Below are positions 1 through 64,000 of a stretch of DNA of 64,000 nt, piece by piece. Location of the stretch: assembly GCF_014874095.1 (NCBI RefSeq), contig NZ_JADBEB010000001.1, positions 1,426,001 to 1,490,000 on the forward strand, given 5' to 3'. The position numbers and the translations under genes are program-made. The DNA comes from Plantactinospora soyae. Its GTDB lineage: Bacteria > Actinomycetota > Actinomycetes > Mycobacteriales > Micromonosporaceae. Each line of letters starts with the position of its first letter. Position 1 is the stretch's first letter. Under the pieces are notes generated by a model. The model ran no database searches. It had not been told where the DNA came from and saw nothing but the letters and a program-made list of their open reading frames with translations.

Positions 1-543
1 GTTCAGGGGGCGCCCACCCGGTGCCTGCGTCCCGATCAACAGCGTCGACTGCGCCGACTGCGTGCCGTTGCCGGTACCCGGCTCGGAGCAGACCGTCCAT
101 CCGGAGCCGATGAGGCGGTTGGTCGGCGGCAACGACTCGGGCAGATCGCGGATGCCCAGCAGCACCCCGCGCGGCTCGCCCTCCAGCGACTTGCGCGACA
201 CCGAGACGGTCTTCGGACCGGAGCTGCCGATGATGAGCAGCGCGGAGGCGTAGTTGAGGACCGGGTGCAGCTTGTTCTCGTAATAGACGTACTGCGCGCC
301 CGACTCCTTCTCGACGATGACCACCGACTGGTCTTTCCACTTGGCGGCACCCCCGCCGAGGAACACGCCGACCACCACGGAGCCGCCGATCGCGATCAGC
401 GCGATCAGCACGCTGGCCAGGGTCGCCCCGGCCGCGCGCCGGAACGGCGACTGTGCGGGATCGGTCTCGCGCATCACCAGCGCGCCCACCACTCGCTGCA
501 CCATGAACTGGTACGAGTGCAACTGGTCCTGCCGCGATGGCAT
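1..543 (-). CDS. eccB: ESX/type VII secretion core protein EccB, C-terminus beyond the window
   Basis: The reading frame starts at ATG 543 and is still open at position 1, so about 181 N-terminal codons are seen. The start MPSRQDQLHSYQFMVQRVV is typical of EccB. One membrane helix follows at about residues 41-62, then the beginning of the extracytoplasmic repeat domain (the KLHPVLNYASALLI segment is characteristic). EccB is a bitopic subunit of the type VII secretion membrane complex with EccC, EccD and EccE. It is divergent from eccE across a 101-bp shared promoter region, so this is the edge of an ESX locus. The frame is open but long shadow frames cover the same bases. Confidence 0.9.
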   Translation of the reverse strand, partial: MPSRQDQLHSYQFMVQRVVGALVMRETDPAQSPFRRAAGATLASVLIALIAIGGSVVVGVFLGGGAAKWKDQSVVIVEKESGAQYVYYENKLHPVLNYASALLIIGSSGPKTVSVSRKSLEGEPRGVLLGIRDLPESLPPTNRLIGSGWTVCSEPGTGNGTQSAQSTLLIGTQAPGGRPLN

Positions 544-644
544 GCGGGCCCCCTCTCCGGTTGGTCCGGCCCATACGATAGGCCCCTGAGCGAATTGCGG
601 GGGGCGGGCCCACGGGCGACGCCCATCCAGGGGAGGCTATCGCG

Positions 645-2522
645 GTGACGGTAACTGCGGCAGACAACAGGGCCCGGTCCGTCGTGACCGGAGGCAGCCG
701 GATCGACCGGTCGGCACCGGCGCCGCTGCCGGCGTCGTCCACGCCGACGCGTTCCGGCCTGTTCGGCGTACGGGCGGGTCAGATCGTGGCGGCGCAGGTG
801 GCGATCGCGCTGCTGATCGCCGCCTCCGACTACGGCGCACTGGCGGTGGTCGGAGCCGCGCTGGTCGCCGCCGTCCTGGTGCTGCTGACCTGGATCCGGC
901 TGCGCCGACGGTGGCTGTTCGAGTGGATCAGCATCGGTATGCGGTACTCCTCCCGACAGCGGAACCTGCCGCCGTCGGCCGCACCGGAGAAGCTGCTCGA
1001 CCTGGTCAACCCCGGCGCCACGGTGGTTCCCGCCGATCTGGCCGGCGACGCGGCGTCGATGATCAGCGACGCCTACGGCCTGACCGCGGTGCTGGAACTC
1101 GGCGACCAGGTCGGCATGCTCACCGACGCCTCGCAGACGCTGCTCTCCCCGGCCAGCCTGCTTCCGGCGCCGAGCGCGGAGACCCCGCCGATGCGGGTCC
1201 AACTGCTCCTGACCGGTGCGCCGGCACCGACGCTGAGCGCGGGCGGCGGCACGCCCGCCACGTCGTACCGGCAGCTCACCGACGGGCGGTTGCTCGGGCA
1301 CGAGCGGGCGCTGCTCGCCGTACGGGTGCTGCGCGCCGACGGCTGGTCCGACGAGGATCTGCGACGGGCGCTGTCCAGCGCCGTACGCAAGGTGCGCCGC
1401 CGTCTCGCCCCGGTACCGACCCGGGCACTCGGCGAACGCGCCGCGCTCGGGGTACTGGCCGAGACGGTGCACCACGACGGTGCGCAGCCGGGCCGGGAGA
1501 ACTGGCAGGGCGTACAGCTCGGCGGGCTGGTGCAGAGCACCTTCCGGCTGCGTCGCTGGCCGGACCTGCGGACCGAGGCCGGCCGCCGGTTCGTACCCCG
1601 GCTGCTCGCCCTGCCGGCCACCGCGACCACGGTCTCGGTCAGCGCCGGGCCGTGGGCGGGCGCCGGCACCGACAACATCCGGGTGGACGTGACGGTACGG
1701 CTGGCCGCCGACAGCGCGGCCGCGCTCACCACCGCCGTCCAGGCGCTGCGCCGGATGCTCGCCGCCGAGCACGCCGGCGCCCGACGGCTCGACGGCGAAC
1801 AGCTCGACGGAATCGCGGCCACCCTGCCGCTGGGAGTGCTGGGGGCCGGGCCGACCGCTCCGGCGCCGGCCACCACCCTGCCAGCGTCCTCTGTGGACGC
1901 TCTGGACCTGTCCATCGGCTCGGCCGGGCTGATGATCGGCGCAAACCGGCACGGCTCGGCGGTGGTCGCCCGGCTGTTCCGCGCCGAGACCACCCGGGTG
2001 GTCCTGATCGGTGGGGTCCGGGCCGCGCAGCTCATCGCGCTGCGGGCGATGGCGCTCGGCGCCCGGATCGTCGTACAGACCGCCCGACCGCGCGCCTGGG
2101 AGCCGTTCGTCCGGGGCGCCAGCGGACCGGGGGCACCGATCGCGGTCATCCCGCCGGGCCGTCCGGTCGGCGGGGCGCCGGGCACCCAGTTGCAGCCGCT
2201 GCTGGTGGTGGTCGACGTCGGACCGGTCGCCGCCGACTCTCAGCCCGGTCCGGGCTGGCAGGCCAGCCTGGTGGTCCGGGACGAACTGGCACCGGTCGAC
2301 GTCGATGCCGTCTCCCGCGCCGACCTGGTGGTGCTGCAACCGCTGCGGCCGCACGAGGCCCAACTCGCCGGCATGGCGCTCGGACTCGGGGACTCCGCAG
2401 ACTGGTTGACCCGGATCCGGGCCGACATGGTCGGGGTGATCAATCGCCGGGTACTGCGCTGGGCCCTGCTCTCGGCCACGCCGATCGAGACCCAGCTGAT
2501 CGGTCCGCCGGCCCGGTTCTGA
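645..2522 (+). CDS. eccE: type VII secretion membrane protein EccE
   Basis: 625 residues from a GTG start with a GGGGAGG ribosome site 6 bases upstream. Two membrane helices near residues 45-90 are followed by a large soluble domain, the EccE layout. The segment after the helices (GMRYSSRQRNLPP) and the overall length agree with actinobacterial EccE. EccE sits at the periphery of the ESX membrane complex and contacts EccB, EccC and EccD. The divergent eccB next door supports the call. Sequence conservation in EccE is low, so the family assignment rests partly on topology and context. Confidence 0.85.
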   Translation: MTVTAADNRARSVVTGGSRIDRSAPAPLPASSTPTRSGLFGVRAGQIVAAQVAIALLIAASDYGALAVVGAALVAAVLVLLTWIRLRRRWLFEWISIGMRYSSRQRNLPPSAAPEKLLDLVNPGATVVPADLAGDAASMISDAYGLTAVLELGDQVGMLTDASQTLLSPASLLPAPSAETPPMRVQLLLTGAPAPTLSAGGGTPATSYRQLTDGRLLGHERALLAVRVLRADGWSDEDLRRALSSAVRKVRRRLAPVPTRALGERAALGVLAETVHHDGAQPGRENWQGVQLGGLVQSTFRLRRWPDLRTEAGRRFVPRLLALPATATTVSVSAGPWAGAGTDNIRVDVTVRLAADSAAALTTAVQALRRMLAAEHAGARRLDGEQLDGIAATLPLGVLGAGPTAPAPATTLPASSVDALDLSIGSAGLMIGANRHGSAVVARLFRAETTRVVLIGGVRAAQLIALRAMALGARIVVQTARPRAWEPFVRGASGPGAPIAVIPPGRPVGGAPGTQLQPLLVVVDVGPVAADSQPGPGWQASLVVRDELAPVDVDAVSRADLVVLQPLRPHEAQLAGMALGLGDSADWLTRIRADMVGVINRRVLRWALLSATPIETQLIGPPARF

Positions 2523-2609
2523 GCGGATCTCGACCGGATGCACCATCGGCCTGGTGACACCGCTCACGAGAAAGGGTTTTGCTCCCGAAAGACCCCTTAC
2601 GGTTAGGCC

Positions 2610-3542
2610 ATGACCCAGGTACGGCGCGGATACCTCTACGGGCTCGGCGCGTACACGCTGTGGGGTTTCTTTCCGCTGTACATCCGCCTGCTCAAGCCGG
2701 CCGGGCCGATCGAGATCCTGGCCCACCGGGTGGTCTGGTCGGTGGTGTTCGTCGCCCTGGTGCTGGCGGTGGCCCGCAACTGGGGTTTCCTGCGGGGACT
2801 GCGCCGCCGGCCGGCCGCGCTCGCCGGGGTCGTTCTCGCCGCCACGCTGATCGCGGTCAACTGGGGCACCTACATCTACGGCGTGAACTCGGAACGGGTC
2901 GTCGAGACCGCGCTCGGCTACTTCATCAACCCGCTCGTCGTCGTCCTGCTCGGGGTCACCGTGCTGGGTGAACGGCTGCGGGTCGCCCAGTGGGTGGCGC
3001 TCGGCATCGGCGGTGTGGCGGTGGCGGTGCTGGCGTTCGACTACGGCCGGCTGCCGTACCTGGCCCTGACCCTGGCACTGAGCTTCGGCGGCTACAGCCT
3101 GGTGAAGAAGCGGCTCGGACTACCCGCCGCCGAGGGCATGTTCGTCGAGTCGGCCGTGCTCGCGCTGCCCGCGCTCGGCTACCTCGGCTGGCTCACCTGG
3201 CGGTCCGACTCGACCTTCGGCCAGGTCTCCGCCGGGCACACCGCACTGCTGGTGCTGGCCGGTGCGGCCACCGCGATTCCGCTGCTGCTCTTCGCGGGCG
3301 CGGCGAACCGGCTTCCGCTGACCGGGCTGGGCATGTTGCAGTACCTGGCACCGATCCTCCAACTCGGCTTCGGCGTACTGGTCTTCCACGAGCCGATGCC
3401 GCCGGCCCGGCTGGCCGGGTTCGCGCTGGTCTGGCTGGCCCTGGTGGTGTTCACCGTGGACGGGATCCGGCAGGTCCGCCGGTCCCGCAGCGCGCTGCTG
3501 GCCGCCACCGCCGAACCGGCCGCCGCGACCGCCGCCCCCTGA
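2610..3542 (+). CDS. rarD: RarD-type EamA-family permease
   Basis: 310 residues with about ten hydrophobic helices. The N-terminus GYLYGLGAYTLWGFFPLYIRLLKP and the HRVVWS motif are characteristic of RarD proteins of the drug/metabolite transporter superfamily. Two EamA halves are visible, with inner repeats around residues 8-140 and 150-290. Family members are thought to export small metabolites; RarD takes its name from chloramphenicol-related phenotypes, but the substrate here is unknown. It stands alone between eccE and phoD, with no clear operon partner. The start is an ATG without a strong ribosome site. Confidence 0.88.
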   Translation: MTQVRRGYLYGLGAYTLWGFFPLYIRLLKPAGPIEILAHRVVWSVVFVALVLAVARNWGFLRGLRRRPAALAGVVLAATLIAVNWGTYIYGVNSERVVETALGYFINPLVVVLLGVTVLGERLRVAQWVALGIGGVAVAVLAFDYGRLPYLALTLALSFGGYSLVKKRLGLPAAEGMFVESAVLALPALGYLGWLTWRSDSTFGQVSAGHTALLVLAGAATAIPLLLFAGAANRLPLTGLGMLQYLAPILQLGFGVLVFHEPMPPARLAGFALVWLALVVFTVDGIRQVRRSRSALLAATAEPAAATAAP

Positions 3543-3685
3543 GCGGGTTCGCCACGGCGGCCCACCGCCCCGCCCCGCTCCACTGCTGTCGCTGGACGAC
3601 GTCCGCGCCCGTCGACCGTCGCCGCTGCTTCCGGGGTTGACCGAAACCGGCACTGAACAAGCTGTACAAACGGATTCCACCGCAC

Positions 3686-3732
3686 GCTCAGCATTTCGCC
3701 ACCGGTCGGTCATTCACGCACGACTTTATGAT
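3686..3732 (+). promoter_or_regulatory. PHO-box-like direct repeats and -10 box for phoD
   Basis: Three in-phase 11-base units start at 3686 (GCTCAGCATTT), 3697 (CGCCACCGGTC) and 3708 (GGTCATTCACG). The last matches the Streptomyces PhoP unit G(G/T)TCAYYYR(G/C)G at every position; the first two are degenerate. A good -10 box, TATGAT, lies at 3727-3732, eight bases after the repeats. This arrangement suggests PhoP activation under phosphate limitation. The -10 box overlaps the upstream in-frame ATG at 3728, which argues that translation starts at 3776. Confidence 0.6.
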
Positions 3733-3775
3733 CAACGACTTGCAGGCGACATCTGGCGCGGAAGGAAACCTGCCC

Positions 3776-5377
3776 ATGATCAAAGAAGAGGTGCCCCGAT
3801 CAGCGGCGAGGTTGGCCCGTCGGCGCTTCCTGACTCTCACCGGAGCGGCGACGGCGGTCGCCTTCGCCACCAACCTGCCCGCCGGTTCGACCGCGAACGC
3901 CGGTACCGGCTCGTTGTCCGACGACCCGTTCACCCTCGGCGTCGCCTCCGGTGACCCGCTGCCCGAGGCGGTGGTCATCTGGACCCGCCTGGCGCCGCGC
4001 CCGTACGAGCCGCTGGGCGGGATGCCGTACCACGCGGTGTCGGTGCAGTGGCAGGTGGCCACCGACGAGCGGTTCCGCCGGATCGTGCGCTCCGGCACCG
4101 CGTCGGCCAAGCCGGAGTACAGCTACAGCGTGCACGTGGACGTACGGGGCCTGGAGCCGGGCCGGCACTACTGGTACCGCTTCAAGGTGGGCCGGTACCT
4201 GAGCCCGGTCGGCCGGACCCGGACCGCTCCGGCACCGTGGCAGCGGGTCGACCAGCTCTCCTTCGCGGTCGCCTCCTGCCAGTCCTGGCCGGACGGCTAC
4301 TACACGGCACACCGGCACATCGCCACCGAGGACGTCGACGCCGTGCTGTTCCTCGGCGACTACCTCTACGAGTACGGCATCTCCACGGCCGGTGGGCTGC
4401 GCTACGTCACCGAACCGGTGCCGAGCCAGTTCCGTACCGAGGCCGACACCCTGGACCGGTACCGGTTGCAGTACGCGCTCTACAAGTCCGACCCCGACCT
4501 GCGGGCGGCGCACCAGAACGCGCCGTGGATCTCGACCTGGGACGACCACGAGGTCCAGGACAACTACGCGAGCCTGACGTCCCGGACCAACGCTCCGGTC
4601 GAGGACTTCCTGGTCCGCCGGGCCAGCGCCTACCGGGCGTACTGGGAGCACATGCCGCTGCGTACGCCGGCACCCCGGGGCCCGAACTACATGCTGTACC
4701 GGCGGCTGCGGTTCGGCCGGCTGGCCGAGGTGAGCGTGCTGGACACCCGGCAGTACCGCTCCGACCAGGCCGACGGTGACGGCTGGAAGGCCGACTCGGC
4801 GGTCCGCCGCGATCCCGCCCGGGTGCTGGCCGGCGCCCAGCAGCGGCAGTGGCTGCTCGACGGCGTACGCGGATCGCACGCGACCTGGAACCTGCTGGCC
4901 AACCAGGTGATCATGAGCCGGATGGATCTCGACCCCACGGTCGGGAACCTGTACAACATGGACGCCTGGGACGGCTACGGGGCCGAGCAGCAGCAGGTGC
5001 TCGACGGACTGGCCGCGCTGCGCGGGCGCAACCCGGTCGTCCTCACCGGCGACGTGCACGCCGCGTACGCCCTGGAGATGAAGCGCGACTTCGCCGACCC
5101 CGCCTCGCAGACCTTCGGGGTGGAACTGGTCGCGACCTCGATCAGCAGCGGCGGGAACGGTCAGGAGGTCTCCGCCAACGGGCAGAAGTTCCTCGACGGC
5201 AACCCACACCTGAAGCTGGTCAACGAGCGTCGCGGTTACATCGTCCTGCGGCTGAGCCAGCACGAACTGCGGGCCGACTACCGGGTCGTGCCGTACATCG
5301 ACCGGGTCGGCGCACCGGTCTCCACCGTCAAGTCGTTCGTCGTCGAGGCCGGCAACCCCGGCCTGAACCCGGGATGA
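3776..5377 (+). CDS. phoD: Tat-exported alkaline phosphatase PhoD
   Basis: 533 residues if started at ATG 3776, which has a GAAGGAAA ribosome site; an ATG at 3728 would lie inside the predicted -10 box. The N-terminus has a twin-arginine signal (RRRFLTLTGA, about residues 15-25). An N-terminal PhoD domain (SGDPLPEAVVIWTRL) precedes the metallophosphoesterase core, with metal ligands in GDYLYEYG, DDHEVQDN and GDVHAAY. PhoD is a Ca/Fe-dependent phosphodi- and monoesterase acting outside the cell to release phosphate. A PHO-box-like repeat upstream fits phosphate control. The stop overlaps the region of the next gene's start, so the two are probably co-transcribed. Confidence 0.93.
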   Translation: MIKEEVPRSAARLARRRFLTLTGAATAVAFATNLPAGSTANAGTGSLSDDPFTLGVASGDPLPEAVVIWTRLAPRPYEPLGGMPYHAVSVQWQVATDERFRRIVRSGTASAKPEYSYSVHVDVRGLEPGRHYWYRFKVGRYLSPVGRTRTAPAPWQRVDQLSFAVASCQSWPDGYYTAHRHIATEDVDAVLFLGDYLYEYGISTAGGLRYVTEPVPSQFRTEADTLDRYRLQYALYKSDPDLRAAHQNAPWISTWDDHEVQDNYASLTSRTNAPVEDFLVRRASAYRAYWEHMPLRTPAPRGPNYMLYRRLRFGRLAEVSVLDTRQYRSDQADGDGWKADSAVRRDPARVLAGAQQRQWLLDGVRGSHATWNLLANQVIMSRMDLDPTVGNLYNMDAWDGYGAEQQQVLDGLAALRGRNPVVLTGDVHAAYALEMKRDFADPASQTFGVELVATSISSGGNGQEVSANGQKFLDGNPHLKLVNERRGYIVLRLSQHELRADYRVVPYIDRVGAPVSTVKSFVVEAGNPGLNPG

Positions 5378-5388
5378 GAGGGGTAGCC

Positions 5389-6315
5389 ATGCGCAGCATT
5401 CTCCGGCGCCGCCTGGCCGGGCTGGCCGGGCTGTCGCCCCGGCGCAGAGCCGTTTCCGCCGCCGTCGCGGTGGTCGCCGCCGTCGCACTCGCCGGTACCA
5501 CAATGGCCGTCTCCGGAGCCGGGCCGGCGGACGCCACCGGGTCCGGTCAGAACACGCGGCTGAGCCTCGGCTCCGACGTGACCCAGGTGGCGGTGAACCC
5601 GGTCCCCTGCGCCAATCAGGGCTTCGAGCTGCGGTTCGGCAACGTGGGCAGCTCAGAGGTGTACGCCGACGCGTTCCTGGAGGCACCCGCACCGCTGGTG
5701 CTGTCCCGGTACCTGGTCTCCAGCTACCTGCCGGCCGGCTACACGCTCAAGGTGAAGATCACGGTGACGGCACCCCGGGCCACCCCGCCGGGCCGGTACG
5801 AGGTCACCGTGCGGGCCGGCGGGGAGCGGCTCTCGGTACCGGTCGAGGTCGTCGCGCCGCCGGTCGACGGGACCGGGAATCTGGCCAGGTACGTACCCGT
5901 CTCGGCATCCTCGGAGAACCTGCCCACCTACCCGGCCTGCGGCGCGGTGGACGGCGACCGGGACTCCAACCACTGGGCGTCCACCACCGGCTGGAACGAC
6001 TCCACCCGGGGCACCTTCCCGGACTGGCTCCAGGTGACGTTCGACCGGCCGCAGACCGTCGGGCGGGTCGACCTGTACACGCTCGACTCCGCCCGCTACC
6101 CGGCGACCGGGTACGGCCTGCGGGACTGGGATGTGCAGGTCTCCTCCGGCGGCGGGGCCTGGCAGACCGTCGGGCAGGTACGCGGCAACCTCGTCGGCAT
6201 GGTCAGCACGACGTTTCCGCCGGTGAGCGTGGATGCGGTCCGGATCGTCACGCTCGCCAGCAACGAGGGAGTCACCTACTCCCGGATCGTGGAGTTGGAG
6301 ATCTACGCCTCCTGA
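5389..6315 (+). CDS. secreted protein with C-terminal F5/8 type C (discoidin) domain
   Basis: 308 residues from ATG 5389, which has a GAGAGGGG ribosome site; another ATG at 5374 overlaps the phoD stop. A signal peptide (hydrophobic stretch about residues 22-42, ending in ADA) is followed by a beta-rich domain (about 50-160) and a discoidin-like carbohydrate-binding domain (about 165-308), recognisable from SASSENLPTYPACGAVDGD, HWAS and the DWLQV strand. No catalytic motif is seen. It follows phoD by 11 bases and is probably in the same transcript, which suggests a cell-wall or polysaccharide-binding role in phosphate-starved cells. The exact ligand is unknown. Confidence 0.8.
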   Translation: MRSILRRRLAGLAGLSPRRRAVSAAVAVVAAVALAGTTMAVSGAGPADATGSGQNTRLSLGSDVTQVAVNPVPCANQGFELRFGNVGSSEVYADAFLEAPAPLVLSRYLVSSYLPAGYTLKVKITVTAPRATPPGRYEVTVRAGGERLSVPVEVVAPPVDGTGNLARYVPVSASSENLPTYPACGAVDGDRDSNHWASTTGWNDSTRGTFPDWLQVTFDRPQTVGRVDLYTLDSARYPATGYGLRDWDVQVSSGGGAWQTVGQVRGNLVGMVSTTFPPVSVDAVRIVTLASNEGVTYSRIVELEIYAS

Positions 6316-6378
6316 GCAGTCAGCCCCGGGGTGGGAGCGGCGCGGTGCCGCCTCCACCCCGGGGCTGCGTCGTAGTGG

Positions 6379-7581
6379 CTACCGCGCGAGCTGATCCACG
6401 TCGGCCGGCTGCTGCTCCGGAGCCGGCAGCCCGGCCCGGCCGGCGACGGTCTCGTACAGCGACTCGAGCAGGTGCGTCTGCTTCCGGAGGTCGAAGTTCT
6501 CCTCCACGTGCCGCCGCGCCCGGCGACCGAACCGGGTCCGTAGCTCCTCGTCGTCGAGCAGCCGCGCGATGCCGTCGGCAAGCGCTGACCGGTCACCCTC
6601 GGCGCCGAGCAGGCCCGTCTCGCCGTGCAGCACCGCCTCGGGAATACCGCTGTGGTACGTCGAGACCGTCGGCAGCCCGAGGCTCGACGCCTCCAGAATC
6701 GTCGTCGGCAGCCCCTCGGAGTCCCCGTCCGACGCGGTCTTCGACGGCGAGACGAAGATTCTCGACTCGGCCAGATGCCGAGCCACCGCCGCCGGTTCCT
6801 GTGCACCCAGGAACGTCGCGGAAAGACCCAGCGCGGCGGCCCGCTCGCGCATCGGCTGCTCCAGTGGCCCCGAGCCGATCAGGAGCATCCGTGGCCGCCG
6901 TCCGCGCAGCATCCCGACGGCTTCGAGCAGGTCGTCGACGCCCTTCTTCTCGACGAACCGACCGACGAAGACGACATCCCACTTCTTCGGTACGGCCGAC
7001 GGGTCGGCCGGGCCGGCCGCGAGCGGGACGCCGGTGTGGTGCACCAGCACCTTCGCGGGATCGGCACCGAGCGCCACCGCCCGGTCCCGGATGAACCCGG
7101 AGACGGCGAGCAGGAGGGTGGCCCGGTCGAACACCTGGCGCAGGTTCCGCCGGTACCGGACGCCGCGTACGCCCGAGGTGTCCGGTTGCCGCGTCACGTC
7201 GTACCCGTGCAGGGTGACGAGCAGTGGCACGCCGAGCTGTCGCGCCGTACCGCTGACCAGCCAACCGTCGTTGCCGAAGTGGGCGTGCACCAGCGCCGGA
7301 CGCAGCCCGGCCAGCAGGTTCCGCAGCCTCGGCGACTCCCCGGTCAGCCGGAGCCGCAGGAACGCCCGCCGGTCCGCCGGGGTGTCGGGATAGGCGACGA
7401 TGTCGGTGTCGGCGGCGATCGCCGAGGTGACCTTGGTGGCGCCGAGGAAGGTCGGCTGCCACCGGGTCAGCGCGTTGCCCTGGTTCCGGATGAACGTCTC
7501 CGAGGCGGCGAGCATCCCACTCCGCCAGATCACGACGCTCGGCTGCGGGTTGGGCTGGTGGGGCGGGGACGACGTACTCAC
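6379..7581 (-). CDS. glycosyltransferase family 4 (GT-B fold)
   Basis: 400 residues from GTG 7581, which overlaps the preceding gene's stop by 4 bases (GTGA). The N-terminal GT-B half has AHFGNDGWL and TLHGYDV. The C-terminal nucleotide-sugar-binding half has the GRFVEKKGVDDLLEA motif and the donor-site EGLPTTILEASSLGLPTV element. It resembles the WcaL/colanic-acid type of retaining GT4 enzymes. It is translationally coupled to the GT2 gene before it, so both probably add sugars to the same exopolysaccharide or wall glycan. The acceptor is unknown. Confidence 0.88.
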   Translation of the reverse strand: MSTSSPPHQPNPQPSVVIWRSGMLAASETFIRNQGNALTRWQPTFLGATKVTSAIAADTDIVAYPDTPADRRAFLRLRLTGESPRLRNLLAGLRPALVHAHFGNDGWLVSGTARQLGVPLLVTLHGYDVTRQPDTSGVRGVRYRRNLRQVFDRATLLLAVSGFIRDRAVALGADPAKVLVHHTGVPLAAGPADPSAVPKKWDVVFVGRFVEKKGVDDLLEAVGMLRGRRPRMLLIGSGPLEQPMRERAAALGLSATFLGAQEPAAVARHLAESRIFVSPSKTASDGDSEGLPTTILEASSLGLPTVSTYHSGIPEAVLHGETGLLGAEGDRSALADGIARLLDDEELRTRFGRRARRHVEENFDLRKQTHLLESLYETVAGRAGLPAPEQQPADVDQLAR

Positions 7582-8660
7582 GCGCCGATCTCGCCGACCC
7601 GCCCGGCCTCGCCGGAGAGCCGCCGGGCCGACTGGCCGGCCTCGACACGGTGTCGCTCCTGGCCGCCCCGGACGCTGCCGGCCTGGCTGGCGGATGCCGG
7701 GCGGGGTGGAGGGGCTGAAGCATTGGCGCCCGGCCGCTTCAGGACCCGGTCCCGCAGGCTGCGCCGCAGTTGCGGCGGGATCAGCCAGATCTGGGCGAAC
7801 GCCAGGTAGTCGTACACGCCCGGTCGGCCGTGCCGGCGGGCCTCGCGGAGCAGGGTCCGGAACGCCGTCGCGCTCCGGGTCGGCGCCGCCATCGAGCTGA
7901 TCACGCTCATCGTGAGCGCGGCGTACGCCCGTGGGGTGAGCAGCGGACGGCTCCGCTGGAGCCACTCGAACTGCTCCTCCCAGGACGTGTCGAAGGTGAT
8001 CCGGGGCCGGTCCTCGTCCTGGTGCCAAAGCACGAGTGGCTCGGCGGCGAAGAGCAGGTCGACGTCGTCGTGGCTCAGCGCCCGCAGGGTCCAGTCGAGT
8101 TCCTGTAGCCGGCGCAGCCCGACGGTGAACGGCACCCGGCGGAGCAGCTCGGTCGGGGCCATGATCGTCGAAGTCTGGATGAAGCCGTCGCCGTGGAACA
8201 GTCCACGGCGCACGGTGAGGTACTCGCTGAGCGGCTCGCCCGCCGCCGGCAGCCGGCGGGGCATCACGAACTCGGCACGCGGGGTGCGGTTCACCAGCCG
8301 ACTCGCCACGATCGGCATCCGGACCCGGGCGCTGCGCGCCAGGTCGAGCTGGATCGCGAGCTTCTCGGGAAGCCACTCGTCGTCGTCGTCGAGCAGCGCC
8401 GTGAAGGGGGCCCGGGCTTCGCGGACGCCGATGTTGCGGGCGTTCGGCGCTCCGCCGGACTTCGGCAGGGCGACCACCCGCAGCCGGGCGTCGCCGATCG
8501 CCGCGAGCGTGTCGCAGGTCGCGTCGTCCGGCCCGTCGACGACGACGATGACCTCAATGTCGTCCAGGGTCTGCGCCAGCACGCTCCGGACCGCCCGGGT
8601 CACCAGCACCGGTCGGTTACGGGTGGGAATCACCACGCTGACGCTAGGTGTAGAGGACAT
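7578..8660 (-). CDS. glycosyltransferase family 2 (GT-A fold)
   Basis: 360 residues starting MSSTPSVSVVIPTRNRP. The GT-A core is clear: nucleotide-binding VVVDGPDDAT, GGAPNARNIG and the metal-binding DDDDEW cluster near residue 95. The last 60 residues are Pro/Ala/Arg-rich and probably disordered, beyond the normal GT2 catalytic domain. It is the first gene of a two-gene unit with the GT4 gene, coupled by a GTGA overlap, and is divergent from a third glycosyltransferase. Substrates cannot be deduced. Confidence 0.88.
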   Translation of the reverse strand: MSSTPSVSVVIPTRNRPVLVTRAVRSVLAQTLDDIEVIVVVDGPDDATCDTLAAIGDARLRVVALPKSGGAPNARNIGVREARAPFTALLDDDDEWLPEKLAIQLDLARSARVRMPIVASRLVNRTPRAEFVMPRRLPAAGEPLSEYLTVRRGLFHGDGFIQTSTIMAPTELLRRVPFTVGLRRLQELDWTLRALSHDDVDLLFAAEPLVLWHQDEDRPRITFDTSWEEQFEWLQRSRPLLTPRAYAALTMSVISSMAAPTRSATAFRTLLREARRHGRPGVYDYLAFAQIWLIPPQLRRSLRDRVLKRPGANASAPPPRPASASQAGSVRGGQERHRVEAGQSARRLSGEAGRVGEIGA

Positions 8661-8986
8661 GAAGACCCGCTAACTCAGACATGTTGACGAGGGGTGTGTT
8701 TCGTGGCGCGATCCGGCGCTACCGGCGAAAACAGTATTGGCTGGGCGCGGTACGCGGGTTAATTCGCAGCGGCGAATGCACGTACATTCGAAAGGCAGGA
8801 GCCTGCCGTACGGTGTCCCGCACAGGGACCGACGAACCGCCGCTGAGCTGGGACACCTGTGCCCGGAGTTCGTAATCGGATGATTGCCGTACACTCGCCG
8901 AGGATTCGATCGGGGCCCGAGGAATCGAATTGGTGAATTCGAGGAATCGGGCAGGTGAATTTGCGGCGAATGGAGGACAGCGACCA
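8661..8986. promoter_or_regulatory. divergent promoter region with iterated CGAGGAWTCG elements
   Basis: This 326-base, comparatively AT-rich stretch separates the divergent glycosyltransferase genes. It contains three copies of CGAGGA(A/T)TCG at 8899-8908, 8918-8927 and 8940-8949. The last two belong to a 22-bp tandem repeat (8918-8939 and 8940-8961, 18 of 22 bases identical) that ends in GGTGAATT. Each copy carries the near-palindrome CGA-N4-TCG. The repeats end 25 bases before the start at 8987 and could bind a regulator. No gene is seen here. Confidence 0.5.
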
Positions 8987-10585
8987 ATGGAGACGCCGGA
9001 TGTCAGCGTGGTGGTGCCGGTCTACAACACCATGCCGTACCTGACCCGGTGCCTGACCTCGCTGGTGGAGCAGACCATCGGAACGGCCCGGATGCAGATC
9101 ATCGCGGTGGACGACGGCTCGACCGATCGCAGCGGCCGGGAACTGGACCGCTTCGCGGCGCGTTACCCGGACCTGTTCACCGTCGTGCACCAGGCCAACT
9201 CGGGTGGCCCGGCCGGCCCGTGCAACCGGGCGCTGGACCTCGCCACCGGCCGGTACGTCTTCTTCGTCGGCTCCGACGACCACCTCGGCCCCCAGGCGCT
9301 GCACCGACTGGTCGACGCCGCCGACTCGTACGGCTCGGACGTGGTGCTGGGCAAGGTGGTCGGCGTCAACAGCCGGCACATCTACCAGGACATCTTCGCC
9401 CGCAACGAGGTGGAGATCAGCCTCTTCGACTCTCCGCTGCCGCGCTCGCTGGCCAACACCAAGCTGTTCCGGCGGGACATGCTGGAGCGGTACCGCATCC
9501 GCTATCCGGAGGACCTGCCGATCGGCAGCGACCTGCCGTTCACCCTGGAGGCCTGCTACCGGGCCCGGCGGATCTCGGTGCTCGCCGACTACGACTTCTA
9601 CTTCGCCGTACGGCGGTTCAGCGCCACCAACATCACCTACCTCAGCCGGCACGCGCGGCGGCTACGGACCGTCGAGGCCAACGTGGCGTTCGTCGCCGGG
9701 CTGATCGAGCCCGGCAAGCAGCGGGACGCGGTGCTGGCGTACCGGTTCGACCACGAGATCGCGGGGCTCGTCGAGGACGACCTCCTCCAGCTCGACCGGG
9801 CCACCCAGCAACTCGTGCACGACGGACTCGGTCGGCTGGTGGCCGAGCACCTCAGCGACGACATCGCCGACCGGCTGGGCCCGGAGACCCGGATCCGACT
9901 GGCGCTGACCCGGGACGGCACCCTCGACGACCTGCTCGCGGTGATCCGGCAGGACGCCGAGGGCGGCGTGCCCGCCACTGTGGTCGAGGGGTCCCGCCGG
10001 TACGCGGCGTACCCGGGATTCCGCGATCCCGAGCGGCACCTGCCGGACGCCTGTTTCGACGTCACCACGGTGCCGGACTGGGCGGCCAAGCTCGACGCCA
10101 CCGGCCTGGCGTGGGAGGACGACGACCGGGGCGAGCGGGTGCTGACCGTCACCGCGCACACGCCGGTACCGCAGCTCGCGGCCCTCGGCGCCGAGACGTT
10201 GACGGTGAGCGCGGAGGAGATCCCGGCCGATACCCGGATCATCGCCACGGGTACGGCCGGCACCACCGTACGGATCAGGTTCAGCGCGGCGGATCTGCTC
10301 GCCGGCAGCGACCCGACCGGGCAGCGCCGGATCGTCTCCGCGCAGCTGGGGACGTTCGATCCGGACCGCGCCCTGGGTGCGGCGAGCGCCAACGGCGCGG
10401 CCGGTTCCGCCGCACTCCGCGCGCCCCGGCTGGACGGTACGGTGCCGCTGGTACGTCGACGCGGCGCCCGGCTCTACGTGATCACACCGACCCGGGACAG
10501 CTCCGGTCGACTCATGATCTCCGTAGTGCCGGTCACCCCGGACCGGGTCACCGCCCGGCTGCGCCAGTTGATCCGCCGCCGCTGA
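8987..10585 (+). CDS. glycosyltransferase family 2 with long C-terminal extension
   Basis: 532 residues if begun at ATG 8987, which has GGAGG 10 bases upstream; an upstream ATG at 8930 lies inside the repeat region and lacks a ribosome site. The first 230 residues form a GT-A domain (VSVVVPVYNTMPYL, AVDDGSTDRSG, FVGSDDH). The rest is an alpha-helical linker (about 240-340) and a beta-rich C-terminal domain (about 350-530). The layout resembles TarS/TarP-like or CDP-glycerol-type wall polymer glycosyltransferases. It probably belongs to the same glycan pathway as the two divergent glycosyltransferase genes. Confidence 0.85.
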   Translation: METPDVSVVVPVYNTMPYLTRCLTSLVEQTIGTARMQIIAVDDGSTDRSGRELDRFAARYPDLFTVVHQANSGGPAGPCNRALDLATGRYVFFVGSDDHLGPQALHRLVDAADSYGSDVVLGKVVGVNSRHIYQDIFARNEVEISLFDSPLPRSLANTKLFRRDMLERYRIRYPEDLPIGSDLPFTLEACYRARRISVLADYDFYFAVRRFSATNITYLSRHARRLRTVEANVAFVAGLIEPGKQRDAVLAYRFDHEIAGLVEDDLLQLDRATQQLVHDGLGRLVAEHLSDDIADRLGPETRIRLALTRDGTLDDLLAVIRQDAEGGVPATVVEGSRRYAAYPGFRDPERHLPDACFDVTTVPDWAAKLDATGLAWEDDDRGERVLTVTAHTPVPQLAALGAETLTVSAEEIPADTRIIATGTAGTTVRIRFSAADLLAGSDPTGQRRIVSAQLGTFDPDRALGAASANGAAGSAALRAPRLDGTVPLVRRRGARLYVITPTRDSSGRLMISVVPVTPDRVTARLRQLIRRR

Positions 10586-10622
10586 CGAACGCGGGGCTCG
10601 GGTACGGGCGGCCGGCAAGGGC

Positions 10623-11339
10623 TCAGGTGCGCGTCGCCAACCCGTCGAGCAGGTACGTCAGTCCCTGCCGGAAGGTGACCTCCCAGTCCCGGTCGTCCAG
10701 GTGTCCGGTGTCGACGAGCGTGGGATACCGGTCCTGTTGGGCGGCAAGGTGTTCCCGGGCGGCCTCGCGGGGCGGCTGCGGGGAGTCGGGGCGCTGCCAC
10801 GACGCCAACGTGACGGCGGACCCGATCACGTAATTGGCCAGGGCGTACGTGGCCGCCCCGAGGTCCGGCTCGACCAGCCCGGACCGCCGGAGCGCCGACT
10901 GGAGGAACTCCGTCCGGGTCAGCACGTTCGGACCGAGCATCGGTCGGCCGAGCAGCGCCGCCGACCACGGGTGGCGCAGCATCGCCGCCCGCCAGCCGAG
11001 CAGCAGACCCTCGACGTCGACCCGCCAGTCCCGACCCGCCCCGGCCTCGTCGTCCAGCCCGGCCTCGCTGTCCAGCCCAGCCTCGTCGTCCCGCCGGTCG
11101 GGTAGCTGTACCTCGCCGAAGATGTGGTCCAGGGCCAGGTCGACGACGTCGTCCTTGGTGGCCACATGCCAGTAGAGCGTGGTGGAACCGGCGTCGAGAT
11201 GCTCGGCCAGCCGCCGCATGGTCAGCCCGCCGACGCCGCCCTGGTCCAGCAGTTCCACCGCCGCCGCGACGATCCGGTCCCGGCTCAGCGGAGGTCCGCT
11301 CCGGGACGGCCGTTGGGGTCGCAGCCACACACCCGTCAT
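10623..11339 (-). CDS. TetR-family transcriptional regulator
   Basis: 238 residues with an N-terminal TetR helix-turn-helix (RDRIVAAAVELLDQGG to STTLYWHVATKDDVVDLAL, about residues 20-70) and a TetR_C-type ligand domain. Just after the DNA-binding domain is an acidic insert, RRDDEAGLDSEAGLDDEAG, encoded by three 18-bp repeats. The gene is divergent from an ABC-F gene, and a palindrome typical of TetR operators lies between them, so the regulator probably represses both itself and the ABC-F gene in response to an inhibitor. The ligand is unknown. Confidence 0.9.
   Translation of the reverse strand: MTGVWLRPQRPSRSGPPLSRDRIVAAAVELLDQGGVGGLTMRRLAEHLDAGSTTLYWHVATKDDVVDLALDHIFGEVQLPDRRDDEAGLDSEAGLDDEAGAGRDWRVDVEGLLLGWRAAMLRHPWSAALLGRPMLGPNVLTRTEFLQSALRRSGLVEPDLGAATYALANYVIGSAVTLASWQRPDSPQPPREAAREHLAAQQDRYPTLVDTGHLDDRDWEVTFRQGLTYLLDGLATRT
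11040..11093. repeat. three tandem 18-bp repeats inside the TetR gene
   Basis: Units at 11040-11057, 11058-11075 and 11076-11093 are 18 bp each and differ at only a few positions. They encode repeated (D/S)EAGLD residues on the minus strand. Expansion or contraction would stay in frame and change the length of an acidic linker between the HTH and the ligand domain. Confidence 0.8.
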
Positions 11340-11366
11340 GCCCGGAGTCTAGTATGACGATCGATC

Positions 11367-11385
11367 ACTAGAACGTTGTTCTAGT
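11367..11385. promoter_or_regulatory. palindromic operator between tetR and the ABC-F gene
   Basis: A perfect inverted repeat with 8-base arms, ACTAGAAC-GTT-GTTCTAGT, lies centrally in the 92-bp divergent region. Related TCTAG half-sites occur at 11348-11352 and 11387-11391. Size and symmetry fit a TetR dimer. Its position between the two starts would let one bound dimer control both genes. Confidence 0.7.
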
Positions 11386-11431
11386 ATCTAGACCGTCGGT
11401 CCAGAGTTCCGGACACCTCGCTGGAGGAGCC

Positions 11432-13066
11432 GTGGCGCACATCGAGATCAGGCACCTCGGCTACCGGCTGCCCGACGGGCGCCCGCTGCTCGACGACGTC
11501 TCCTTTCGGGTCGGGGACGGCGTCACCGCCGCGCTGGTCGGCCCCAACGGCGCGGGCAAGACCACGCTGCTGCGCCTGGTCGCCGGGGACCTGACCCCGA
11601 CCACCGGAGAGATAGTCAGCTCGGGTGGCCTCGGCGTGATGCGTCAGTTCATCGGCTCGATCCGCGACCACCGCACCGTGCACGAACTGCTGCTCTCGGT
11701 GGCACCCGACCGGATCCGGCAGGCCGCCGACAGACTGCGCCAGGCCGAACGGGCGCTGGCCGAGCACGACGACGAGCCGACCCAACTCCGCTACGCGCAC
11801 GCCGTCACCGAGTACGTCGAGGCGGGCGGCTACGACCTCGAAGTCGTCTGGGACGCGGTGACCACGGCCGCCCTGGGCCTGCCGTACGAGCGGGCCGGCA
11901 GCCGGGACGTCAACACCCTCTCCGGCGGAGAGCAGAAACGCCTCGTCCTGGAGGCCCTGCTACGCGGTCCGGACCAACTGCTGCTGCTCGACGAGCCGGA
12001 CAACTACCTCGACGTACCGGGCAAGCAGTGGCTGGAGCGACAACTTCGGGCGAGCACCAAGACGGTGCTGCTGGTCTCGCACGACCGGCAACTGCTCGCC
12101 GAGGCGGCCGACCGGATCGTCACCGTCGAGGACCGGCAGGTCTGGGTGCACGGTGGCGGGTTCGCCAGCTATCCCGCAGCACGGCGGGATCGGATCGACC
12201 GGCTCGACGACCGGCGCCGACGATGGGAGGACGAACACGCCCGGCTCCGGCACCTGGTGCACACCGCCCGGCAGGGCGCCGCCCACAACGACGCGCTCGC
12301 CTCGGCGTACCGGGCGGCGCGCAGTCGTCTGGCCCGGTTCACCGACGCCGGACCACCGACCCGGCCGCCGAAGGAGCAGAACGTGCGGATCCGGCTGCGC
12401 GGTGGGCGTACCGGAAAACAGGCCCTGCTCTGCCAGCAGCTCGAACTGACCGGCCTGATGCGACCGTTCGACCTGGAAATCTGGTACGGCGAACGGGTCG
12501 CGGTGCTCGGCTCCAACGGCTCCGGCAAGTCACAGTTTCTCAGGTTGCTGGCCGGAGCCGGTGACGTCGGTCCGCCGGGCGGCCACCCGGTTGGCCACAC
12601 CGGCACGGTGCGGCTCGGTGCCCGCGTCGTACCCGGATTCTTCGCCCAGACCCACGCCCGACCCGACCTGTACGGACGCACCCCCGCCGACATCCTGATG
12701 ACCGGGTACGCGCTGCTCCGCAACGACGCCATGGCGGCGCTGGCCCGGTACGAGATCGCGCCCGCCTGGAACCAGCCGTTCCAGACCCTCTCCGGCGGGG
12801 AACAGGCCCGGTTGCAGATCCTGCTGCTCGAACTCGCCGGTGCCACCCTGCTGCTGCTCGACGAGCCGACCGACAATCTCGACCTGGCCAGCGCCGAGGC
12901 CCTGGAACACGGTCTGGCCGAGTTCGCCGGCACCGTCGTCACGGTCACCCACGACCGCTGGTTCGCCGCGCACACCGACCGCTATCTGCTGTTCGGGGCG
13001 GACGGGCAGGTCCAGGAGACCGACGAGCCGGTCTGGACGCAGGGTCGGGTCGACCGACCCCGCTGA
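11432..13066 (+). CDS. ABC-F family ATPase (ribosome-associated, possible antibiotic target protection)
   Basis: 544 residues from GTG 11432 with a GGAGGAG ribosome site. Two ATP-binding domains are joined by a charged linker (about residues 245-315) and there is no membrane segment, the ABC-F pattern. Walker A motifs are GPNGAGKT (37-44) and GSNGSGKS (360-367); LSGGE signatures are at 163-167 and 453-457; Walker B/D-loop motifs are DEPDNYLD (187-194) and DEPTDNLD (477-484). The usual DEPTNHLD is replaced by DEPDNYLD in the first domain. ABC-F proteins act on the ribosome; regulation by a divergent TetR suggests drug-inducible resistance, but housekeeping roles are possible. Confidence 0.88.
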   Translation: MAHIEIRHLGYRLPDGRPLLDDVSFRVGDGVTAALVGPNGAGKTTLLRLVAGDLTPTTGEIVSSGGLGVMRQFIGSIRDHRTVHELLLSVAPDRIRQAADRLRQAERALAEHDDEPTQLRYAHAVTEYVEAGGYDLEVVWDAVTTAALGLPYERAGSRDVNTLSGGEQKRLVLEALLRGPDQLLLLDEPDNYLDVPGKQWLERQLRASTKTVLLVSHDRQLLAEAADRIVTVEDRQVWVHGGGFASYPAARRDRIDRLDDRRRRWEDEHARLRHLVHTARQGAAHNDALASAYRAARSRLARFTDAGPPTRPPKEQNVRIRLRGGRTGKQALLCQQLELTGLMRPFDLEIWYGERVAVLGSNGSGKSQFLRLLAGAGDVGPPGGHPVGHTGTVRLGARVVPGFFAQTHARPDLYGRTPADILMTGYALLRNDAMAALARYEIAPAWNQPFQTLSGGEQARLQILLLELAGATLLLLDEPTDNLDLASAEALEHGLAEFAGTVVTVTHDRWFAAHTDRYLLFGADGQVQETDEPVWTQGRVDRPR

Positions 13067-13099
13067 CCGCCGTCGGTGGGCGGGAACGAGCTGACCGGG

Positions 13100-13789
13100 C
13101 TACGGCACGTCGTAGGCGAGCAGCGGGGTGTTGTCGTACCGAACGAGTTCCAGCCGGAGCAGTTCGGACCGGGTGAACCGGGTTACCCCGGTGAAGGTGA
13201 CGTCGTCGCCGGGTGCGGCCACCCACGAGCCGACCTGCTCCATCGCGCCGTCCGGGCCGTACGCGATCAGCCGGAAGGTGTACGCCTTCGTGTAGTCCGC
13301 CGTCTTCTTGTAGAGGCACTTCATCGTCACCTGGGTGCCCGACCTCGTGCCGTTGAAGCCGATCTCGGCACTTACCGGCACGGCGCCCCGGACCGGTTGC
13401 ATGGCGGCCATCCGCACCTCGACGCCGCTTCCGCCACCGTCGCCCAGCGGAAGCCAGTTCACGCCCAGCCCGACGGCGACGGCCAGGCAGGCGGCGGCCA
13501 GCGTCACGGCGGCGAGCCGGATCCGGCCGACCCGACGGTCCCGGCGTCGTACGGCCACCGCCGATTCGACCAGTTTCGGCACCCGGGACTCGGCGGGCGG
13601 CGGTGCGGAGATCCACTCCAGTCCGGCCGGATCGAGCCGCCCCAGCAGCCCCGGCAGTACGGCGATCTCGGCGACCGCCTCCCGGCAGGCCGGACAGCCG
13701 GCCAGGTGCCGTTCGTACGCGGTCCGCTCGGCGGGGGACAGGGCGCCCAGCACGTACGCGCCATCATCGTGGGCGTACTCGCAGCGCAT
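13100..13789 (-). CDS. zinc-finger anti-sigma factor, RslA-like
   Basis: 229 residues from ATG 13789; a GTG at 13792 is an alternative, and either overlaps the sigma gene stop. The N-terminus has the ZAS zinc-binding pattern with H28, C32 and C35 (HLAGCPAC) after AYVLGALSPAER. One membrane helix spans about residues 90-113, and the extracytoplasmic domain is about 115 residues long with one further Cys. Domain order and the AYVLGAL and HLAGC segments resemble RslA of Mycobacterium tuberculosis. It should hold the co-transcribed ECF sigma factor at the membrane until redox or envelope stress releases it. Confidence 0.88.
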   Translation of the reverse strand: MRCEYAHDDGAYVLGALSPAERTAYERHLAGCPACREAVAEIAVLPGLLGRLDPAGLEWISAPPPAESRVPKLVESAVAVRRRDRRVGRIRLAAVTLAAACLAVAVGLGVNWLPLGDGGGSGVEVRMAAMQPVRGAVPVSAEIGFNGTRSGTQVTMKCLYKKTADYTKAYTFRLIAYGPDGAMEQVGSWVAAPGDDVTFTGVTRFTRSELLRLELVRYDNTPLLAYDVP

Positions 13790-14271
13790 CACCCGGTCAC
13801 CCCCATTTCCGCCAACACCAGGCGCAACGATCGCAACGCGTAGTGCGTACGCGACTTCACCGTTCCCGGCGGCACCCCCAGCCGGGCGGCCGCCTCGGCC
13901 ACCGACCTGCCCTGGTAGAAGCACTCCACCAGCACCTCGCGGTGCGGCGGCGACAGCCGGTGCAGCGCCTCCGCGACCGTCCAGGCCTCCACCGCGCGGT
14001 CCGCCTCGTCGACCACCTGCGGCGGCTCGGGCAGGTCGTCGGTGATGACCTCGCCGACCCGGGCACTGCGCCGCCGCCAGGCGTCGATGGCGAGGTTCCG
14101 GGCGATGGTGAAGAGCCAGGCCCGGACGGATCCACGTTGCGGATCCATCGCCTCCGGATGCCGCCAGGCCCGCAGCAGGGTCTCCTGCACCAGGTCCTCG
14201 GCCCGCTGCCGGTCACCGTTGGTCAGCCGCAGGGCGTGCGCGAGCAGCGCCTCTCCGTGCTCGTCGTGCAT
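13789..14271 (-). CDS. ECF sigma factor, SigL-like (ECF19 type)
   Basis: 160 residues from ATG 14271. Region 2 is seen in EDLVQETLLRAWRHPEAM and WLFTIARNLAIDAWRR. Region 4 is LSPPHREVLVECFYQGRSVAEAA with the recognition helix VPPGTVKSRTHYALRSLR. It overlaps the downstream anti-sigma gene by one to four bases, the usual coupling of partner genes. The frame stays open for some codons upstream of the ATG, so the N-terminus may be a little longer through a rarer start. A TGAACC-N16-CGTGAA promoter upstream suggests autoregulation. Divergent phoX is a possible but untested target. Confidence 0.9.
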   Translation of the reverse strand: MHDEHGEALLAHALRLTNGDRQRAEDLVQETLLRAWRHPEAMDPQRGSVRAWLFTIARNLAIDAWRRRSARVGEVITDDLPEPPQVVDEADRAVEAWTVAEALHRLSPPHREVLVECFYQGRSVAEAAARLGVPPGTVKSRTHYALRSLRLVLAEMGVTG

Positions 14272-14355
14272 GGCGCGCAGAAGTTGGGCGTCCCGGTCGC
14301 TGATGGTGTTCCTCGCTTCCCCGCTCGCTACGGCTGCCGGACCCCGTCGTCAGGT

Positions 14356-14383
14356 TTCACGTAATCCTCGGGCAAACGGTTCA
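14356..14383 (-). promoter_or_regulatory. ECF-type promoter for the sigma/anti-sigma operon
   Basis: On the minus strand TGAACC (14383-14378) is followed after exactly 16 bases by CGTGAA (14361-14356). M. tuberculosis SigL recognises TGAACC-N16-18-CGTGTC-like promoters, so this is a good candidate for an autoregulated promoter. The predicted transcript start, near 14349, would give a leader of about 80 bases. Confidence 0.55.
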
Positions 14384-14417
14384 ACCCGATGTCCGGAAGG
14401 CACCCCTGGCTGCAGGT

Positions 14418-14460
14418 GTTCATGCGCGGTTCACCGGAGCGCCGGCCGCCGCTCACGGCG
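14418..14460 (+). promoter_or_regulatory. PHO-box-like direct repeats upstream of phoX
   Basis: Two adjacent 11-base units, GTTCATGCGCG (14418-14428) and GTTCACCGGAG (14429-14439), each match the PhoP unit G(G/T)TCAYYYR(G/C)G at 10 of 11 positions. A further GCTCACGGCG starts at 14451, in phase two units later. The phoX ATG is 80-120 bases downstream. Together with the phoD repeats this predicts PhoP control of both phosphatases. Confidence 0.62.
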
Positions 14461-14541
14461 CACTTCTAGCGTCCGGCAGGCATGCGCCCGTGATCGCGAT
14501 CCGGGTGGGCATTCCGAATCCTGCGAGGAGGCTCCATCTCC

Positions 14542-16674
14542 ATGACCGAGCGACCCCGGCTGCTCCCTCTGCTCGGCCCGGCGGGCCACGGCGGACGTGA
14601 CGCCATGACCTGCATCTACCGGTGCGGCAACGCCTGTTCGCACCCGGTGCCCAACGAGTCGGACAACCCGTACTTCGGGGATGTCGTCCACGCCGAGGTC
14701 ACCCGCCGGGGCGTGGTCCGGGCCGGTGCGGTCGGCGCGCTGGTGCTCGGCTTCGGTGGCGCCGCGGCCGGTGCGCTCGTCGGCTCGCCGGCGCTGGCCG
14801 CCCCGGCCGGCGGAGCCGGACCGGTGGTCCCGGAGGTGGACAGCTTCGTCCCGAGCCGGCAGGGCGCCGGCAACGGTGCGCTGACCTTCAAGCCGATCCC
14901 GCCGAACAAGCTCGACACCCTGGTCGTGCCGAACGGGTACGACCACCGCGTCGTGATCCGCTGGGGCGACCCGGTGCTGGCCGGCGCGCCCGAGCTGGAC
15001 GTGGAGCGGCAGAGTCCGGGCCGGCAGTCCCAGCAGTTCGGCTACAACAACGACTTCGTCGGCGTACTTCCGTTGGACCGCAAGGGCGAGCGTGCCCTGC
15101 TGGTGGTGAACCACGAGTACACCAACGAGAACCTGATGTTCCCGAACTTCACCAGCCTGGACGCGATGAGCGTCGAGCAGATCCGGACCGCGATGGCCGC
15201 GCACGGGCTTTCCGTGGTCGAGCTGGAGCGGGTCGGCCGCGGCGGCGAGTGGAAGCCGGTCCGCGACGGCAGGCTGCGGTACAACCGCCGGATCACCGCG
15301 CACACCACGAAGTTCGACTTCACCGGGCCGGCGGCCGGCTCGGCCTGGTTGAAGACGGCGGCGGACCCGAAGGGCCGGACCGCGATCGGCACCCTGAACA
15401 ACTGCGCCGGTGGCATCACCCCGTGGGGCACGGTGCTCTCCGGTGAGGAGAACTTCAACCAGTACTTCGTGGGCGGCGACGGCGCACCGGAGCAGCTGAA
15501 GCCGAAGCTGGCCCGGTACGGCATCCCGACCACCGCCCGCTACCCGGCCGACAGCCGGAAGTGGGAGCGGGCCGACGAGCGGTTCGACCTCGCCAAGCAC
15601 CCCAACGAGGTGCACCGGTTCGGCTGGATCGTCGAGGTCGACCCGTTCGACCCGGAGGCGAGGCCGCGCAAGCACACCGCGCTGGGCCGGTTCAAGCACG
15701 AGGGCGCGAACGTCATTGTGGCCAAGGACGGGCACGTCGTGGCGTACATGGGCGACGACGAGCGGTTCGACTACCTCTACAAGTTCGTCTCGGACAAAAA
15801 GTTCATGAAGGGCGACTCCTGGACCGCCCGGGAGCACAACCTCGGCCTGCTGGAGGCCGGCACGCTGTACGTGGCGAAGCTGGAGTACACCAGCGCCGGC
15901 GAGATCGACGGCTCGGGGAAGGTGCCGACCGACGGCGCGTTCAACGGCAGGGGCAAGTGGATCAAGCTGGTCCGGGGCAACGTCTCGTACGTGCCGGGGA
16001 TGACCGCGGCGGACGTACTCACCTTCACCCGGCTCGCCGGTGACGCGGTCGGAGCGACCAAGATGGACCGTCCGGAGGACGTCGAGCCGAGCCTGCTCAC
16101 CGGCAAGGTGTACGTGGCGCTGACCAACAACACCAACCGGGGCGTCGGCACCAACCCGGCGGCCGACGAGGCGAACCCGCGGATCAACAACAAGCACGGG
16201 CACGTGCTGGAGCTGGTCGAGAACAAGGGCGACAACGCCGCCGAGACGTTCACCTGGTCGGTGCCGATCGTCTGCGGCGACCCGACCGACGCGTCGACGT
16301 ACTTCGCCGGGTACGACAAGACCAAGGTGTCGCCGATCTCCTGCCCGGACAACGTGGCGTTCGACGGTTCCGGCAACCTCTGGATCTCGACCGACGGCAA
16401 CGCGCTCGGCAGCAACGACGGGCTCTTCGCCACCGCCGTCGAGGGGCCGGAGCGGGGCCACCTGAAGCAGTTCCTCACCGTGCCGCTCGGTGCGGAGACC
16501 TGTGGGCCGTTCATCAGCACCGACAACCGGTCGGTCTTCGTCGCCGTACAGCACCCGGGTGAGATCACCGGGGCGTCGGTGGAGAACCCGGCGTCGAACT
16601 GGCCGGACGGGGACTTCGCCAAGCCCGGTGTGGTGGTCACCTGGCGGCTCGACGGCGGCGTCGTCGGTAGCTGA
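14542..16674 (+). CDS. phoX: Tat-exported alkaline phosphatase PhoX
   Basis: 710 residues from ATG 14542 with a GAGGAGG ribosome site 10 bases upstream. The leader is unusually long before the twin-arginine motif (TRRGVVRAGA, about 54-63) and hydrophobic core, with cleavage near residue 87. The DUF839/PhoX beta-propeller is clear: NHEYTN (190-195), NNCAGGITPWGTVLSGEENF (286-305), FGWIVEVDPFDP and the C-terminal ETCGPF and NRSVFVAVQHPG motifs. PhoX is a Ca/Fe-dependent secreted phosphatase unrelated in fold to PhoD. PHO-box-like repeats precede it. A stem-loop follows. Confidence 0.93.
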   Translation: MTERPRLLPLLGPAGHGGRDAMTCIYRCGNACSHPVPNESDNPYFGDVVHAEVTRRGVVRAGAVGALVLGFGGAAAGALVGSPALAAPAGGAGPVVPEVDSFVPSRQGAGNGALTFKPIPPNKLDTLVVPNGYDHRVVIRWGDPVLAGAPELDVERQSPGRQSQQFGYNNDFVGVLPLDRKGERALLVVNHEYTNENLMFPNFTSLDAMSVEQIRTAMAAHGLSVVELERVGRGGEWKPVRDGRLRYNRRITAHTTKFDFTGPAAGSAWLKTAADPKGRTAIGTLNNCAGGITPWGTVLSGEENFNQYFVGGDGAPEQLKPKLARYGIPTTARYPADSRKWERADERFDLAKHPNEVHRFGWIVEVDPFDPEARPRKHTALGRFKHEGANVIVAKDGHVVAYMGDDERFDYLYKFVSDKKFMKGDSWTAREHNLGLLEAGTLYVAKLEYTSAGEIDGSGKVPTDGAFNGRGKWIKLVRGNVSYVPGMTAADVLTFTRLAGDAVGATKMDRPEDVEPSLLTGKVYVALTNNTNRGVGTNPAADEANPRINNKHGHVLELVENKGDNAAETFTWSVPIVCGDPTDASTYFAGYDKTKVSPISCPDNVAFDGSGNLWISTDGNALGSNDGLFATAVEGPERGHLKQFLTVPLGAETCGPFISTDNRSVFVAVQHPGEITGASVENPASNWPDGDFAKPGVVVTWRLDGGVVGS

Positions 16675-16691
16675 TCCGGAGTACGCGTTCC

Positions 16692-16731
16692 GTGGCCTCC
16701 TGCCACCCCGTCAGGGGCGGTAGGAGGCCAC
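16692..16731. terminator. stem-loop terminator between phoX and iclR
   Basis: Arms GTGGCCTCCTGCC (16692-16704) and GGTAGGAGGCCAC (16719-16731) pair over 13 bp with one G-U pair, around a 14-base loop. It lies 18 bases after the phoX stop and between converging genes, so it may work in both directions. There is no T-tract, which is usual for actinomycete terminators. Confidence 0.7.
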
Positions 16732-16800
16732 CTCGCGGTCCAACCCCGGACGCCGCACCGTCGATCCTGGAGCGTCGCCCTCAGGGCCGCCGGGGCGGCC

Positions 16801-17583
16801 TCAGACCTCGCTGGCGAGTCCATCGGCGACGGCGCGGGCCACCGCCAGCAGCTTGGCCCGGACCACCCGGGCCGAGGTCATCATCTCGGCGGCCGGCAGC
16901 GCGCAGGCGAGGACCACCCGGCGCTCCATGTCCTTGTCCGGGGTGACCAGCACCGCCGCGCAGGCGACGCCGTGCCGGAACTGACCCAGTTCCAGGTGCA
17001 TGCCGCGCCGGTCACCGGCGGCCAGGTCGGCCTCGAACGCGTCGTTCGCCACCAGGGTCGCCGAGGTGAACGGCCGCATCCCGTACTCGCGCAGGTAGCG
17101 GAACCGCTGCTCCGGGGTGAGGGTGGCGAGCAGCGCCTTGCCCAACGCGGTGGCGTGGGCGCCCTCGTCGAAGCCGGGCACGAGATCCTCCAGGTACGGC
17201 GACCTCGGCCCCTCGGCGAGTGCGGTGATCGCCACCTGGCCGCCCACGAACCGGCCGAGGTAATGGCTGTAGCCGGTGTCCGAGGCGGCCCGCCGCAGCG
17301 ACTCGCCCACCACGGGCGGCCCGCGGAACGCGGTCACCAACTCGCGGTACCGGTCGGCCACCTCCAGACCGACGATGTACGTGCCATCTTCGCGCCTGAT
17401 CACGTAGCCCTCGTAGGCGAGCGTGCGCACCAGGTGGTACGTGGTGGCCACAGTCAACTCGCAACGCCGGGCTATCTGCTTAACGGTCAGGCCCTTCGGT
17501 GCCCGTCCGACCGCTTCGAGCACGCGCAACGCACGCGACACGCTGCGGATCAGGTCCGAAGGTTCCGCCAAGGGGTCGCGCAC
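16801..17583 (-). CDS. IclR-family transcriptional regulator
   Basis: 260 residues if begun at GTG 17583, which has GGAGG with 5-base spacing; an ATG at 17613 has no ribosome site. An N-terminal winged helix (SVSRALRVLEAVGRAPKGLTVKQIA to TTYHLVRTLAYEGYV) is followed by an IclR effector domain with HATALGKALLATL and GVACAAVLV. IclR proteins control small-molecule catabolism or transport. The divergent MFS gene 150 bases away is the obvious candidate target. The effector is unknown. Confidence 0.9.
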   Translation of the reverse strand: MRDPLAEPSDLIRSVSRALRVLEAVGRAPKGLTVKQIARRCELTVATTYHLVRTLAYEGYVIRREDGTYIVGLEVADRYRELVTAFRGPPVVGESLRRAASDTGYSHYLGRFVGGQVAITALAEGPRSPYLEDLVPGFDEGAHATALGKALLATLTPEQRFRYLREYGMRPFTSATLVANDAFEADLAAGDRRGMHLELGQFRHGVACAAVLVTPDKDMERRVVLACALPAAEMMTSARVVRAKLLAVARAVADGLASEV

Positions 17584-17735
17584 AACCACCTCCGCCGCCG
17601 GGGACTTACACATTATGAGAAACCGGGCGTCTGCGAAATGCCCGTTCGGATCGAGGATGCCAGATCTACGGCGACCGTGCGTGCAGCCACGGACACGAAC
17701 GGTTCATACGGGCGGCTCGCGTAGGCTCGTCGCAA

Positions 17736-18926
17736 ATGGCCGATTTCCCTGTGGACCCCCCTCCAGCCGTAACCTCTGCCAGCCTCACTCGTACGGTCCT
17801 CGGCGCCACCATCATCACCGTCGCCGGCGTACTTCCGGTATTCCTGGTCGGTGGACTGGCCGTACAACTCGGCGCCGAACTGCACCTCACCCCCGCTGGG
17901 CTGGGCCTGGCGGTCGCCGTCTACTTCGGTGTCAGCGCGCTCGCCTCGGTCCCGTCCGGTGCGCTCGTCGAGCGGTACGGGCCGTCCGTGGCCGCCCGGG
18001 GCAGCCTGCTGCTGGTCGCCGCCACCATGCTCGCCATCGCCGCCGTGGCACACTCCTATCCGGTCCTGCTCGCCCTGCTGGCGCTCGTCGCCCTGGCCAA
18101 CCCGCTCGGGCAGATGTCCAGCAATGCCGCGCTGGCCCACCAGGTGCCGCCCGGCCGGCAGGGCCTCTCGTTCGGGATCAAACAGGCTGCCATCCCGGCC
18201 GGCACGCTGCTGGCCGGAGCCGCCGTACCGGCCGTCGCGTTGACCGTCGGCTGGCGCTGGGCGTTCGTACTCGCCGCCGGGCTCGCGCTGGCCACCCTGG
18301 CGCTCGTACCCACCGGTCGGGCCGCCGCCGCGAGCCCGGCGCGGCAACGCGGTGAGCGGGCCACCGGCGCCCTCGTGATGCTCGGCCTGGCCGCCGCCCT
18401 GGCCGCCGGTGCCGCGAACGCACTCGGCACCTTCCTGGTCTCCTCGGCTGCGGCCCGGGGCCTCTCCCCGGGGCTGGCCGGGTTGGTGCTGACCCTCGGC
18501 GGCGCCGTCTGCCTGGTGTCCCGGGTCCTCGGCGGTTGGCTGGCCGACCGGCGTACCGGCGGGCACCTGAACACCGTCGCCGGGATGCTCGTGGTCGGTG
18601 CCGTGGGGCTGAGCCTGCTGCACCTGGCCGGCCCGGTGGCGCTGCTCCTCGGCGTGGCGCTGGCCTTCGGGCTGGGCTGGGCCTGGCCCGGGCTGCTGAA
18701 CTTCGCGGTGGTCCGGTTGCATCCACAGGCGCCGACCGCCGCCACCTCGATCACCCAGACCGGGGTGTACGCGGGCGGCTGCCTCGGTCCGCTCGGCCTG
18801 GGCGCGCTCGCCGGCCGACTCGGCTACCCGACAATGTGGCTGGTCGCGGCGGTGACGATGCTGCTTGCCGCCGGATTCATGCTGATCGGTCGCCGGATGT
18901 TGTTGCGGGCCATGAATCGTCGGTAG
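17736..18926 (+). CDS. MFS transporter
   Basis: 396 residues with twelve hydrophobic helices. MFS loop motifs appear as GALVERYGPSVAARG between helices 2 and 3 and GGWLADRRTGGHL between helices 8 and 9. The fourth-fifth helix region has GQMSSNAALAHQVPPGRQGLSFGIKQA, as in CynX/NimT-like and sugar-acid permeases. It is divergent from the IclR gene with a 150-base shared promoter region, so substrate-responsive control by that regulator is likely. The substrate and direction of transport cannot be told from sequence. Confidence 0.87.
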   Translation: MADFPVDPPPAVTSASLTRTVLGATIITVAGVLPVFLVGGLAVQLGAELHLTPAGLGLAVAVYFGVSALASVPSGALVERYGPSVAARGSLLLVAATMLAIAAVAHSYPVLLALLALVALANPLGQMSSNAALAHQVPPGRQGLSFGIKQAAIPAGTLLAGAAVPAVALTVGWRWAFVLAAGLALATLALVPTGRAAAASPARQRGERATGALVMLGLAAALAAGAANALGTFLVSSAAARGLSPGLAGLVLTLGGAVCLVSRVLGGWLADRRTGGHLNTVAGMLVVGAVGLSLLHLAGPVALLLGVALAFGLGWAWPGLLNFAVVRLHPQAPTAATSITQTGVYAGGCLGPLGLGALAGRLGYPTMWLVAAVTMLLAAGFMLIGRRMLLRAMNRR

Positions 18927-19014
18927 ATAACGGGACTAGTGGGATACCTGGTCGTATGAAATCATTTCGCCGGTATGTGCGCCCCCGCTTACCCCCTGGC
19001 AGGAGACGAGACGG

Positions 19015-19737
19015 ATGAACCGCAACCGCCCGGTCGGGCGCCTCGCGGTACTGGCGCTGCTGCTCTGCCTACCGGTCGCGGCCGCCGGCTGCGCCGGGCA
19101 GGAGGGGGAGTGGGATCCGGTGGAGTTCGGCACACCGAGCCCCGCCTCGGCGGCGTTGCCGATCCGGGTCGACGAGGACGACGTGATGGGAGCCGCCCGC
19201 TGGCCGAGCGCCTGCCGCTTCCTCACCGACGGCGAGATCCGGACGCTCCTGCCGCAGGCCGAGAGGATCCAGCGCAAGCCGACCGCGGTCAGCGTCTTCT
19301 CCTTCGACGAGGAGCAGCGACAGCACGCGCCCGAGGGTTCGTGCCGGTTCGACTTCTGGCTGCGGGACGTGACGATCGAGGACGTGACCTCGGGCGTCAA
19401 GCTGAGCATCGTGGCCATCGCCGACCCGTCGATCATCAGCGACCACTACAGCGAGGAACTCGCCAGCGCCCGGACCCGCAGTGACCGGGAACCCGCCGTC
19501 GACCTGGGCGCCTCGCTCGGGCCCGAGGCCTGCTACACCTGGCGTGAGACGTCGAAGCTCTTCCCCGTCGTGGTGTGCCGACAGGGCCCCCTGATGTACG
19601 ACGTCAGCGGCACCGGCTACGGCGACATGCAGGGCGTACCGGAAGGCGATCTGGTCGCCCAGGGCGAGGCCTGGCGTGACCGGGTGCAGATCCCGATCGC
19701 ACAGATCATCGCCACGAAGGTGCCGGCGACGGGCTGA
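19015..19737 (+). CDS. DUF3558-like lipoprotein
   Basis: 240 residues with AGGAGACGAG upstream of the ATG. A lipoprotein signal ends in VAAAGC, so Cys26 should carry the lipid. The mature part has WPSACRFLTDGEIRTLLPQA, a Cys pair pattern and SCRFDFWL typical of DUF3558-like cell-surface proteins of actinomycetes. The function of the family is not known. It stands alone between the MFS gene and a bidirectional terminator. Confidence 0.78.
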   Translation: MNRNRPVGRLAVLALLLCLPVAAAGCAGQEGEWDPVEFGTPSPASAALPIRVDEDDVMGAARWPSACRFLTDGEIRTLLPQAERIQRKPTAVSVFSFDEEQRQHAPEGSCRFDFWLRDVTIEDVTSGVKLSIVAIADPSIISDHYSEELASARTRSDREPAVDLGASLGPEACYTWRETSKLFPVVVCRQGPLMYDVSGTGYGDMQGVPEGDLVAQGEAWRDRVQIPIAQIIATKVPATG

Positions 19738-19741
19738 GCGG

Positions 19742-19794
19742 TTAGGAAGGGGCCCTTCTTCTACCGGAAGCGATAGGAAGGGGCCCTTCCTTAC
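19742..19794. terminator. double GGAAGGGGCCCTTC repeat, bidirectional terminator
   Basis: Two copies of AGGAAGGGGCCCTTC lie at 19744-19758 and 19776-19790, between converging genes 61 bases apart. Each copy is itself nearly palindromic and the two can also pair with each other as a longer stem with one mismatch. Similar GGAAGGGCCCCTTCC elements are, as I recall, common at gene ends in Micromonospora-type genomes. Confidence 0.65.
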
Positions 19795-19798
19795 ACCT

Positions 19799-20830
19799 TC
19801 AGCCGGTGCGGTCGGCGATGAAGTCGCAGAGGGACTCCAGGGCCTGCCGAGGGCCGCCGTGGGGTAGCGGTGCCAGCCGGGACCGTGCCTCCTCGGCGTA
19901 GCTACGTACCGTCTCCCGGGCCCTCTTCAACGCCGGGGACTCGCGGAGCAGGCCGAGCGCCTCGGCGTGCAGCGCGTCGTCGGTGACCGGGCCCCGGGAC
20001 AGGATGTCGCGGAGTCGGACCGATGCCGCGTCGCCGTCGTCCGAGCTGAGTGCGTAGAGGACCGGCAGGGTCGGTACGCCTTCCCGCAGGTCGGTGCCGG
20101 GGGTCTTGCCGGACTGCACCGACTCGGAGGCGATGTCGAGCAGGTCGTCGGAGAGCTGGAAGGCCATCCCGACCGTCTCCCCGTACCCGGCGAGAGCCTC
20201 GGTGTGCGCGGCCGGCGCACCGCCGAACATCCCGCCGAAGCGCGTCGACGTGGCGATCAACGAACCGGTCTTCTCCGCGATCACGTTCAGATAGTGCCGA
20301 ACCGGGTCCTCGCCGGCACGCGGACCGACCGTCTCGGCGATCTGGCCGTGCACCAGCCGGGCGAAGGTCCGGGCCTGCAACCGCACCGCCTCGGTACCCA
20401 GGTCGGCCGCGATGTCGGCGGCCCGGGCGAACAGGTAGTCGCCGACCAGGATCGCCACCGAGTTGGTCCAGCGCGAGTTGGCGCTCGGCGCACCTCGACG
20501 CACCGGCGCCTCGTCCATCACGTCGTCGTGGTACAGCGTCGCGAGGTGGGTGAGTTCCATCACCACCGCCGCCGGCACCACCTGGGCGGCGGTCGGATCC
20601 CCGAACTGCGCCCCGAGAGCCACCAGCAGCGGCCGGAACCGCTTGCCGCCGGCATCCACCAGATGTCGGGCCGCCTCCGCCACCAGCGGATCGGCACTGT
20701 TGATGTTCGTCAGCAGCGCGGTCTCCACGGTGACCAGCACACTGGCCACCGACGCCTCGACCTGGGCATCGACGAAGTCGATCCCGAGCGCACCCATTCC
20801 GTCAGCCGTTCCCCCCACGCCATCAACCAT
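19799..20830 (-). CDS. polyprenyl (probably heptaprenyl-type) diphosphate synthase
   Basis: 343 residues if begun at ATG 20830; a TTG at 20848 and an ATG at 20794 are alternatives. Both Asp-rich motifs of trans-prenyltransferases are present: LYHDDVMDE and QLSDDLLD, with GGKRFRP and the GDYLFARAADIAADLG segment. It elongates allylic diphosphates with isopentenyl diphosphate. Lying 66 bases after nuoN and near menG and a menaquinone reductase, it most likely makes the menaquinone side chain. Product length cannot be read from sequence with certainty. Confidence 0.87.
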   Translation of the reverse strand: MVDGVGGTADGMGALGIDFVDAQVEASVASVLVTVETALLTNINSADPLVAEAARHLVDAGGKRFRPLLVALGAQFGDPTAAQVVPAAVVMELTHLATLYHDDVMDEAPVRRGAPSANSRWTNSVAILVGDYLFARAADIAADLGTEAVRLQARTFARLVHGQIAETVGPRAGEDPVRHYLNVIAEKTGSLIATSTRFGGMFGGAPAAHTEALAGYGETVGMAFQLSDDLLDIASESVQSGKTPGTDLREGVPTLPVLYALSSDDGDAASVRLRDILSRGPVTDDALHAEALGLLRESPALKRARETVRSYAEEARSRLAPLPHGGPRQALESLCDFIADRTG

Positions 20831-20896
20831 GCCACACCCGCCGGCCAACCCCTGGTGGGGGGCAGTTGACGAATGGCCGGACGTGGGAGGAACCGG

Positions 20897-22453
20897 TCAT
20901 CGGACGAATTCGGCAGCGCCGTTGGCGAGATCCAGCAGCGGCGCCGGAGCCACCCCGAGCACCAGGGTGGCCAGTACGCCGATCGCCAGCGCCGTCGCGG
21001 TCAGGCCACCCGGCAGCGACACCGTCGGGGTGGACTCGCCCGGCTCGGAGAGCCACATCATCACGACCACCCGCAGGTACGGGAAGGCGAGGATCATGCT
21101 GGTCAGCACACCGGCGACCACCAACCAGGTCTGCCCGGCGTCCAGCGCCGCCCCGAACACCGCGAACTTGCTGGTGAACCCGCTGGTCAGCGGAATGCCG
21201 GCGAAGGCCAGCAGGAGGAAGGTGAACAGTCCGGCGTAGAGCGGCGACCGCCGGCCCAGCCCGGCCCACCGGGACAGGTGGGTGGCCTCGCCGTCCGCGT
21301 CCCGGACCAGGGTCACCACGCCGAAGGCGGCGACCACCGTGAAGCCGTACGCGACGAGGTAGAACATCGTGCTGGAGAGACCGTCCCTGGAGATTGCCAG
21401 GGCGCCGACCAGCAGGTAGCCGGCGTTCGCCACCGACGAGTACGCGAGCAGCCGCTTGATGTCGGTCTGGGTGACCGCGAGGATCGCGCCGACCAGCATC
21501 GTCAACACCGCCACCGTGCCGAGCACCGGAACGAAGTTCCAGCTCGCGCCGGAGAACGCCACGTGCAGCACCCGGAGCAGACCGCCGAACGCGGCGACCT
21601 TGGTGCAGGCGGCCATGAAGCCGGTGATCGGGGTCGGGGCACCCTGGTAGACGTCCGGGGTCCAGACGTGGAACGGCGCCGCCGCGATCTTGAACAGCAG
21701 GCCGATGGAGAGCAGTGCGAGGCCGGCGAAGAGCAGCACCGGGCTGGCCGACGAGTCGCTGACCGCCGTCCGGATGGTGCCGAAGTCCACCCCGCCACCG
21801 GAGCCGGGGCCGCCGGCACCGACGGTGAAGCCGTACACCAGCGCCATGCCGAACAGGAAGAACGCCGAGGCGTACGACCCGAGCAGGAAGTACTTGAGCG
21901 CCGCCTCCTGGCTCAGCAGCCGCCGACGCCGGGCCAGCGCGCAGAGCAGGTAGAGCGGCAGCGAGAACGCCTCCAGCGCGATGAACATCGTCAGCAGGTC
22001 GTTCGCGGCGACGAAGAGCAGCATGCCGGAGATGGCGAACATCGTCAGCGGGTAGACCTCGGTCGCGCCGCCCTCGTCGGCGGCCTGCCGCTGGTCCTCG
22101 GGGGATCCGACGGTGACCGCGGCGTGCGCCACGAACGCGCCGCCGCGCTGCACCGACCGCTCACCGATGAGTAGCAGCGCCATCCCGGCGAGCACCAGGA
22201 TCGCGCCCTGGAGGAACAGCGTCGGCCCGTCGATCGCGACCGCCGTGCTGGCGGTGATCAGCCGGTCGTTCGCGTTCAGCACCACCATGACCAGCGCGGC
22301 GACCACGGCGAGCAGGCCGAGGATCAACTGCACCAGGTGTCGGCGGGCCCGTGGCACGAACGCCTCGACCAGTACGCCAAGCAACGAGGCCCCGAAGAGG
22401 ATCAGGATCGGCGACAGCGCCGCGTAGTCCATCGGCGGGAATTCGAGATCCAT
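20897..22453 (-). CDS. nuoN: NADH-quinone oxidoreductase subunit N
   Basis: 518 residues, about fourteen membrane helices, last gene of the complex I operon. Antiporter-like core motifs are present, with the key lysines expected in the central helices (LLFKIAAAPFHVWTPDVYQGAP, and KRLLAYSSVANAGYLLVG). A GGAAGG ribosome site precedes ATG 22453. NuoN is one of three antiporter-like proton-pumping subunits. The gap to nuoM is 37 bases. Confidence 0.95.
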   Translation of the reverse strand: MDLEFPPMDYAALSPILILFGASLLGVLVEAFVPRARRHLVQLILGLLAVVAALVMVVLNANDRLITASTAVAIDGPTLFLQGAILVLAGMALLLIGERSVQRGGAFVAHAAVTVGSPEDQRQAADEGGATEVYPLTMFAISGMLLFVAANDLLTMFIALEAFSLPLYLLCALARRRRLLSQEAALKYFLLGSYASAFFLFGMALVYGFTVGAGGPGSGGGVDFGTIRTAVSDSSASPVLLFAGLALLSIGLLFKIAAAPFHVWTPDVYQGAPTPITGFMAACTKVAAFGGLLRVLHVAFSGASWNFVPVLGTVAVLTMLVGAILAVTQTDIKRLLAYSSVANAGYLLVGALAISRDGLSSTMFYLVAYGFTVVAAFGVVTLVRDADGEATHLSRWAGLGRRSPLYAGLFTFLLLAFAGIPLTSGFTSKFAVFGAALDAGQTWLVVAGVLTSMILAFPYLRVVVMMWLSEPGESTPTVSLPGGLTATALAIGVLATLVLGVAPAPLLDLANGAAEFVR

Positions 22454-22490
22454 TATCGGACCTTCCTTACGTGCGCGACTGAGGGCCCGC

Positions 22491-24026
22491 TCACCGGTGT
22501 GCCTCCTGGACGGTGCCCACCGTCGGCGCCGGATCCTGCTTGTCGAGGTCCTGCTCCATGGTGGCCTGGACGGCGGGGTTGATGACGTCGGTGACCGGCT
22601 TCGGGTAGAAGCCGAGCAGCAACAGCAGCGCGATCAGCGGGGCGACCACGACCTTCTCCCGGATCGACATGTCGCGCCGCATGCTCTCGACCCCGGCCAG
22701 TGCCGGGTTGAGCGTGCCCTGGGTGGTCCGCTGCACCATCCACAGCACGTACGCGGCGGCCAGGATGATTCCGGCGGTGGCGATGATCGCGACCGGCTTG
22801 TTCACCGTGTACGTGCCGATCAGCACCAGGAACTCGGAGATGAACGGCGCCGTACCGGGCAGCGCGAGCGAGGCGAGACCGGCGAAGAAGAACACCCCGG
22901 CCAGTACCGGCATCAGCTTGCCGACCCCGCCGAAGTCGGTGATCAGCGCCGAGTTGCGCCGGGCGACCAGCATGCCGACCACCAGGAAGAGCAGGCCGGT
23001 GGCGAGCCCGTGGTTCACCATGTAGAGCACGGCACCGGTGCCGGCCTGGGTGGTGAAGGCGAAGATGCCGACCCCGATGAAGCCGAAGTGCGCGATCGAG
23101 GTGTACGACACCAGCCGCTTGAGGTCGTTCTGCCCGACCGCCAGCAGCGCGGCGTAGACGATGCCGATCAGGGCCAGCGCGATCGCCCAGGGGGCGAACC
23201 ATTTCGACGCGTCCGGGAACAGCGGCAGGCAGTACCGCAGGATGCCGAAGGTGCCGACCTTGTCCATCACGCCCACCAGCAGCGCGGCGGAGCCCGCCGG
23301 TGCCGCGCCACCGGCGTCCGGCAGCCAGGTGTGGAACGGGAAGAACGGTGCCTTGATCGCGAACGCGACGAAGAACCCGAGGAAGAGCCAGCGCTCGGTG
23401 CCGGTGGAGATGTCGATCTGGGTCAGCGCCTGCCAGTCGAAGGTCTTGCCGCCGACCACCCAGAGCCCGATCACCGCGGCCAGCATGAACAGACCGCCGA
23501 CCAGCGAGTACAGGAAGAACTTCACCGCCGCGTACTGGCGCCGGTGGCCGCCGTAGCTGCCGATCAGGAAGTACATCGGCACCAGCATGACCTCGAAGAA
23601 CACGTAGAACAGGAAGACGTCGGCGGCGGCGAAGACGCCGATCATCGTGCACTCGAGGAAGAGCAGCAGCGCGAAGTAGACCGGCACGGAACGCTTCGAG
23701 GACTCCGCCTCGTGCCAGGAGGCCAGGATCACCACCGGGACCAGCAGGGCGATCAGCATCAGCATGACCAGCGCGATGCCGTCGGCGGCAAAGGTGAAGT
23801 TGACCCCCCAACGCGGGATCCAGGAGTACGACTCGCGTAGCTGGAGCCGGTCGCCGCCGGCCTCGAACGCGATCCACATGAAGACGGCGAGCACCAGTAC
23901 GGCCAGCGACCAGCCGAGCGCGATCCGCTTGGCCAGCTCGGCCCGGCTCGCCGGCAGGAACACCACCACCAGCGCACCGACCAGCGGCGCGACGGTGAGC
24001 ACCGAGAGGAAGGGGAAGTCGGACAT
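22491..24026 (-). CDS. nuoM: NADH-quinone oxidoreductase subunit M
   Basis: 511 residues, about fourteen membrane helices. Typical NuoM segments are FAIKAPFFPFHTWLPDAGGAAP and LKRLVSYTSIAHFGFIGVGI, with the conserved Glu of helix 5 in the FLECTMIGVF/FFEVMLVPMY region. The last 30 residues are hydrophilic. A GGAGG-like site precedes ATG 24026. It pumps protons as part of the membrane arm. The gap to nuoL is 64 bases. Confidence 0.95.
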   Translation of the reverse strand: MSDFPFLSVLTVAPLVGALVVVFLPASRAELAKRIALGWSLAVLVLAVFMWIAFEAGGDRLQLRESYSWIPRWGVNFTFAADGIALVMLMLIALLVPVVILASWHEAESSKRSVPVYFALLLFLECTMIGVFAAADVFLFYVFFEVMLVPMYFLIGSYGGHRRQYAAVKFFLYSLVGGLFMLAAVIGLWVVGGKTFDWQALTQIDISTGTERWLFLGFFVAFAIKAPFFPFHTWLPDAGGAAPAGSAALLVGVMDKVGTFGILRYCLPLFPDASKWFAPWAIALALIGIVYAALLAVGQNDLKRLVSYTSIAHFGFIGVGIFAFTTQAGTGAVLYMVNHGLATGLLFLVVGMLVARRNSALITDFGGVGKLMPVLAGVFFFAGLASLALPGTAPFISEFLVLIGTYTVNKPVAIIATAGIILAAAYVLWMVQRTTQGTLNPALAGVESMRRDMSIREKVVVAPLIALLLLLGFYPKPVTDVINPAVQATMEQDLDKQDPAPTVGTVQEAHR

Positions 24027-24090
24027 TATTCGGCCTTACCTCCGTCGTCAGTGCCCGGTCGGTTGAGGGCGCCCGGTCCCTTGAGGTCGG

Positions 24091-26010
24091 TCACGCCAAC
24101 CACCCCAGTTGGACCGCCAGGAACGCGGCCACCACCAGCACGGCACCGGTCAGCATGGACATCGCGTACGACCGGACGAAGCCGGTCTGGAGCCGGCGCA
24201 GTCGACCCGAGCCGCCACCCACTGCGGCGGCGAGCGCGTTGACCAGACCGTCGATCCCCCGGTTGTCCAGGAACACCAGCGCCCGGGTGAGGAAGATGCC
24301 CGGCTTCTCGAAGACCGCCTCGTTGAACGCGTCGGTGTAGAGGTTCCGGCGGGCCGCCCGGACCACCGGGCCGGCCGGCTGCTCCTGGAGCGCGGTGCCG
24401 TTGCGGAACAGCACCCAGGCCAGGCCGGCGCCGAGCACCGTCAGCCCGAGCGACAGCACGGTGATGACGGTGTGCGAGAGCACCGGTTCGTGCGCCTCGC
24501 CGTGGCCGCCGAGCACCGGGGTCAGCCAGTCCGCGACCGGGGTGGCCATCAGCGCGCCGGCCGCCACCGAGCCGAGGCCCAGCAGGATCAGCGGCACGGT
24601 CATCACCGGCGGCGACTCGTGCGGGTGGTCGATGTCCTCGGTCCAGCGCTTCGGACCGTGGAAGGTGAGCACGAAGAGCCGGGTCATGTAGAACGCGGTC
24701 AGGCCGGCGCCGAGCAGCGCGGCGCCGCCGTACAGCCAGGCGGTCCAGTCGTCGCGCTCGAAGGCGGCGACGATGATCGGCTCCTTGGTGAAGAAGCCGG
24801 AGAACGGCCACATGCCGATGATCGCCAGCCAGCCGAGGCCGAAGGTGATCCAGGTGATCTTCATGTGCTTGGAGAGCCCGCCGAACCGGCGGATGTCCAC
24901 CTGGTCCTTCATCCCGTGCATCACCGAGCCGGCCCCGAGGAACATGTTGGCCTTGAAGAAGCCGTGCGCCAGCAGGTGGATGATCGCCAGCGCGTACGCC
25001 CCGCCGCCGAGCCCGACGCCGAGGAACATGTAGCCGATCTGGCTCACCGTCGACCAGGCGAGGACCCGCTTGATGTCGTCCTTGGCCGCGCCGATGATGC
25101 AGCCCATCAGCAGGGTGAGCGCGCCGACGCTGACCACCACGGTCTGCAACGTCGGGTCGAGCGAGAAGATCGGGTTGGACCGGGCGATCAGGTAGACACC
25201 GGCGGTCACCATCGTGGCGGCGTGGATCAGCGCCGAGACCGGGGTCGGACCCTCCATCGCGTCCGGCAGCCAGGCCTGGAGCGGGAACTGACCGGACTTG
25301 CCGGCCGCGCCGAGCAGCAGCAGGAGACCGAGGATCAGGATCGTGCTGCCGGCGAGCTGGCTCGCGCCGTTGAAGACGTCGGCGAACTGGGTGCTGCCCA
25401 GGGTGGCGAACATGATGAAGATCGCGATCGCCAGGCCGGCGTCGCCGACCCGGTTCATCAGGAACGCCTTCTTGCCGGCGGTGGCCGCGCTGGGCCGGTC
25501 GTTCCAGAACGAGATCAGCAGGTACGACGCCAGACCGACGCCCTCCCAGCCGACGTAGAGCATCACGTAGTTGTTGCCGAGCACCAGCAGCAGCATCGCG
25601 GCGACGAACAGGTTGAAGAACCCGAAGAACCGGCGCCGGCCGGCGTCGTGCGACATGTACCCGACCGCGTACACGTGGATCAGGAAGCCCACGCCGGTGA
25701 TCAGCAGTACGAACACGGCGGCCAGCGGGTCGAAGAGCAGCCCGAAGTCGACGTGCAGGTCCCCGACCGCGATGAAGTCCCAGAGGGACAGCTCGACCGA
25801 GCGGTTCTCCAGGTTACGCAGCCCGAAGAAGTAGCTCAGGCCGAGCGCGAAGGTGACGCCGATGCTGGCCACGCCGAGCCAGTGCCCCCACCGGTCGGCA
25901 CGCCGGCCGAGCAGCAGGAGGATCGCCGCGCTGACCAGCGGGATTGCCACCAGCAGCCACACGCTGCCCAGCAACCCCGTGGCGTGGGCGTACTCCACAG
26001 AATGTTCCAC
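24091..26010 (-). CDS. nuoL: NADH-quinone oxidoreductase subunit L
   Basis: 639 residues from GTG 26010 with GAGGGG upstream. About sixteen membrane helices, including the long C-terminal lateral helix that braces NuoM and NuoN. Diagnostic stretches are YVGWEGVGLASYLLISFW, GKSGQFPLQAWLPDAMEGPTP and KRVLAWSTVSQIGYMFLG. It is the distal proton-pumping subunit. It follows nuoK by 13 bases. Confidence 0.95.
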   Translation of the reverse strand: MEHSVEYAHATGLLGSVWLLVAIPLVSAAILLLLGRRADRWGHWLGVASIGVTFALGLSYFFGLRNLENRSVELSLWDFIAVGDLHVDFGLLFDPLAAVFVLLITGVGFLIHVYAVGYMSHDAGRRRFFGFFNLFVAAMLLLVLGNNYVMLYVGWEGVGLASYLLISFWNDRPSAATAGKKAFLMNRVGDAGLAIAIFIMFATLGSTQFADVFNGASQLAGSTILILGLLLLLGAAGKSGQFPLQAWLPDAMEGPTPVSALIHAATMVTAGVYLIARSNPIFSLDPTLQTVVVSVGALTLLMGCIIGAAKDDIKRVLAWSTVSQIGYMFLGVGLGGGAYALAIIHLLAHGFFKANMFLGAGSVMHGMKDQVDIRRFGGLSKHMKITWITFGLGWLAIIGMWPFSGFFTKEPIIVAAFERDDWTAWLYGGAALLGAGLTAFYMTRLFVLTFHGPKRWTEDIDHPHESPPVMTVPLILLGLGSVAAGALMATPVADWLTPVLGGHGEAHEPVLSHTVITVLSLGLTVLGAGLAWVLFRNGTALQEQPAGPVVRAARRNLYTDAFNEAVFEKPGIFLTRALVFLDNRGIDGLVNALAAAVGGGSGRLRRLQTGFVRSYAMSMLTGAVLVVAAFLAVQLGWLA

Positions 26011-26023
26011 TGGTGGGCCCCTC

Positions 26024-26341
26024 TTAGTACTTCAACAGGTTGGCGTCGTCGACGCTCGCCGAGCGTCGAGTCCGGAAGATCGTCATGATGATGGCCAGCC
26101 CGACCACGACCTCGGCCGCGGCCACCACCATGACGAAGAACGCCATGATCTGGCCGTTCAGGTCGCCGTTGATCCGGCTGAACGTGACCAACGCCAGGTT
26201 GGAGGCGTTGAGCATCAGTTCGATACACATGAAGAGGACGATCGCGTTCCGCCGGATGAGTACCCCGACCGCGCCGATGGTGAAGAGCACACAGGCGAGG
26301 ATCAGGTAGTGGTTCGGCGATACCGAGAAGAAGTCCGACAT
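26024..26341 (-). CDS. nuoK: NADH-quinone oxidoreductase subunit K
   Basis: 105 residues, three membrane helices. Conserved glutamates are present in [15 protein letters not shown] and [11 protein letters not shown], which carry the proton path in the E-channel. The C-terminal 20 residues are hydrophilic. One base separates it from nuoJ. Confidence 0.95.
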
Positions 26342-26342
26342 G

Positions 26343-27113
26343 CTATTTCTCCGTCCCCTTCAGTGCCGTCTCCGAGTCGGACATCTCGCGGGTCGGCAGG
26401 ATCTGCGGAACGCTCCGCTCGGTCAGGCCACCGTCGGGCAGCCGGGCCGGGGTGGCGACCGAGGACGAGGTGGCGTAGACGCCGGGGCCGGGCTTCGGCC
26501 CCGGGTAGTTGCCGGGCCGGAACCGGGACCGCATCGTGGCGATCTGGTCCATCCGGTCCTCGCGGCGCCGTTCGACGTGCGCCAGCACCATCGCGCCGAC
26601 CGCCGCGGTGATCAGCAGCGCCGAGGTGATCTCGAAGGCGAAGACGTACTTCGTGAAGAGCAGCGCGGCGATCCCCTGCACGTTGCCGCCCGCGTTGGCC
26701 TGCTCCAGGCCGGCCGCGTCGGCCTGGCCGAGCGCCCGCCACGCGCCGGTGGCGAGCAGGGCGCCGAAGCCGAGGCCGAGCACGATCGCGGCGACCCGCT
26801 GGCCGCGCAGCGTCTCGATCAGCGAGTCCGAGGCGTCCCGACCGACCAGCATCAGCACGAAGAGGAACAGCATCATGATGGCGCCGGTGTAGACGATGAT
26901 CTGCACCATGCCGATGAACGGCCCGGACTGGAGCACGTAGAACACACCCAGGCAGAGCATCGTCAGCACCAGCCAGAGCGCCGAGTGCACCGCGTTGCGC
27001 GCCCACACCATGCCGATCGCGCCGATCAGGGCGAGCGGGGCCAGGACCCAGAAGGTCACCTGCTCCCCGCCGGTCACCCCACCGGTGGCGGCGAGCACCG
27101 CCTGCCCGGTCAC
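26343..27113 (-). CDS. nuoJ: NADH-quinone oxidoreductase subunit J
   Basis: 256 residues, five membrane helices in the first 180 residues, including the conserved third helix [21 protein letters not shown]. The C-terminal 70 residues are hydrophilic and rich in Arg, Pro and Ser, an extension common in actinomycete NuoJ. It overlaps nuoI by 4 bases. NuoJ links the quinone site to the pumping subunits. Confidence 0.95.
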
Positions 27114-27700
27114 GACGGCTCTCCCGTCGTACCGGAGCCGTCCACCGTGCCGGTCTCGGACCAGGGCGCCCGCTCCGCCCCGGCCGAGGTGCCCGGGTTG
27201 GTCAGCGCGCCGATGTAGTAGTCCTTCTCGGTGTCACCGAGCCGCATCGGGTGCGGCGGCTGCTCCATCCCCGGCAGCAGCGGCGCCAGCAGCTGCTCCT
27301 TGGTGAAGATCAGGTCCTGCCGGTTGTCCCGGGCCAGCTCGTACTCGTTGCTCATCGTGAGCGACCGGGTCGGGCAGGCCTCGATGCAGAGTCCGCAGAA
27401 GATGCAGCGGGCGTAGTTGATCTGGTACGTGCCGGCGTACCGCTCGCCCGGCGAGAAGCGCTGCTCGTCGGTGTTGTCGGCGCCCTCGACGTAGATCGCG
27501 TCCGCCGGGCAGGCCCAGGCGCACAGCTCACAGCCGATGCACTTCTCCAGCCCGTCCGGATGCCGGTTGAGGATGTGCCGCCCGTGGTAACGCGGAGCGG
27601 AGACCGGCGGCTTGAACGGATAGTCGGTGGTGACGACCTTCTTGAACATGTGCGAGAAGGTGACCCCGAAACCCTTGAAAGAACCGGTGATCGCGCCCAC
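27110..27700 (-). CDS. nuoI: NADH-quinone oxidoreductase subunit I (two 4Fe-4S clusters)
   Basis: 196 residues. Two ferredoxin motifs hold clusters N6a and N6b: C54, C57, C60, C64 and C99, C102, C105, C109. An N-terminal amphipathic segment anchors it to the membrane arm. The last 40 residues after the conserved KDYY element are a non-conserved tail. It overlaps nuoJ by 4 bases and follows nuoH by one. Confidence 0.96.
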
Positions 27701-27701
27701 G

Positions 27702-29087
27702 TCACACCTCCTTCTCGTCGTGACCGGCGCCGGTGGTGCCCGGCTGTCCGGCGCCCACGTTGGCCGGCTCCCGCTCGGCGACCGCCCGTTTCGTGCGTGG
27801 ACTCGGCGGCACCTGGAGATCCATCGGCGGCAGTGGGAAACTGCCGGCCGGTCGCCGGTTGACCTTCTCCTGCAACGTCCGGGGCGGCGGCTGCTTCTTG
27901 GTCGGCCAGAGCAGCGTCAGCAGCAGTACGACCAGCACCGCACCGGCGATGATCGTGTAGCGGGTGGTCTCGCCGAGGTCTTCCTTCTGCAGGGTGCGGA
28001 TGCCGGCCAGGACCAGGATCCAGACCAGGTTGATCGGCAGCAGCACCTTCCAGCCGAGCCGCATGAACTGGTCGTACCGGAGCCGGGGCAGCGTGCCCCG
28101 CAGCCAGATGAAGATGAAGACCAGGCCGATGACCTTGCCCATGAACCAGAGCAGCGGCCACCAACCGGAGTTCGCACCCTCCCAGAGGCTGATCGGCCAG
28201 GGTGCCCGCCAGCCGCCGAGGAAGAGCGTCGTGGTGACCGCCGACATGGTCACCATGGCGACGTACTCGGAGAGCATGAAGAGCGCGAACTTCAGCGAGC
28301 TGTACTCGGTCATGAAGCCCGCGACCAGCTCGGATTCGGCCTCGGGCAGGTCGAACGGCGCCCGGTTGGTCTCACCGACGGTCGAGATGAAGAAGATGAT
28401 GAAGCTCGGCAGCAGCAGGATGGCGTACCAGCCCGGGGCCGGCAGATCCACCACGCCGAACAGGTTCAGCCGGGTGCCGTCACCCTGGGCCGCGACGATG
28501 CCGCTGGTCGACATCGTGCCGGCGGTCATGAAGACCGCGACGATGCTCAGACCCATCGCGACCTCGTACGAGATCATCTGCGCGCTCGACCGCAGCCCAC
28601 CGAGCAGCGGGTACGTCGAGCCGGAGGCCCAGCCGCCGAGCACGATGCCGTAGACGCCCATCGAGGAGCAGGCCAGCAGCACCAGTACCGCCACCGACAC
28701 GTCGGTGACCTGCAGCGGGGTCCGCTCGCCGAAGATGCTCACCATCGGACCGAACGGCACCACCGACAGCGCGGTCACCGCGCTGATCACCGAGATGGTC
28801 GGCGCGAAGAAGTAGACGACCTTGTCGGCCGCCTTCGGCAGGATGTCCTCCTTGAAGGCCATCTTGAGACCGTCGGCGAGGGTCTGGAGCAGGCCGAACG
28901 GGCCGATCTGGTTCAGACCGGGCCGCTGCGCCATCCGGGCCACCACCCGGCGCTCGAACCAGACACCCAGCAGGGTGGCCAGCACGGCGAAGACGAACGC
29001 GAACACGATCTTGATCAGGACCAGCCACCACGGATCCTTGCCGAAGTCCTGCAGCGTCGGATCCTGGGCCAGATAGGCCAGGTTCAC
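27702..29087 (-). CDS. nuoH: NADH-quinone oxidoreductase subunit H
   Basis: 461 residues from GTG 29087, which has GAGAGG at 8-base spacing; a GTG at 29096 overlaps that site. About eight membrane helices form the quinone-site subunit, with [43 protein letters not shown] and [18 protein letters not shown]. The last 75 residues form a Pro/Arg-rich cytoplasmic tail, typical of actinobacteria. Separated from nuoG by a 61-base repeat-like spacer. Confidence 0.95.
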
Positions 29088-29100
29088 AGCGTCCACCTCT

Positions 29101-29148
29101 CGTTCGCGACTGCGGGGCTCACTCGCTCCGCTCGCTCACTCCTCGCGC
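29101..29148. repeat. GAGCGAG-rich spacer, probable dispersed repeat
   Basis: The nuoG-nuoH gap holds an iterated (C/G)GCTC pattern (TCACTCGCTCCGCTCGCTCA at 29119-29138) with TCGCGA at its end. From memory, closely similar GAGTGAGCGAGCGGAGCGAG strings recur between genes in Micromonospora-type genomes. It breaks an otherwise tightly packed operon and could form stems. Confidence 0.45.
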
Positions 29149-31644
29149 TCACCGGGAACCTCCGGCAGTGGTGTTCAGCAGCGGTCCCGGACGACCGGCC
29201 GCGTCGGCGGCCGGCTGCCCAGCCCCGACGGTCAGCCGGACGATCGTGCCGGACGCCGCCCCGAGGCTGCGCCGCACGGTCGCGCCGGGCGAGTTGGTAG
29301 GCAGCCAGACCACGCCGTCCGGCATGTCGGTGACCGCCACCGGCAGGGTGAGCGCACCCCGGTCGGTGCCGACGGTGACCGCGTCACCCTCGGCCACGCC
29401 GAGCTCCTCGGCGGCGGCCCTGCCGAGCCGGACCACCGGAGGCCGGGCCGTGCCGCCGAGGTGCGGGTCGCCTTCGGTCAGGGTGCCGGCGTCGATCATC
29501 TGGTGCCAGGTGGCGAGCACGGCCTCGCCCGGACCCGGTCGGGCCGGCTCGGCCGGCGCCACGGCCGGCGCGGCGGTCCGGTTGCCCCGGGTCGCGGGCA
29601 GCGCGCCCAGCTCGCGGCGGACGCTGTTCACGTCCCCGGTGCCGAGCTGCACGTCGAGCTGCGCGGCGATCGCGTCGAGCACCCGGCCGTCGGTCATCGC
29701 CGGAGTGTTCAGCACCGCCTCGAAGGTCCGCAGCCGGCCCTCCCAGTCGAGGAAACTGCCGGCCTTCTCCACCACCGGCGCGACCGGGAGGACCACGTCG
29801 GCCCGCCGGGTCACGGCGCCGTGCCGCAGCTCCAGGCTGACCAGGAACGGCACCTTCTCCAGCGCCTCGTCGGCCAGTCGGGGGTCGGCCAGGTCGGCCG
29901 GGTCGACCCCGGCCACCACCAGTCCGCCGAGCGCGCCGGACGCGGCGGCGGCGAGGATCCCGTCGGTGTCCCGACCGGGCTGGCTCGGGATGACCCCGGC
30001 GGCCAGGTTCCACGCCCCGGCCAGTTCACCCCGGGCGGCCGGGTCGGTCACCGGACGTCCGCCGGGAAGCAGGTTCGGCAGGCAACCGGCGTCGACGGCG
30101 CCACGGTCCCCGGCACGCCTCGGAACCCAGGCCAGCCTGGCGCCGGTACGGTCGGCCAGCTCCGCGGCGGCCGAAAGCCCGCCCGGTACGCCGGCCAGCC
30201 GCTCGCCGACCAGCAGCACCGCACCCTCCTGGCGCAGCGCCTCGGCGATCGCGGTGTCCTCGGCCAGCAGCCGGGCCTCCTCGCCGGGCGCGGCGGTCAG
30301 CACCGTCGCGCCGAGCTTCGCCAGGCCCCGGGTCACGAACGGCGCCAGGGCGAGCACCTTCAGGCCCCGCTTCGAGTACGCCTTGCGCAGCCGCAGGAAG
30401 AGGATCGGGCACTCCTCCTCGGGCTCCAGCCCGGCGATGACCACTGCCGGCGCCCGCTCGACGTCGGCGTACGTCACCTCGGTCGCCCCGGCCACGGTGC
30501 TGGCCAGGAACTGGGCCTCCTCGGCGGAGACCGGCCGGGCCCGGAAGTCGATGTCGTTGCTGTTCAGCGCCACCCGGGTGAACTTCGCGTAGGCGTACGC
30601 GTCCTCCACGGTGAGCCGACCGCCGGTCAGTACGCCGACTCCGCCGCCCGCGTCCCGTGCCTCGCGCAACCCGTCTGCGGCGAAGGCCAGCGCCTCGCTC
30701 CAGGAGGCCTCGCGCAGCTCACCGGTCTTGGCGTCCCGGATCAGCGGGTTCGTGATCCGCTCGTTGGCGGTGGCGTACCGGAAGCCCCAGCGGCCCTTGT
30801 CGCAGTTCCACTCCTCGTTCACCGCCGCGTCGTCGCCGGCCAGCCGGCGCATCACCTTGCCCCGGCGGTGGTCGGTGCGCTGGGCGCAGCCAGCGGAGCA
30901 GTGCTCGCAGACGCTCGGCGTGGAGACCAGGTCGAACGGGCGGGCCCGGAACCGGTACTGGGCACCGGTCAGCGCGCCGACCGGACAGATCTGCACGGTG
31001 TTGCCGGAGAAGTAGGAGTTGAACGGGACGTCGCCCTCGTCCCCCTCCTCGCCGCCGTAGACCTCGTCCCGGTAGACGTTGATCTCCTCGGCGCTGGACC
31101 GGCCCATCAGGTCGATGAACTTGTCCCCGGCGATCTCCTCGGAGAACCGGGTGCAGCGCTGGCACAGTACGCACCGCTCCCGGTCCAGCAGCACCTGGCT
31201 GGAGATGTTGACCGGCTTCTCGTACTCGCGCTTCTGCTCGTGGAAGCGGGTCTCCGGGCGACCGGTGGACATCGCCTGGTTCTGTAGCGGGCACTCGCCG
31301 CCCTTGTCGCACATCGGGCAGTCGAGGGGGTGGTTGACCAGCAGCAGCTCCATGATCCCCTCCTGCGCCTTCTTGGCGACCGGAGAGGTGAGCTGGGTAC
31401 GGACCACCATGCCGTCGGCCACGGCCTGGGTGCAGGAGGCGACCGGCTTGCGCTGGCCCTCCACGTCGACCAGGCACTGCCGGCAGGCGCCCGCCGGAGC
31501 GAGCAGCGGATGGTCGCAGAACCGCGGGATCTCGATGCCCAGCTGCTCGGCGACCCGGATCAGCAGCGCACCCTTCGGCGCCGTCACCTCGATGCCGTCG
31601 ATGGTGAGCGTGACGGTGTTGGTCTGCTTGGCGACGTCCGTCAT
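29149..31644 (-). CDS. nuoG: NADH-quinone oxidoreductase subunit G
   Basis: 831 residues from ATG 31644, overlapping the nuoF stop by 4 bases (ATGA). The N-terminus holds a 2Fe-2S site (C43, C54, C57, C71), then H105/C109/C112/C118 and the CVLCQRC...CPVGAL 4Fe-4S sites. A molybdopterin-type 4Fe-4S motif (CEHCSAGC) and a degenerate formate-dehydrogenase-like domain follow. The last 150 residues resemble a molybdopterin dinucleotide-binding fold. It carries electrons from NuoF/NuoE to NuoI. Confidence 0.95.
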
Positions 31645-32963
31645 CAGTGCGCTCCTACCAGGGTCTGCTCCGACAGCTTGGGCGCCGTCCGGCCCTCGAT
31701 GTAGTCGAGGTAGTCCTGCTTGAAGTACTGCAACGAGGAGGTCACCGGACTGGTCGCGCCGTCGCCGAGGCCACAGAACGAGCGGCCGAGGATGTTGTCG
31801 CAGGTGTCCAGCAGGGTGTCCAGGTCCTCGTGGGTGCCCTGGCCGGCCAGGATCCGCCGGTAGGTGCGGACCATCCAGTAGTTGCCCTCCCGGCACGGCG
31901 TGCACTTACCGCACGACTCGTGGTGGTAGAACTCCAGCCACCGGTAGGTGGCGTAGACCGGACAGTCCTGGTCGGAGAAGATCTGGGTCGCGGTGGTGCC
32001 GAGGATCGAACCGGCCGCCGCCACCCCCTCGAAGTCGAGCGGTACGTCCAGGTGCTCGGCGGTGAGCAGCGGGGTCGAGGAGCCGCCCGGGGTCCAGAAC
32101 CGCAGTTGGTGACCGGGCTGCATGCCACCGGCCAGCTCGATCAGCTCCCGCAGCGTGATGCCGAGCCCGGCCTCGTACTGGCCCGGGTTGGCGATCCGGC
32201 CGGAGAGCGAGTAGATCATCGGCCCGGACGACTTCTCCGTACCCATGCTCTTCCACCAGGCGGCCCCGCCCAGCACGATGTACGGCACGCTGGCGATGGT
32301 GCCGACGTTGTTGACGACGGTCGGGCAGGCGTACAGGCCGTGGGTCGCCGGGAACGGCGGGCGGAGCCGGGGCTGGCCCCGGAACCCCTCCAGCGAGTCC
32401 AGCAGCGCCGTCTCCTCGCCACAGATGTACGCCCCGGCGCCGCTGTGCACCACCAGGTCGAGGTCGAAGCCGGTGCCGAGGATGTTCTTGCCGAGGTAGC
32501 CGGCCCGGTACGCCTCGTCGACGGCGTTGCGCAGCCGTCGGGCGGCGTGCACCGCCTCACCCCGGATGTAGATGTACGCCCGGTTGGCCCGGATCGCGTA
32601 CGAGGCGATGATGACGCCCTCGACCAGCGAGTGCGGGTCGTGGGTCATCAGCGGAAGGTCCTTGCAGGTGCCCGGCTCGCCCTCGTCGGCGTTGACCACC
32701 AGGTAGTGCGGCTTGCCGTCGCCCTGCGGGATGAAGCCCCACTTGAGTCCGGTCGGGAAGCCGGCGCCACCCCGGCCACGCAGGCCCGAGTCCTTGATCA
32801 GCTGGATCAGGTCGTCCGGGTGCGCGGCGAGTGCCTTGCGCAGCGCGGCGTACCCGTCCAACCGCTGGTAGACGTCGAGTTGCCAGGCGTCCGGCGAGAG
32901 CCAGCGCTTGGTGAGCACCGGGGTCAGCTTCTCCAGCGTCTCCCGAGAGGGCGTGGTACTCAC
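31644..32963 (-). CDS. nuoF: NADH-quinone oxidoreductase subunit F (NADH and FMN binding)
   Basis: 439 residues. The NADH-binding glycine-rich loop is [15 protein letters not shown] (about 63-77) and the FMN site includes [12 protein letters not shown] and [14 protein letters not shown]. Cluster N3 ligands are C351, C354, C357 and C397. It oxidises NADH and passes electrons to cluster N3. ATGA-type overlaps join it to nuoE and nuoG. Confidence 0.96.
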
Positions 32964-34039
32964 TCCTTGGCCTCCTTCAGCGAGCGCTCCTGCGCGTCCG
33001 ACCCGTCGCCGTCACCGGCCGGCTTGCCGTCGCTGGCCGGCGGGTTGGCGTCGGCGCCGGCCGCCTCGGCGGCCCTGGCGTCGGTCGGTCCGGCCGGTAC
33101 GCCGTCGACCGGTGCCTTCGTGCCGGGCGCGTCCGGGGCCGGGGTGCTGGCGTCCGGTGCCCGGGTCTCGGCGGTACGCACCTGCGGCGACTTGCCGTCC
33201 GGAGCCTTCACGTCCGGCGCGGTGGTGCCGGTGGCGGCGGCCGGTCGGGTGGTCGCCGGTGCCGGCTTGTCGCCGGTGTCCCGGCCCTTGATCGGGGTGT
33301 TCGGGTCGTAGCCGGCCACCGAGATGCCGTGCTGCTGGGCGAGCCGCAGCCCGCGCAGCGTCGGGTCGCCGGCCTGCCCGTCGGCCACCGCCTCCTGGCG
33401 CGGGTCGCTGAACCCGGCCAGTTGCAGCGACATCTCCTTGAGCGTGCAGAGCCGCGCGCCCCGGCTCGGCTGCGGCCGGTTGCCGGCGCGCAGCTCGTTG
33501 ACCACGCCGACCGCGCTGTCCGGGTCGACCTGGTCGAAGAAGTCGTAGTTGACCGTCATCACCGGGCCGTAGTCGCAGGCGGCCAGGCACTCGGCGTGTT
33601 CCAGCGTGATGCTGCCGTCCGCGGTGGTCTCGTCGTGCCCGACGCCGAGGTGCTCGGTCAGGGCGTCGTAGACCTGCTGGCCGCCGAGCACGTTGCACAT
33701 GGTGTTGGTGCAGACGCTGACCAGCCAGTCGCCGGTCGGCCGACGCTTGTACATGGTGTAGAAGGTCGCCACCGCGCCGACCTGCGCCTTGTTCAGTCCG
33801 AGCACGTCGGCGCAGAACTCGACACCGGCCGGGGAGACGTACCCCTCCTCGGACTGCACGAGGTGCAGCAGCGGCAGCAGCGCCGATCGGGACCGGTCGG
33901 CCGGGTAACGGGCGACGATCTCCCGCGCCCGGTCGTCCAGCTTCGCGTGCAGGCCCGCGCTGCGCGCACCGGTCCGCTGGCCCGGCACTGGGCCGGGTCC
34001 GGCCGCCGCGCCGTTGAGCTGAATCTCGATATCAGTCAT
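32960..34039 (-). CDS. nuoE: NADH-quinone oxidoreductase subunit E with long disordered tail
   Basis: 359 residues, against about 160-250 in most bacteria. The thioredoxin-like 2Fe-2S domain is complete, with C110, C115, C151 and C155 for cluster N1a. After residue 255 comes about 100 residues of Pro/Ala/Asp/Thr-rich sequence with repeated KAPD and PAT-like pieces, predicted to be disordered. It overlaps nuoF by 4 bases and abuts nuoD. The tail has no known function. Confidence 0.94.
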   Translation of the reverse strand: MTDIEIQLNGAAAGPGPVPGQRTGARSAGLHAKLDDRAREIVARYPADRSRSALLPLLHLVQSEEGYVSPAGVEFCADVLGLNKAQVGAVATFYTMYKRRPTGDWLVSVCTNTMCNVLGGQQVYDALTEHLGVGHDETTADGSITLEHAECLAACDYGPVMTVNYDFFDQVDPDSAVGVVNELRAGNRPQPSRGARLCTLKEMSLQLAGFSDPRQEAVADGQAGDPTLRGLRLAQQHGISVAGYDPNTPIKGRDTGDKPAPATTRPAAATGTTAPDVKAPDGKSPQVRTAETRAPDASTPAPDAPGTKAPVDGVPAGPTDARAAEAAGADANPPASDGKPAGDGDGSDAQERSLKEAKE

Positions 34040-35374
34040 TTAGCGATCACACCCACCCATCACCGGGTCCAGCGACGCGCCGCCCGCGATCACGTCGGCG
34101 ATCAGGCCGCCCTCGGCCATTGCCGGCAGCGCCTGGAGGTTGACGAAGCTGGGCTCGCGGTAGTGCACCCGGTACGGCCGGGTGCCTCCGTCGGAGACCG
34201 CGTGTACGCCCAACTCGCCGCGAGGCGACTCGATGGCGACGTACACCTGCCCCGGGGGCACCCGGAAGCCCTCGGTGACCAGCTTGAAGTGGTGGATCAG
34301 CGACTCCATCGACTGACCCATGATCCTGGCGACGTGCTCCAGCGAGTTGCCCATCCCGTCGACCCCGATGGCGAGCTGCGCCGGCCAGGCGACCTTCTTG
34401 TCGGCAACCATGATCGGGCCGGGCCGGAGCTTGTCCAGCGCCTGCTCGACGAGCTTGAGCGACTCCCGCATCTCGGCCATCCGGACCAGGTAGCGGCCCC
34501 AGACGTCACCGGTCTCGGTGGTCGGCACGTCGAACTCGTAGTTCTCGTAGCCGCAGTACGGCATGGTCTTGCGGATGTCCCAGGCCAGGCCGGCCGAGCG
34601 GAGCACCGGGCCGGTGACGCCCAGCGCCACACAGCCGGTCACGTCCAGCACGGCCACGTTCTTGGTGCGCTCGGTCCAGATCGGCTGGCCGGAGAGCATG
34701 TCCTCGTATTCCTTCAGGCGCTTCGGCAGCATCTTCAGGAACTCGCGGATCTTGACGATCGCCTCGTCCGGCACGTCCTGGGCGACCCCGCCCGGCCGGA
34801 TGTACGCCATGTTCATCCGGAGGCCGGTGATCATCTCGAAGATGTCGAGGACGTACTCGCGCTCGCGGAAGCCGTAGAGCATCACGTTGACCGCGCCGAG
34901 CTCCATCGCCGTGGTGGCGATCCAGACCAGGTGCGAGGAGATCCGGTTGAGCTCCATCATCAGCACCCGGATGGTGTTGGCCCGCTCGGTGATCTCGTCG
35001 GTGATGCCGAGCAGCTTCTCCACCGCCAGGCTGTACGCCGTCTCGTTGAACAGCGGCGAGAGGTAGTCCATCCGGGTGACGAACGTGGTGCCCTGCACCC
35101 AGTTGCGGTACTCGAGGTTCTTCTCGATCCCGGTGTGCAGGTAGCCGACCACCGCCCGGGCCTCGCGGACGGTCTCGCCCTCGAGTTCCAGGATCAGGCG
35201 GAGCACGCCGTGCGTCGACGGGTGCTGCGGACCCATGTTGACGATGAGCCGCTCGTCGTTGATCGGGTCGTGCCCGCTGACGACCTGGTCCCAGTCGCCA
35301 CCGGTGACGGTGAAGACCCGACCCTCGGTGGTTTCCCGGGATTCGGCGTAGCTCGGGTTCGTCGAGGTGCTCAT
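34040..35374 (-). CDS. nuoD: NADH-quinone oxidoreductase subunit D
   Basis: 444 residues from ATG 35374, overlapping nuoC by 4 bases. NuoD signature segments are present: [36 protein letters not shown]-equivalent helices and [16 protein letters not shown]. It forms the quinone pocket with NuoB and NuoH. The first 25 residues are a variable extension. Confidence 0.96.
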
Positions 35375-36114
35375 TGGTACGACCTCCGCTGATCGGGCGG
35401 CGGGATCTCGGCGCCCTTGTACTCGACCGGCACACCGCCGAGCGGGTAGTCCTTGCGCTGCGGGTGGCCCTCCCAGTCGTCCGGCATCAGGATCCGGGTC
35501 AGGCTGGGGTGGCCGTCGAAGACGATGCCGAACATGTCGTACGCCTCCCGCTCCTGCCAGTCGGCGGTGGGGTAGACCTCGGTGACGCTTGCCACGTGCG
35601 GCTCTTCGGTGCTCACCGCCACCTCCAGCCGGATCACCCGGCGGTAGGTCATCGAGGTGAGCTGGTAGACGACGTGCAGCCGGCGCTGGTCGGTGCCGAG
35701 GTAGTCCACTCCGGAAACCGAGGAGCAGAGTTCGAAGCGCAGGGCGGCGTCGTCGCGCAGCACCTGGCACACCTCGGCGATCCGCTCCGGGCGGACGTGC
35801 AGGGTCAGCTCGCCCCGGTCGACCACGACCTTCTCGATCGCGTCCGCGAAGCCGGGGTACGCCTCCTGCAGCGCGTCGGCCACCTCGTCGAAGTAGCCGC
35901 CGTACGGCCGGGGGCTGTCCAGCACCCCGACCCGCTGCCGGACCAGGCCGCCGAAGCCGGAGGTGTCACCGCTGCCGGCGATGCCGAACATTCCGCGCCC
36001 GGCCGGGCTGGCCGGCGGCAGTTCGGCCGGCGCCCCGCTGGTCGCGCCGACCGGCGGCCGCGACACCGGCACGCCGCCACCGTTCTGCTCGGCAGGCTTG
36101 TTGGCCTCGCTCAT
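35371..36114 (-). CDS. nuoC: NADH-quinone oxidoreductase subunit C
   Basis: 247 residues from ATG 36114, overlapping the nuoB stop by 4 bases. The conserved core is [19 protein letters not shown] and [26 protein letters not shown]. The first 60 residues are Gly/Pro-rich and probably disordered. NuoC is a peripheral-arm subunit that packs against NuoD. Confidence 0.95.
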
Positions 36115-36785
36115 CGGTCGGTCCTTCCGACGAGGTGGTTCTGTGCCTTCATCCAGTTCTCGATCCGGAGCTGCTCCTCGCGGCCCTCGGCCACCGCCTT
36201 CGTCCACTCGGCCCGCCGGGCCTTGTCGTTGTGGTACGAGGACGGCATCGAACCGGGCGCGACCACTGGGATGTCACCCCGGGCACGGCGCGCCTCCAGC
36301 ATCTTGCGGCCGGTCGGGCCGAGCGGCTCGTGGCCGATCTTCTCGCGCAGCTTGAGGATCGCGTCGATCAGCATCTCGGGACGCGGTGGGCAGCCGGGCA
36401 GGTACATGTCCACCGGCACGATGTGGTCGACGCCCTGGACGATCGCGTAGTTGTTGAACATGCCGCCACTGCTGGCGCAGACGCCCATCGAGATCACCCA
36501 GCGGGGCTCGGCCATCTGGTCGTAGATCTGGCGCAGCACCGGGGCCATCTTCTGACTGACCCGGCCGGCCACGATCATCAGGTCGGCCTGCCGTGGCGAG
36601 GCGCGGAAGACCTCCATGCCCCATCGACCGAGGTCGTAGTGGGACCCGCCGGCCGCCATCATCTCGATCGCGCAACAGGCCAGCCCGAAGGTGGCGCCCC
36701 AGAAGGACGACTTCCGGGACCAGTTGACCAGTTTCTCGACCGAGGTGAGCAGGATGCCGGCCGGGAGTTTTTCCTCGATACCCAT
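36111..36785 (-). CDS. nuoB: NADH-quinone oxidoreductase subunit B (cluster N2)
   Basis: 224 residues. Cluster N2 ligands are the adjacent cysteines C37 and C38 with C103 and C132 (PGCPPRPE). The C-terminal 60 residues go beyond the 160-180 residue core and are charged. It lies 13 bases after nuoA. N2 is the last cluster before quinone. Confidence 0.96.
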
Positions 36786-36798
36786 CTGACGACCTCCC

Positions 36799-37164
36799 TC
36801 AGTCCCAGTCCAGGCCGCCGCGCCGCCACACGTAGGCGTACGCGACGAAGACCGCGACGATGAACAGCACCATCTCCACGAAGGCGAATGTCCCCAGCAC
36901 GTCGAAGGAGACAGCCCACGGATACAGGAAGATGATCTCGATATCGAAGACGATGAACAGCATCGCCGTCAGGTAGAACTTGATCGGGAACCGTCCGCCG
37001 CCTACCGGCTGCGGGCTCGGTTCGATGCCGCACTCGTACGCCTCGAGCTTGGCCTTGTTGTAACGCCGGGGGCCGGCGAGCCGGGCTGAGGCGACGGAGA
37101 ACAGCGAGAACCCCGCAGCGAGGGCGAACAGCCCGATGATGGGTACGTACGGCGAGAGTGACAT
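36799..37164 (-). CDS. nuoA: NADH-quinone oxidoreductase subunit A
   Basis: 121 residues, three membrane helices. [43 protein letters not shown] spans the conserved loop and second helix. First gene of the fourteen-gene operon, with AGGAGA upstream of ATG 37164. NuoA contacts NuoH and NuoJ near the quinone site. Confidence 0.95.
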
Positions 37165-37200
37165 CGTTTTCTCCTGCTCGTCCTTCCCGGCCCTCGGTCA

Positions 37201-37224
37201 ATTTCCAAATTCACACTATTCACA
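37201..37224 (-). promoter_or_regulatory. AT-rich nuo upstream region with repeated TGTGAA
   Basis: The 120-base space upstream of nuoA has a local AT-rich patch. On the minus strand TGTGAA occurs twice in direct orientation (37224-37219 and 37215-37210), nine bases apart, next to AATTTGG. It is a likely promoter or operator site for the operon. It is not a proper Rex palindrome, so no regulator is named. Confidence 0.35.
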
Positions 37225-37284
37225 GTCCTCCGGGCGACGCTGCCCGGGGTGCCGCTGCGGCCCGCGCGCGGGCCCGACGGCGGT

Positions 37285-38562
37285 TCACACGGCCGGAGCC
37301 ACCTTCGTCATCGCGTTGATGACCCGGTCCATCGCGTCACCACCGCGCGGATCGGTCAGGTTCGCCAGCAGCTTGAGCACGAACCGCATCAGGGTCGGAT
37401 GCGGCATCCCGTGCTTGGTGGCGATCCGCATCACCTGCGGATTGCCGATCATCTTCACGAAGATGTTGCCGAGCCGGTAGTAGCCGCCGTAGCGGACCTT
37501 CAGCTCGGCGGGGTATCCGGCCAGGGCCCGCTCCCGCTCGGCACCGGCAGGTCGGGCCAGCGCCTGCACCGCCACCTCCGCGGCGAGTTCGCCGGACTCC
37601 ATCGCGTACGCGATGCCCTCGCCGTTGAACGGGTTGACCATGCCGCCGGAGTCACCGACCAGCAGCACGCCCCGGGTGTAGTGCGGTACCCGGTTGAAGC
37701 CCATCGGCAGCGCAGCACCGAGGATCGGGCCGTCCGCGTTGGTCTCGTCGGTCATGCCCCACTCGGCCGGCGTGTTGGCCAGCCAGTCGGTGAGCAGCCG
37801 CCGGTAGTTGGTCTTGCCGAACGCGGCCGAGGAGTTCAGCGCACCCAGCCCGACGTTGACCCGGCCGTCGCCCATCCCGAAGATCCAGCCGTACCCGGGC
37901 AGCAGCTTGTCGGGGTTCTCCTTGCTGCGCAGTTCCAGCCACGACTCCAGGTAGTTGTCGTCGTGCTTGGCCGGCGAGCGGTAGTAGCGGCGGACCGCGA
38001 CCCCGATCGGCCGGTCCTCCCGCTTGTTGAGGCCCAGCGCCAGCGGAAGCCGCCCGGAGACGCCGTCGGCGGCCACCACCAGCGGCGCGTGGAAGGTCAC
38101 CGGCGCCTTGTCCGGGCCGATCTCGGCGGTGACCCCGATCGACCGGCCGGAGTTGTCGAGCACCGGGCCGGTCACGTTGACCCCGGTACGCAGCTCCGCG
38201 CCGGCCTCGGTCGCCCGCTTGGCCAGCAGGTCGTCGAAGTCGAGCCGGGTCCGGACCAGGCCGTAGTTGGGGAAACTGGCCAGCTCGGGCCAGTCGAGTT
38301 CGAGCCGGATGCCGCCACCGATGACCCGCAGGCCCTTGTTGCGCAGCCAGCCGGCCTCGGGCGAGGTGTCGATGCCCATCTTGACGAGTTGCTTGACCGC
38401 CCTGGGGGTGAGTCCGTCGCCGCAGACCTTCTCGCGGGGGAACTCGGTCTTCTCCAGCAGCAGTACGCGTACGCCGTGTCGGGCCAGGTGATAGGCGGTG
38501 GTCGATCCGCCCGGACCGGCGCCCACCACGATGACATCCGCGTCGTTTTCGATCGTCGTCAT
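37285..38562 (-). CDS. geranylgeranyl-reductase-family flavoprotein, probable menaquinone reductase
   Basis: 425 residues. An N-terminal FAD site (VIVVGAGPGGSTTAYHLA, about 11-28, with LLLEK) is followed by the family motif PREKVCGDGLTPRAVKQL. Further FAD motifs are VVAADGVSGRL and VLLVGDSGGMVNPFNGEGI. Family members reduce isoprenoid double bonds; MenJ of mycobacteria reduces one unit of the menaquinone side chain. Its place beside nuo, menG and a polyprenyl synthase favours that role over archaeal-type lipid reduction. It may be the first gene before the nuo operon. Confidence 0.85.
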   Translation of the reverse strand: MTTIENDADVIVVGAGPGGSTTAYHLARHGVRVLLLEKTEFPREKVCGDGLTPRAVKQLVKMGIDTSPEAGWLRNKGLRVIGGGIRLELDWPELASFPNYGLVRTRLDFDDLLAKRATEAGAELRTGVNVTGPVLDNSGRSIGVTAEIGPDKAPVTFHAPLVVAADGVSGRLPLALGLNKREDRPIGVAVRRYYRSPAKHDDNYLESWLELRSKENPDKLLPGYGWIFGMGDGRVNVGLGALNSSAAFGKTNYRRLLTDWLANTPAEWGMTDETNADGPILGAALPMGFNRVPHYTRGVLLVGDSGGMVNPFNGEGIAYAMESGELAAEVAVQALARPAGAERERALAGYPAELKVRYGGYYRLGNIFVKMIGNPQVMRIATKHGMPHPTLMRFVLKLLANLTDPRGGDAMDRVINAMTKVAPAV

Positions 38563-38648
38563 CCGCGCCTCCCCTCCCGATCGCTCGTGAAATGCTTCAC
38601 AAGCCTGGTCCGGGGAGGAGTCTAAGACCGCGAAACGGCCGGCAACCG

Positions 38649-38664
38649 GTTAGGTGAACCTAAC
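38649..38664. promoter_or_regulatory. iron-box-like palindrome (DtxR/IdeR type)
   Basis: GTTAGGT-GA-ACCTAAC is a perfect inverted repeat with 7-base arms. The internal TTAGGTGAACCTAA agrees at 12 of 14 positions with the right part of the DtxR/IdeR consensus TTAGGTTAGGCTAACCTAA. It lies 87 bases upstream of the flavoprotein start, in the only sizeable gap before the respiratory operon. Binding by IdeR is predicted, not shown. Confidence 0.5.
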
Positions 38665-38703
38665 TTGCCGAGGTAGGCGTGGTGGCTACGTCCGGCGGCT
38701 CGT

Positions 38704-39588
38704 TCAGGTGCGGTCCTCCCCGTCGCGCTGCGCGGGCCGGCGCTCGATCGGTCCCGGCGTGACCGGTCCCGGCTCACCCGGATGCGGATCGGCCGGATGC
38801 GGGTCCACCGGATGCGGATCGGTCGGCCGGGGCTCGGCCGGATGCGGATCACCCGGACCGGGGCCGGCCGGATGCGGGTCGGCCGGACCGGGCCGACCCG
38901 GTTGCGGTTCACCCGGCTGCGGCTGTGCCGGATGCGGCTCGGGCGGAGTCGGCACGGCGGGGTGCGGCTCCACCGGCAGGCCGTCGGCCCGGGGCGCGCC
39001 GGCCCCGTTCGACCGGCTCGGCTGGGTGGCGATGCCGGCGGCGTACGGGTCGCCGGCCGAGGAGCGGTCCCGCAGCAACTCGCCGCCGTTGCCGTCCCGT
39101 TCCGACACCGGCTCGGTCGGGTACGGCCCGTCGTCGAGTTCCGGCATCCGCTCGCCGACGTCGCTCGCCCGCTCGTTCTCGTACGGCAGTTGTTCCCGGA
39201 GTGTTCCGCCACTGACCCGGTCGAGCGCGGCGAGCACCTCGGCGACCACGGTCCGCACGGTGACCGGGTCCGGGCCGGCCAGCTCCCGGATCTGGGCGAT
39301 CAACTCGGCCGCCTCAGCCTCGGGCCCCGACGCCTCGCCGTGCGCGCTTCCCGGCGTTCCGTCCGCGCTCACGGGCGCCCCGTTCATGCTCTCCGGCGCC
39401 CCGTTCGCGCTCTCCGGCGTTCCGTCCGCCGCCCGGTCGGCCGACCCGGCGCCCTCGGGGGTGTGATGTCCCCGACTCGTCTGTCCGGCGTGCTCCGGCG
39501 GGTTCGCGGCCTCCGGCGGGTTCGCGGCCTCCGGCGTTCTGGAGGTCGGCTGCTCCTCGCCGTCGACCTGCCGGTCTGCGCCCGTCAT
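38704..39588 (-). CDS. hypothetical protein with Pro/His-rich repeat tail
   Basis: 294 residues. No family recognised. The N-terminal 75 residues are Ala/Pro/Glu-rich repeats (EAANPPEAANPPE, PESANGAPESMNGAP). A short ordered helical block at about 88-145 (EAAELIAQIRELAGPDPVTVRTVVAEVLAALDRVSG) may be the only folded part. The last 90 residues are PHPAxPxPG-type repeats. No signal peptide or membrane helix is seen. It sits between menG and the flavoprotein gene on the same strand. The frame is long and open, with GC-rich third positions, so it is probably real. Confidence 0.6.
   Translation of the reverse strand: MTGADRQVDGEEQPTSRTPEAANPPEAANPPEHAGQTSRGHHTPEGAGSADRAADGTPESANGAPESMNGAPVSADGTPGSAHGEASGPEAEAAELIAQIRELAGPDPVTVRTVVAEVLAALDRVSGGTLREQLPYENERASDVGERMPELDDGPYPTEPVSERDGNGGELLRDRSSAGDPYAAGIATQPSRSNGAGAPRADGLPVEPHPAVPTPPEPHPAQPQPGEPQPGRPGPADPHPAGPGPGDPHPAEPRPTDPHPVDPHPADPHPGEPGPVTPGPIERRPAQRDGEDRT
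38762..38944. repeat. degenerate 15-18 bp repeats in the Pro/His-rich gene
   Basis: About ten units based on CCGGATGCGG(A/G)TC follow one another and encode DPHPA-like motifs on the minus strand. Units vary in length by multiples of three, so the frame is kept. The array is coding, not a CRISPR. Confidence 0.75.
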
Positions 39589-39660
39589 GGGCGCAGCCTA
39601 CGGGCTCAAAAGCCCCTTTGCCGATTAAACCGACCATAAGGCATTGGACCTGATGAAACT

Positions 39661-40371
39661 TCAGGAACGAGTGGCCCGGTGCAGGGCGACGATGCCGCCG
39701 GTCAGGTTCCGCCACGCCACCCGCTGCCAGCCCGCCCGCGCGATCTGCCCGGCCAGCCCCGCCTGGTCCGGCCAGGCCCGGACCGACTCGGCGAGATAGA
39801 CGTACGCGTCCGGGTTGCTGGCCACCGCCCGGGCCACCGCCGGCAGGGAACGCATCAGGTAGGACAGGTAGACGGTCCGGAAGACCGGGTTCGTCGGCGT
39901 ACTGAACTCGCAGACCACCAGCCGGCCACCCGGCCGGGTCACCCGGGCCATCTCCCGGAGCGCCGCCTCGGTGTCCACCACGTTCCGCAGGGCCAGCGAG
40001 ATGGTGACCGCGTCGAACGACTCGTCGGGAAACGGCAGCCGTAGCGCGTCACCGGCCAGCAGCGGCACCTCGGGCCGGACCCGCCGGCCGGCCCGGAGCA
40101 TTCCGATGGAGAGATCCAGCCCTACCGCGTACGCCCCGGAGGTGGCCAGTTCGGCGGTGGAGACACCGGTGCCGGCGCCCACGTCGAGCACCTGGTCACC
40201 CGGCTTCAGGTCGAGCGCCGCCAGGGTGGCCCGACGCCAGCGCCGGTCCTGCCCGAACGAGATCACGGTGTTGGTCAGGTCATACCGGGACGCCACCTCG
40301 TCGAACATCGCCGCGACCTCGTGCGGCTGCTTGTCCAGGCTGGCCCGGCGTCCGGACGGGGTACGGGTCAC
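39661..40371 (-). CDS. menG: demethylmenaquinone methyltransferase
   Basis: 236 residues if started at GTG 40371, which gives the [21 protein letters not shown]-terminus familiar in this family; GTG 40401 would add ten residues and neither has a clear ribosome site. The SAM site is [12 protein letters not shown], with the UbiE motifs [36 protein letters not shown] and CEFSTP. It does the last methylation in menaquinone synthesis. Its neighbours are respiratory genes. A strong hairpin lies just upstream. Confidence 0.92.
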
Positions 40372-40872
40372 GCCGGACGAGTCTGCCAGCCATCGGGCCA
40401 CGGGTGCGGCCCGGGGGCGCCGGATACACCACGGGCGAGACGGTCACCCGTCTCGCCCGCAATGCCGTGCGTTATATGAACGGCCCTCATGGACCGATAG
40501 AGGACGACTTCACGTCGCTCGCCATCCTGACCCACCCGGTCCGAACCGGGTGCGGCAATCAGGAAGTACGTCCGGGACGTTATCGGTTACGCGTGGTACG
40601 TCGCGGTTCCTTGATCCAACTGTTATGACCGATGAACCGGCTCCGACTTCCAAGAATGTCCAGGTTCGAGGGCCTTCGGAGGCACCTACTCGCCATTGGG
40701 TCAGCGGATCGGAGCAAAGGATCGGCTCCTCGCCCAATCGGCGATGGACCGAACGGATGACGGTACCGGCGACATCCGACTCGGCTTGACCAAGGTCAAT
40801 ACTTCCGGCCGGGTCAGCGACTGCCAGTCAGCTCGGCGACTGCCGGGGCCAGCTCGGCGACTTCCGGTCAGC
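40372..40872. other. 501-base gene-free region with several hairpins
   Basis: No convincing gene lies between menG and mqnC; a 75-codon minus-strand frame (40510-40737) has neither coding-like third positions nor a recognisable product. The GC content is visibly below that of the genes. Structures seen: a 12-bp perfect stem with TCAC loop (40432-40459), an 8-bp stem with CCGA loop (40533-40552), a nested hairpin with a 10-bp outer stem and a GGAGC/GCTCC inner stem (40691-40743), and a TTGACC-AA-GGTCAA palindrome (40786-40799). It could be a long leader of menG, a small RNA, or both. Confidence 0.5.
40432..40459. terminator. strong hairpin upstream of menG
   Basis: CGGGCGAGACGG (40432-40443) and CCGTCTCGCCCG (40448-40459) pair perfectly around the four-base loop TCAC. 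On the minus strand it would form in the menG leader, 60-90 bases before the GTG at 40371, so it may end transcripts from mqnC or attenuate menG. No T-tract follows on either strand. Confidence 0.55.
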
Positions 40873-40877
40873 TCAGC
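40819..40877. repeat. three short tandem repeats at the mqnC 3' end
   Basis: GACTGCCAGTCAGCTCGGC (40819-40837), a 21-base version (40838-40858) and GACTTCCGGTCAGCTCAGC (40859-40877) form a degenerate tandem array. The last unit overlaps the mqnC stop at 40873. It may be duplication of the gene end. Confidence 0.6.
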
Positions 40878-42063
40878 GCGCCTCGACGAGCGGCAGGGTA
40901 CGGCCGACGCCGCCACCGGGCAGCGCGATCGAGGAGAAGTGCGAGACCACCCGGTCGTCGGTCGGATCGTCCGCCGGGGTGTGGTGCACCGCGAGATGCC
41001 GGTAGAGCGTGTCCCGCTGGGCCGGAATCCGGCCGGCGGAACGGATCATCCAGATCAGCTCGTGCAGGTTGGACCGGTGCTTGGCACCGGCCGAGGAGAT
41101 GACGTTCTCCTCCAGCATGATCGAGCCGAGGTCGTCGACCCCCATGTGCAGGGCGAGCTGGCCGACGTCCTTTCCGGTGGTCAGCCAGGACGCCTGAAGG
41201 TGCGGGACGGTCTCGAAGAACAACCGGGCCACCGCGATCAGCCGCAGGTACTCCAGGGTGGTCGCCTGGGTACGCCCCTTGAGATGGTTGTTCTCCGCCT
41301 GGTACGTCCACGGAATGAAGGACCGGAAGCCCCCGGTACGGTCCTGGACGTCCCGGATCATCCGCATGTGCTCGATCCGCTCGGCGTTCGTCTCGCCGGT
41401 GCCCATCATCATCGTCGCGGTGGACTCGATCCCTTGGCGGTGGGCGAGTTCCATCACCTCGAGCCAGCGGGCACCCGACTCCTTCAGCGGAGCGATGGCC
41501 TTACGCGGCCGGTCCGGCAGCATCTCGGCGCCGGCACCCGCGATCGAGTCCAGCCCGGCCGTCTTGATCCGGCTGATCGCCTCGTCGAGCGAGACGCCGG
41601 AGACCTTCGCCATGTGCAGGATCTCGCTCGGCCCGATCGAGTGGATCACGAGCTGCGGGTACGCCTTCTTGACCGAGGAGAAGAGTTCCTCGTAGTACTC
41701 CACGCCGTAGTCGGGGTGGTGGCCACCCTGCAACATCACCTGGGTCGCGCCCAACTCGACCGCCTCGCCGCACCGGCGCAGGATCTCCTCGGTCGGGTGG
41801 GTCCAGCCCTCCTTGTGCTTGGGCGCACGGTAGAAGGCGCAGAACTTGCAGGCGGTCACGCAGACGTTGGTGTAGTTGATGTTGCGGTCGATCAGGTACG
41901 TCACGATGTTGTCCGGGTACCGCCGTCGGCGTACCGCGTCCGCCGCCTCGCCCAGCGGGTGCAGGGGCGCCTCGGTGTAGAGCAGCAGCGCCTCCTCGGG
42001 CGTGATCCGCCCGCCGTCCGCGCCGCGCTGCAGGATGCTGTCGATTTCCCGGCTCAACGTCAC
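40873..42063 (-). CDS. mqnC: cyclic dehypoxanthinyl futalosine synthase (radical SAM)
   Basis: 396 residues from GTG 42063. The radical-SAM cluster motif is C68-x3-C72-x2-C75 (CVTACKFC), followed by AFYRAPKHKEGW. The C-terminus has SAGRIPAQRDTLYRHL, as in MqnC. It cyclises dehypoxanthine futalosine in the futalosine route to menaquinone. MqnA is encoded at 54082 in this window; MqnB, D and E are not seen here. The confusable paralogue MqnE has a different core motif and length. Confidence 0.9.
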   Translation of the reverse strand: MTLSREIDSILQRGADGGRITPEEALLLYTEAPLHPLGEAADAVRRRRYPDNIVTYLIDRNINYTNVCVTACKFCAFYRAPKHKEGWTHPTEEILRRCGEAVELGATQVMLQGGHHPDYGVEYYEELFSSVKKAYPQLVIHSIGPSEILHMAKVSGVSLDEAISRIKTAGLDSIAGAGAEMLPDRPRKAIAPLKESGARWLEVMELAHRQGIESTATMMMGTGETNAERIEHMRMIRDVQDRTGGFRSFIPWTYQAENNHLKGRTQATTLEYLRLIAVARLFFETVPHLQASWLTTGKDVGQLALHMGVDDLGSIMLEENVISSAGAKHRSNLHELIWMIRSAGRIPAQRDTLYRHLAVHHTPADDPTDDRVVSHFSSIALPGGGVGRTLPLVEAR

Positions 42064-42183
42064 AGAACCGAGGGTACGCCGCACCCGGTCGGACCAGCAC
42101 TCGCCGCCCGTGGATGTCGGCGGGCCCACCCTCGGGCCGTCGGGAGCCCTCTCCGAGGACGCGTCTGCGTGCCGCGTCGACAA

Positions 42184-42264
42184 GGGGTGCGTTGCCGGCC
42201 GCACCGGTGAGGGGCGCGTCGCGGGCCGTACCGGTGAGGGGCGCGTCGCGGGCCGTACCGGATC
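42184..42264. repeat. three tandem 27-bp repeats between mqnC and the TPR gene
   Basis: Units at 42184-42210, 42211-42237 and 42238-42264 are 27 bp each. The second and third are identical over the first 24 bases; the first is more diverged. The array ends 9 bases before the TPR gene's ATG. It lies in the divergent control region and could space or contain regulator sites. Confidence 0.8.
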
Positions 42265-42272
42265 ATCAGGAG

Positions 42273-43376
42273 ATGTTCACCAACACGTGGGAGCGGCTGC
42301 GCCAGCGGCTGGCGGCCGTCGTACCGGGGCAATCCCCCGGCCGGCCCGCCAGCGGGCCGGGTGCCGACGGACCGGAGCTGGTGCGGGCGCTGGCGGACCG
42401 GGCCGACCGGCTACACCGCGAGGGGAAGCCGGATCTCGCCGCCGAGTCGCTGACCGAGGCCGTGGCGCTGAGCCGGGACGTCGGCGGCGCCAAGTGGGGC
42501 GACGCGCTGACGCACCTGGCGGACGTGCTGGCCCAGGCCGGCCGCGCCGACGAGGCGGTGACCGTCGCTCGGGCGGCGGTGGCCGCGTTCGGCGACCAGC
42601 GGAGCACGGGGCGGGCCGAGGCGCTGCGCCGGCTCGGCCGGCACCTGCTCTCCGGCGGCAGCTCCGACGAGGCGGTGGCAACGATCCAGGAGGCGGTGGA
42701 GCTGTACGCGGCGCTCGCCGGCCCGCTCGCGATGCGGAACGCCAAGGCCCAGTCCACGGCCCAGTACGACCTGGCCGTGGCGCTCGGCATCGTCGAACGG
42801 TACGAGGAGGCGCTCGCCGCCGCGACCGAGCCGTTACTGGTGTTGCGGCTCCAGGACCGCCTGCACGTCTCCCGGGGCCGCCGGCGGTACGCGGACCTGC
42901 TGTTCCGGATCGCGTACTGGCAGGGGGAACTGGACCGGCCGGCCGAGGCGGTGGCGACGGCGCGGGAGGCGGTCGCCCAGCTCCGGCGGGTCGTCGCCGC
43001 CGACCCGCTGGACGACGACCTGGACGACCTGGCCCGCGTCCTGCTGGTACTGGCCCGGCAACTCCGCCGAGTCGACCACGACGCCGAGGCGGTGCCGCCA
43101 TTGCGGGAGGCGGTCGCGATCTGGCGACGCCTACCCGACGGCGACGACGGCCTGGCGGAGTCGTCGGTCGACCTCAGCCGCCTGTACCAGGACCTCGGCG
43201 GCCACGAGGACGAGGCACTGGCGGCGCACCAGGATGCGGTCGACGCCACCCGGCGGCTGGTCGCGGGCGATCCCGAGCGGTACGAAGCCAAGCTGGCGTG
43301 GCTGCACGCCGAGGGTGGGCGCCGGGCGGAGGCGCCGGATGAGCTGGACCGGCGGGGCCTTCCCGGACCCGGCTGA
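42273..43376 (+). CDS. tetratricopeptide-repeat protein
   Basis: 367 residues from ATG 42273. The AGGAG at 42268-42272 directly touches the start codon, too close for normal use, so initiation may be weak or unusual. From about residue 35 there are seven or more TPR-like helix pairs (ADRLHREGKPDLAAESLTEAVAL, LADVLAQAGRADEAVTVARAAVAAF, and so on). No signal peptide, membrane helix or effector domain is seen. TPR proteins bind partner proteins; no partner can be named. It is divergent from mqnC and next to a secreted PLD-like gene on the other strand. Confidence 0.78.
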   Translation: MFTNTWERLRQRLAAVVPGQSPGRPASGPGADGPELVRALADRADRLHREGKPDLAAESLTEAVALSRDVGGAKWGDALTHLADVLAQAGRADEAVTVARAAVAAFGDQRSTGRAEALRRLGRHLLSGGSSDEAVATIQEAVELYAALAGPLAMRNAKAQSTAQYDLAVALGIVERYEEALAAATEPLLVLRLQDRLHVSRGRRRYADLLFRIAYWQGELDRPAEAVATAREAVAQLRRVVAADPLDDDLDDLARVLLVLARQLRRVDHDAEAVPPLREAVAIWRRLPDGDDGLAESSVDLSRLYQDLGGHEDEALAAHQDAVDATRRLVAGDPERYEAKLAWLHAEGGRRAEAPDELDRRGLPGPG

Positions 43377-43421
43377 GCATCCCCCGGGCCTTCCCACGCG
43401 TCAGCCGGGCCTTCCCACGCG

Positions 43422-44714
43422 TCAGGTGGTGCAGCTTCCGTTGTCCGGGTTCACGCACTTGGCCCGGCTCCACAGCGTCTCGAAGTTGTTGTGGAAGTCG
43501 TTCCAGACGGTCGGGTGTTCGATCTTCATCAGCGTCTCGTCGTGATCGGTCAGCGCGGGGTCGGTGACGTTGTGCGAACCGGTGAAGACCACGCTCCGGC
43601 CGGCCACCCCGGCGAAGGTGCCCCGGATGATGATGTTCTTCGAGTGCAGGGTGACGACCCGGCCGTCGACGTTGCTGGCCTCGGCGTCGTGGTACTTCTT
43701 CAGCGAGACGTTCGGCTGACCGTTCAGCGTGGCGTACGCGGTGGCGCCCATCGTGCCGTAGACGACCCGTACCCGGCAGCCCATCCGGCCGATCCGGCGC
43801 AGTTCGCTGGCGACCTGCGGGCGGGCGTCGGTGAACTGGGCGTGCGCCACGTCCACGGAACAGCCGCTGGCGTACGCGTTCACCTCGGCCAGCCGGTTCG
43901 CCAGGGTGTCACTGTCCGCCCGGGGCGAGTGGTAGACGGTGACGTCCGTGGTCGGCGACTTGTAGTAGCCGTTGGCGGCGTTGAAGTAGTCGTTGTTCTT
44001 GCGCTGCGCCCGCATGTCGTTGAAGTACGCGGTGAAGTGGTCGTACAGCTCGTAGTCCTCGTGCACGACCAGCGCGCTGTTGAACAGGTTGTTCTGGCTG
44101 AAGGTGAGGTTCTGCGAGCTGACGAAGACCACCCGCTTCATCGTGCCGCTGGTGGAGAAGGTGAAGACCTTGTTGTGGTTGATCGAGTTGCTCTTGTTGC
44201 CGATGCAGGCCGTCGAGCCGGACACCGTGGACGAGGTCTTGCCGCAGATCACCAGGTCGTCGAGGTTGGCCGAGTTCAGCACCGTCATCGCGGCGTTGTC
44301 CGCGCCGGTGTTCACCCCGCCGCCGGTCTCGTCCAGGACGATCCGGACGATCACGCCCCGGGCCTGGGCCCGCTTGAGCGCCTCGGCCACCACCGGAGAA
44401 CTCCAGCTGTACATGAGGCCCCGGATGTAGCCGCCGGCCGGAGCGCCGTCGGCGAGCCGGACCAGCTCGTCTTCGATGGTCCGGTCCCGGGTGCCGTCGT
44501 CGGCCGGGATATTGAACCGGGTGTACGCCGAGAACGGGTCGGCCGCCGTCACCGCGCCGTCATCGGCGTCGAGCGGGCCGGCCGGTGCGGCTGGCACCGA
44601 CGGGCTGGCCGCCATGGCGGGCGGTACGGGCAGCGCCGCCGCCAGCAGGCCGAGCGCCGCACAGGACGCCAACCCGATCCGGACCTGGACACGACGTGTA
44701 CGGAGCATCCTCAT
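43422..44714 (-). CDS. secreted phospholipase-D-like protein
   Basis: 430 residues with a signal peptide (about 1-35, cleaved after AMAA). Two HKD-type motifs are present in short form: H180-N-K182 with SSQN, and H357-S-K359 with GSHN. The Asp that usually follows HxK by four residues is not at the expected place, which is also seen in some PLD-superfamily nucleases and toxins. Conserved IRGLMYSW and VIVRIVLDE lie in the first half. It probably cuts or transfers phosphodiesters outside the cell. Ribosome site and promoter are not obvious. Confidence 0.82.
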   Translation of the reverse strand: MRMLRTRRVQVRIGLASCAALGLLAAALPVPPAMAASPSVPAAPAGPLDADDGAVTAADPFSAYTRFNIPADDGTRDRTIEDELVRLADGAPAGGYIRGLMYSWSSPVVAEALKRAQARGVIVRIVLDETGGGVNTGADNAAMTVLNSANLDDLVICGKTSSTVSGSTACIGNKSNSINHNKVFTFSTSGTMKRVVFVSSQNLTFSQNNLFNSALVVHEDYELYDHFTAYFNDMRAQRKNNDYFNAANGYYKSPTTDVTVYHSPRADSDTLANRLAEVNAYASGCSVDVAHAQFTDARPQVASELRRIGRMGCRVRVVYGTMGATAYATLNGQPNVSLKKYHDAEASNVDGRVVTLHSKNIIIRGTFAGVAGRSVVFTGSHNVTDPALTDHDETLMKIEHPTVWNDFHNNFETLWSRAKCVNPDNGSCTT

Positions 44715-44877
44715 GACTACCTTGGTAGTACAGATCCTTCAGCAAGGCAACGATGTACGTAGATATTTTTCACCACCGACATCGGCCGGTCACCTCGCCT
44801 CCCGAACCGCGTCGGAGCGTGATGAAAAGCCACCGATCGCGGACGTCCAGGTGCCCTGCGGTAATCGTTACGGCCCG

Positions 44878-45096
44878 TCAGTCCTCCGGCGGCGGTGGTT
44901 CGTCCGCTCCCCTGGCCTTCCACGGCTGGTGTTCCTCGATCCAGCGCTCTACGTCCGCCGCCCACCAGACCGCGCCACCGGCCAGACGGTCCACGGGCTC
45001 CGGGAAGTCTGTCCTGCTGGTGAGCTGTACGACGCGAACCCGGGACACGCCAAGGCGCTCCTGCAGTTCCGCTGAGCCGTACAGCTTCCGGACCAT
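44878..45096 (-). CDS. small helix-turn-helix protein (AlpA/excisionase-like)
   Basis: 72 residues from ATG 45096, with GGAAG at 8-base spacing. The pattern YGSAELQERLGVSRVRVVQLTSR and FPEPVDRLAGGAVWWAADVERWIEE is the MerR/AlpA-type winged HTH of small regulators and phage or plasmid excisionases. The tail is acidic and Pro-rich. It is divergent from a small Cys-rich gene, with a palindrome between them. Such proteins occur both in mobile elements and as stable regulators. Confidence 0.68.
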   Translation of the reverse strand: MVRKLYGSAELQERLGVSRVRVVQLTSRTDFPEPVDRLAGGAVWWAADVERWIEEHQPWKARGADEPPPPED

Positions 45097-45193
45097 GCCC
45101 GTAGCTTCCGTATGCCAGCCCCTTGCAGATCTGAAAGTCCTACCCGGGTCACCCATATGTGCTGGTGGAGCCACTTCCTGCCATTCGAGACCA

Positions 45194-45213
45194 CCCTGTC
45201 GAACTTGACAGGG
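45194..45213. promoter_or_regulatory. palindrome over a TTGACA box
   Basis: CCCTGTC-GAACTT-GACAGGG is an inverted repeat with 7-base arms. It contains TTGACA at 45205-45210, a consensus -35 box on the plus strand. The site lies between the divergent HTH and Cys-rich genes, so the HTH protein may bind it. No good -10 box is seen at normal spacing. Confidence 0.45.
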
Positions 45214-45326
45214 GGTCGCCCATGGCGTGTGCTACAGGGGTTCAACCAATGGGTAGCGGTCCGGCTCAGGGCAGGTGCGATCTCCCAGGGCCGGGCCTGC
45301 CCGACCCTGACGGAGAGGTGACGCTC

Positions 45327-45566
45327 GTGTTCAGTGCCGATCTACCGCACCAGCCCGTACCGATTACGGGAACCGGGCCGGCACCCCATCCCCGGGGATC
45401 CGATCCGAGCGTGATCAACATGTCGCTGCCGGTTCACGTGTGCGTCCGCTGCGCTATCGCGCTGGCGACCGGGGACCGGGGACATAACTGCATTGAGAGC
45501 GACCCCGGGCGGAGCCCGGCGGCGGCCATGCGCGACTGGCGCTGTGAGTGTCCCTGCCAGCCGTAA
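45327..45566 (+). CDS. small Cys-rich protein of unknown function
   Basis: 79 residues from GTG 45327, chosen because GGAGAGG lies at 8-base spacing; the frame is open further upstream. The C-terminal half has VCVRC, HNC and WRCECPC, six cysteines that could bind a metal ion. No family is recognised. Tandem hairpins cover its stop codon. It is paired with the divergent small HTH gene, which suggests the two work together. Confidence 0.55.
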   Translation: MFSADLPHQPVPITGTGPAPHPRGSDPSVINMSLPVHVCVRCAIALATGDRGHNCIESDPGRSPAAAMRDWRCECPCQP

Positions 45567-45618
45567 CCCGAACCGGCTGGCAGAAAGCGGCCCGAACCCC
45601 GTGGGGGGGTCCGGGCCG
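45555..45618 (+). terminator. tandem hairpin terminator
   Basis: The first stem, TGCCAGCCG/CGGCTGGCA (45555-45563 and 45574-45582), includes the stop codon region of the Cys-rich gene. The second stem pairs CGGCCCG (45588-45594) with CGGGCCG (45612-45618), extended inside by CCCC/GGGG. Two strong stems in a row make termination likely. Confidence 0.68.
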
Positions 45619-45716
45619 TTGGCTGAAGAAGGGGCAGCCCGGACAGCGAGCAGCGTCCCTCCGGCCGTCCCGGCCGCCCATGAGGCGATCAGTCCGGCCC
45701 CGGCTACGGTGCACCG

Positions 45717-46508
45717 ATGCCCGTACGCCAACACCCCGAGGATCGCCTCGACTCGCTGCTGGACGCCGACGACGGCACCGCGCTCGCCCGGTTCTGCATG
45801 TACGACGACGACGGCGAATCCGTCGCCGCCGACGTACAGCCGCTGCCCGGGGCCGCCCTGACCGCGGTAGCCGCGCAGGCCCGGCGCGATCTCGCCGGGG
45901 TGCGACTGGACACGCCGGACGAGGGGCTGGCCGACGCCCTGGTGGCGGGTGGGCTCGCACTCCACCAGGCCACCACGGAGTTACGTCACGACCTGGCCGA
46001 ACTGCCGGCGCCGCCGGTACTGCCCGCCGGCTGGACGCTTGCCGAACCGGGCTGGGACGCCGACCTCGCGCGGGCGTGCGACGCGGCGTACGGCCCGGAC
46101 CATCCGAACTGGCGGTGGCAGTCCGGCGACAACGAGCAGATGCGGGCGATATTCGACGCCGGCGATCCGGTCCCGCCGCTGCGGTCTGCCTCGGCCCGGG
46201 TGGTGGGTCCGGACGGGCGCAGCGCCGGCCACGTGCTGTGCGCCGGCCCGGTGCCGTGGACCGACGACGTATGCGGCTGGATCCTCGACATCGCGGTGGC
46301 GCCGCACGCCCAGGGCAACGGACTCGGCCGGGCCCTGCTGACGCACGCCCTGCGCGGCACCCGCGAGGCCGGGTTGTCGACCCTCGGGCTCTCGGTGCTG
46401 GATCGCAACCCGGCCCGCCGGCTGTACGACAACGCCGGTTTCCGGACGCACGCCCGGGTGTTCTCGGTGCTGCTGCCCCCGACCGCCGACAGCACCGGAA
46501 CGCAGTGA
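45717..46508 (+). CDS. GNAT-family N-acetyltransferase
   Basis: 263 residues. The N-terminal 90 residues are a separate, unrecognised segment. The GNAT core lies at about 100-255: acetyl-CoA site ILDIAVAPHAQGNGLGRALL (about 183-202) and the C-terminal NPARRLYDNAGFR. No ribosome site is clear. Substrate unknown; such enzymes modify small amines, peptides or proteins. It stands between small genes of the accessory stretch. Confidence 0.8.
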   Translation: MPVRQHPEDRLDSLLDADDGTALARFCMYDDDGESVAADVQPLPGAALTAVAAQARRDLAGVRLDTPDEGLADALVAGGLALHQATTELRHDLAELPAPPVLPAGWTLAEPGWDADLARACDAAYGPDHPNWRWQSGDNEQMRAIFDAGDPVPPLRSASARVVGPDGRSAGHVLCAGPVPWTDDVCGWILDIAVAPHAQGNGLGRALLTHALRGTREAGLSTLGLSVLDRNPARRLYDNAGFRTHARVFSVLLPPTADSTGTQ

Positions 46509-46576
46509 TGCGACACCACACCCGTCAGGGCGTCACACGGGGCTGACCGCCCACCGCGCCACGCCGCCAGAGCGGG

Positions 46577-46852
46577 TCAGTTGTACATGTACAGGTAGTA
46601 GTAGCCCTGCGGCTCACCGCTGCGCCACTCGTAGTGGCAGCTGTAGTAACGCCACGCTCCACCGGCGACGAGGCTGTCGCCGAAGTAGCGGCAGGCTTCC
46701 AGGGTGTAGTAGGAGCCGAAGGGGTAGTTGTCGGGACCGGCAATCGCGGCCGGGCGGGCGACCGGCGCCGCGGCCTGCGCCGGGGCGCCAAGGCCGACCA
46801 GCAGTGCGCCGCTGGCGCTGGCGAGCGCCACCATCGTCCGGACTCTACGCAT
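46577..46852 (-). CDS. small secreted Tyr-rich protein
   Basis: 91 residues from ATG 46852 with GGAGG at 5-base spacing. A clear signal peptide ends at AQA (about residue 27). The mature part of about 64 residues has only two cysteines (C54, C72), which could form a disulfide, and eleven tyrosines, ending in a YYYLYMYN-like tail. No family recognised. Small secreted proteins of this sort are frequent in Micromonospora and Streptomyces; a role in signalling, adhesion or enzyme inhibition is possible but unproven. Confidence 0.65.
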   Translation of the reverse strand: MRRVRTMVALASASGALLVGLGAPAQAAAPVARPAAIAGPDNYPFGSYYTLEACRYFGDSLVAGGAWRYYSCHYEWRSGEPQGYYYLYMYN

Positions 46853-47242
46853 GGGACCTCCACGGAGTGAGCGTGCTTTCGCTGCACACAAAGATAGTCA
46901 ATCTTCGATCTATAGCTCATGGCCCACCGAAGCTTGCCGCCATCCGCGCAAGCCCACCAATCCGTCGATGGTGATCTATGTCCACCTTCATCGAAACGAA
47001 GGCAACCACCCATGCGTCGTAGTCGACTACCACGGTGTCGGTGATCGGGCCGGACTGGCAGCGTGCGGCGAGCGGTGACCCGGTCGAGCACTGCTCCGTT
47101 CTCAGTTACTGGACCGCGAGCGCCGCAACCAGCCGTGGCGGCCTACCAGCTACGACTGGCCGTCCAGGCCAGCTCCGGTCGGCAGTCAGACAGCCGCGCA
47201 ACACCGGCTCAGATGTCATAGGGCGCGAGTAGGATCCCCGGC
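46853..47242. other. 390-base gene-poor stretch with promoter-like and duplicated sequence
   Basis: The left part (46880-46920) is AT-rich and on the minus strand contains TTGACT, a probable promoter of the secreted peptide gene. The middle contains the diverged paaE end at 47015-47061. The right part up to 47242 leads to the putative antitoxin gene, with no evident ribosome site beyond GGATCCCCGGC. No intact gene is seen. Confidence 0.5.
47015..47061 (-). pseudogene. diverged fragment of a paaE 3' end
   Basis: The 47 bases match 47984-48030, the end of intact paaE, at 43 of 47 positions. Read on the minus strand it encodes CQSGPITDTVVVDYD, against CQSSPITDTVVIDYD in the real protein. Most differences are at third codon positions or conservative, so it once evolved as a coding sequence. 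No similarity continues on either side. It marks one edge of a 920-base segment that contains the PIN-like pair. Confidence 0.75.
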
Positions 47243-47533
47243 ATGACGGACTCTGACGGCCGGAGGCGGGCGCACGCCCTGGTCGACGAACTTGTCGGTC
47301 CCTCGGACGAGACCGCCGACCGGGCGGTCGAGGTGCTGCACGCACATGCCGCAGCACTTGCCTGGGTGCGCGACACCACGGGAAGTTACCCCGCTCCGCC
47401 CATGGTCACGGCCGCGCTGAACGAGGCAGCTACCGCGCTCCGCAGCGGGGGCGACTGGCGCGACCCGGTGGCCGCCCTCGGGCAGGCAGCTGTCGAAGCA
47501 CTCACCGCTTACCGTTCGACCACGGCAACGTGA
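47243..47533 (+). CDS. putative antitoxin of a PIN-like pair
   Basis: 96 residues, mostly helical, Ala-rich, with no recognisable DNA-binding motif. It overlaps the next gene by 4 bases (GTGA), typical of translationally coupled toxin-antitoxin genes. Size and order fit an antitoxin placed before a PIN toxin. The call depends on the neighbour. It lies on the segment flanked by paaE 3'-end copies. Confidence 0.5.
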   Translation: MTDSDGRRRAHALVDELVGPSDETADRAVEVLHAHAAALAWVRDTTGSYPAPPMVTAALNEAATALRSGGDWRDPVAALGQAAVEALTAYRSTTAT

Positions 47534-47925
47534 CCGGATACATCCTCGACGACCTCGCCCTGTCCACCGGTCTCACGCCCGTCGGCAGCGAACACCACCG
47601 TCGTGAGTTGTCCAGGCTGCTGCGCGCGGCGATTGACGGCGGCCCGACCCTGGACGTTCCGGCGCTCTGCCTCACGGAGGCGGCCACCTCGCGTCAAGCG
47701 CTCGCGGGACATCTCGCCGAGCTCATCGCCGCGGCGCCACCGGGTGCGATTGATCTCTGCGGCCTCACCCGGACCGATCATCTCGACACGCTCCGAATCA
47801 ATCACCCAGAACTCTCCTGGCCCGCTGTACATGCCGCGAATCATGCCCTCTCAACCGGGCTGCCGATCCTCACTCCGGACGCCACGCGTTACACCGGCGT
47901 ACCGGTCAATGTGCTGTCCCTATAG
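47530..47925 (+). CDS. PIN-like domain protein, putative toxin
   Basis: 131 residues from GTG 47530. The pattern fits a compact PIN nuclease: Asp7/Asp8 in YILDDLAL, then VPALCLTEAA with E50, a HAANHALSTGLPILTPD stretch with D117, and a C-terminal VPVNVLSL strand. The third acidic residue normally preceding the AxxAxA helix is not evident (SWPAVHAANHA), so the site may be altered or use E94. If active it would cut RNA, with the upstream gene as antidote. No closer family is recognised. Confidence 0.52.
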   Translation: MTGYILDDLALSTGLTPVGSEHHRRELSRLLRAAIDGGPTLDVPALCLTEAATSRQALAGHLAELIAAAPPGAIDLCGLTRTDHLDTLRINHPELSWPAVHAANHALSTGLPILTPDATRYTGVPVNVLSL

Positions 47926-47978
47926 GAAGCCACTCCAATCCGCGGATTGCAGCTTGGCCACCAGCAACCGGCGCCCAC

Positions 47979-49103
47979 TCAACCGTCGTAGTCGATTACG
48001 ACCGTGTCGGTGATCGGGCTGGACTGGCAGGTCAGGACGTACCCGGCGGCCACCTCGTCCGGCTCCAGGGCGTAGTTGCGGGCCATCGTCACCTCGCCGG
48101 AGACGACCCGGGCCCGGCAGGTCGAGCAGACCCCGCCCTTGCAGGCGTACGGCAGCTCACCGCGCACCTTCAGTGCGGCGTCCAGCACCCGTTCGTCGCG
48201 GCCCATCCGGAAACTCGACGTCCGGCCGTCGAGCTGGATCGTCACCTCGCTGCCGGTCGCCGCCACGCTCGGTCGGACCGGCGGCGCGGGCGGCTCGTCC
48301 ACATGGAACAGTTCGGCATGTACGGCCTCCGCCGGCACGCCCCGGGCCGCCAGCGCCGCCCGCGCGTCGAGCACCAGTCCGTACGGGCCGCAGAGGAACC
48401 ACTCGTCGACCCGCTCCGCCGGCACGATGGTGTCGAACAGCCGACCGAGCCGCTCGGCGTCGATCCGGCCGGAGAGCAGCGGCGACTCACCGGGTTCCCG
48501 GGACAGCACGTGCACCAGGTGCAGCCGTTCCCGGTACCGGTCCTTCAGGTCGGCCAGCTCCTCCACGAACATCACCGTCCGGGCGTACCGGTTGCCGTAC
48601 ACCAGGGTCACGGTGCTGGCCGGCTCGACGGCGAGTGCGGTCGCGACCAGCGACAGCACCGGGGTGATGCCCGACCCCGCGACCACGGCGGCGTAGTGCC
48701 GGACCCGGTCCGGCGCGAACGCCGTGCTGAAGTGCCCGAGCGGCGGCAGTACGTCCACCGTGTCCCCGGCCCGCAGCGTGGTGACGGCGAACCGGGAGAA
48801 CGCGCCGCCGGGCACCTCACGGACCCCGATCCGCAGCAGCCCGGCCTCGGCCAGCTCCGCCGGGGTCGAGCAGATCGAGTACGACCGCCGCACCTCCCCC
48901 GGTACGCCGTCCGGCGCGCCGACGTCGACGAACCGGCGCACGGTGAGGTGCTGCCCGGCCCGGAAGGCGAAACCGGCCCGCAGTTCGGCCGGTACCTCGA
49001 AGGTGACCGCGACCGCGTCGTCGGTCAGCCGGTCGACCGCCTGGACCGACAACGGATGGAAGACCGGGCGGCGACGGACCGGCCGGTTGATCGTTACGCT
49101 CAA
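47979..49103 (-). CDS. paaE: phenylacetyl-CoA epoxidase reductase subunit PaaE
   Basis: 374 residues. FAD motif RSYSIC (73-78), NAD(P)-binding segments GSGITPVLSL and CGPYGLVLD, and a C-terminal plant-type 2Fe-2S ferredoxin with C321, C326, C329 and C359. It passes electrons from NADPH to the PaaABC oxygenase. Overlaps paaD by 4 bases and ends the operon. Its 3' end has a diverged partial copy at 47015. Confidence 0.95.
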   Translation of the reverse strand: MSVTINRPVRRRPVFHPLSVQAVDRLTDDAVAVTFEVPAELRAGFAFRAGQHLTVRRFVDVGAPDGVPGEVRRSYSICSTPAELAEAGLLRIGVREVPGGAFSRFAVTTLRAGDTVDVLPPLGHFSTAFAPDRVRHYAAVVAGSGITPVLSLVATALAVEPASTVTLVYGNRYARTVMFVEELADLKDRYRERLHLVHVLSREPGESPLLSGRIDAERLGRLFDTIVPAERVDEWFLCGPYGLVLDARAALAARGVPAEAVHAELFHVDEPPAPPVRPSVAATGSEVTIQLDGRTSSFRMGRDERVLDAALKVRGELPYACKGGVCSTCRARVVSGEVTMARNYALEPDEVAAGYVLTCQSSPITDTVVIDYDG

Positions 49104-49588
49104 AACGCCCTCAGGTGGTCGAAGGGTTCACGGCAGGCCCGGCACCGCCACAGCGACTTGCAGGCGGTCGAGCCGAACCGGCTGACCTGTTCGGTGTCGA
49201 CGGCGCCACAGCGCGGGCAGCGGATGGTCAGGGTCAGCGGCACCGGTCCGGCGCTTCCGGCCGGCCCCGGTGGGGCGATGCCGGTGGCGGCCAGTTTGGC
49301 CCGACCGGTCTCGGAGATCCAGTCGGTGCTCCAGGCCGGGGCGTACACGGTGACGACCTCGACCTCGGGATGTCCGGCGGCGGCCAGCGTGGCCCGGATG
49401 TCGGCCCGGATCACGTCCATCGCCGGGCAGCCGGTGTAGGTCGGGGTGATGGTGACGGTGACCCGGCCGCTGCCCGGCTCCGTCGCCACCTCCCGCAGTA
49501 CGCCGAGTTCCTCGATCGTCAGCACCCGCAGTTCCGGGTCGACCACCGACGCGGCGGCCCGCCAGGTCGGATCGGTGCGCACGCTCAC
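49100..49588 (-). CDS. paaD: PaaD, MIP18-type Fe-S assembly factor of the epoxidase
   Basis: 162 residues. N-terminal DUF59/MIP18 domain with VVDPELRVLTIEELGV and TPTYTGCPAMDVI, then a C-terminal zinc-ribbon-like part with C124, C127, C143, C149 and C152. PaaD is thought to mature the Fe-S cluster of PaaE. Overlaps both neighbours by 4 bases. Confidence 0.94.
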   Translation of the reverse strand: MSVRTDPTWRAAASVVDPELRVLTIEELGVLREVATEPGSGRVTVTITPTYTGCPAMDVIRADIRATLAAAGHPEVEVVTVYAPAWSTDWISETGRAKLAATGIAPPGPAGSAGPVPLTLTIRCPRCGAVDTEQVSRFGSTACKSLWRCRACREPFDHLRAF

Positions 49589-50331
49589 CAGCGGGCTCCC
49601 GGATGGGCCCGGTGCAGCACCTGCATCTCGGAGAGCAGGTAGGACAGGTGCTCGGTGTGCACGCCGGTCCGGCCGCCGGCCGGAGCCCAGCCGTCGGCCG
49701 GGCGGTCCAGCGTCGCCCTCGCCAACACCGGCTCCACAGTGGTCAGGAAGGCGTCGCGCAGCCCGGCCGGGTCGACCGGCGCGGACGGATCGGGGGCGAA
49801 CAGCTCATGGGTGTACGGCCAGATCCCGTCCACGGCCGCCTGCATCCGCCGGTGCGACTCCTCGGTACCGTCGCCGAGCCGTACCGTCCACATGCTTGCG
49901 TGGTCGAGGTGGTAGGCGACCTCCTTGCGGGCCTTGCCGGCGATCGCGGCGAGCCGGGCGTCGGCACACCCGCTCAGCGCGACGTAGAGCGGCAACTGGT
50001 ACGCCGACAGGAACAGCAGCTTGGCCATCGTCACCGCGAAGTCGCCGTTGGGCAGTTCGACCAGCAGAGCGTTGCGGAACTCCCGGTCGTCGCGCAGGTA
50101 CGCCAACGCGTTCTCGTCCCGGCCGGCCCCCTCCAGTTCCCCGGCGTACGTCAGCAGCAGTCGGGCGGCGCCGAGCTGGTCCAGGGCGATGTTGGCCAGC
50201 GCGACGTCCTCCTCCAGTTCGGGTGCGGCGGCCACCCACTCGCCGAGGCGCTGCGCGGCGACCAGTGCGTCGTCGCCGAGCCCGAGCAGGTAGCCGAGCC
50301 GGGTTCCGGTGGGTACGTCGGTGGGGTTCAC
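49585..50331 (-). CDS. paaC: phenylacetyl-CoA epoxidase structural subunit PaaC
   Basis: 248 residues from GTG 50331 (GTGA overlap with paaB). Ferritin-like helical protein with LGLGDDALVAAQRLGEW, EEDVALANIALDQLGAAR and KEVAYHLDHASMW. PaaC pairs with PaaA and lacks a working di-iron site. Length is normal for the family. Confidence 0.94.
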   Translation of the reverse strand: MNPTDVPTGTRLGYLLGLGDDALVAAQRLGEWVAAAPELEEDVALANIALDQLGAARLLLTYAGELEGAGRDENALAYLRDDREFRNALLVELPNGDFAVTMAKLLFLSAYQLPLYVALSGCADARLAAIAGKARKEVAYHLDHASMWTVRLGDGTEESHRRMQAAVDGIWPYTHELFAPDPSAPVDPAGLRDAFLTTVEPVLARATLDRPADGWAPAGGRTGVHTEHLSYLLSEMQVLHRAHPGARW

Positions 50332-50633
50332 AGATGCGCCGCCCCGTCCGGTACGTCGTAGAACGTCGGATGCCGGTAGACCTTGTCCGCGGCCGGCTCG
50401 AAGAAGGCGTCCTTCTCGTCGGGGCTGGACGCGGTGATCGTCTGTGCCGGGACCACCCAGATCGAGACGCCCTCCTGCCGGCGGGTGTAGACGTCCCGGG
50501 CGTTGCGGAGCGCCATCTCGGCGTCCGGCGCGTGCAGGCTGCCGACGTGGTTGTGGGACAGTCCCCGCCTCGGCCGGACGAAGACCTCCCACAGCGGCTC
50601 GCTGTGCCGTACCGGTTCGGTGCGCTCGCTCAC
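50328..50633 (-). CDS. paaB: phenylacetyl-CoA epoxidase subunit PaaB
   Basis: 101 residues from GTG 50633 (GTGA overlap with paaA). The family core is [42 protein letters not shown] and ends near the conserved HPTFYDVP. Needed to join PaaAC heterodimers. Confidence 0.94.
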
Positions 50634-51706
50634 GCCGCTACCTCCACGCGCTCGTCGGTCCGCTTGGCGGCGTACGCGGCGGCGGCCTCCCGGACCCAGC
50701 TTCCGTCGGCGTGCGCCCGGCGGCGGTGGTCGATCCGCTGCCGGTTGCACGGCCCGTCGCCGGAGATCACCCGCATCAGCTCGGCGTAGTCCGGCTGGGT
50801 GTAGTCGTACGCCTGCCGCTGCTCGTTCCAGCGCAGGTCGGGATCGGGCAGCCGGAGATCGAGTACGCCGGCCTGCTGGACGCACATGTCGACGAACCGC
50901 TGCCGCAGGTCGTCGTTGGAGAACCGCTTGATCTTCCAGGCCATGGACTGCTGGGAGTGGGTGGAGTCGGTGTCCGGTGGGCCGAACATCGCCAGCGACG
51001 GGTACCACCAGCGGTCCACCGCGTCCTGGGCCATCGCCCGCTGGGCGGGGGTGCCGGAGGCGAGCGTGTGGAGGATCTCGTAGCCCTGCCGCTGGTGGAA
51101 GGACTCCTCCTTGCAGACCCGGATCATGGCGCGGGCGTACGGCCCGTACGAGCACCGGCACAGTGGCACCTGGTTGACGATCGCCGCGCCGTCCACCAGC
51201 CAGCCGATGGCGCCGACGTCGGCCCAGCCGAGGGTCGGGTAGTTGAAGATCGAGCTGTACTTCTGCCGACCGGTCAGCAGCAGCTCGACGAGTTCGTCCC
51301 GGGTCACTCCGAGGGTCTCGGCGGCGGCGTAGAGGTAGAGCCCGTGGCCGGCCTCGTCCTGCACCTTGGCGAGCAGGATCGCCTTGCGCGCGAGCGAGGG
51401 GGCGCGGCTGATCCAGTTGCCCTCCGGCTGCATGCCGATGATCTCGGAGTGGGCGTGCTGGGCGATCTGCCGGATCAGGGTCTTCCGGTAGGCGTCCGGC
51501 ATCCAGTCCCGTGGCTCGATCTTCTGGTCGGCTTCGATCAGGGCGGTGAAGTAGTGCTGCGGGTCGTTGTCGACGGCCGGGCCGTCCGCGACGCCGGGAC
51601 GACCACGATCGGCGGCGGCCCGCAGCGCCACCTCCGCCGCCTCGACCTGATCGAGCAGGCCGCTGGCGGGTCCGTCATCCGGGCCGGGAAAGTCATGTCC
51701 GTACAC
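50630..51706 (-). CDS. paaA: phenylacetyl-CoA epoxidase catalytic subunit PaaA
   Basis: 358 residues if begun at GTG 51706; a TTG at 51727 is an alternative and ribosome sites are weak. Di-iron motifs are seen in [35 protein letters not shown] and [13 protein letters not shown]. It adds one oxygen atom to phenylacetyl-CoA to give the 1,2-epoxide. The five paa genes overlap by 4 bases each, so subunits should be made in fixed ratios. CoA ligase and ring-opening genes are not in the window. Confidence 0.94.
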
Positions 51707-52106
51707 CCACCAAGTGTTACAGCTCAACTAGCCGGTAACCAAGATGTGTAATACAAATGCGGCCCAGAGCCGACAGTCGGCTGCTCAGCGCGGTGGCACC
51801 AAATGTCCGCACTGATGGGTGAATGACCCTGGTCACACCGACTCCAATATTCAGGATCTACCATCTGATATCGGCTTATTTCCGGTCACCGATCTGGAAT
51901 GCCACGGTCGCGCCATCTGGCGGATCGGGCTCAGGCACGTAAACTTTCCCCGTTCCGTCCTGCCGCCTCCCCCGGCAGTTCGGGCGCGGACACACCGCCG
52001 GTGTGGGGCTGGCGGCGACCGCGCTGACGACGACACACCCGCAAGACGCAACAGCGCCCTGTACCCACAGCGGCCCCCCGGCCCTCACTCTTGGAGCCCC
52101 GTCTTC
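51707..52106. promoter_or_regulatory. 400-base divergent control region between paaA and a serine-hydrolase gene
   Basis: Near paaA, 51716-51739 has dyad symmetry (GTTAC-N14-GTAAC with GCT/AGC inside), a possible operator for a paa regulator. At 51991-52005 is a perfect CACACC-GCC-GGTGTG palindrome. A TTGGAG site at 52091-52096 serves the plus-strand gene. An open plus-strand frame from 51819 joins the downstream gene but has no ribosome site and poor composition, and is not taken as coding. Confidence 0.5.
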
Positions 52107-53063
52107 ATGCGTTCCCGCGTGACTCTGGTGCTCGCCATCACGGCAGTCGTGCTTGGCGGCGTCCTGCTCGTGCCCGCTGCGTACGCCCGGCTGAACGGGA
52201 CCGCTGGTGGCGACCCATCCTCGGCCACCCCGACGCCGGTCGGGATCGAACCGTCCGCGCCGCCCCCGCCGACCCTGGCCGCTGCGCCGGTGAAGATCAG
52301 CGGTGTGGACGGCTTCTTCTCCTGGGCGCTGCTGGACCGGGAGAGCGGGAAGATCTCCGGCGCCAAGAACATGACGTCGACCAACTCCACCGAGTCGATG
52401 ATCAAGGTCTGGATCGTCTCGGACTACCTGCGCCAGCTCGGCAGCAAGAAACCGCCGGCCAGCATGCTGAAGATGGCCAGCACCTCGATCCGGAACAGCA
52501 ACGACGACTCCACGAACGCCCTCTACAAGACCGCCGGCGGGACCAGCTCGCTCGACCGCTTGATCAAGATGTGCGAGCTCACCGAGACCGCCAAGGTCAT
52601 TCCGCCCGGCGACAATTCCGTTTGGTGGAGTTACACCAAAATGTCGCCCCGGGACGCGGTACGGATGGGAGAGTGCGTCAAGGACGGCACCGCGGCCGGA
52701 CCAAAGTGGACGAAGTGGGTGCTCACCGAGATGTCCAAGGTAAGCGGTTCGGTGAAGGACCAGCAGGCCCGGCAGGGCGGCGGCAAGTGGGGGATCATCG
52801 ACGGCCTGCCCAAGGGCGTGACGGCGCAGGGCCTGGTCAGCATCAAGAACGGCTGGACCCTGATCAACGCTGACGGCAAGTGGCACGTCAACTGCCTGGC
52901 CGTCAACGACGACTGGGTGCTCTCGGTGATGATGCGCTACTCCGGCGGCAAGGGCCTCGGCTACGGCGCCAACGTCTGCGCGAGCGTCGCCAGCCAACTC
53001 GTCGCCCCGCAGCCCGGCGCCGCGCTCAAGGTTCCCAAGCCGCTCAGCGCCAAGGCGGCCTGA
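52107..53063 (+). CDS. secreted beta-lactamase-fold serine hydrolase, paralogue 1
   Basis: 318 residues from ATG 52107. Signal peptide to about residue 27, then a Thr/Pro linker. The Ser-x-x-Lys motif is S97-M-I-K100. The class A SDN loop is altered to S131-N132-D133, and the KTG motif is K247-N-G249. Structure probably like class A beta-lactamases or PBP-related hydrolases (Beta-lactamase2 group). It overlaps the next gene, a paralogue, with TGATG. No ordinary beta-lactam resistance should be assumed. Confidence 0.78.
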   Translation: MRSRVTLVLAITAVVLGGVLLVPAAYARLNGTAGGDPSSATPTPVGIEPSAPPPPTLAAAPVKISGVDGFFSWALLDRESGKISGAKNMTSTNSTESMIKVWIVSDYLRQLGSKKPPASMLKMASTSIRNSNDDSTNALYKTAGGTSSLDRLIKMCELTETAKVIPPGDNSVWWSYTKMSPRDAVRMGECVKDGTAAGPKWTKWVLTEMSKVSGSVKDQQARQGGGKWGIIDGLPKGVTAQGLVSIKNGWTLINADGKWHVNCLAVNDDWVLSVMMRYSGGKGLGYGANVCASVASQLVAPQPGAALKVPKPLSAKAA

Positions 53064-54010
53064 TGGGCGCCGACGAGCGGCGGGCGAGGGCGACGGCCAG
53101 ATCCAACCGGTCCACGGCGCTCCGGCTGAGCCTCATCTCCGTCGCACTCCTGGTGCTGGTGCTGGTCGGGCTCCGACTGATGCCAGGCTCGCCGTTCGCC
53201 AGTACGGCCGCCGCCAAGTGGGGCGAGTCGTCCGGTACGACGGGACCGTCCGCGACCGGTGGGCCGACGAAGAAGCCGACCCCCACCCCGACGCCGAGCC
53301 CCACCCTGCCGGCGCTGCCGGTGGCACCGGCGAACGTGAAGATCGACAAAGACGGCTGGTGGAACTGGGCGCTGATGGACACCCGGACCGGCAGGATCTC
53401 CGGCTCGGCGAACATGGACGAGACCAACCCGACCGCCTCGATGATCAAGGCGTGGATCGGAGCGGACTTCCTGCGTCGGGTGGACGAGAAGGGTGACACG
53501 CCGAGCGACACCCGGATGAGCCAGGTCTCGACCATGATCCGGGACAGCGACAACACCGCCGCGCAGACCCTCTACGAGGTCAACGGCGGTACCGCGTCGA
53601 TCCGGCGACTGATCAGCATCTGCGACCTGACCGACAGCAGCCCGGCCGCCGACGGTGGCTGGAGCCGTACCGCCCTCTCGGCCCGGGACACCGCACGGAT
53701 GGGTGCCTGCATCGCGGACGGTCGCGCCGCCGGCCCGAAGTGGACCAAGTACCTGCTCGGCGAGATGCGCGCCGTACGCGGCGTCGGCAACTTCGGCATC
53801 CGCAAGGCGTTCCCCGCCGCCGAGCAGAAGACCATCGCGGTCAAGAACGGCTGGGTGGACCGGACCCGGGAGCAGAAGTACACGGTCAACTGCCTGGCCA
53901 TCGGTGACGGCTGGACGATGGCGGTGGAGACCCGCTACGCGATCAACCTCGGCTACACGTACGGGGCGAAGATCTGCGAGGACGTGGCCCGGCAGCTCCG
54001 TACGGACTGA
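53063..54010 (+). CDS. membrane-anchored beta-lactamase-fold serine hydrolase, paralogue 2
   Basis: 315 residues. A charged N-terminus and one helix (about 21-40) look like a signal anchor, followed by a Pro/Thr stalk (about 55-90). S126-M-I-K129, the intact S162-D163-N164 loop and K261-N-G263 are in class A order. It is clearly related to the preceding protein (TASMIKAWI against TESMIKVWI; AGPKWTK in both) and is translationally coupled to it. The two probably act together on cell-wall peptides or another substrate outside the cell. Confidence 0.78.
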   Translation: MGADERRARATARSNRSTALRLSLISVALLVLVLVGLRLMPGSPFASTAAAKWGESSGTTGPSATGGPTKKPTPTPTPSPTLPALPVAPANVKIDKDGWWNWALMDTRTGRISGSANMDETNPTASMIKAWIGADFLRRVDEKGDTPSDTRMSQVSTMIRDSDNTAAQTLYEVNGGTASIRRLISICDLTDSSPAADGGWSRTALSARDTARMGACIADGRAAGPKWTKYLLGEMRAVRGVGNFGIRKAFPAAEQKTIAVKNGWVDRTREQKYTVNCLAIGDGWTMAVETRYAINLGYTYGAKICEDVARQLRTD

Positions 54011-54081
54011 CCCGACCCGGTAGCCACCGGATCGAGTCGAGGACCGGCGGTCGGCCGGCGAGAAGGGCGGAAAGCCCGAGG

Positions 54082-56339
<2,258 letters not shown>

Positions 56340-56384
56340 ACTTCGAAAGTAATCCTTCACATCTCTCGACGCAATCCCCGCCCG

Positions 56385-56966
56385 TCACTCCGATGGCAGC
56401 GCCGCGTAGTGGATCATCACGGGGCGGGCCCCCTCCGGTGGATCGGAGCGGTCACGCCGCCGGTACGGCTTCATCAGCTCCTGCACCGCCTCGTTCAGCG
56501 CGGTCAGCTCCGCTGCGGTCAGCAGCAGCACCGGCCCCCTGATCGCGGCGGCGTCGTACCACTCCTTCGGCTCGTTCCGGGACCGCCGGACCCAGTCCCG
56601 GACCCGCTGGAGATCGCGGGCGGCGTACACCTCGATCAGCGTCGCCTCGGCGTCCCACGCCTCCGGCGACGCGTCCTGCCCTGCCTCGACCCCCCAGGAG
56701 CCCACGGAACTGCGCCACAACCGCTCGCGGGCGTCGCCCCGGCTCGGCGCATGCTCGACCAGACCGAACTTCGCCAACTCCCGCAGGTGGTAGCTGACGG
56801 CACTGGGCGACAGTCCGACGATCTCGGCGCACTCCGTGGCGGTCACCGCCGCTCCGGTCGAGACCAGATGCTCCATGATCCCCAGCCGGGCCGGATGCGC
56901 CAGCGCCCGCATCACCTGCGGGTCGCTGATCATCATCGGGCGTTGCTCGACCGGCTGCTCGGTCAC
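56385..56966 (-). CDS. ArsR-type winged-helix regulator
   Basis: 193 residues from GTG 56966 with GAGGAGG at 4-base spacing. The winged helix is at about 12-80 (DPQVMRALAHPARLGIMEHL, ECAEIVGLSPSAVSYHLRELAKFGLVE). The C-terminal half has EWYDAAAIRGPVLLLTAAELTALNEAVQELMKPYRRRD, as in helix-turn-helix regulators with an added effector domain. No metal-binding CxC motif is seen, so it probably senses something other than metal. It likely controls the MFS gene behind it. Its start is preceded by a chain of mini-ORFs. Confidence 0.85.
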   Translation of the reverse strand: MTEQPVEQRPMMISDPQVMRALAHPARLGIMEHLVSTGAAVTATECAEIVGLSPSAVSYHLRELAKFGLVEHAPSRGDARERLWRSSVGSWGVEAGQDASPEAWDAEATLIEVYAARDLQRVRDWVRRSRNEPKEWYDAAAIRGPVLLLTAAELTALNEAVQELMKPYRRRDRSDPPEGARPVMIHYAALPSE

Positions 56967-57012
56967 GTCGCCTCCTCGCTGCCCTCGGTCATGTCGTCTC
57001 CTCGCTGCCTTC
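56961..57012. repeat. 26-bp tandem duplication of the arsR start region
   Basis: Copies at 56961-56986 and 56987-57012 differ at only three C/T positions. Each contains, on the minus strand, GAGGAG-(G/A)CGAC-(G/A)TGACCGAG: a ribosome site, a start codon and MTE. The duplication therefore created a second translation start just ahead of the real one. Confidence 0.85.
56963..56992 (-). CDS. nine-codon leader ORF overlapping the arsR start
   Basis: ATG 56992 begins MTEGSEEAT and ends at a TGA that overlaps the arsR GTG (GTGA). The ribosome site GAGGAGACGAC precedes it. It could act as a translational coupler or be a by-product of the 26-bp duplication. No protein evidence. Confidence 0.4.
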   Translation of the reverse strand: MTEGSEEAT

Positions 57013-57069
57013 GTCGGCGCCATGACTTCGCAGACTGGGCCAGCCGATGCCCTCGGTGCGCTCGGTCAT
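56989..57069 (-). CDS. 26-codon leader ORF overlapping the nine-codon ORF
   Basis: ATG 57069 opens a frame reading MTERTEGIGW and on to EEGTT-like residues GSEETT, ending in TGA inside ATGA of the next mini-ORF. Its start MTER resembles the starts of the two frames after it. A ribosome site is not clear. Possibly a translated upstream ORF, possibly a remnant. Confidence 0.35.
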   Translation of the reverse strand: MTERTEGIGWPSLRSHGADEGSEETT

Positions 57070-57182
57070 GCGCCCATGATTGCGCCCCCGGCCTCGGACA
57101 CGCCAAATGCCTCGCGAACGATCAGATGCCGACCACACGCCGCCCGACTTCCGAGCACGGTCGGGACCGGGCCAGGGAGCCG

Positions 57183-57503
57183 CTAGGCGACCTTGAGTTG
57201 CTCGTCGCCGAAGTCGGCGATGAGCTTGAGCGTTCCCCCGAGGGCGGCGATGTAGCGACCCAGCACATCCTGGGTGGAGACGACGCCGGCTTCGATCTGC
57301 GACACCCGGGCGGCGCTGATCCCCATCCGGACGGCAACCTGCTCCTGGGTCATTCCACGCCTTTTCCGGAGTTCAGCCAGACGCCAGCCCCGAGCCTGGT
57401 CGAGCATCTCGTCAACGGCGGAGTCGAACGCTTCCTGCCCGCCCGCAGTGTCGACCGCACGCGCCAAATTGTCGGTGTCACGCCACCGCTTAACGCCACT
57501 CAT
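57183..57503 (-). CDS. higA: XRE-family antitoxin, HigA-like
   Basis: 106 residues from ATG 57503 with GGGAG at 7-base spacing. HTH at about 43-73 (LRKRRGMTQEQVAVRMGISAARVSQIEAG) and a C-terminal beta-hairpin segment (GRYIAALGGTLKLIADF). It overlaps the toxin gene by 14 bases. In HigBA pairs the toxin gene comes first, as here, and the antitoxin represses the operon. Confidence 0.82.
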   Translation of the reverse strand: MSGVKRWRDTDNLARAVDTAGGQEAFDSAVDEMLDQARGWRLAELRKRRGMTQEQVAVRMGISAARVSQIEAGVVSTQDVLGRYIAALGGTLKLIADFGDEQLKVA

Positions 57504-57873
57504 CACTTATCTCCCTCTCCCGTTCCTTCAGGTATGTGGCGTAGAGCTGTTCCGCCTCGGGGATCGCTTCCCGGTACCAGCGCCGCCATTGGCCGGACTT
57601 GTCCCCGGCAACGAGCAGAATCGCGGAACGCCACGGGTCGAAGACGAACAGGATCCTGATCTCGGTACGCCCCGCGGACGGTGGCCGCAGTTCCTTCATG
57701 TTGGTGATCTGGGAAGCGGTGATGCTGTCCACCAACGGCCGACCCTCACCCGGGCCATTGCGTTCCAGGACAAGGATGGCCTGATTGACCAGGCGATGCG
57801 TCTCGCGATCAGCCTGGTGCAGAGCGTCGAGAAACTCTTCGACCTGGGCGGTCAGCAAGATTTCCCAGTCCAC
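57490..57873 (-). CDS. higB: HigB-like (RelE/Gp49 type) toxin
   Basis: 127 residues from GTG 57873, preceded by GAGGAGGGGG. The fold pattern VEEFLDALHQADRETHRLVNQAILVLERNGPGEGRPLVDSI, MKELRPPSAGRTEIRILFVFDPWRSAILLVAGDKSG is that of phage-derived Gp49-like/HigB ribosome-dependent mRNA nucleases. Basic residues (R84, R88 and K107 regions) are in the usual places. A palindromic AT-rich promoter lies just upstream. Confidence 0.82.
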   Translation of the reverse strand: MDWEILLTAQVEEFLDALHQADRETHRLVNQAILVLERNGPGEGRPLVDSITASQITNMKELRPPSAGRTEIRILFVFDPWRSAILLVAGDKSGQWRRWYREAIPEAEQLYATYLKEREREISDEWR

Positions 57874-57889
57874 GGCCCCCTCCTCGCTG

Positions 57890-57907
57890 GTTAACAATTT
57901 TCTTAAC
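57890..57907. promoter_or_regulatory. AT-rich operator of the higBA pair
   Basis: GTTAACAATTTTCTTAAC is an imperfect palindrome (7 of 9 pairs) 17 bases upstream of the toxin start, far more AT-rich than its surroundings. It is the expected binding site for the HigA antitoxin and probably overlaps the promoter. Confidence 0.55.
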
Positions 57908-58129
57908 ACGGATCCGCCCCCCGCCGCAACTCACTCCGATGATCGGTCCACCGGCCCTACCCCGCCGCGCTAAACCTGTCGCCCGGGTGCCAGGCGCGGC
58001 GTACGATCGAACGCTCGCGTGCCAACCGCACGCCCTTCCAGCACCGGGCACAGCCGGTACCGCGCTGACGGAGCGCCGGGCGGCCCAGGTCAACCGAGCC
58101 GATAATCGCGCACCGAAAGGTCTCATCGG

Positions 58130-60214
58130 ATGACCCTGCCCGCCTTCGACCCGCCCATCGAACACGCTGCCACGGAACACCAGCCCGACGACCTCGACCG
58201 GGAACTCGCCGCCGAACGGGCCCACCTGGGCGCCTCCCGGGCCGCCCTCCGGCGGATGCGGGAGCACGCCGAGGCACTTTTCAGCACCGGTCAGGACGTC
58301 GCCGGGGACGCGTACGCCGCCGAAACCCTCGGCCGTACGCTGTCCCGCCGGGTCGCCGAACTGGCCGACGATCCCAACACCCCGCTCTTCTTCGGCCGGC
58401 TCGACTTCTCCGACGCGAGTCACCACATCGGGCGGCGCCACGTCACCGACCCGGTCGGCGAGCCGATGGTGCTGGACTGGCGGGCTCCGCTCTCCCGCTC
58501 CTTCTACCGGGCCAGCGTCCGGGACCCGCAGGGGGTGCACACCCGGCGACGGTTCGGCTTCGGCGCCGGTCAGCTCACCAGCTTCGAGGACGAACACCTC
58601 GACCGGGGCGAGGAGTACGGCACGAAGAGCCGGATCCTCACCGCCGAGATCGAACGCCCCCGGGTCGGTCCGATGCGGGACATCGTCGCCACCATCCAGC
58701 CCGAGCAGGACGAGTTGGTCCGCGCCGACCTGGCGGACTCGATCTGCGTACAGGGTGCTCCGGGCACCGGTAAGACGGCAGTCGGGTTGCACCGGGCCGC
58801 GTACCTGCTCTACCTGCACCGGGAACGGCTGCGCCGGTCCGGCGTACTGGTCGTCGGGCCGAACCGGGCGTTCCTGTCGTACATCTCGGCGGTGCTGCCC
58901 GCGCTCGGCGAGGTCGAGGTGACCCAGGCGACCGTGGAGGACCTGGTCACCTCGCCGTACCGGTCGGAGGGCACCACCCGGTCCGGAACCCTGGCGATCC
59001 GGGGCACCGACCAGCCGGCCACCGCCATCGTCAAGCACGACGCCCGGATGGCCGAGGTGCTGCGCCGGGCCCTGGCCGGGTTGATCCACGATCCGGAGGA
59101 GCCGATCACGGTCTCCGACGGCTCGTTCCGCTGGCGGGTGAGCACCGAGGCGCTGCGCCGGGTGGTCGAGGAGGCCCGCCGGGAAGGGCTGCCGTACGCC
59201 ACCGGTCGGGAACGGGTCCGGGCCCGGGTGGTCAGCCTGCTGCAACGACAGGCCGAGGCGCGCCGGGCCGAGTCACCCGGCGAGGTGTGGTTGCGCCGGA
59301 TGGGCCGGTCGAAGCCGGTCACCGAGTTCCTCGACCGGTGCTGGCCGGCGGTCACCCCGGACGGGCTGGTACACCGGCTGCTCGCCGATCCGGACGCGCT
59401 GGCCAGTGCCGCCGTCGACCTGCTCACCGAGGCCGAACAGGCGCTGCTGACCTGGCCGAAACCGCCCCGTACGGCGAAGGCGGCGAAGTGGAGCGCCGCC
59501 GATGCCGTACTGGTCGACGAGGCGGCCGGGTTGGTCGAGCGGCTGCCCAGCTTCGGACACGTGGTGGTGGACGAGGCCCAGGACCTCTCCGCGATGCAGT
59601 GCCGGGCCATCGCCCGGCGCAGCGAGCACGGCTCGATCACGCTGCTCGGCGACCTCGCCCAGGGCACCGCGCCGTGGGCCGCCACGAACTGGCGGGAGTC
59701 CCTGCGGCACCTCGGCAAGCCGGACGCCTCGGTGGTGCCGTTGACCATCGGTTTCCGGGTACCGGCCGCGGTGGTCGCGTTCGCCAACCGGCTGCTGCCG
59801 GCGCTCGCCGTGGACGTACCGCCGGCCGAGTCGCTGCGCCGCGACGGCGCGCTCGACATCCGTACCGTGACCGACCTGTCGGCGGCGACGGTGACCGAGG
59901 TACGGGCGGCGCTCGCCCACGACGGCTCGATCGCGGTGATCGCCGCCGACGCCGAGGCCGACGGGCTGCGCGCGGCGCTGGCCGGCGCTGGAATCGCGGC
60001 CGCGACCGCCGACGAGGTCGAGACCGCCGCGCGGGTCACCGTCGTCCCGGCCACCCTCGTCAAGGGCCTGGAGTACGACCACGTGATCGTGGTGGAGCCG
60101 GCCCGGATCGTGGCGGCCGAACCACGCGGCCTGAACCGGCTCTACGTGGTGCTGACCCGGGCCGTCTCCCGGCTCGCCGTGCTGCACACCGAGCCCCTGC
60201 CCGCACCGCTCTGA
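58130..60214 (+). CDS. HelD/HelR-like superfamily 1 helicase (RNA polymerase recycling)
   Basis: 694 residues. An N-terminal coiled-coil arm (about 20-80) and LFFGRLDF, GRRHVTDP and VLDWRAP segments are typical of HelD proteins. Walker A is GAPGTGKTA (209-217), Walker B VVVDEAQDLSAMQ, and the final motif LTRAVSRLAVLH. HelD binds RNA polymerase and removes it from stalled complexes; the HelR branch in Streptomyces gives rifampicin tolerance. No rifampicin-associated promoter element was recognised upstream, so which branch it belongs to stays open. Confidence 0.85.
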   Translation: MTLPAFDPPIEHAATEHQPDDLDRELAAERAHLGASRAALRRMREHAEALFSTGQDVAGDAYAAETLGRTLSRRVAELADDPNTPLFFGRLDFSDASHHIGRRHVTDPVGEPMVLDWRAPLSRSFYRASVRDPQGVHTRRRFGFGAGQLTSFEDEHLDRGEEYGTKSRILTAEIERPRVGPMRDIVATIQPEQDELVRADLADSICVQGAPGTGKTAVGLHRAAYLLYLHRERLRRSGVLVVGPNRAFLSYISAVLPALGEVEVTQATVEDLVTSPYRSEGTTRSGTLAIRGTDQPATAIVKHDARMAEVLRRALAGLIHDPEEPITVSDGSFRWRVSTEALRRVVEEARREGLPYATGRERVRARVVSLLQRQAEARRAESPGEVWLRRMGRSKPVTEFLDRCWPAVTPDGLVHRLLADPDALASAAVDLLTEAEQALLTWPKPPRTAKAAKWSAADAVLVDEAAGLVERLPSFGHVVVDEAQDLSAMQCRAIARRSEHGSITLLGDLAQGTAPWAATNWRESLRHLGKPDASVVPLTIGFRVPAAVVAFANRLLPALAVDVPPAESLRRDGALDIRTVTDLSAATVTEVRAALAHDGSIAVIAADAEADGLRAALAGAGIAAATADEVETAARVTVVPATLVKGLEYDHVIVVEPARIVAAEPRGLNRLYVVLTRAVSRLAVLHTEPLPAPL

Positions 60215-60420
60215 GCCGCCTTCCGGCGCCCTTCCTGGCCCGCCTGCGATGGCCTCGGGAGGCGGTGCCGTCTCCACCACGAGGTGGAACCGGAAGAGGG
60301 ACCGGACCCCGGCGACTCGTTCGCACCGGGGAGGTGCGGTTCATCACCGATGTGGACGATTACGCCACCGTTGGCGGGACATGATCGGAGGAAGCACCCG
60401 CCATCCATCCGGGAGGAATT

Positions 60421-61692
60421 GTGCACCCGCTCCGTCCGTACCAGTCACGCCGCAACTTTCTGCGTACCGCCCTGGGGTCGACCGTGGCGGTGGTGGCGCT
60501 CGGCAGCGCCGCGACCCCCGCGATGGCCGGCGCCGCGCCGACCGGTTCCGGCGGCGGTCTGCCGGACGAGGTACTGCGGGAACGCCTGCGGGCGATCAGC
60601 GACGCCGGAATGCCGGGCGTCTTCGCCGAGGTACGCGACGGCCGCGCGACCTGGCGGGGAGCCAGCGGAGTCGCCGATGTGGAGACCGGACGGCCGGTCC
60701 GACCGGACTTCCAGCACCGGGTCGGCAGCATCACCAAGACCTTCGTGGCGACGGCGCTGCTGCAACTCGTCGCCGAGCGCCGGCTGTCGCTGGACGCACC
60801 GGTCGGCCGCTACCTGCCTGAACTCGTACCGGCCGGGGTGACCGTCCGGATGCTGCTGAACCAGACCGGCGGGATCAACGACTACGACCACGTCCTGTTC
60901 GGGACGCTGGAAGGCATCGAGAAGTACCAGCACACCACAATCAAGCCGGCGGAACTGGTCCGGATCGGACTGGCGGAGCCGCCGGTCGGCGCGCCGGGCG
61001 AGCATCACTACTACGCGAACACCAACTACATCCTGGCCGGGCTGCTCCTGGAACGGATCACCAAGCGGCCGGCCGCCGTGGAACTCACCCGCCGCATCCT
61101 GCGCCCGCTCGGCCTGCACGGGAGCTACTTCCCGGGTACGTCGCCCCGGATCGAAGGGCCGCACTCGGCGGCCTACCTGCCCTGGGACGACGCCACCCTG
61201 CGTGACTTCAGCGTCTACAACATGTCCTGGGCCTGGACGGCCGGGGAACTGGTCTCCACCACCGCCGACCTGAACCGGTTCTTCCGGGCGCTGCTCGGCG
61301 GGCAGCTGCTCCGGCCGACCGAACTGGCCGAGATGCGTCGGACCGTACCGGCCGATCCCGCCAACCCGGACGGCGGCCGGTACGGGCTGGGCCTGATCAG
61401 CGCGTCACTGCCCGGCATCCCCGTCTGGGGGCACGACGGCGTGGTCTTGGGGTCCGAGACCATGTCGCTGCATTCGGCGGACGGCCGGCGCCAGGTGAGC
61501 GTCGCGCTGAACGCCAGCCACTACTGGGCTCCCGGCCTGCCCGATCCGATCGGCGCGGCGCTGTTCGACTTCCTGCTCACCGCGCTGGGTGGAACAGCAC
61601 CGGCCCCGACGGCGGCGAACCGGGCTCAGGGCGGCCGGACGGACGCCCTACGGTTCACTCCCGCCCCGGGCGCCTCGGCGTTCGCCCGGTAA
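60421..61692 (+). CDS. Tat-exported serine hydrolase (class C beta-lactamase/DD-peptidase family)
   Basis: 423 residues from GTG 60421 with GGGAGGA upstream. Twin-arginine signal SRRNFLRTALG (about 9-19) and cleavage near AMA (36). Catalytic motifs are S103-I-T-K106, Y198-A-N200 and H338-D-G340 in place of KTG. The arrangement is that of Streptomyces R61-type DD-carboxypeptidases and related esterases. It may trim peptidoglycan peptides or act as an esterase. Independent transcription unit. Confidence 0.87.
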   Translation: MHPLRPYQSRRNFLRTALGSTVAVVALGSAATPAMAGAAPTGSGGGLPDEVLRERLRAISDAGMPGVFAEVRDGRATWRGASGVADVETGRPVRPDFQHRVGSITKTFVATALLQLVAERRLSLDAPVGRYLPELVPAGVTVRMLLNQTGGINDYDHVLFGTLEGIEKYQHTTIKPAELVRIGLAEPPVGAPGEHHYYANTNYILAGLLLERITKRPAAVELTRRILRPLGLHGSYFPGTSPRIEGPHSAAYLPWDDATLRDFSVYNMSWAWTAGELVSTTADLNRFFRALLGGQLLRPTELAEMRRTVPADPANPDGGRYGLGLISASLPGIPVWGHDGVVLGSETMSLHSADGRRQVSVALNASHYWAPGLPDPIGAALFDFLLTALGGTAPAPTAANRAQGGRTDALRFTPAPGASAFAR

Positions 61693-61796
61693 TCCGCTCG
61701 GCGGGCGCCCGCCCCGTTCCTGCGGCCGGCGCCCGCCGCACAACCTCCGGCGGCGAGTGTCGTCAAAGTAGTTGGTGTGCTCGTGGAGTTTGTATT

Positions 61797-61810
61797 GTAA
61801 ACTCGTTTAC
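61797..61810. promoter_or_regulatory. palindrome touching the start codon of the ABC operon
   Basis: GTAAAC-TC-GTTTAC is a perfect palindrome that ends directly before GTG 61811. A -10-like TATTGT lies at 61793-61798, so transcription should start at or just before the GTG and give a leaderless message. A repressor on the palindrome would block the promoter; the HTH protein encoded by the second gene is the likely binder. Confidence 0.6.
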
Positions 61811-62518
61811 GTGACCGGGAGCTTTGACAACGAATCTGTCGACGAACACGACGAACTGCCGCCGGCCGATCCGGCCGCCGCGCTCCGGCTGATCGCGGAG
61901 CAGCAGGCCGAGGCGGCCCGCAAGCTCAGCCCCAACCTGCTCTGGTACTACTGGCCCTGGGGTCTGGCCTGGCTGATCGGCTTCGGCCTGCTCTTCCTGC
62001 GGTTCGGGCCGGACGGCCGGGTGTTCGTCGAGCTGCCCCTCTGGCTGCCACTGGCCACCCTCTTCACCCTGCTGATCAGCGCCGGCATCATCTCCGGGAT
62101 CACCGGCGCGCGGACCTACGGCCAGGTGACCGGCGACTCCAACCGGCGCGGTCTCTGGTACGGCCTGGCCTGGGGCCTCGGCTTCTCCGGCGTCATGGTG
62201 GTCCTCGGCCAGGTCTCCGACTACCTGCCGGAGGACATCGCAGGGCTGCTCTGGTCCGGCGTCCCGGTGGGGCTCACCGGCGCCCTACACATGGCCGGTG
62301 GCGCGATCTGGCTCGACCGCAACCTGTTCCGGCTGGGCGCCTGGATCAGCGTGATCAACATCGTCGGAGTGATCGCCGGACCGGGTTGGCACGCGCTGGT
62401 GGTCTCGATCGCCGGTGGTGGCGGAATGCTGGTGGCGGGCGTCGTCTTCCTGCTCCGCGACCGCGCCGGGAGCGCCCAGCGCGCTCGCCGGACCCCCAGT
62501 GCCCGGAGCGACCGGTGA
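61811..62518 (+). CDS. membrane protein of a self-regulated ABC operon
   Basis: 235 residues from GTG 61811, chosen because the promoter and operator abut it; a start 13 codons upstream would lie within them. A charged N-terminus (about 1-45) is followed by five or six hydrophobic helices. Conserved-looking parts are SPNLLWYYWPWGLAWLIGFGLLFL and YGLAWGLGFSGVMVVLG. No named family recognised. It overlaps the regulator gene by 4 bases and is probably an accessory of the ABC transporter or a sensor for its control. Confidence 0.72.
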   Translation: MTGSFDNESVDEHDELPPADPAAALRLIAEQQAEAARKLSPNLLWYYWPWGLAWLIGFGLLFLRFGPDGRVFVELPLWLPLATLFTLLISAGIISGITGARTYGQVTGDSNRRGLWYGLAWGLGFSGVMVVLGQVSDYLPEDIAGLLWSGVPVGLTGALHMAGGAIWLDRNLFRLGAWISVINIVGVIAGPGWHALVVSIAGGGGMLVAGVVFLLRDRAGSAQRARRTPSARSDR

Positions 62519-62846
62519 GTGGGCCGCCCGAACTCGACCCGGTGATCCACGCCCAGGCCCGGCTGCGGGTCATGGCCACCCTCGCCACCCTCTGCGAGGG
62601 CGACCGGATCACCTTCCCCCGGCTCCAGGACGTCCTGCAGATGACCGCCGGCAACCTCTCGGTGCACCTCCGCAAGCTCGAGGAGGCCGGGTACGTCGAG
62701 ATCGTCAAGACCCACCAGGGCCGTACCCCGACCACTCTCGTCGCACTCACCCGGCGCGGCCGGTTCGCCTTCGAGGAGTACACCCTGGCGGTCCGCGCCC
62801 TGCTCGACACGCCCCAGACGCTGGATCCCGCACAGACGGAGGAGAG

Positions 62847-62850
<4 letters not shown>
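62515..62850 (+). CDS. winged-helix transcriptional regulator (HTH_34/MarR-like)
   Basis: 111 residues from GTG 62515. The fold IHAQARLRVMATLATLCEGDRITFPRLQDVLQMTAGNLSVHLRKLEEAGYVE and the wing KTHQGRTPTTLVALTRRGR are typical of the winged-helix group that includes HTH_34. Overlaps both neighbours by 4 bases (GTGA, ATGA). It probably represses the operon at the 61797-61810 palindrome. Confidence 0.84.
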
Positions 62851-63791
<941 letters not shown>

Positions 63792-63805
63792 AGGAGGATC
63801 CGGTC

Positions 63806-64000
63806 GTGCGGCTGTCCCTCGTACACGCCAGATATCAACTGCTGGAAACGTTCCGGATCCCGATCGCGATCGTTGGCAGCGCCTTCTTCCCGGCCGCGTC
63901 GATGCTGTTCTTCGTCGTACCGTTCAGCGGGAACGACCCCGTCGTCGCCACCAACGCCACCGCCGCGATGGTCACCTTCGCGGTGATGAGCACCAACATC
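63806..64000 (+). CDS. ABC-2 type permease, N-terminal part
   Basis: 65 codons from GTG 63806 with AAGGAGGA 7 bases upstream; the frame continues past the window. The sequence MRLSLVHARYQLLETFRIPIAIVGSAFFPAASMLFFVVPF is typical of the cytoplasmic start and first helix of ABC-2 permeases. It is the membrane partner of the ATP-binding protein before it. Confidence 0.85.
   Translation, partial: MRLSLVHARYQLLETFRIPIAIVGSAFFPAASMLFFVVPFSGNDPVVATNATAAMVTFAVMSTNI

Follow-up and report, generated by a model that had tools for sequence, protein, structure and literature searches.

A displaced paaE 3′ end beside a two-gene insert in Plantactinospora soyae: a possible scar of recombination between versions of the paaE locus

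In Plantactinospora soyae, the 3′ end of paaE, the gene for 1,2-phenylacetyl-CoA epoxidase subunit PaaE (47979 to 49103, minus strand; TIGR02160, 458.9 bits against a cut-off of 420.8), occurs twice, and a pair of small genes lies between the two copies. How did this arrangement arise, and what is the pair? Coordinates are those of the window, the whole 64,000-nt stretch of DNA that was analyzed. The working 3′ end (47984 to 48030, minus strand) matches positions 47015 to 47061 at 43 of 47 bases in the same orientation, which bears out the repeat described in the initial annotation. Extended without gaps, the similarity covers 61 nt (47001 to 47061 and 47970 to 48030, the latter being the repeat unit of the working end), of which 52 are identical, including 9 of the 14 nt past the stop codon; a search of the 9 kb downstream of paaE returned the repeat at a BLAST E value of 4e-15. 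The last 52 nt of the gene correspond to 47010 to 47061, and the similarity of the second copy can be traced to 47001. Chance similarity was ruled out with 1500 random 47-mers from the window, each compared without gaps to the same strand of the 3 kb upstream of it: the highest number of matching bases was 37, and none of the 1500 reached 43. In a DNA search of the organism’s own 9.7–Mbp single-contig genome, no third copy of the paaE end was found at E ≤ 0.001. The fragment at 47015 to 47061 has lost the stop codon (TGG compared to TGA in paaE), and over the 61 bases the fragment and the working copy differ at 9.

To decide which copy is old, we compared the seven available genomes of the genus, the window’s own included. 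In the nearest congener, G001 (92% identity in PaaE), and in G002, the paaE 3′ end passes unbroken into sequence homologous to the window from 47014 down to the gene of a small secreted-type protein (46577 to 46891, minus strand), which stands at the equivalent place behind paaE in both. The alignment from paaE to this neighbor has 87% identity over 502 bases in G001 and 78% over 1412 bases in G002. The next gene of the old order encodes a GNAT acetyltransferase (45717 to 46508, plus strand; PF00583). The uninterrupted paaE ends of the two relatives indicate that the fragment (47015 to 47061, minus strand), which is continuous with their downstream sequence, marks the place where paaE originally ended and that the sequence from 47062 on is an addition. 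Judged by this comparison, the fragment appears to be a former paaE end that was displaced and is decaying, and the 917 intervening bases (47062 to 47978) appear to have arrived later. The remaining four congeners have other genes behind paaE. The pair and the duplicate occur together in one of the seven genomes. In the other six, no intact pair was found at E ≤ 0.001, and no second paaE terminus was seen in the 9 kb read downstream of the gene in G001, G002, and G006 or in the 1.5 kb read in G003, G004, and G005. Within the genus, the pair is found only where the duplicate is, as the initial annotation had expected for an insertion, with the reservation that G002 keeps a 69-base relic of the pair’s first gene and that the reading covered only 1.5 kb in three genomes.

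The added segment had been described as 920 bases holding only the pair, which overlooks its left edge. There, from 47062 to a point between 47117 and 47135 (plus strand), lies a relic of the 3′ end of another gene, ORF140, which matches seven genomes of genus g24 (G262, G278, G197, G203, G246, G185, and G284) with 79 to 84% identity over 54 to 71 bases and with a few single-base gaps in the alignment. The search with the relic also gave many short matches elsewhere, 124 of 354 family genomes having some match at E ≤ 0.001. ORF140 is a 123–amino acid gene that has no family in Pfam or NCBIfam and adjoins a DUF5753 helix-turn-helix regulator; its presence at the matching place was established in five fetched loci, by direct reading or by tblastn. 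It is found in 37 of the 354 family genomes, 25 of which belong to g24, and in none of the seven genomes of the window’s genus at E ≤ 0.001. In 23 of the 25 g24 carriers, all or part of ORF140 is located on the downstream side of paaE, in convergent orientation and no more than ~3.1 kb away: the two genes stand tail to tail on one 3.3-kb locus in 14 genomes, and coordinates or fetched stretches place them within this distance in nine more (G251, G292, G192, G203, G238, G259, G185, G278, and G162). In the g24 genomes G161 and G252, as well as in 11 ORF140 loci of other genera, paaE is outside the locus examined.

Since the insert carries at its left edge the tail of a gene neighboring paaE in other genomes, we favor an exchange at the paaE locus that carried the pair along. 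Specifically, we give about an even chance (probability ~0.5) to the view that the duplicate was left by recombination in which two versions of the locus met, with paaE as the anchor and an illegitimate join inside ORF140. In version A, paaE would have been followed immediately by the small secreted gene, the order seen in G001 and G002; version B would have had ORF140, then the pair, and then paaE. Most likely, DNA of version B would have entered the cell and, on one side, aligned with the resident chromosome by its homology in paaE. On the other side, a position in paaE 52 bases from the gene end would have been joined without homology to the interior of ORF140, leaving the G001-like version to the left of the join and ORF140, the pair, and paaE to its right. 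The ORF140 tail, the pair, and a complete paaE end would have been installed in this way, and the final 52 bases of the resident gene, cut off next to the old neighbor, would then have lost their stop codon. A circularized fragment integrating by a single crossover in the paaE end could have produced the same structure. We infer that transfer proceeded in this direction, with a homologous anchor and without a recombinase. Recombination of an ordinary sort was probably at work, at a locus with much turnover, and the case adds an instance to a kind of event already known. The initial annotation had offered two options, an element that inserted at the gene end and restored it or a replacement of paaE from a relative with the pair carried along. 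What stands is that the added segment appears to have displaced the old end and supplied a working one, and the ORF140 tail favors the second option; an origin from a foreign paaE lineage is not supported.

Descent of the two ends was assessed among 132 paaE 3′ ends, those of the window and of 131 fetched genomes, the latter drawn from 250 family genomes matching at E ≤ 1e-120 and consisting mainly of the top of that list and of ORF140 carriers. The motif GATCACC (Ile codon of PITD) is present in both the window’s paaE and the fragment and is absent from the 131 other ends. The best match of the fragment is the resident paaE (43 of 47 bases), followed by a next best of 42 of 47. The working copy, in turn, matches the g24 genome G206 at 43 of 47 bases, equal to its match with the fragment. 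Because of this tie, 47 bases cannot prove that the copies are sisters or settle their descent, and our confidence in the exchange is limited to about one half. The proposal that the fragment came from the paaE of another lineage, with its closest relative in a different genus, is unsupported given the shared codon and the ranking of the 132 ends, among which the resident gene is closest; the tie of the working copy with G206 and the small number of bases are the reserve on this result. A foreign end in the working copy likewise left no significant signal: relative to G001, 9 differences fall within the terminal 75 bases of paaE, compared to 82 of 1050 in the rest of the gene (p = 0.13), and for single 75-base windows of paaE other genomes are sometimes nearer than G001.

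A second, independent scar was detected in the g24 genome G192. It is a 35-base piece of that genome’s own paaE end (91% identity, one base deleted), located 1.5 kb downstream of paaE (L133, 1515 to 1548 downstream) and ahead of ORF140, and it starts ~9 nt nearer the stop codon than the window’s scar. The two-gene insert in G192 differs from the window’s pair and consists of what we take to be an SDR-type gene and a small lipoprotein-like gene. Hits covering the paaE terminus and lying before mqnC, the conserved gene at the far end of the variable interval behind paaE (40873 to 42204, minus strand; TIGR03699, 485.9 bits against a cut-off of 428.1), were obtained in these 2 of 132 loci only. 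Beyond mqnC lay numerous weaker matches to internal segments of the query and, in G273, a short terminal one; all of these were set aside.

Several other histories could lead to a duplicated gene end. The occurrence of GATCACC in both copies and nowhere else among the 132 ends is what would be seen if both copies were resident and the insertion had duplicated a long stretch of its target, and the continuation of the similarity for 14 nt past the stop codon points the same way. Such insertion, with a long duplication of the target, is described for restriction-modification genes in Helicobacter (PMC1643837, which cites Nobusato et al. 2000); there, as here, a small unit of selfish type lies between long direct repeats of the target. 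Unlike that case, the edge of the paaE insert is a relic of a gene neighboring paaE, and the copies have diverged at 9 of 61 bases. Target duplication gives no account of an insert that begins with the tail of a gene abutting paaE elsewhere, and we regard it as conceivable if rather unlikely. The ORF140 truncation would be accounted for if the roles were reversed, that is, if version B were resident and a version A relative had contributed the secreted-gene block together with a shortened paaE end, so that ORF140 was cut. The G002 relic of p96, the first gene of the pair, which places the pair or a near relative once in the interval behind paaE in that genome too, also speaks for this course. 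Yet it is unlikely, as it would require the secreted-gene block to enter this genome (G000) separately from G001 and G002. Divergence from G001 is of similar size on the two flanks, left and right, and does not discriminate the direction of transfer.

An integrative element would be expected to leave direct repeats, here of 47 to 61 nt, at the 3′ terminus of a gene whose end it restores. A remnant of such an element, with the paaE 3′ end as attachment site and the integrase lost, would thus agree with the repeats and with the occurrence of scars at the paaE end in two genomes. However, p96, p131, and the ORF140 tail are all that was identified in 47062 to 47978, with no integrase there; the two scars start ~9 nt apart, with no fixed core seen; and ten representative interval genes included no integrase. 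We consider this origin highly improbable. Even less can be said for a tandem duplication of the paaE end with the pair in this lineage, followed by deletions: it would explain the codon shared by the copies but calls for one duplication plus two deletions and offers no account of the ORF140 tail. The exchange at the paaE locus, which we prefer, has weak points of its own. Among the genomes searched, no fragment-free locus with ORF140, the pair, and paaE, the expected donor arrangement, was found, and ORF140 was not found in any of the seven genomes of the genus at E ≤ 0.001. The scar is present in only 2 of 132 loci, and the comparison with G001 (p = 0.13) does not demonstrate an imported paaE end.

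The proposed event resembles homology-facilitated illegitimate recombination, which is described in PMC3240628, PMC2884548, and PMC5361080. In both, one homologous and one nonhomologous join admit foreign DNA without a mobile element (PMC3240628 and PMC2884548); the known process comes from transformation and conjugation experiments, whereas the paaE case is deduced from a decayed natural scar with no donor in hand. PMC5361080 proposes the same kind of recombination for effector-immunity arrays of Vibrio and also refers to Rhs 3′ regions left as orphans. There, too, a new gene end arrives with linked genes and pushes aside the old one, which is kept downstream; in contrast to paaE, a metabolic gene whose product is unchanged and for which the pair is cargo, the gene itself is in that system a toxin with variable ends. 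The paaE scar offers a legible record of a route by which small accessory genes may be gained with neither an integrase nor a transposase: the border gene remains whole, and its old end marks the join.

The pair consists of p96 (96 amino acids; 47243 to 47533, plus strand) and p131 (131 amino acids; 47530 to 47925, plus strand), which overlap by 4 nt. Both genes are intact, and their composition is unlike that of paaE (GC3 of 0.78 and 0.76 compared to 0.93). Searches for p131 were positive in 10 of 354 family genomes and 6 of 44 genera, in G081 only at an E value of 9e-4; a relative is present in Pseudofrankia asymbiotica, and a profile search was positive in 6 of 396 genomes of the phylum, the window’s genome counted. 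In nine of 11 loci, p131 is accompanied by p96, which is split over two frames in two of the nine. Between the p131 genes of the window and G143, 38, 27, and 79 differences fall on the three codon positions; their concentration on third positions is a sign of selection on p131. As judged from these comparisons, the pair appears to be conserved and sporadic. In G002, a 69-base relic of p96 (81% identical; the upstream, promoter side and 12 codons; L054:12621-12688) lies between the GNAT gene and the secreted gene, joined to the stop codon of the latter, which suggests that the pair or a close relative was once in the interval between paaE and mqnC in more than one lineage.

With type II toxin-antitoxin systems such as VapBC, whose toxin is a PIN protein, the pair has in common two small overlapping genes, a sporadic spread, a partner gene that is adjacent in nine of 11 loci, and a location in an interval that carries clear Phd-PIN pairs in other genomes; the roles of p96 as antitoxin and p131 as toxin are only assumed. 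In contrast to VapBC, no family of toxins, antitoxins, or PIN proteins was matched at cut-off by either protein in searches of Pfam, NCBIfam, and PADLOC. By eye, p131 has what we take to be a PIN-like look, and it had been annotated as such. No PIN domain was matched in the 11 p131 homologs or in the PDB set, in which the best matches of the p131 profile were phage structural proteins (E values of 0.04 to 0.1); comparison of the profile with VapC gave 0.1%, a weak test given that the five VapC sequences used were near-identical. PIN/VapC toxins have conserved acidic catalytic residues. Among the acidic residues of p131, only D7 is invariant in the 11 sequences, and D8 is nearly so. Family, PDB, and profile searches and the pattern of acidic residues thus leave the PIN-like assignment unconfirmed. 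A protein search of phages and plasmids gave no match to the pair, and 34 pattern matches in viral contigs contained no relative. A ribbon-helix-helix start was indicated in the p96 relative of G146 (E value of 0.088) and in the gene preceding a distant p131 relative (0.012 at best), both below the curated cut-off and to be read as hints only.

A small mobile unit flanked by direct repeats was rejected as an explanation for the spread of the pair: among nine homologous loci, only G143 had clear near repeats, and these belong to a nine-copy genomic repeat. This repeat is ~98 nt long and has a conserved hairpin; five of the nine copies lie on one contig and two flank the p96 and p131 homologs (L043:572-669, 2232-2350, 3321-3417, and 5821-5919; also L236 to L240). 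Rfam returned no RNA family at gathering score in stretch L043. The repeat could be a cassette boundary.

The interval between paaE and mqnC was measurable in 123 loci. It ranges from 45 to 5910 bases with a median of 689, and that of the window is the longest. In the window, it also holds a gene for a PLD-domain protein (43422 to 44714, minus strand; PF13091, 88.5 bits). A small open reading frame there, at 44878 to 45174, has a weak helix-turn-helix or AlpA-like match (E value of 0.012, below cut-off). When 13 representative genes were searched in the 123 intervals, Phd- or VapC-like sequence was found in 17, a 175-residue gene in 16 (accompanied in 10 cases by a 131-residue partner that bears no relation in name to p131), a small gene, p136, in 11, ORF140 or the regulator in 10, a Schlafen AlbA_2 gene in five, and an RloB-AAA pair, assigned by PADLOC to AbiL (L178:5652-7621 and L194), in two; 66 intervals matched none of the representatives. 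From this census, the interval appears to be a turnover spot that repeatedly holds toxin-antitoxin and defense genes, and it is a place to seek further toxin-antitoxin or defense-type systems in the family. We found no paper on toxin-antitoxin hot spots in this family. A broader proposal is that p96 and p131 are an undescribed toxin-antitoxin or defense pair, with p131 a PIN relative minus the catalytic acids, that they circulate through the interval by homology-anchored exchange of gene ends without a mobile element, and that the interval is a family-wide defense island fed in this way; we put it forward as a doubtful conjecture.

Three further observations concern the interval and its borders. 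The 175-residue gene and its 131-residue partner (e.g., L222:6405-7363) match no family above cut-off and are a possible two-gene system outside the known families. In G001, a 111–amino acid gene next to mqnC (L053:7400-7732) is PIN-like by eye and has no Pfam match. Last, G241 has two equal-scoring paaE genes (G241:C3:13227-14339 and G241:C4:2129487-2130599), which represent either a duplicated locus or an assembly duplicate.
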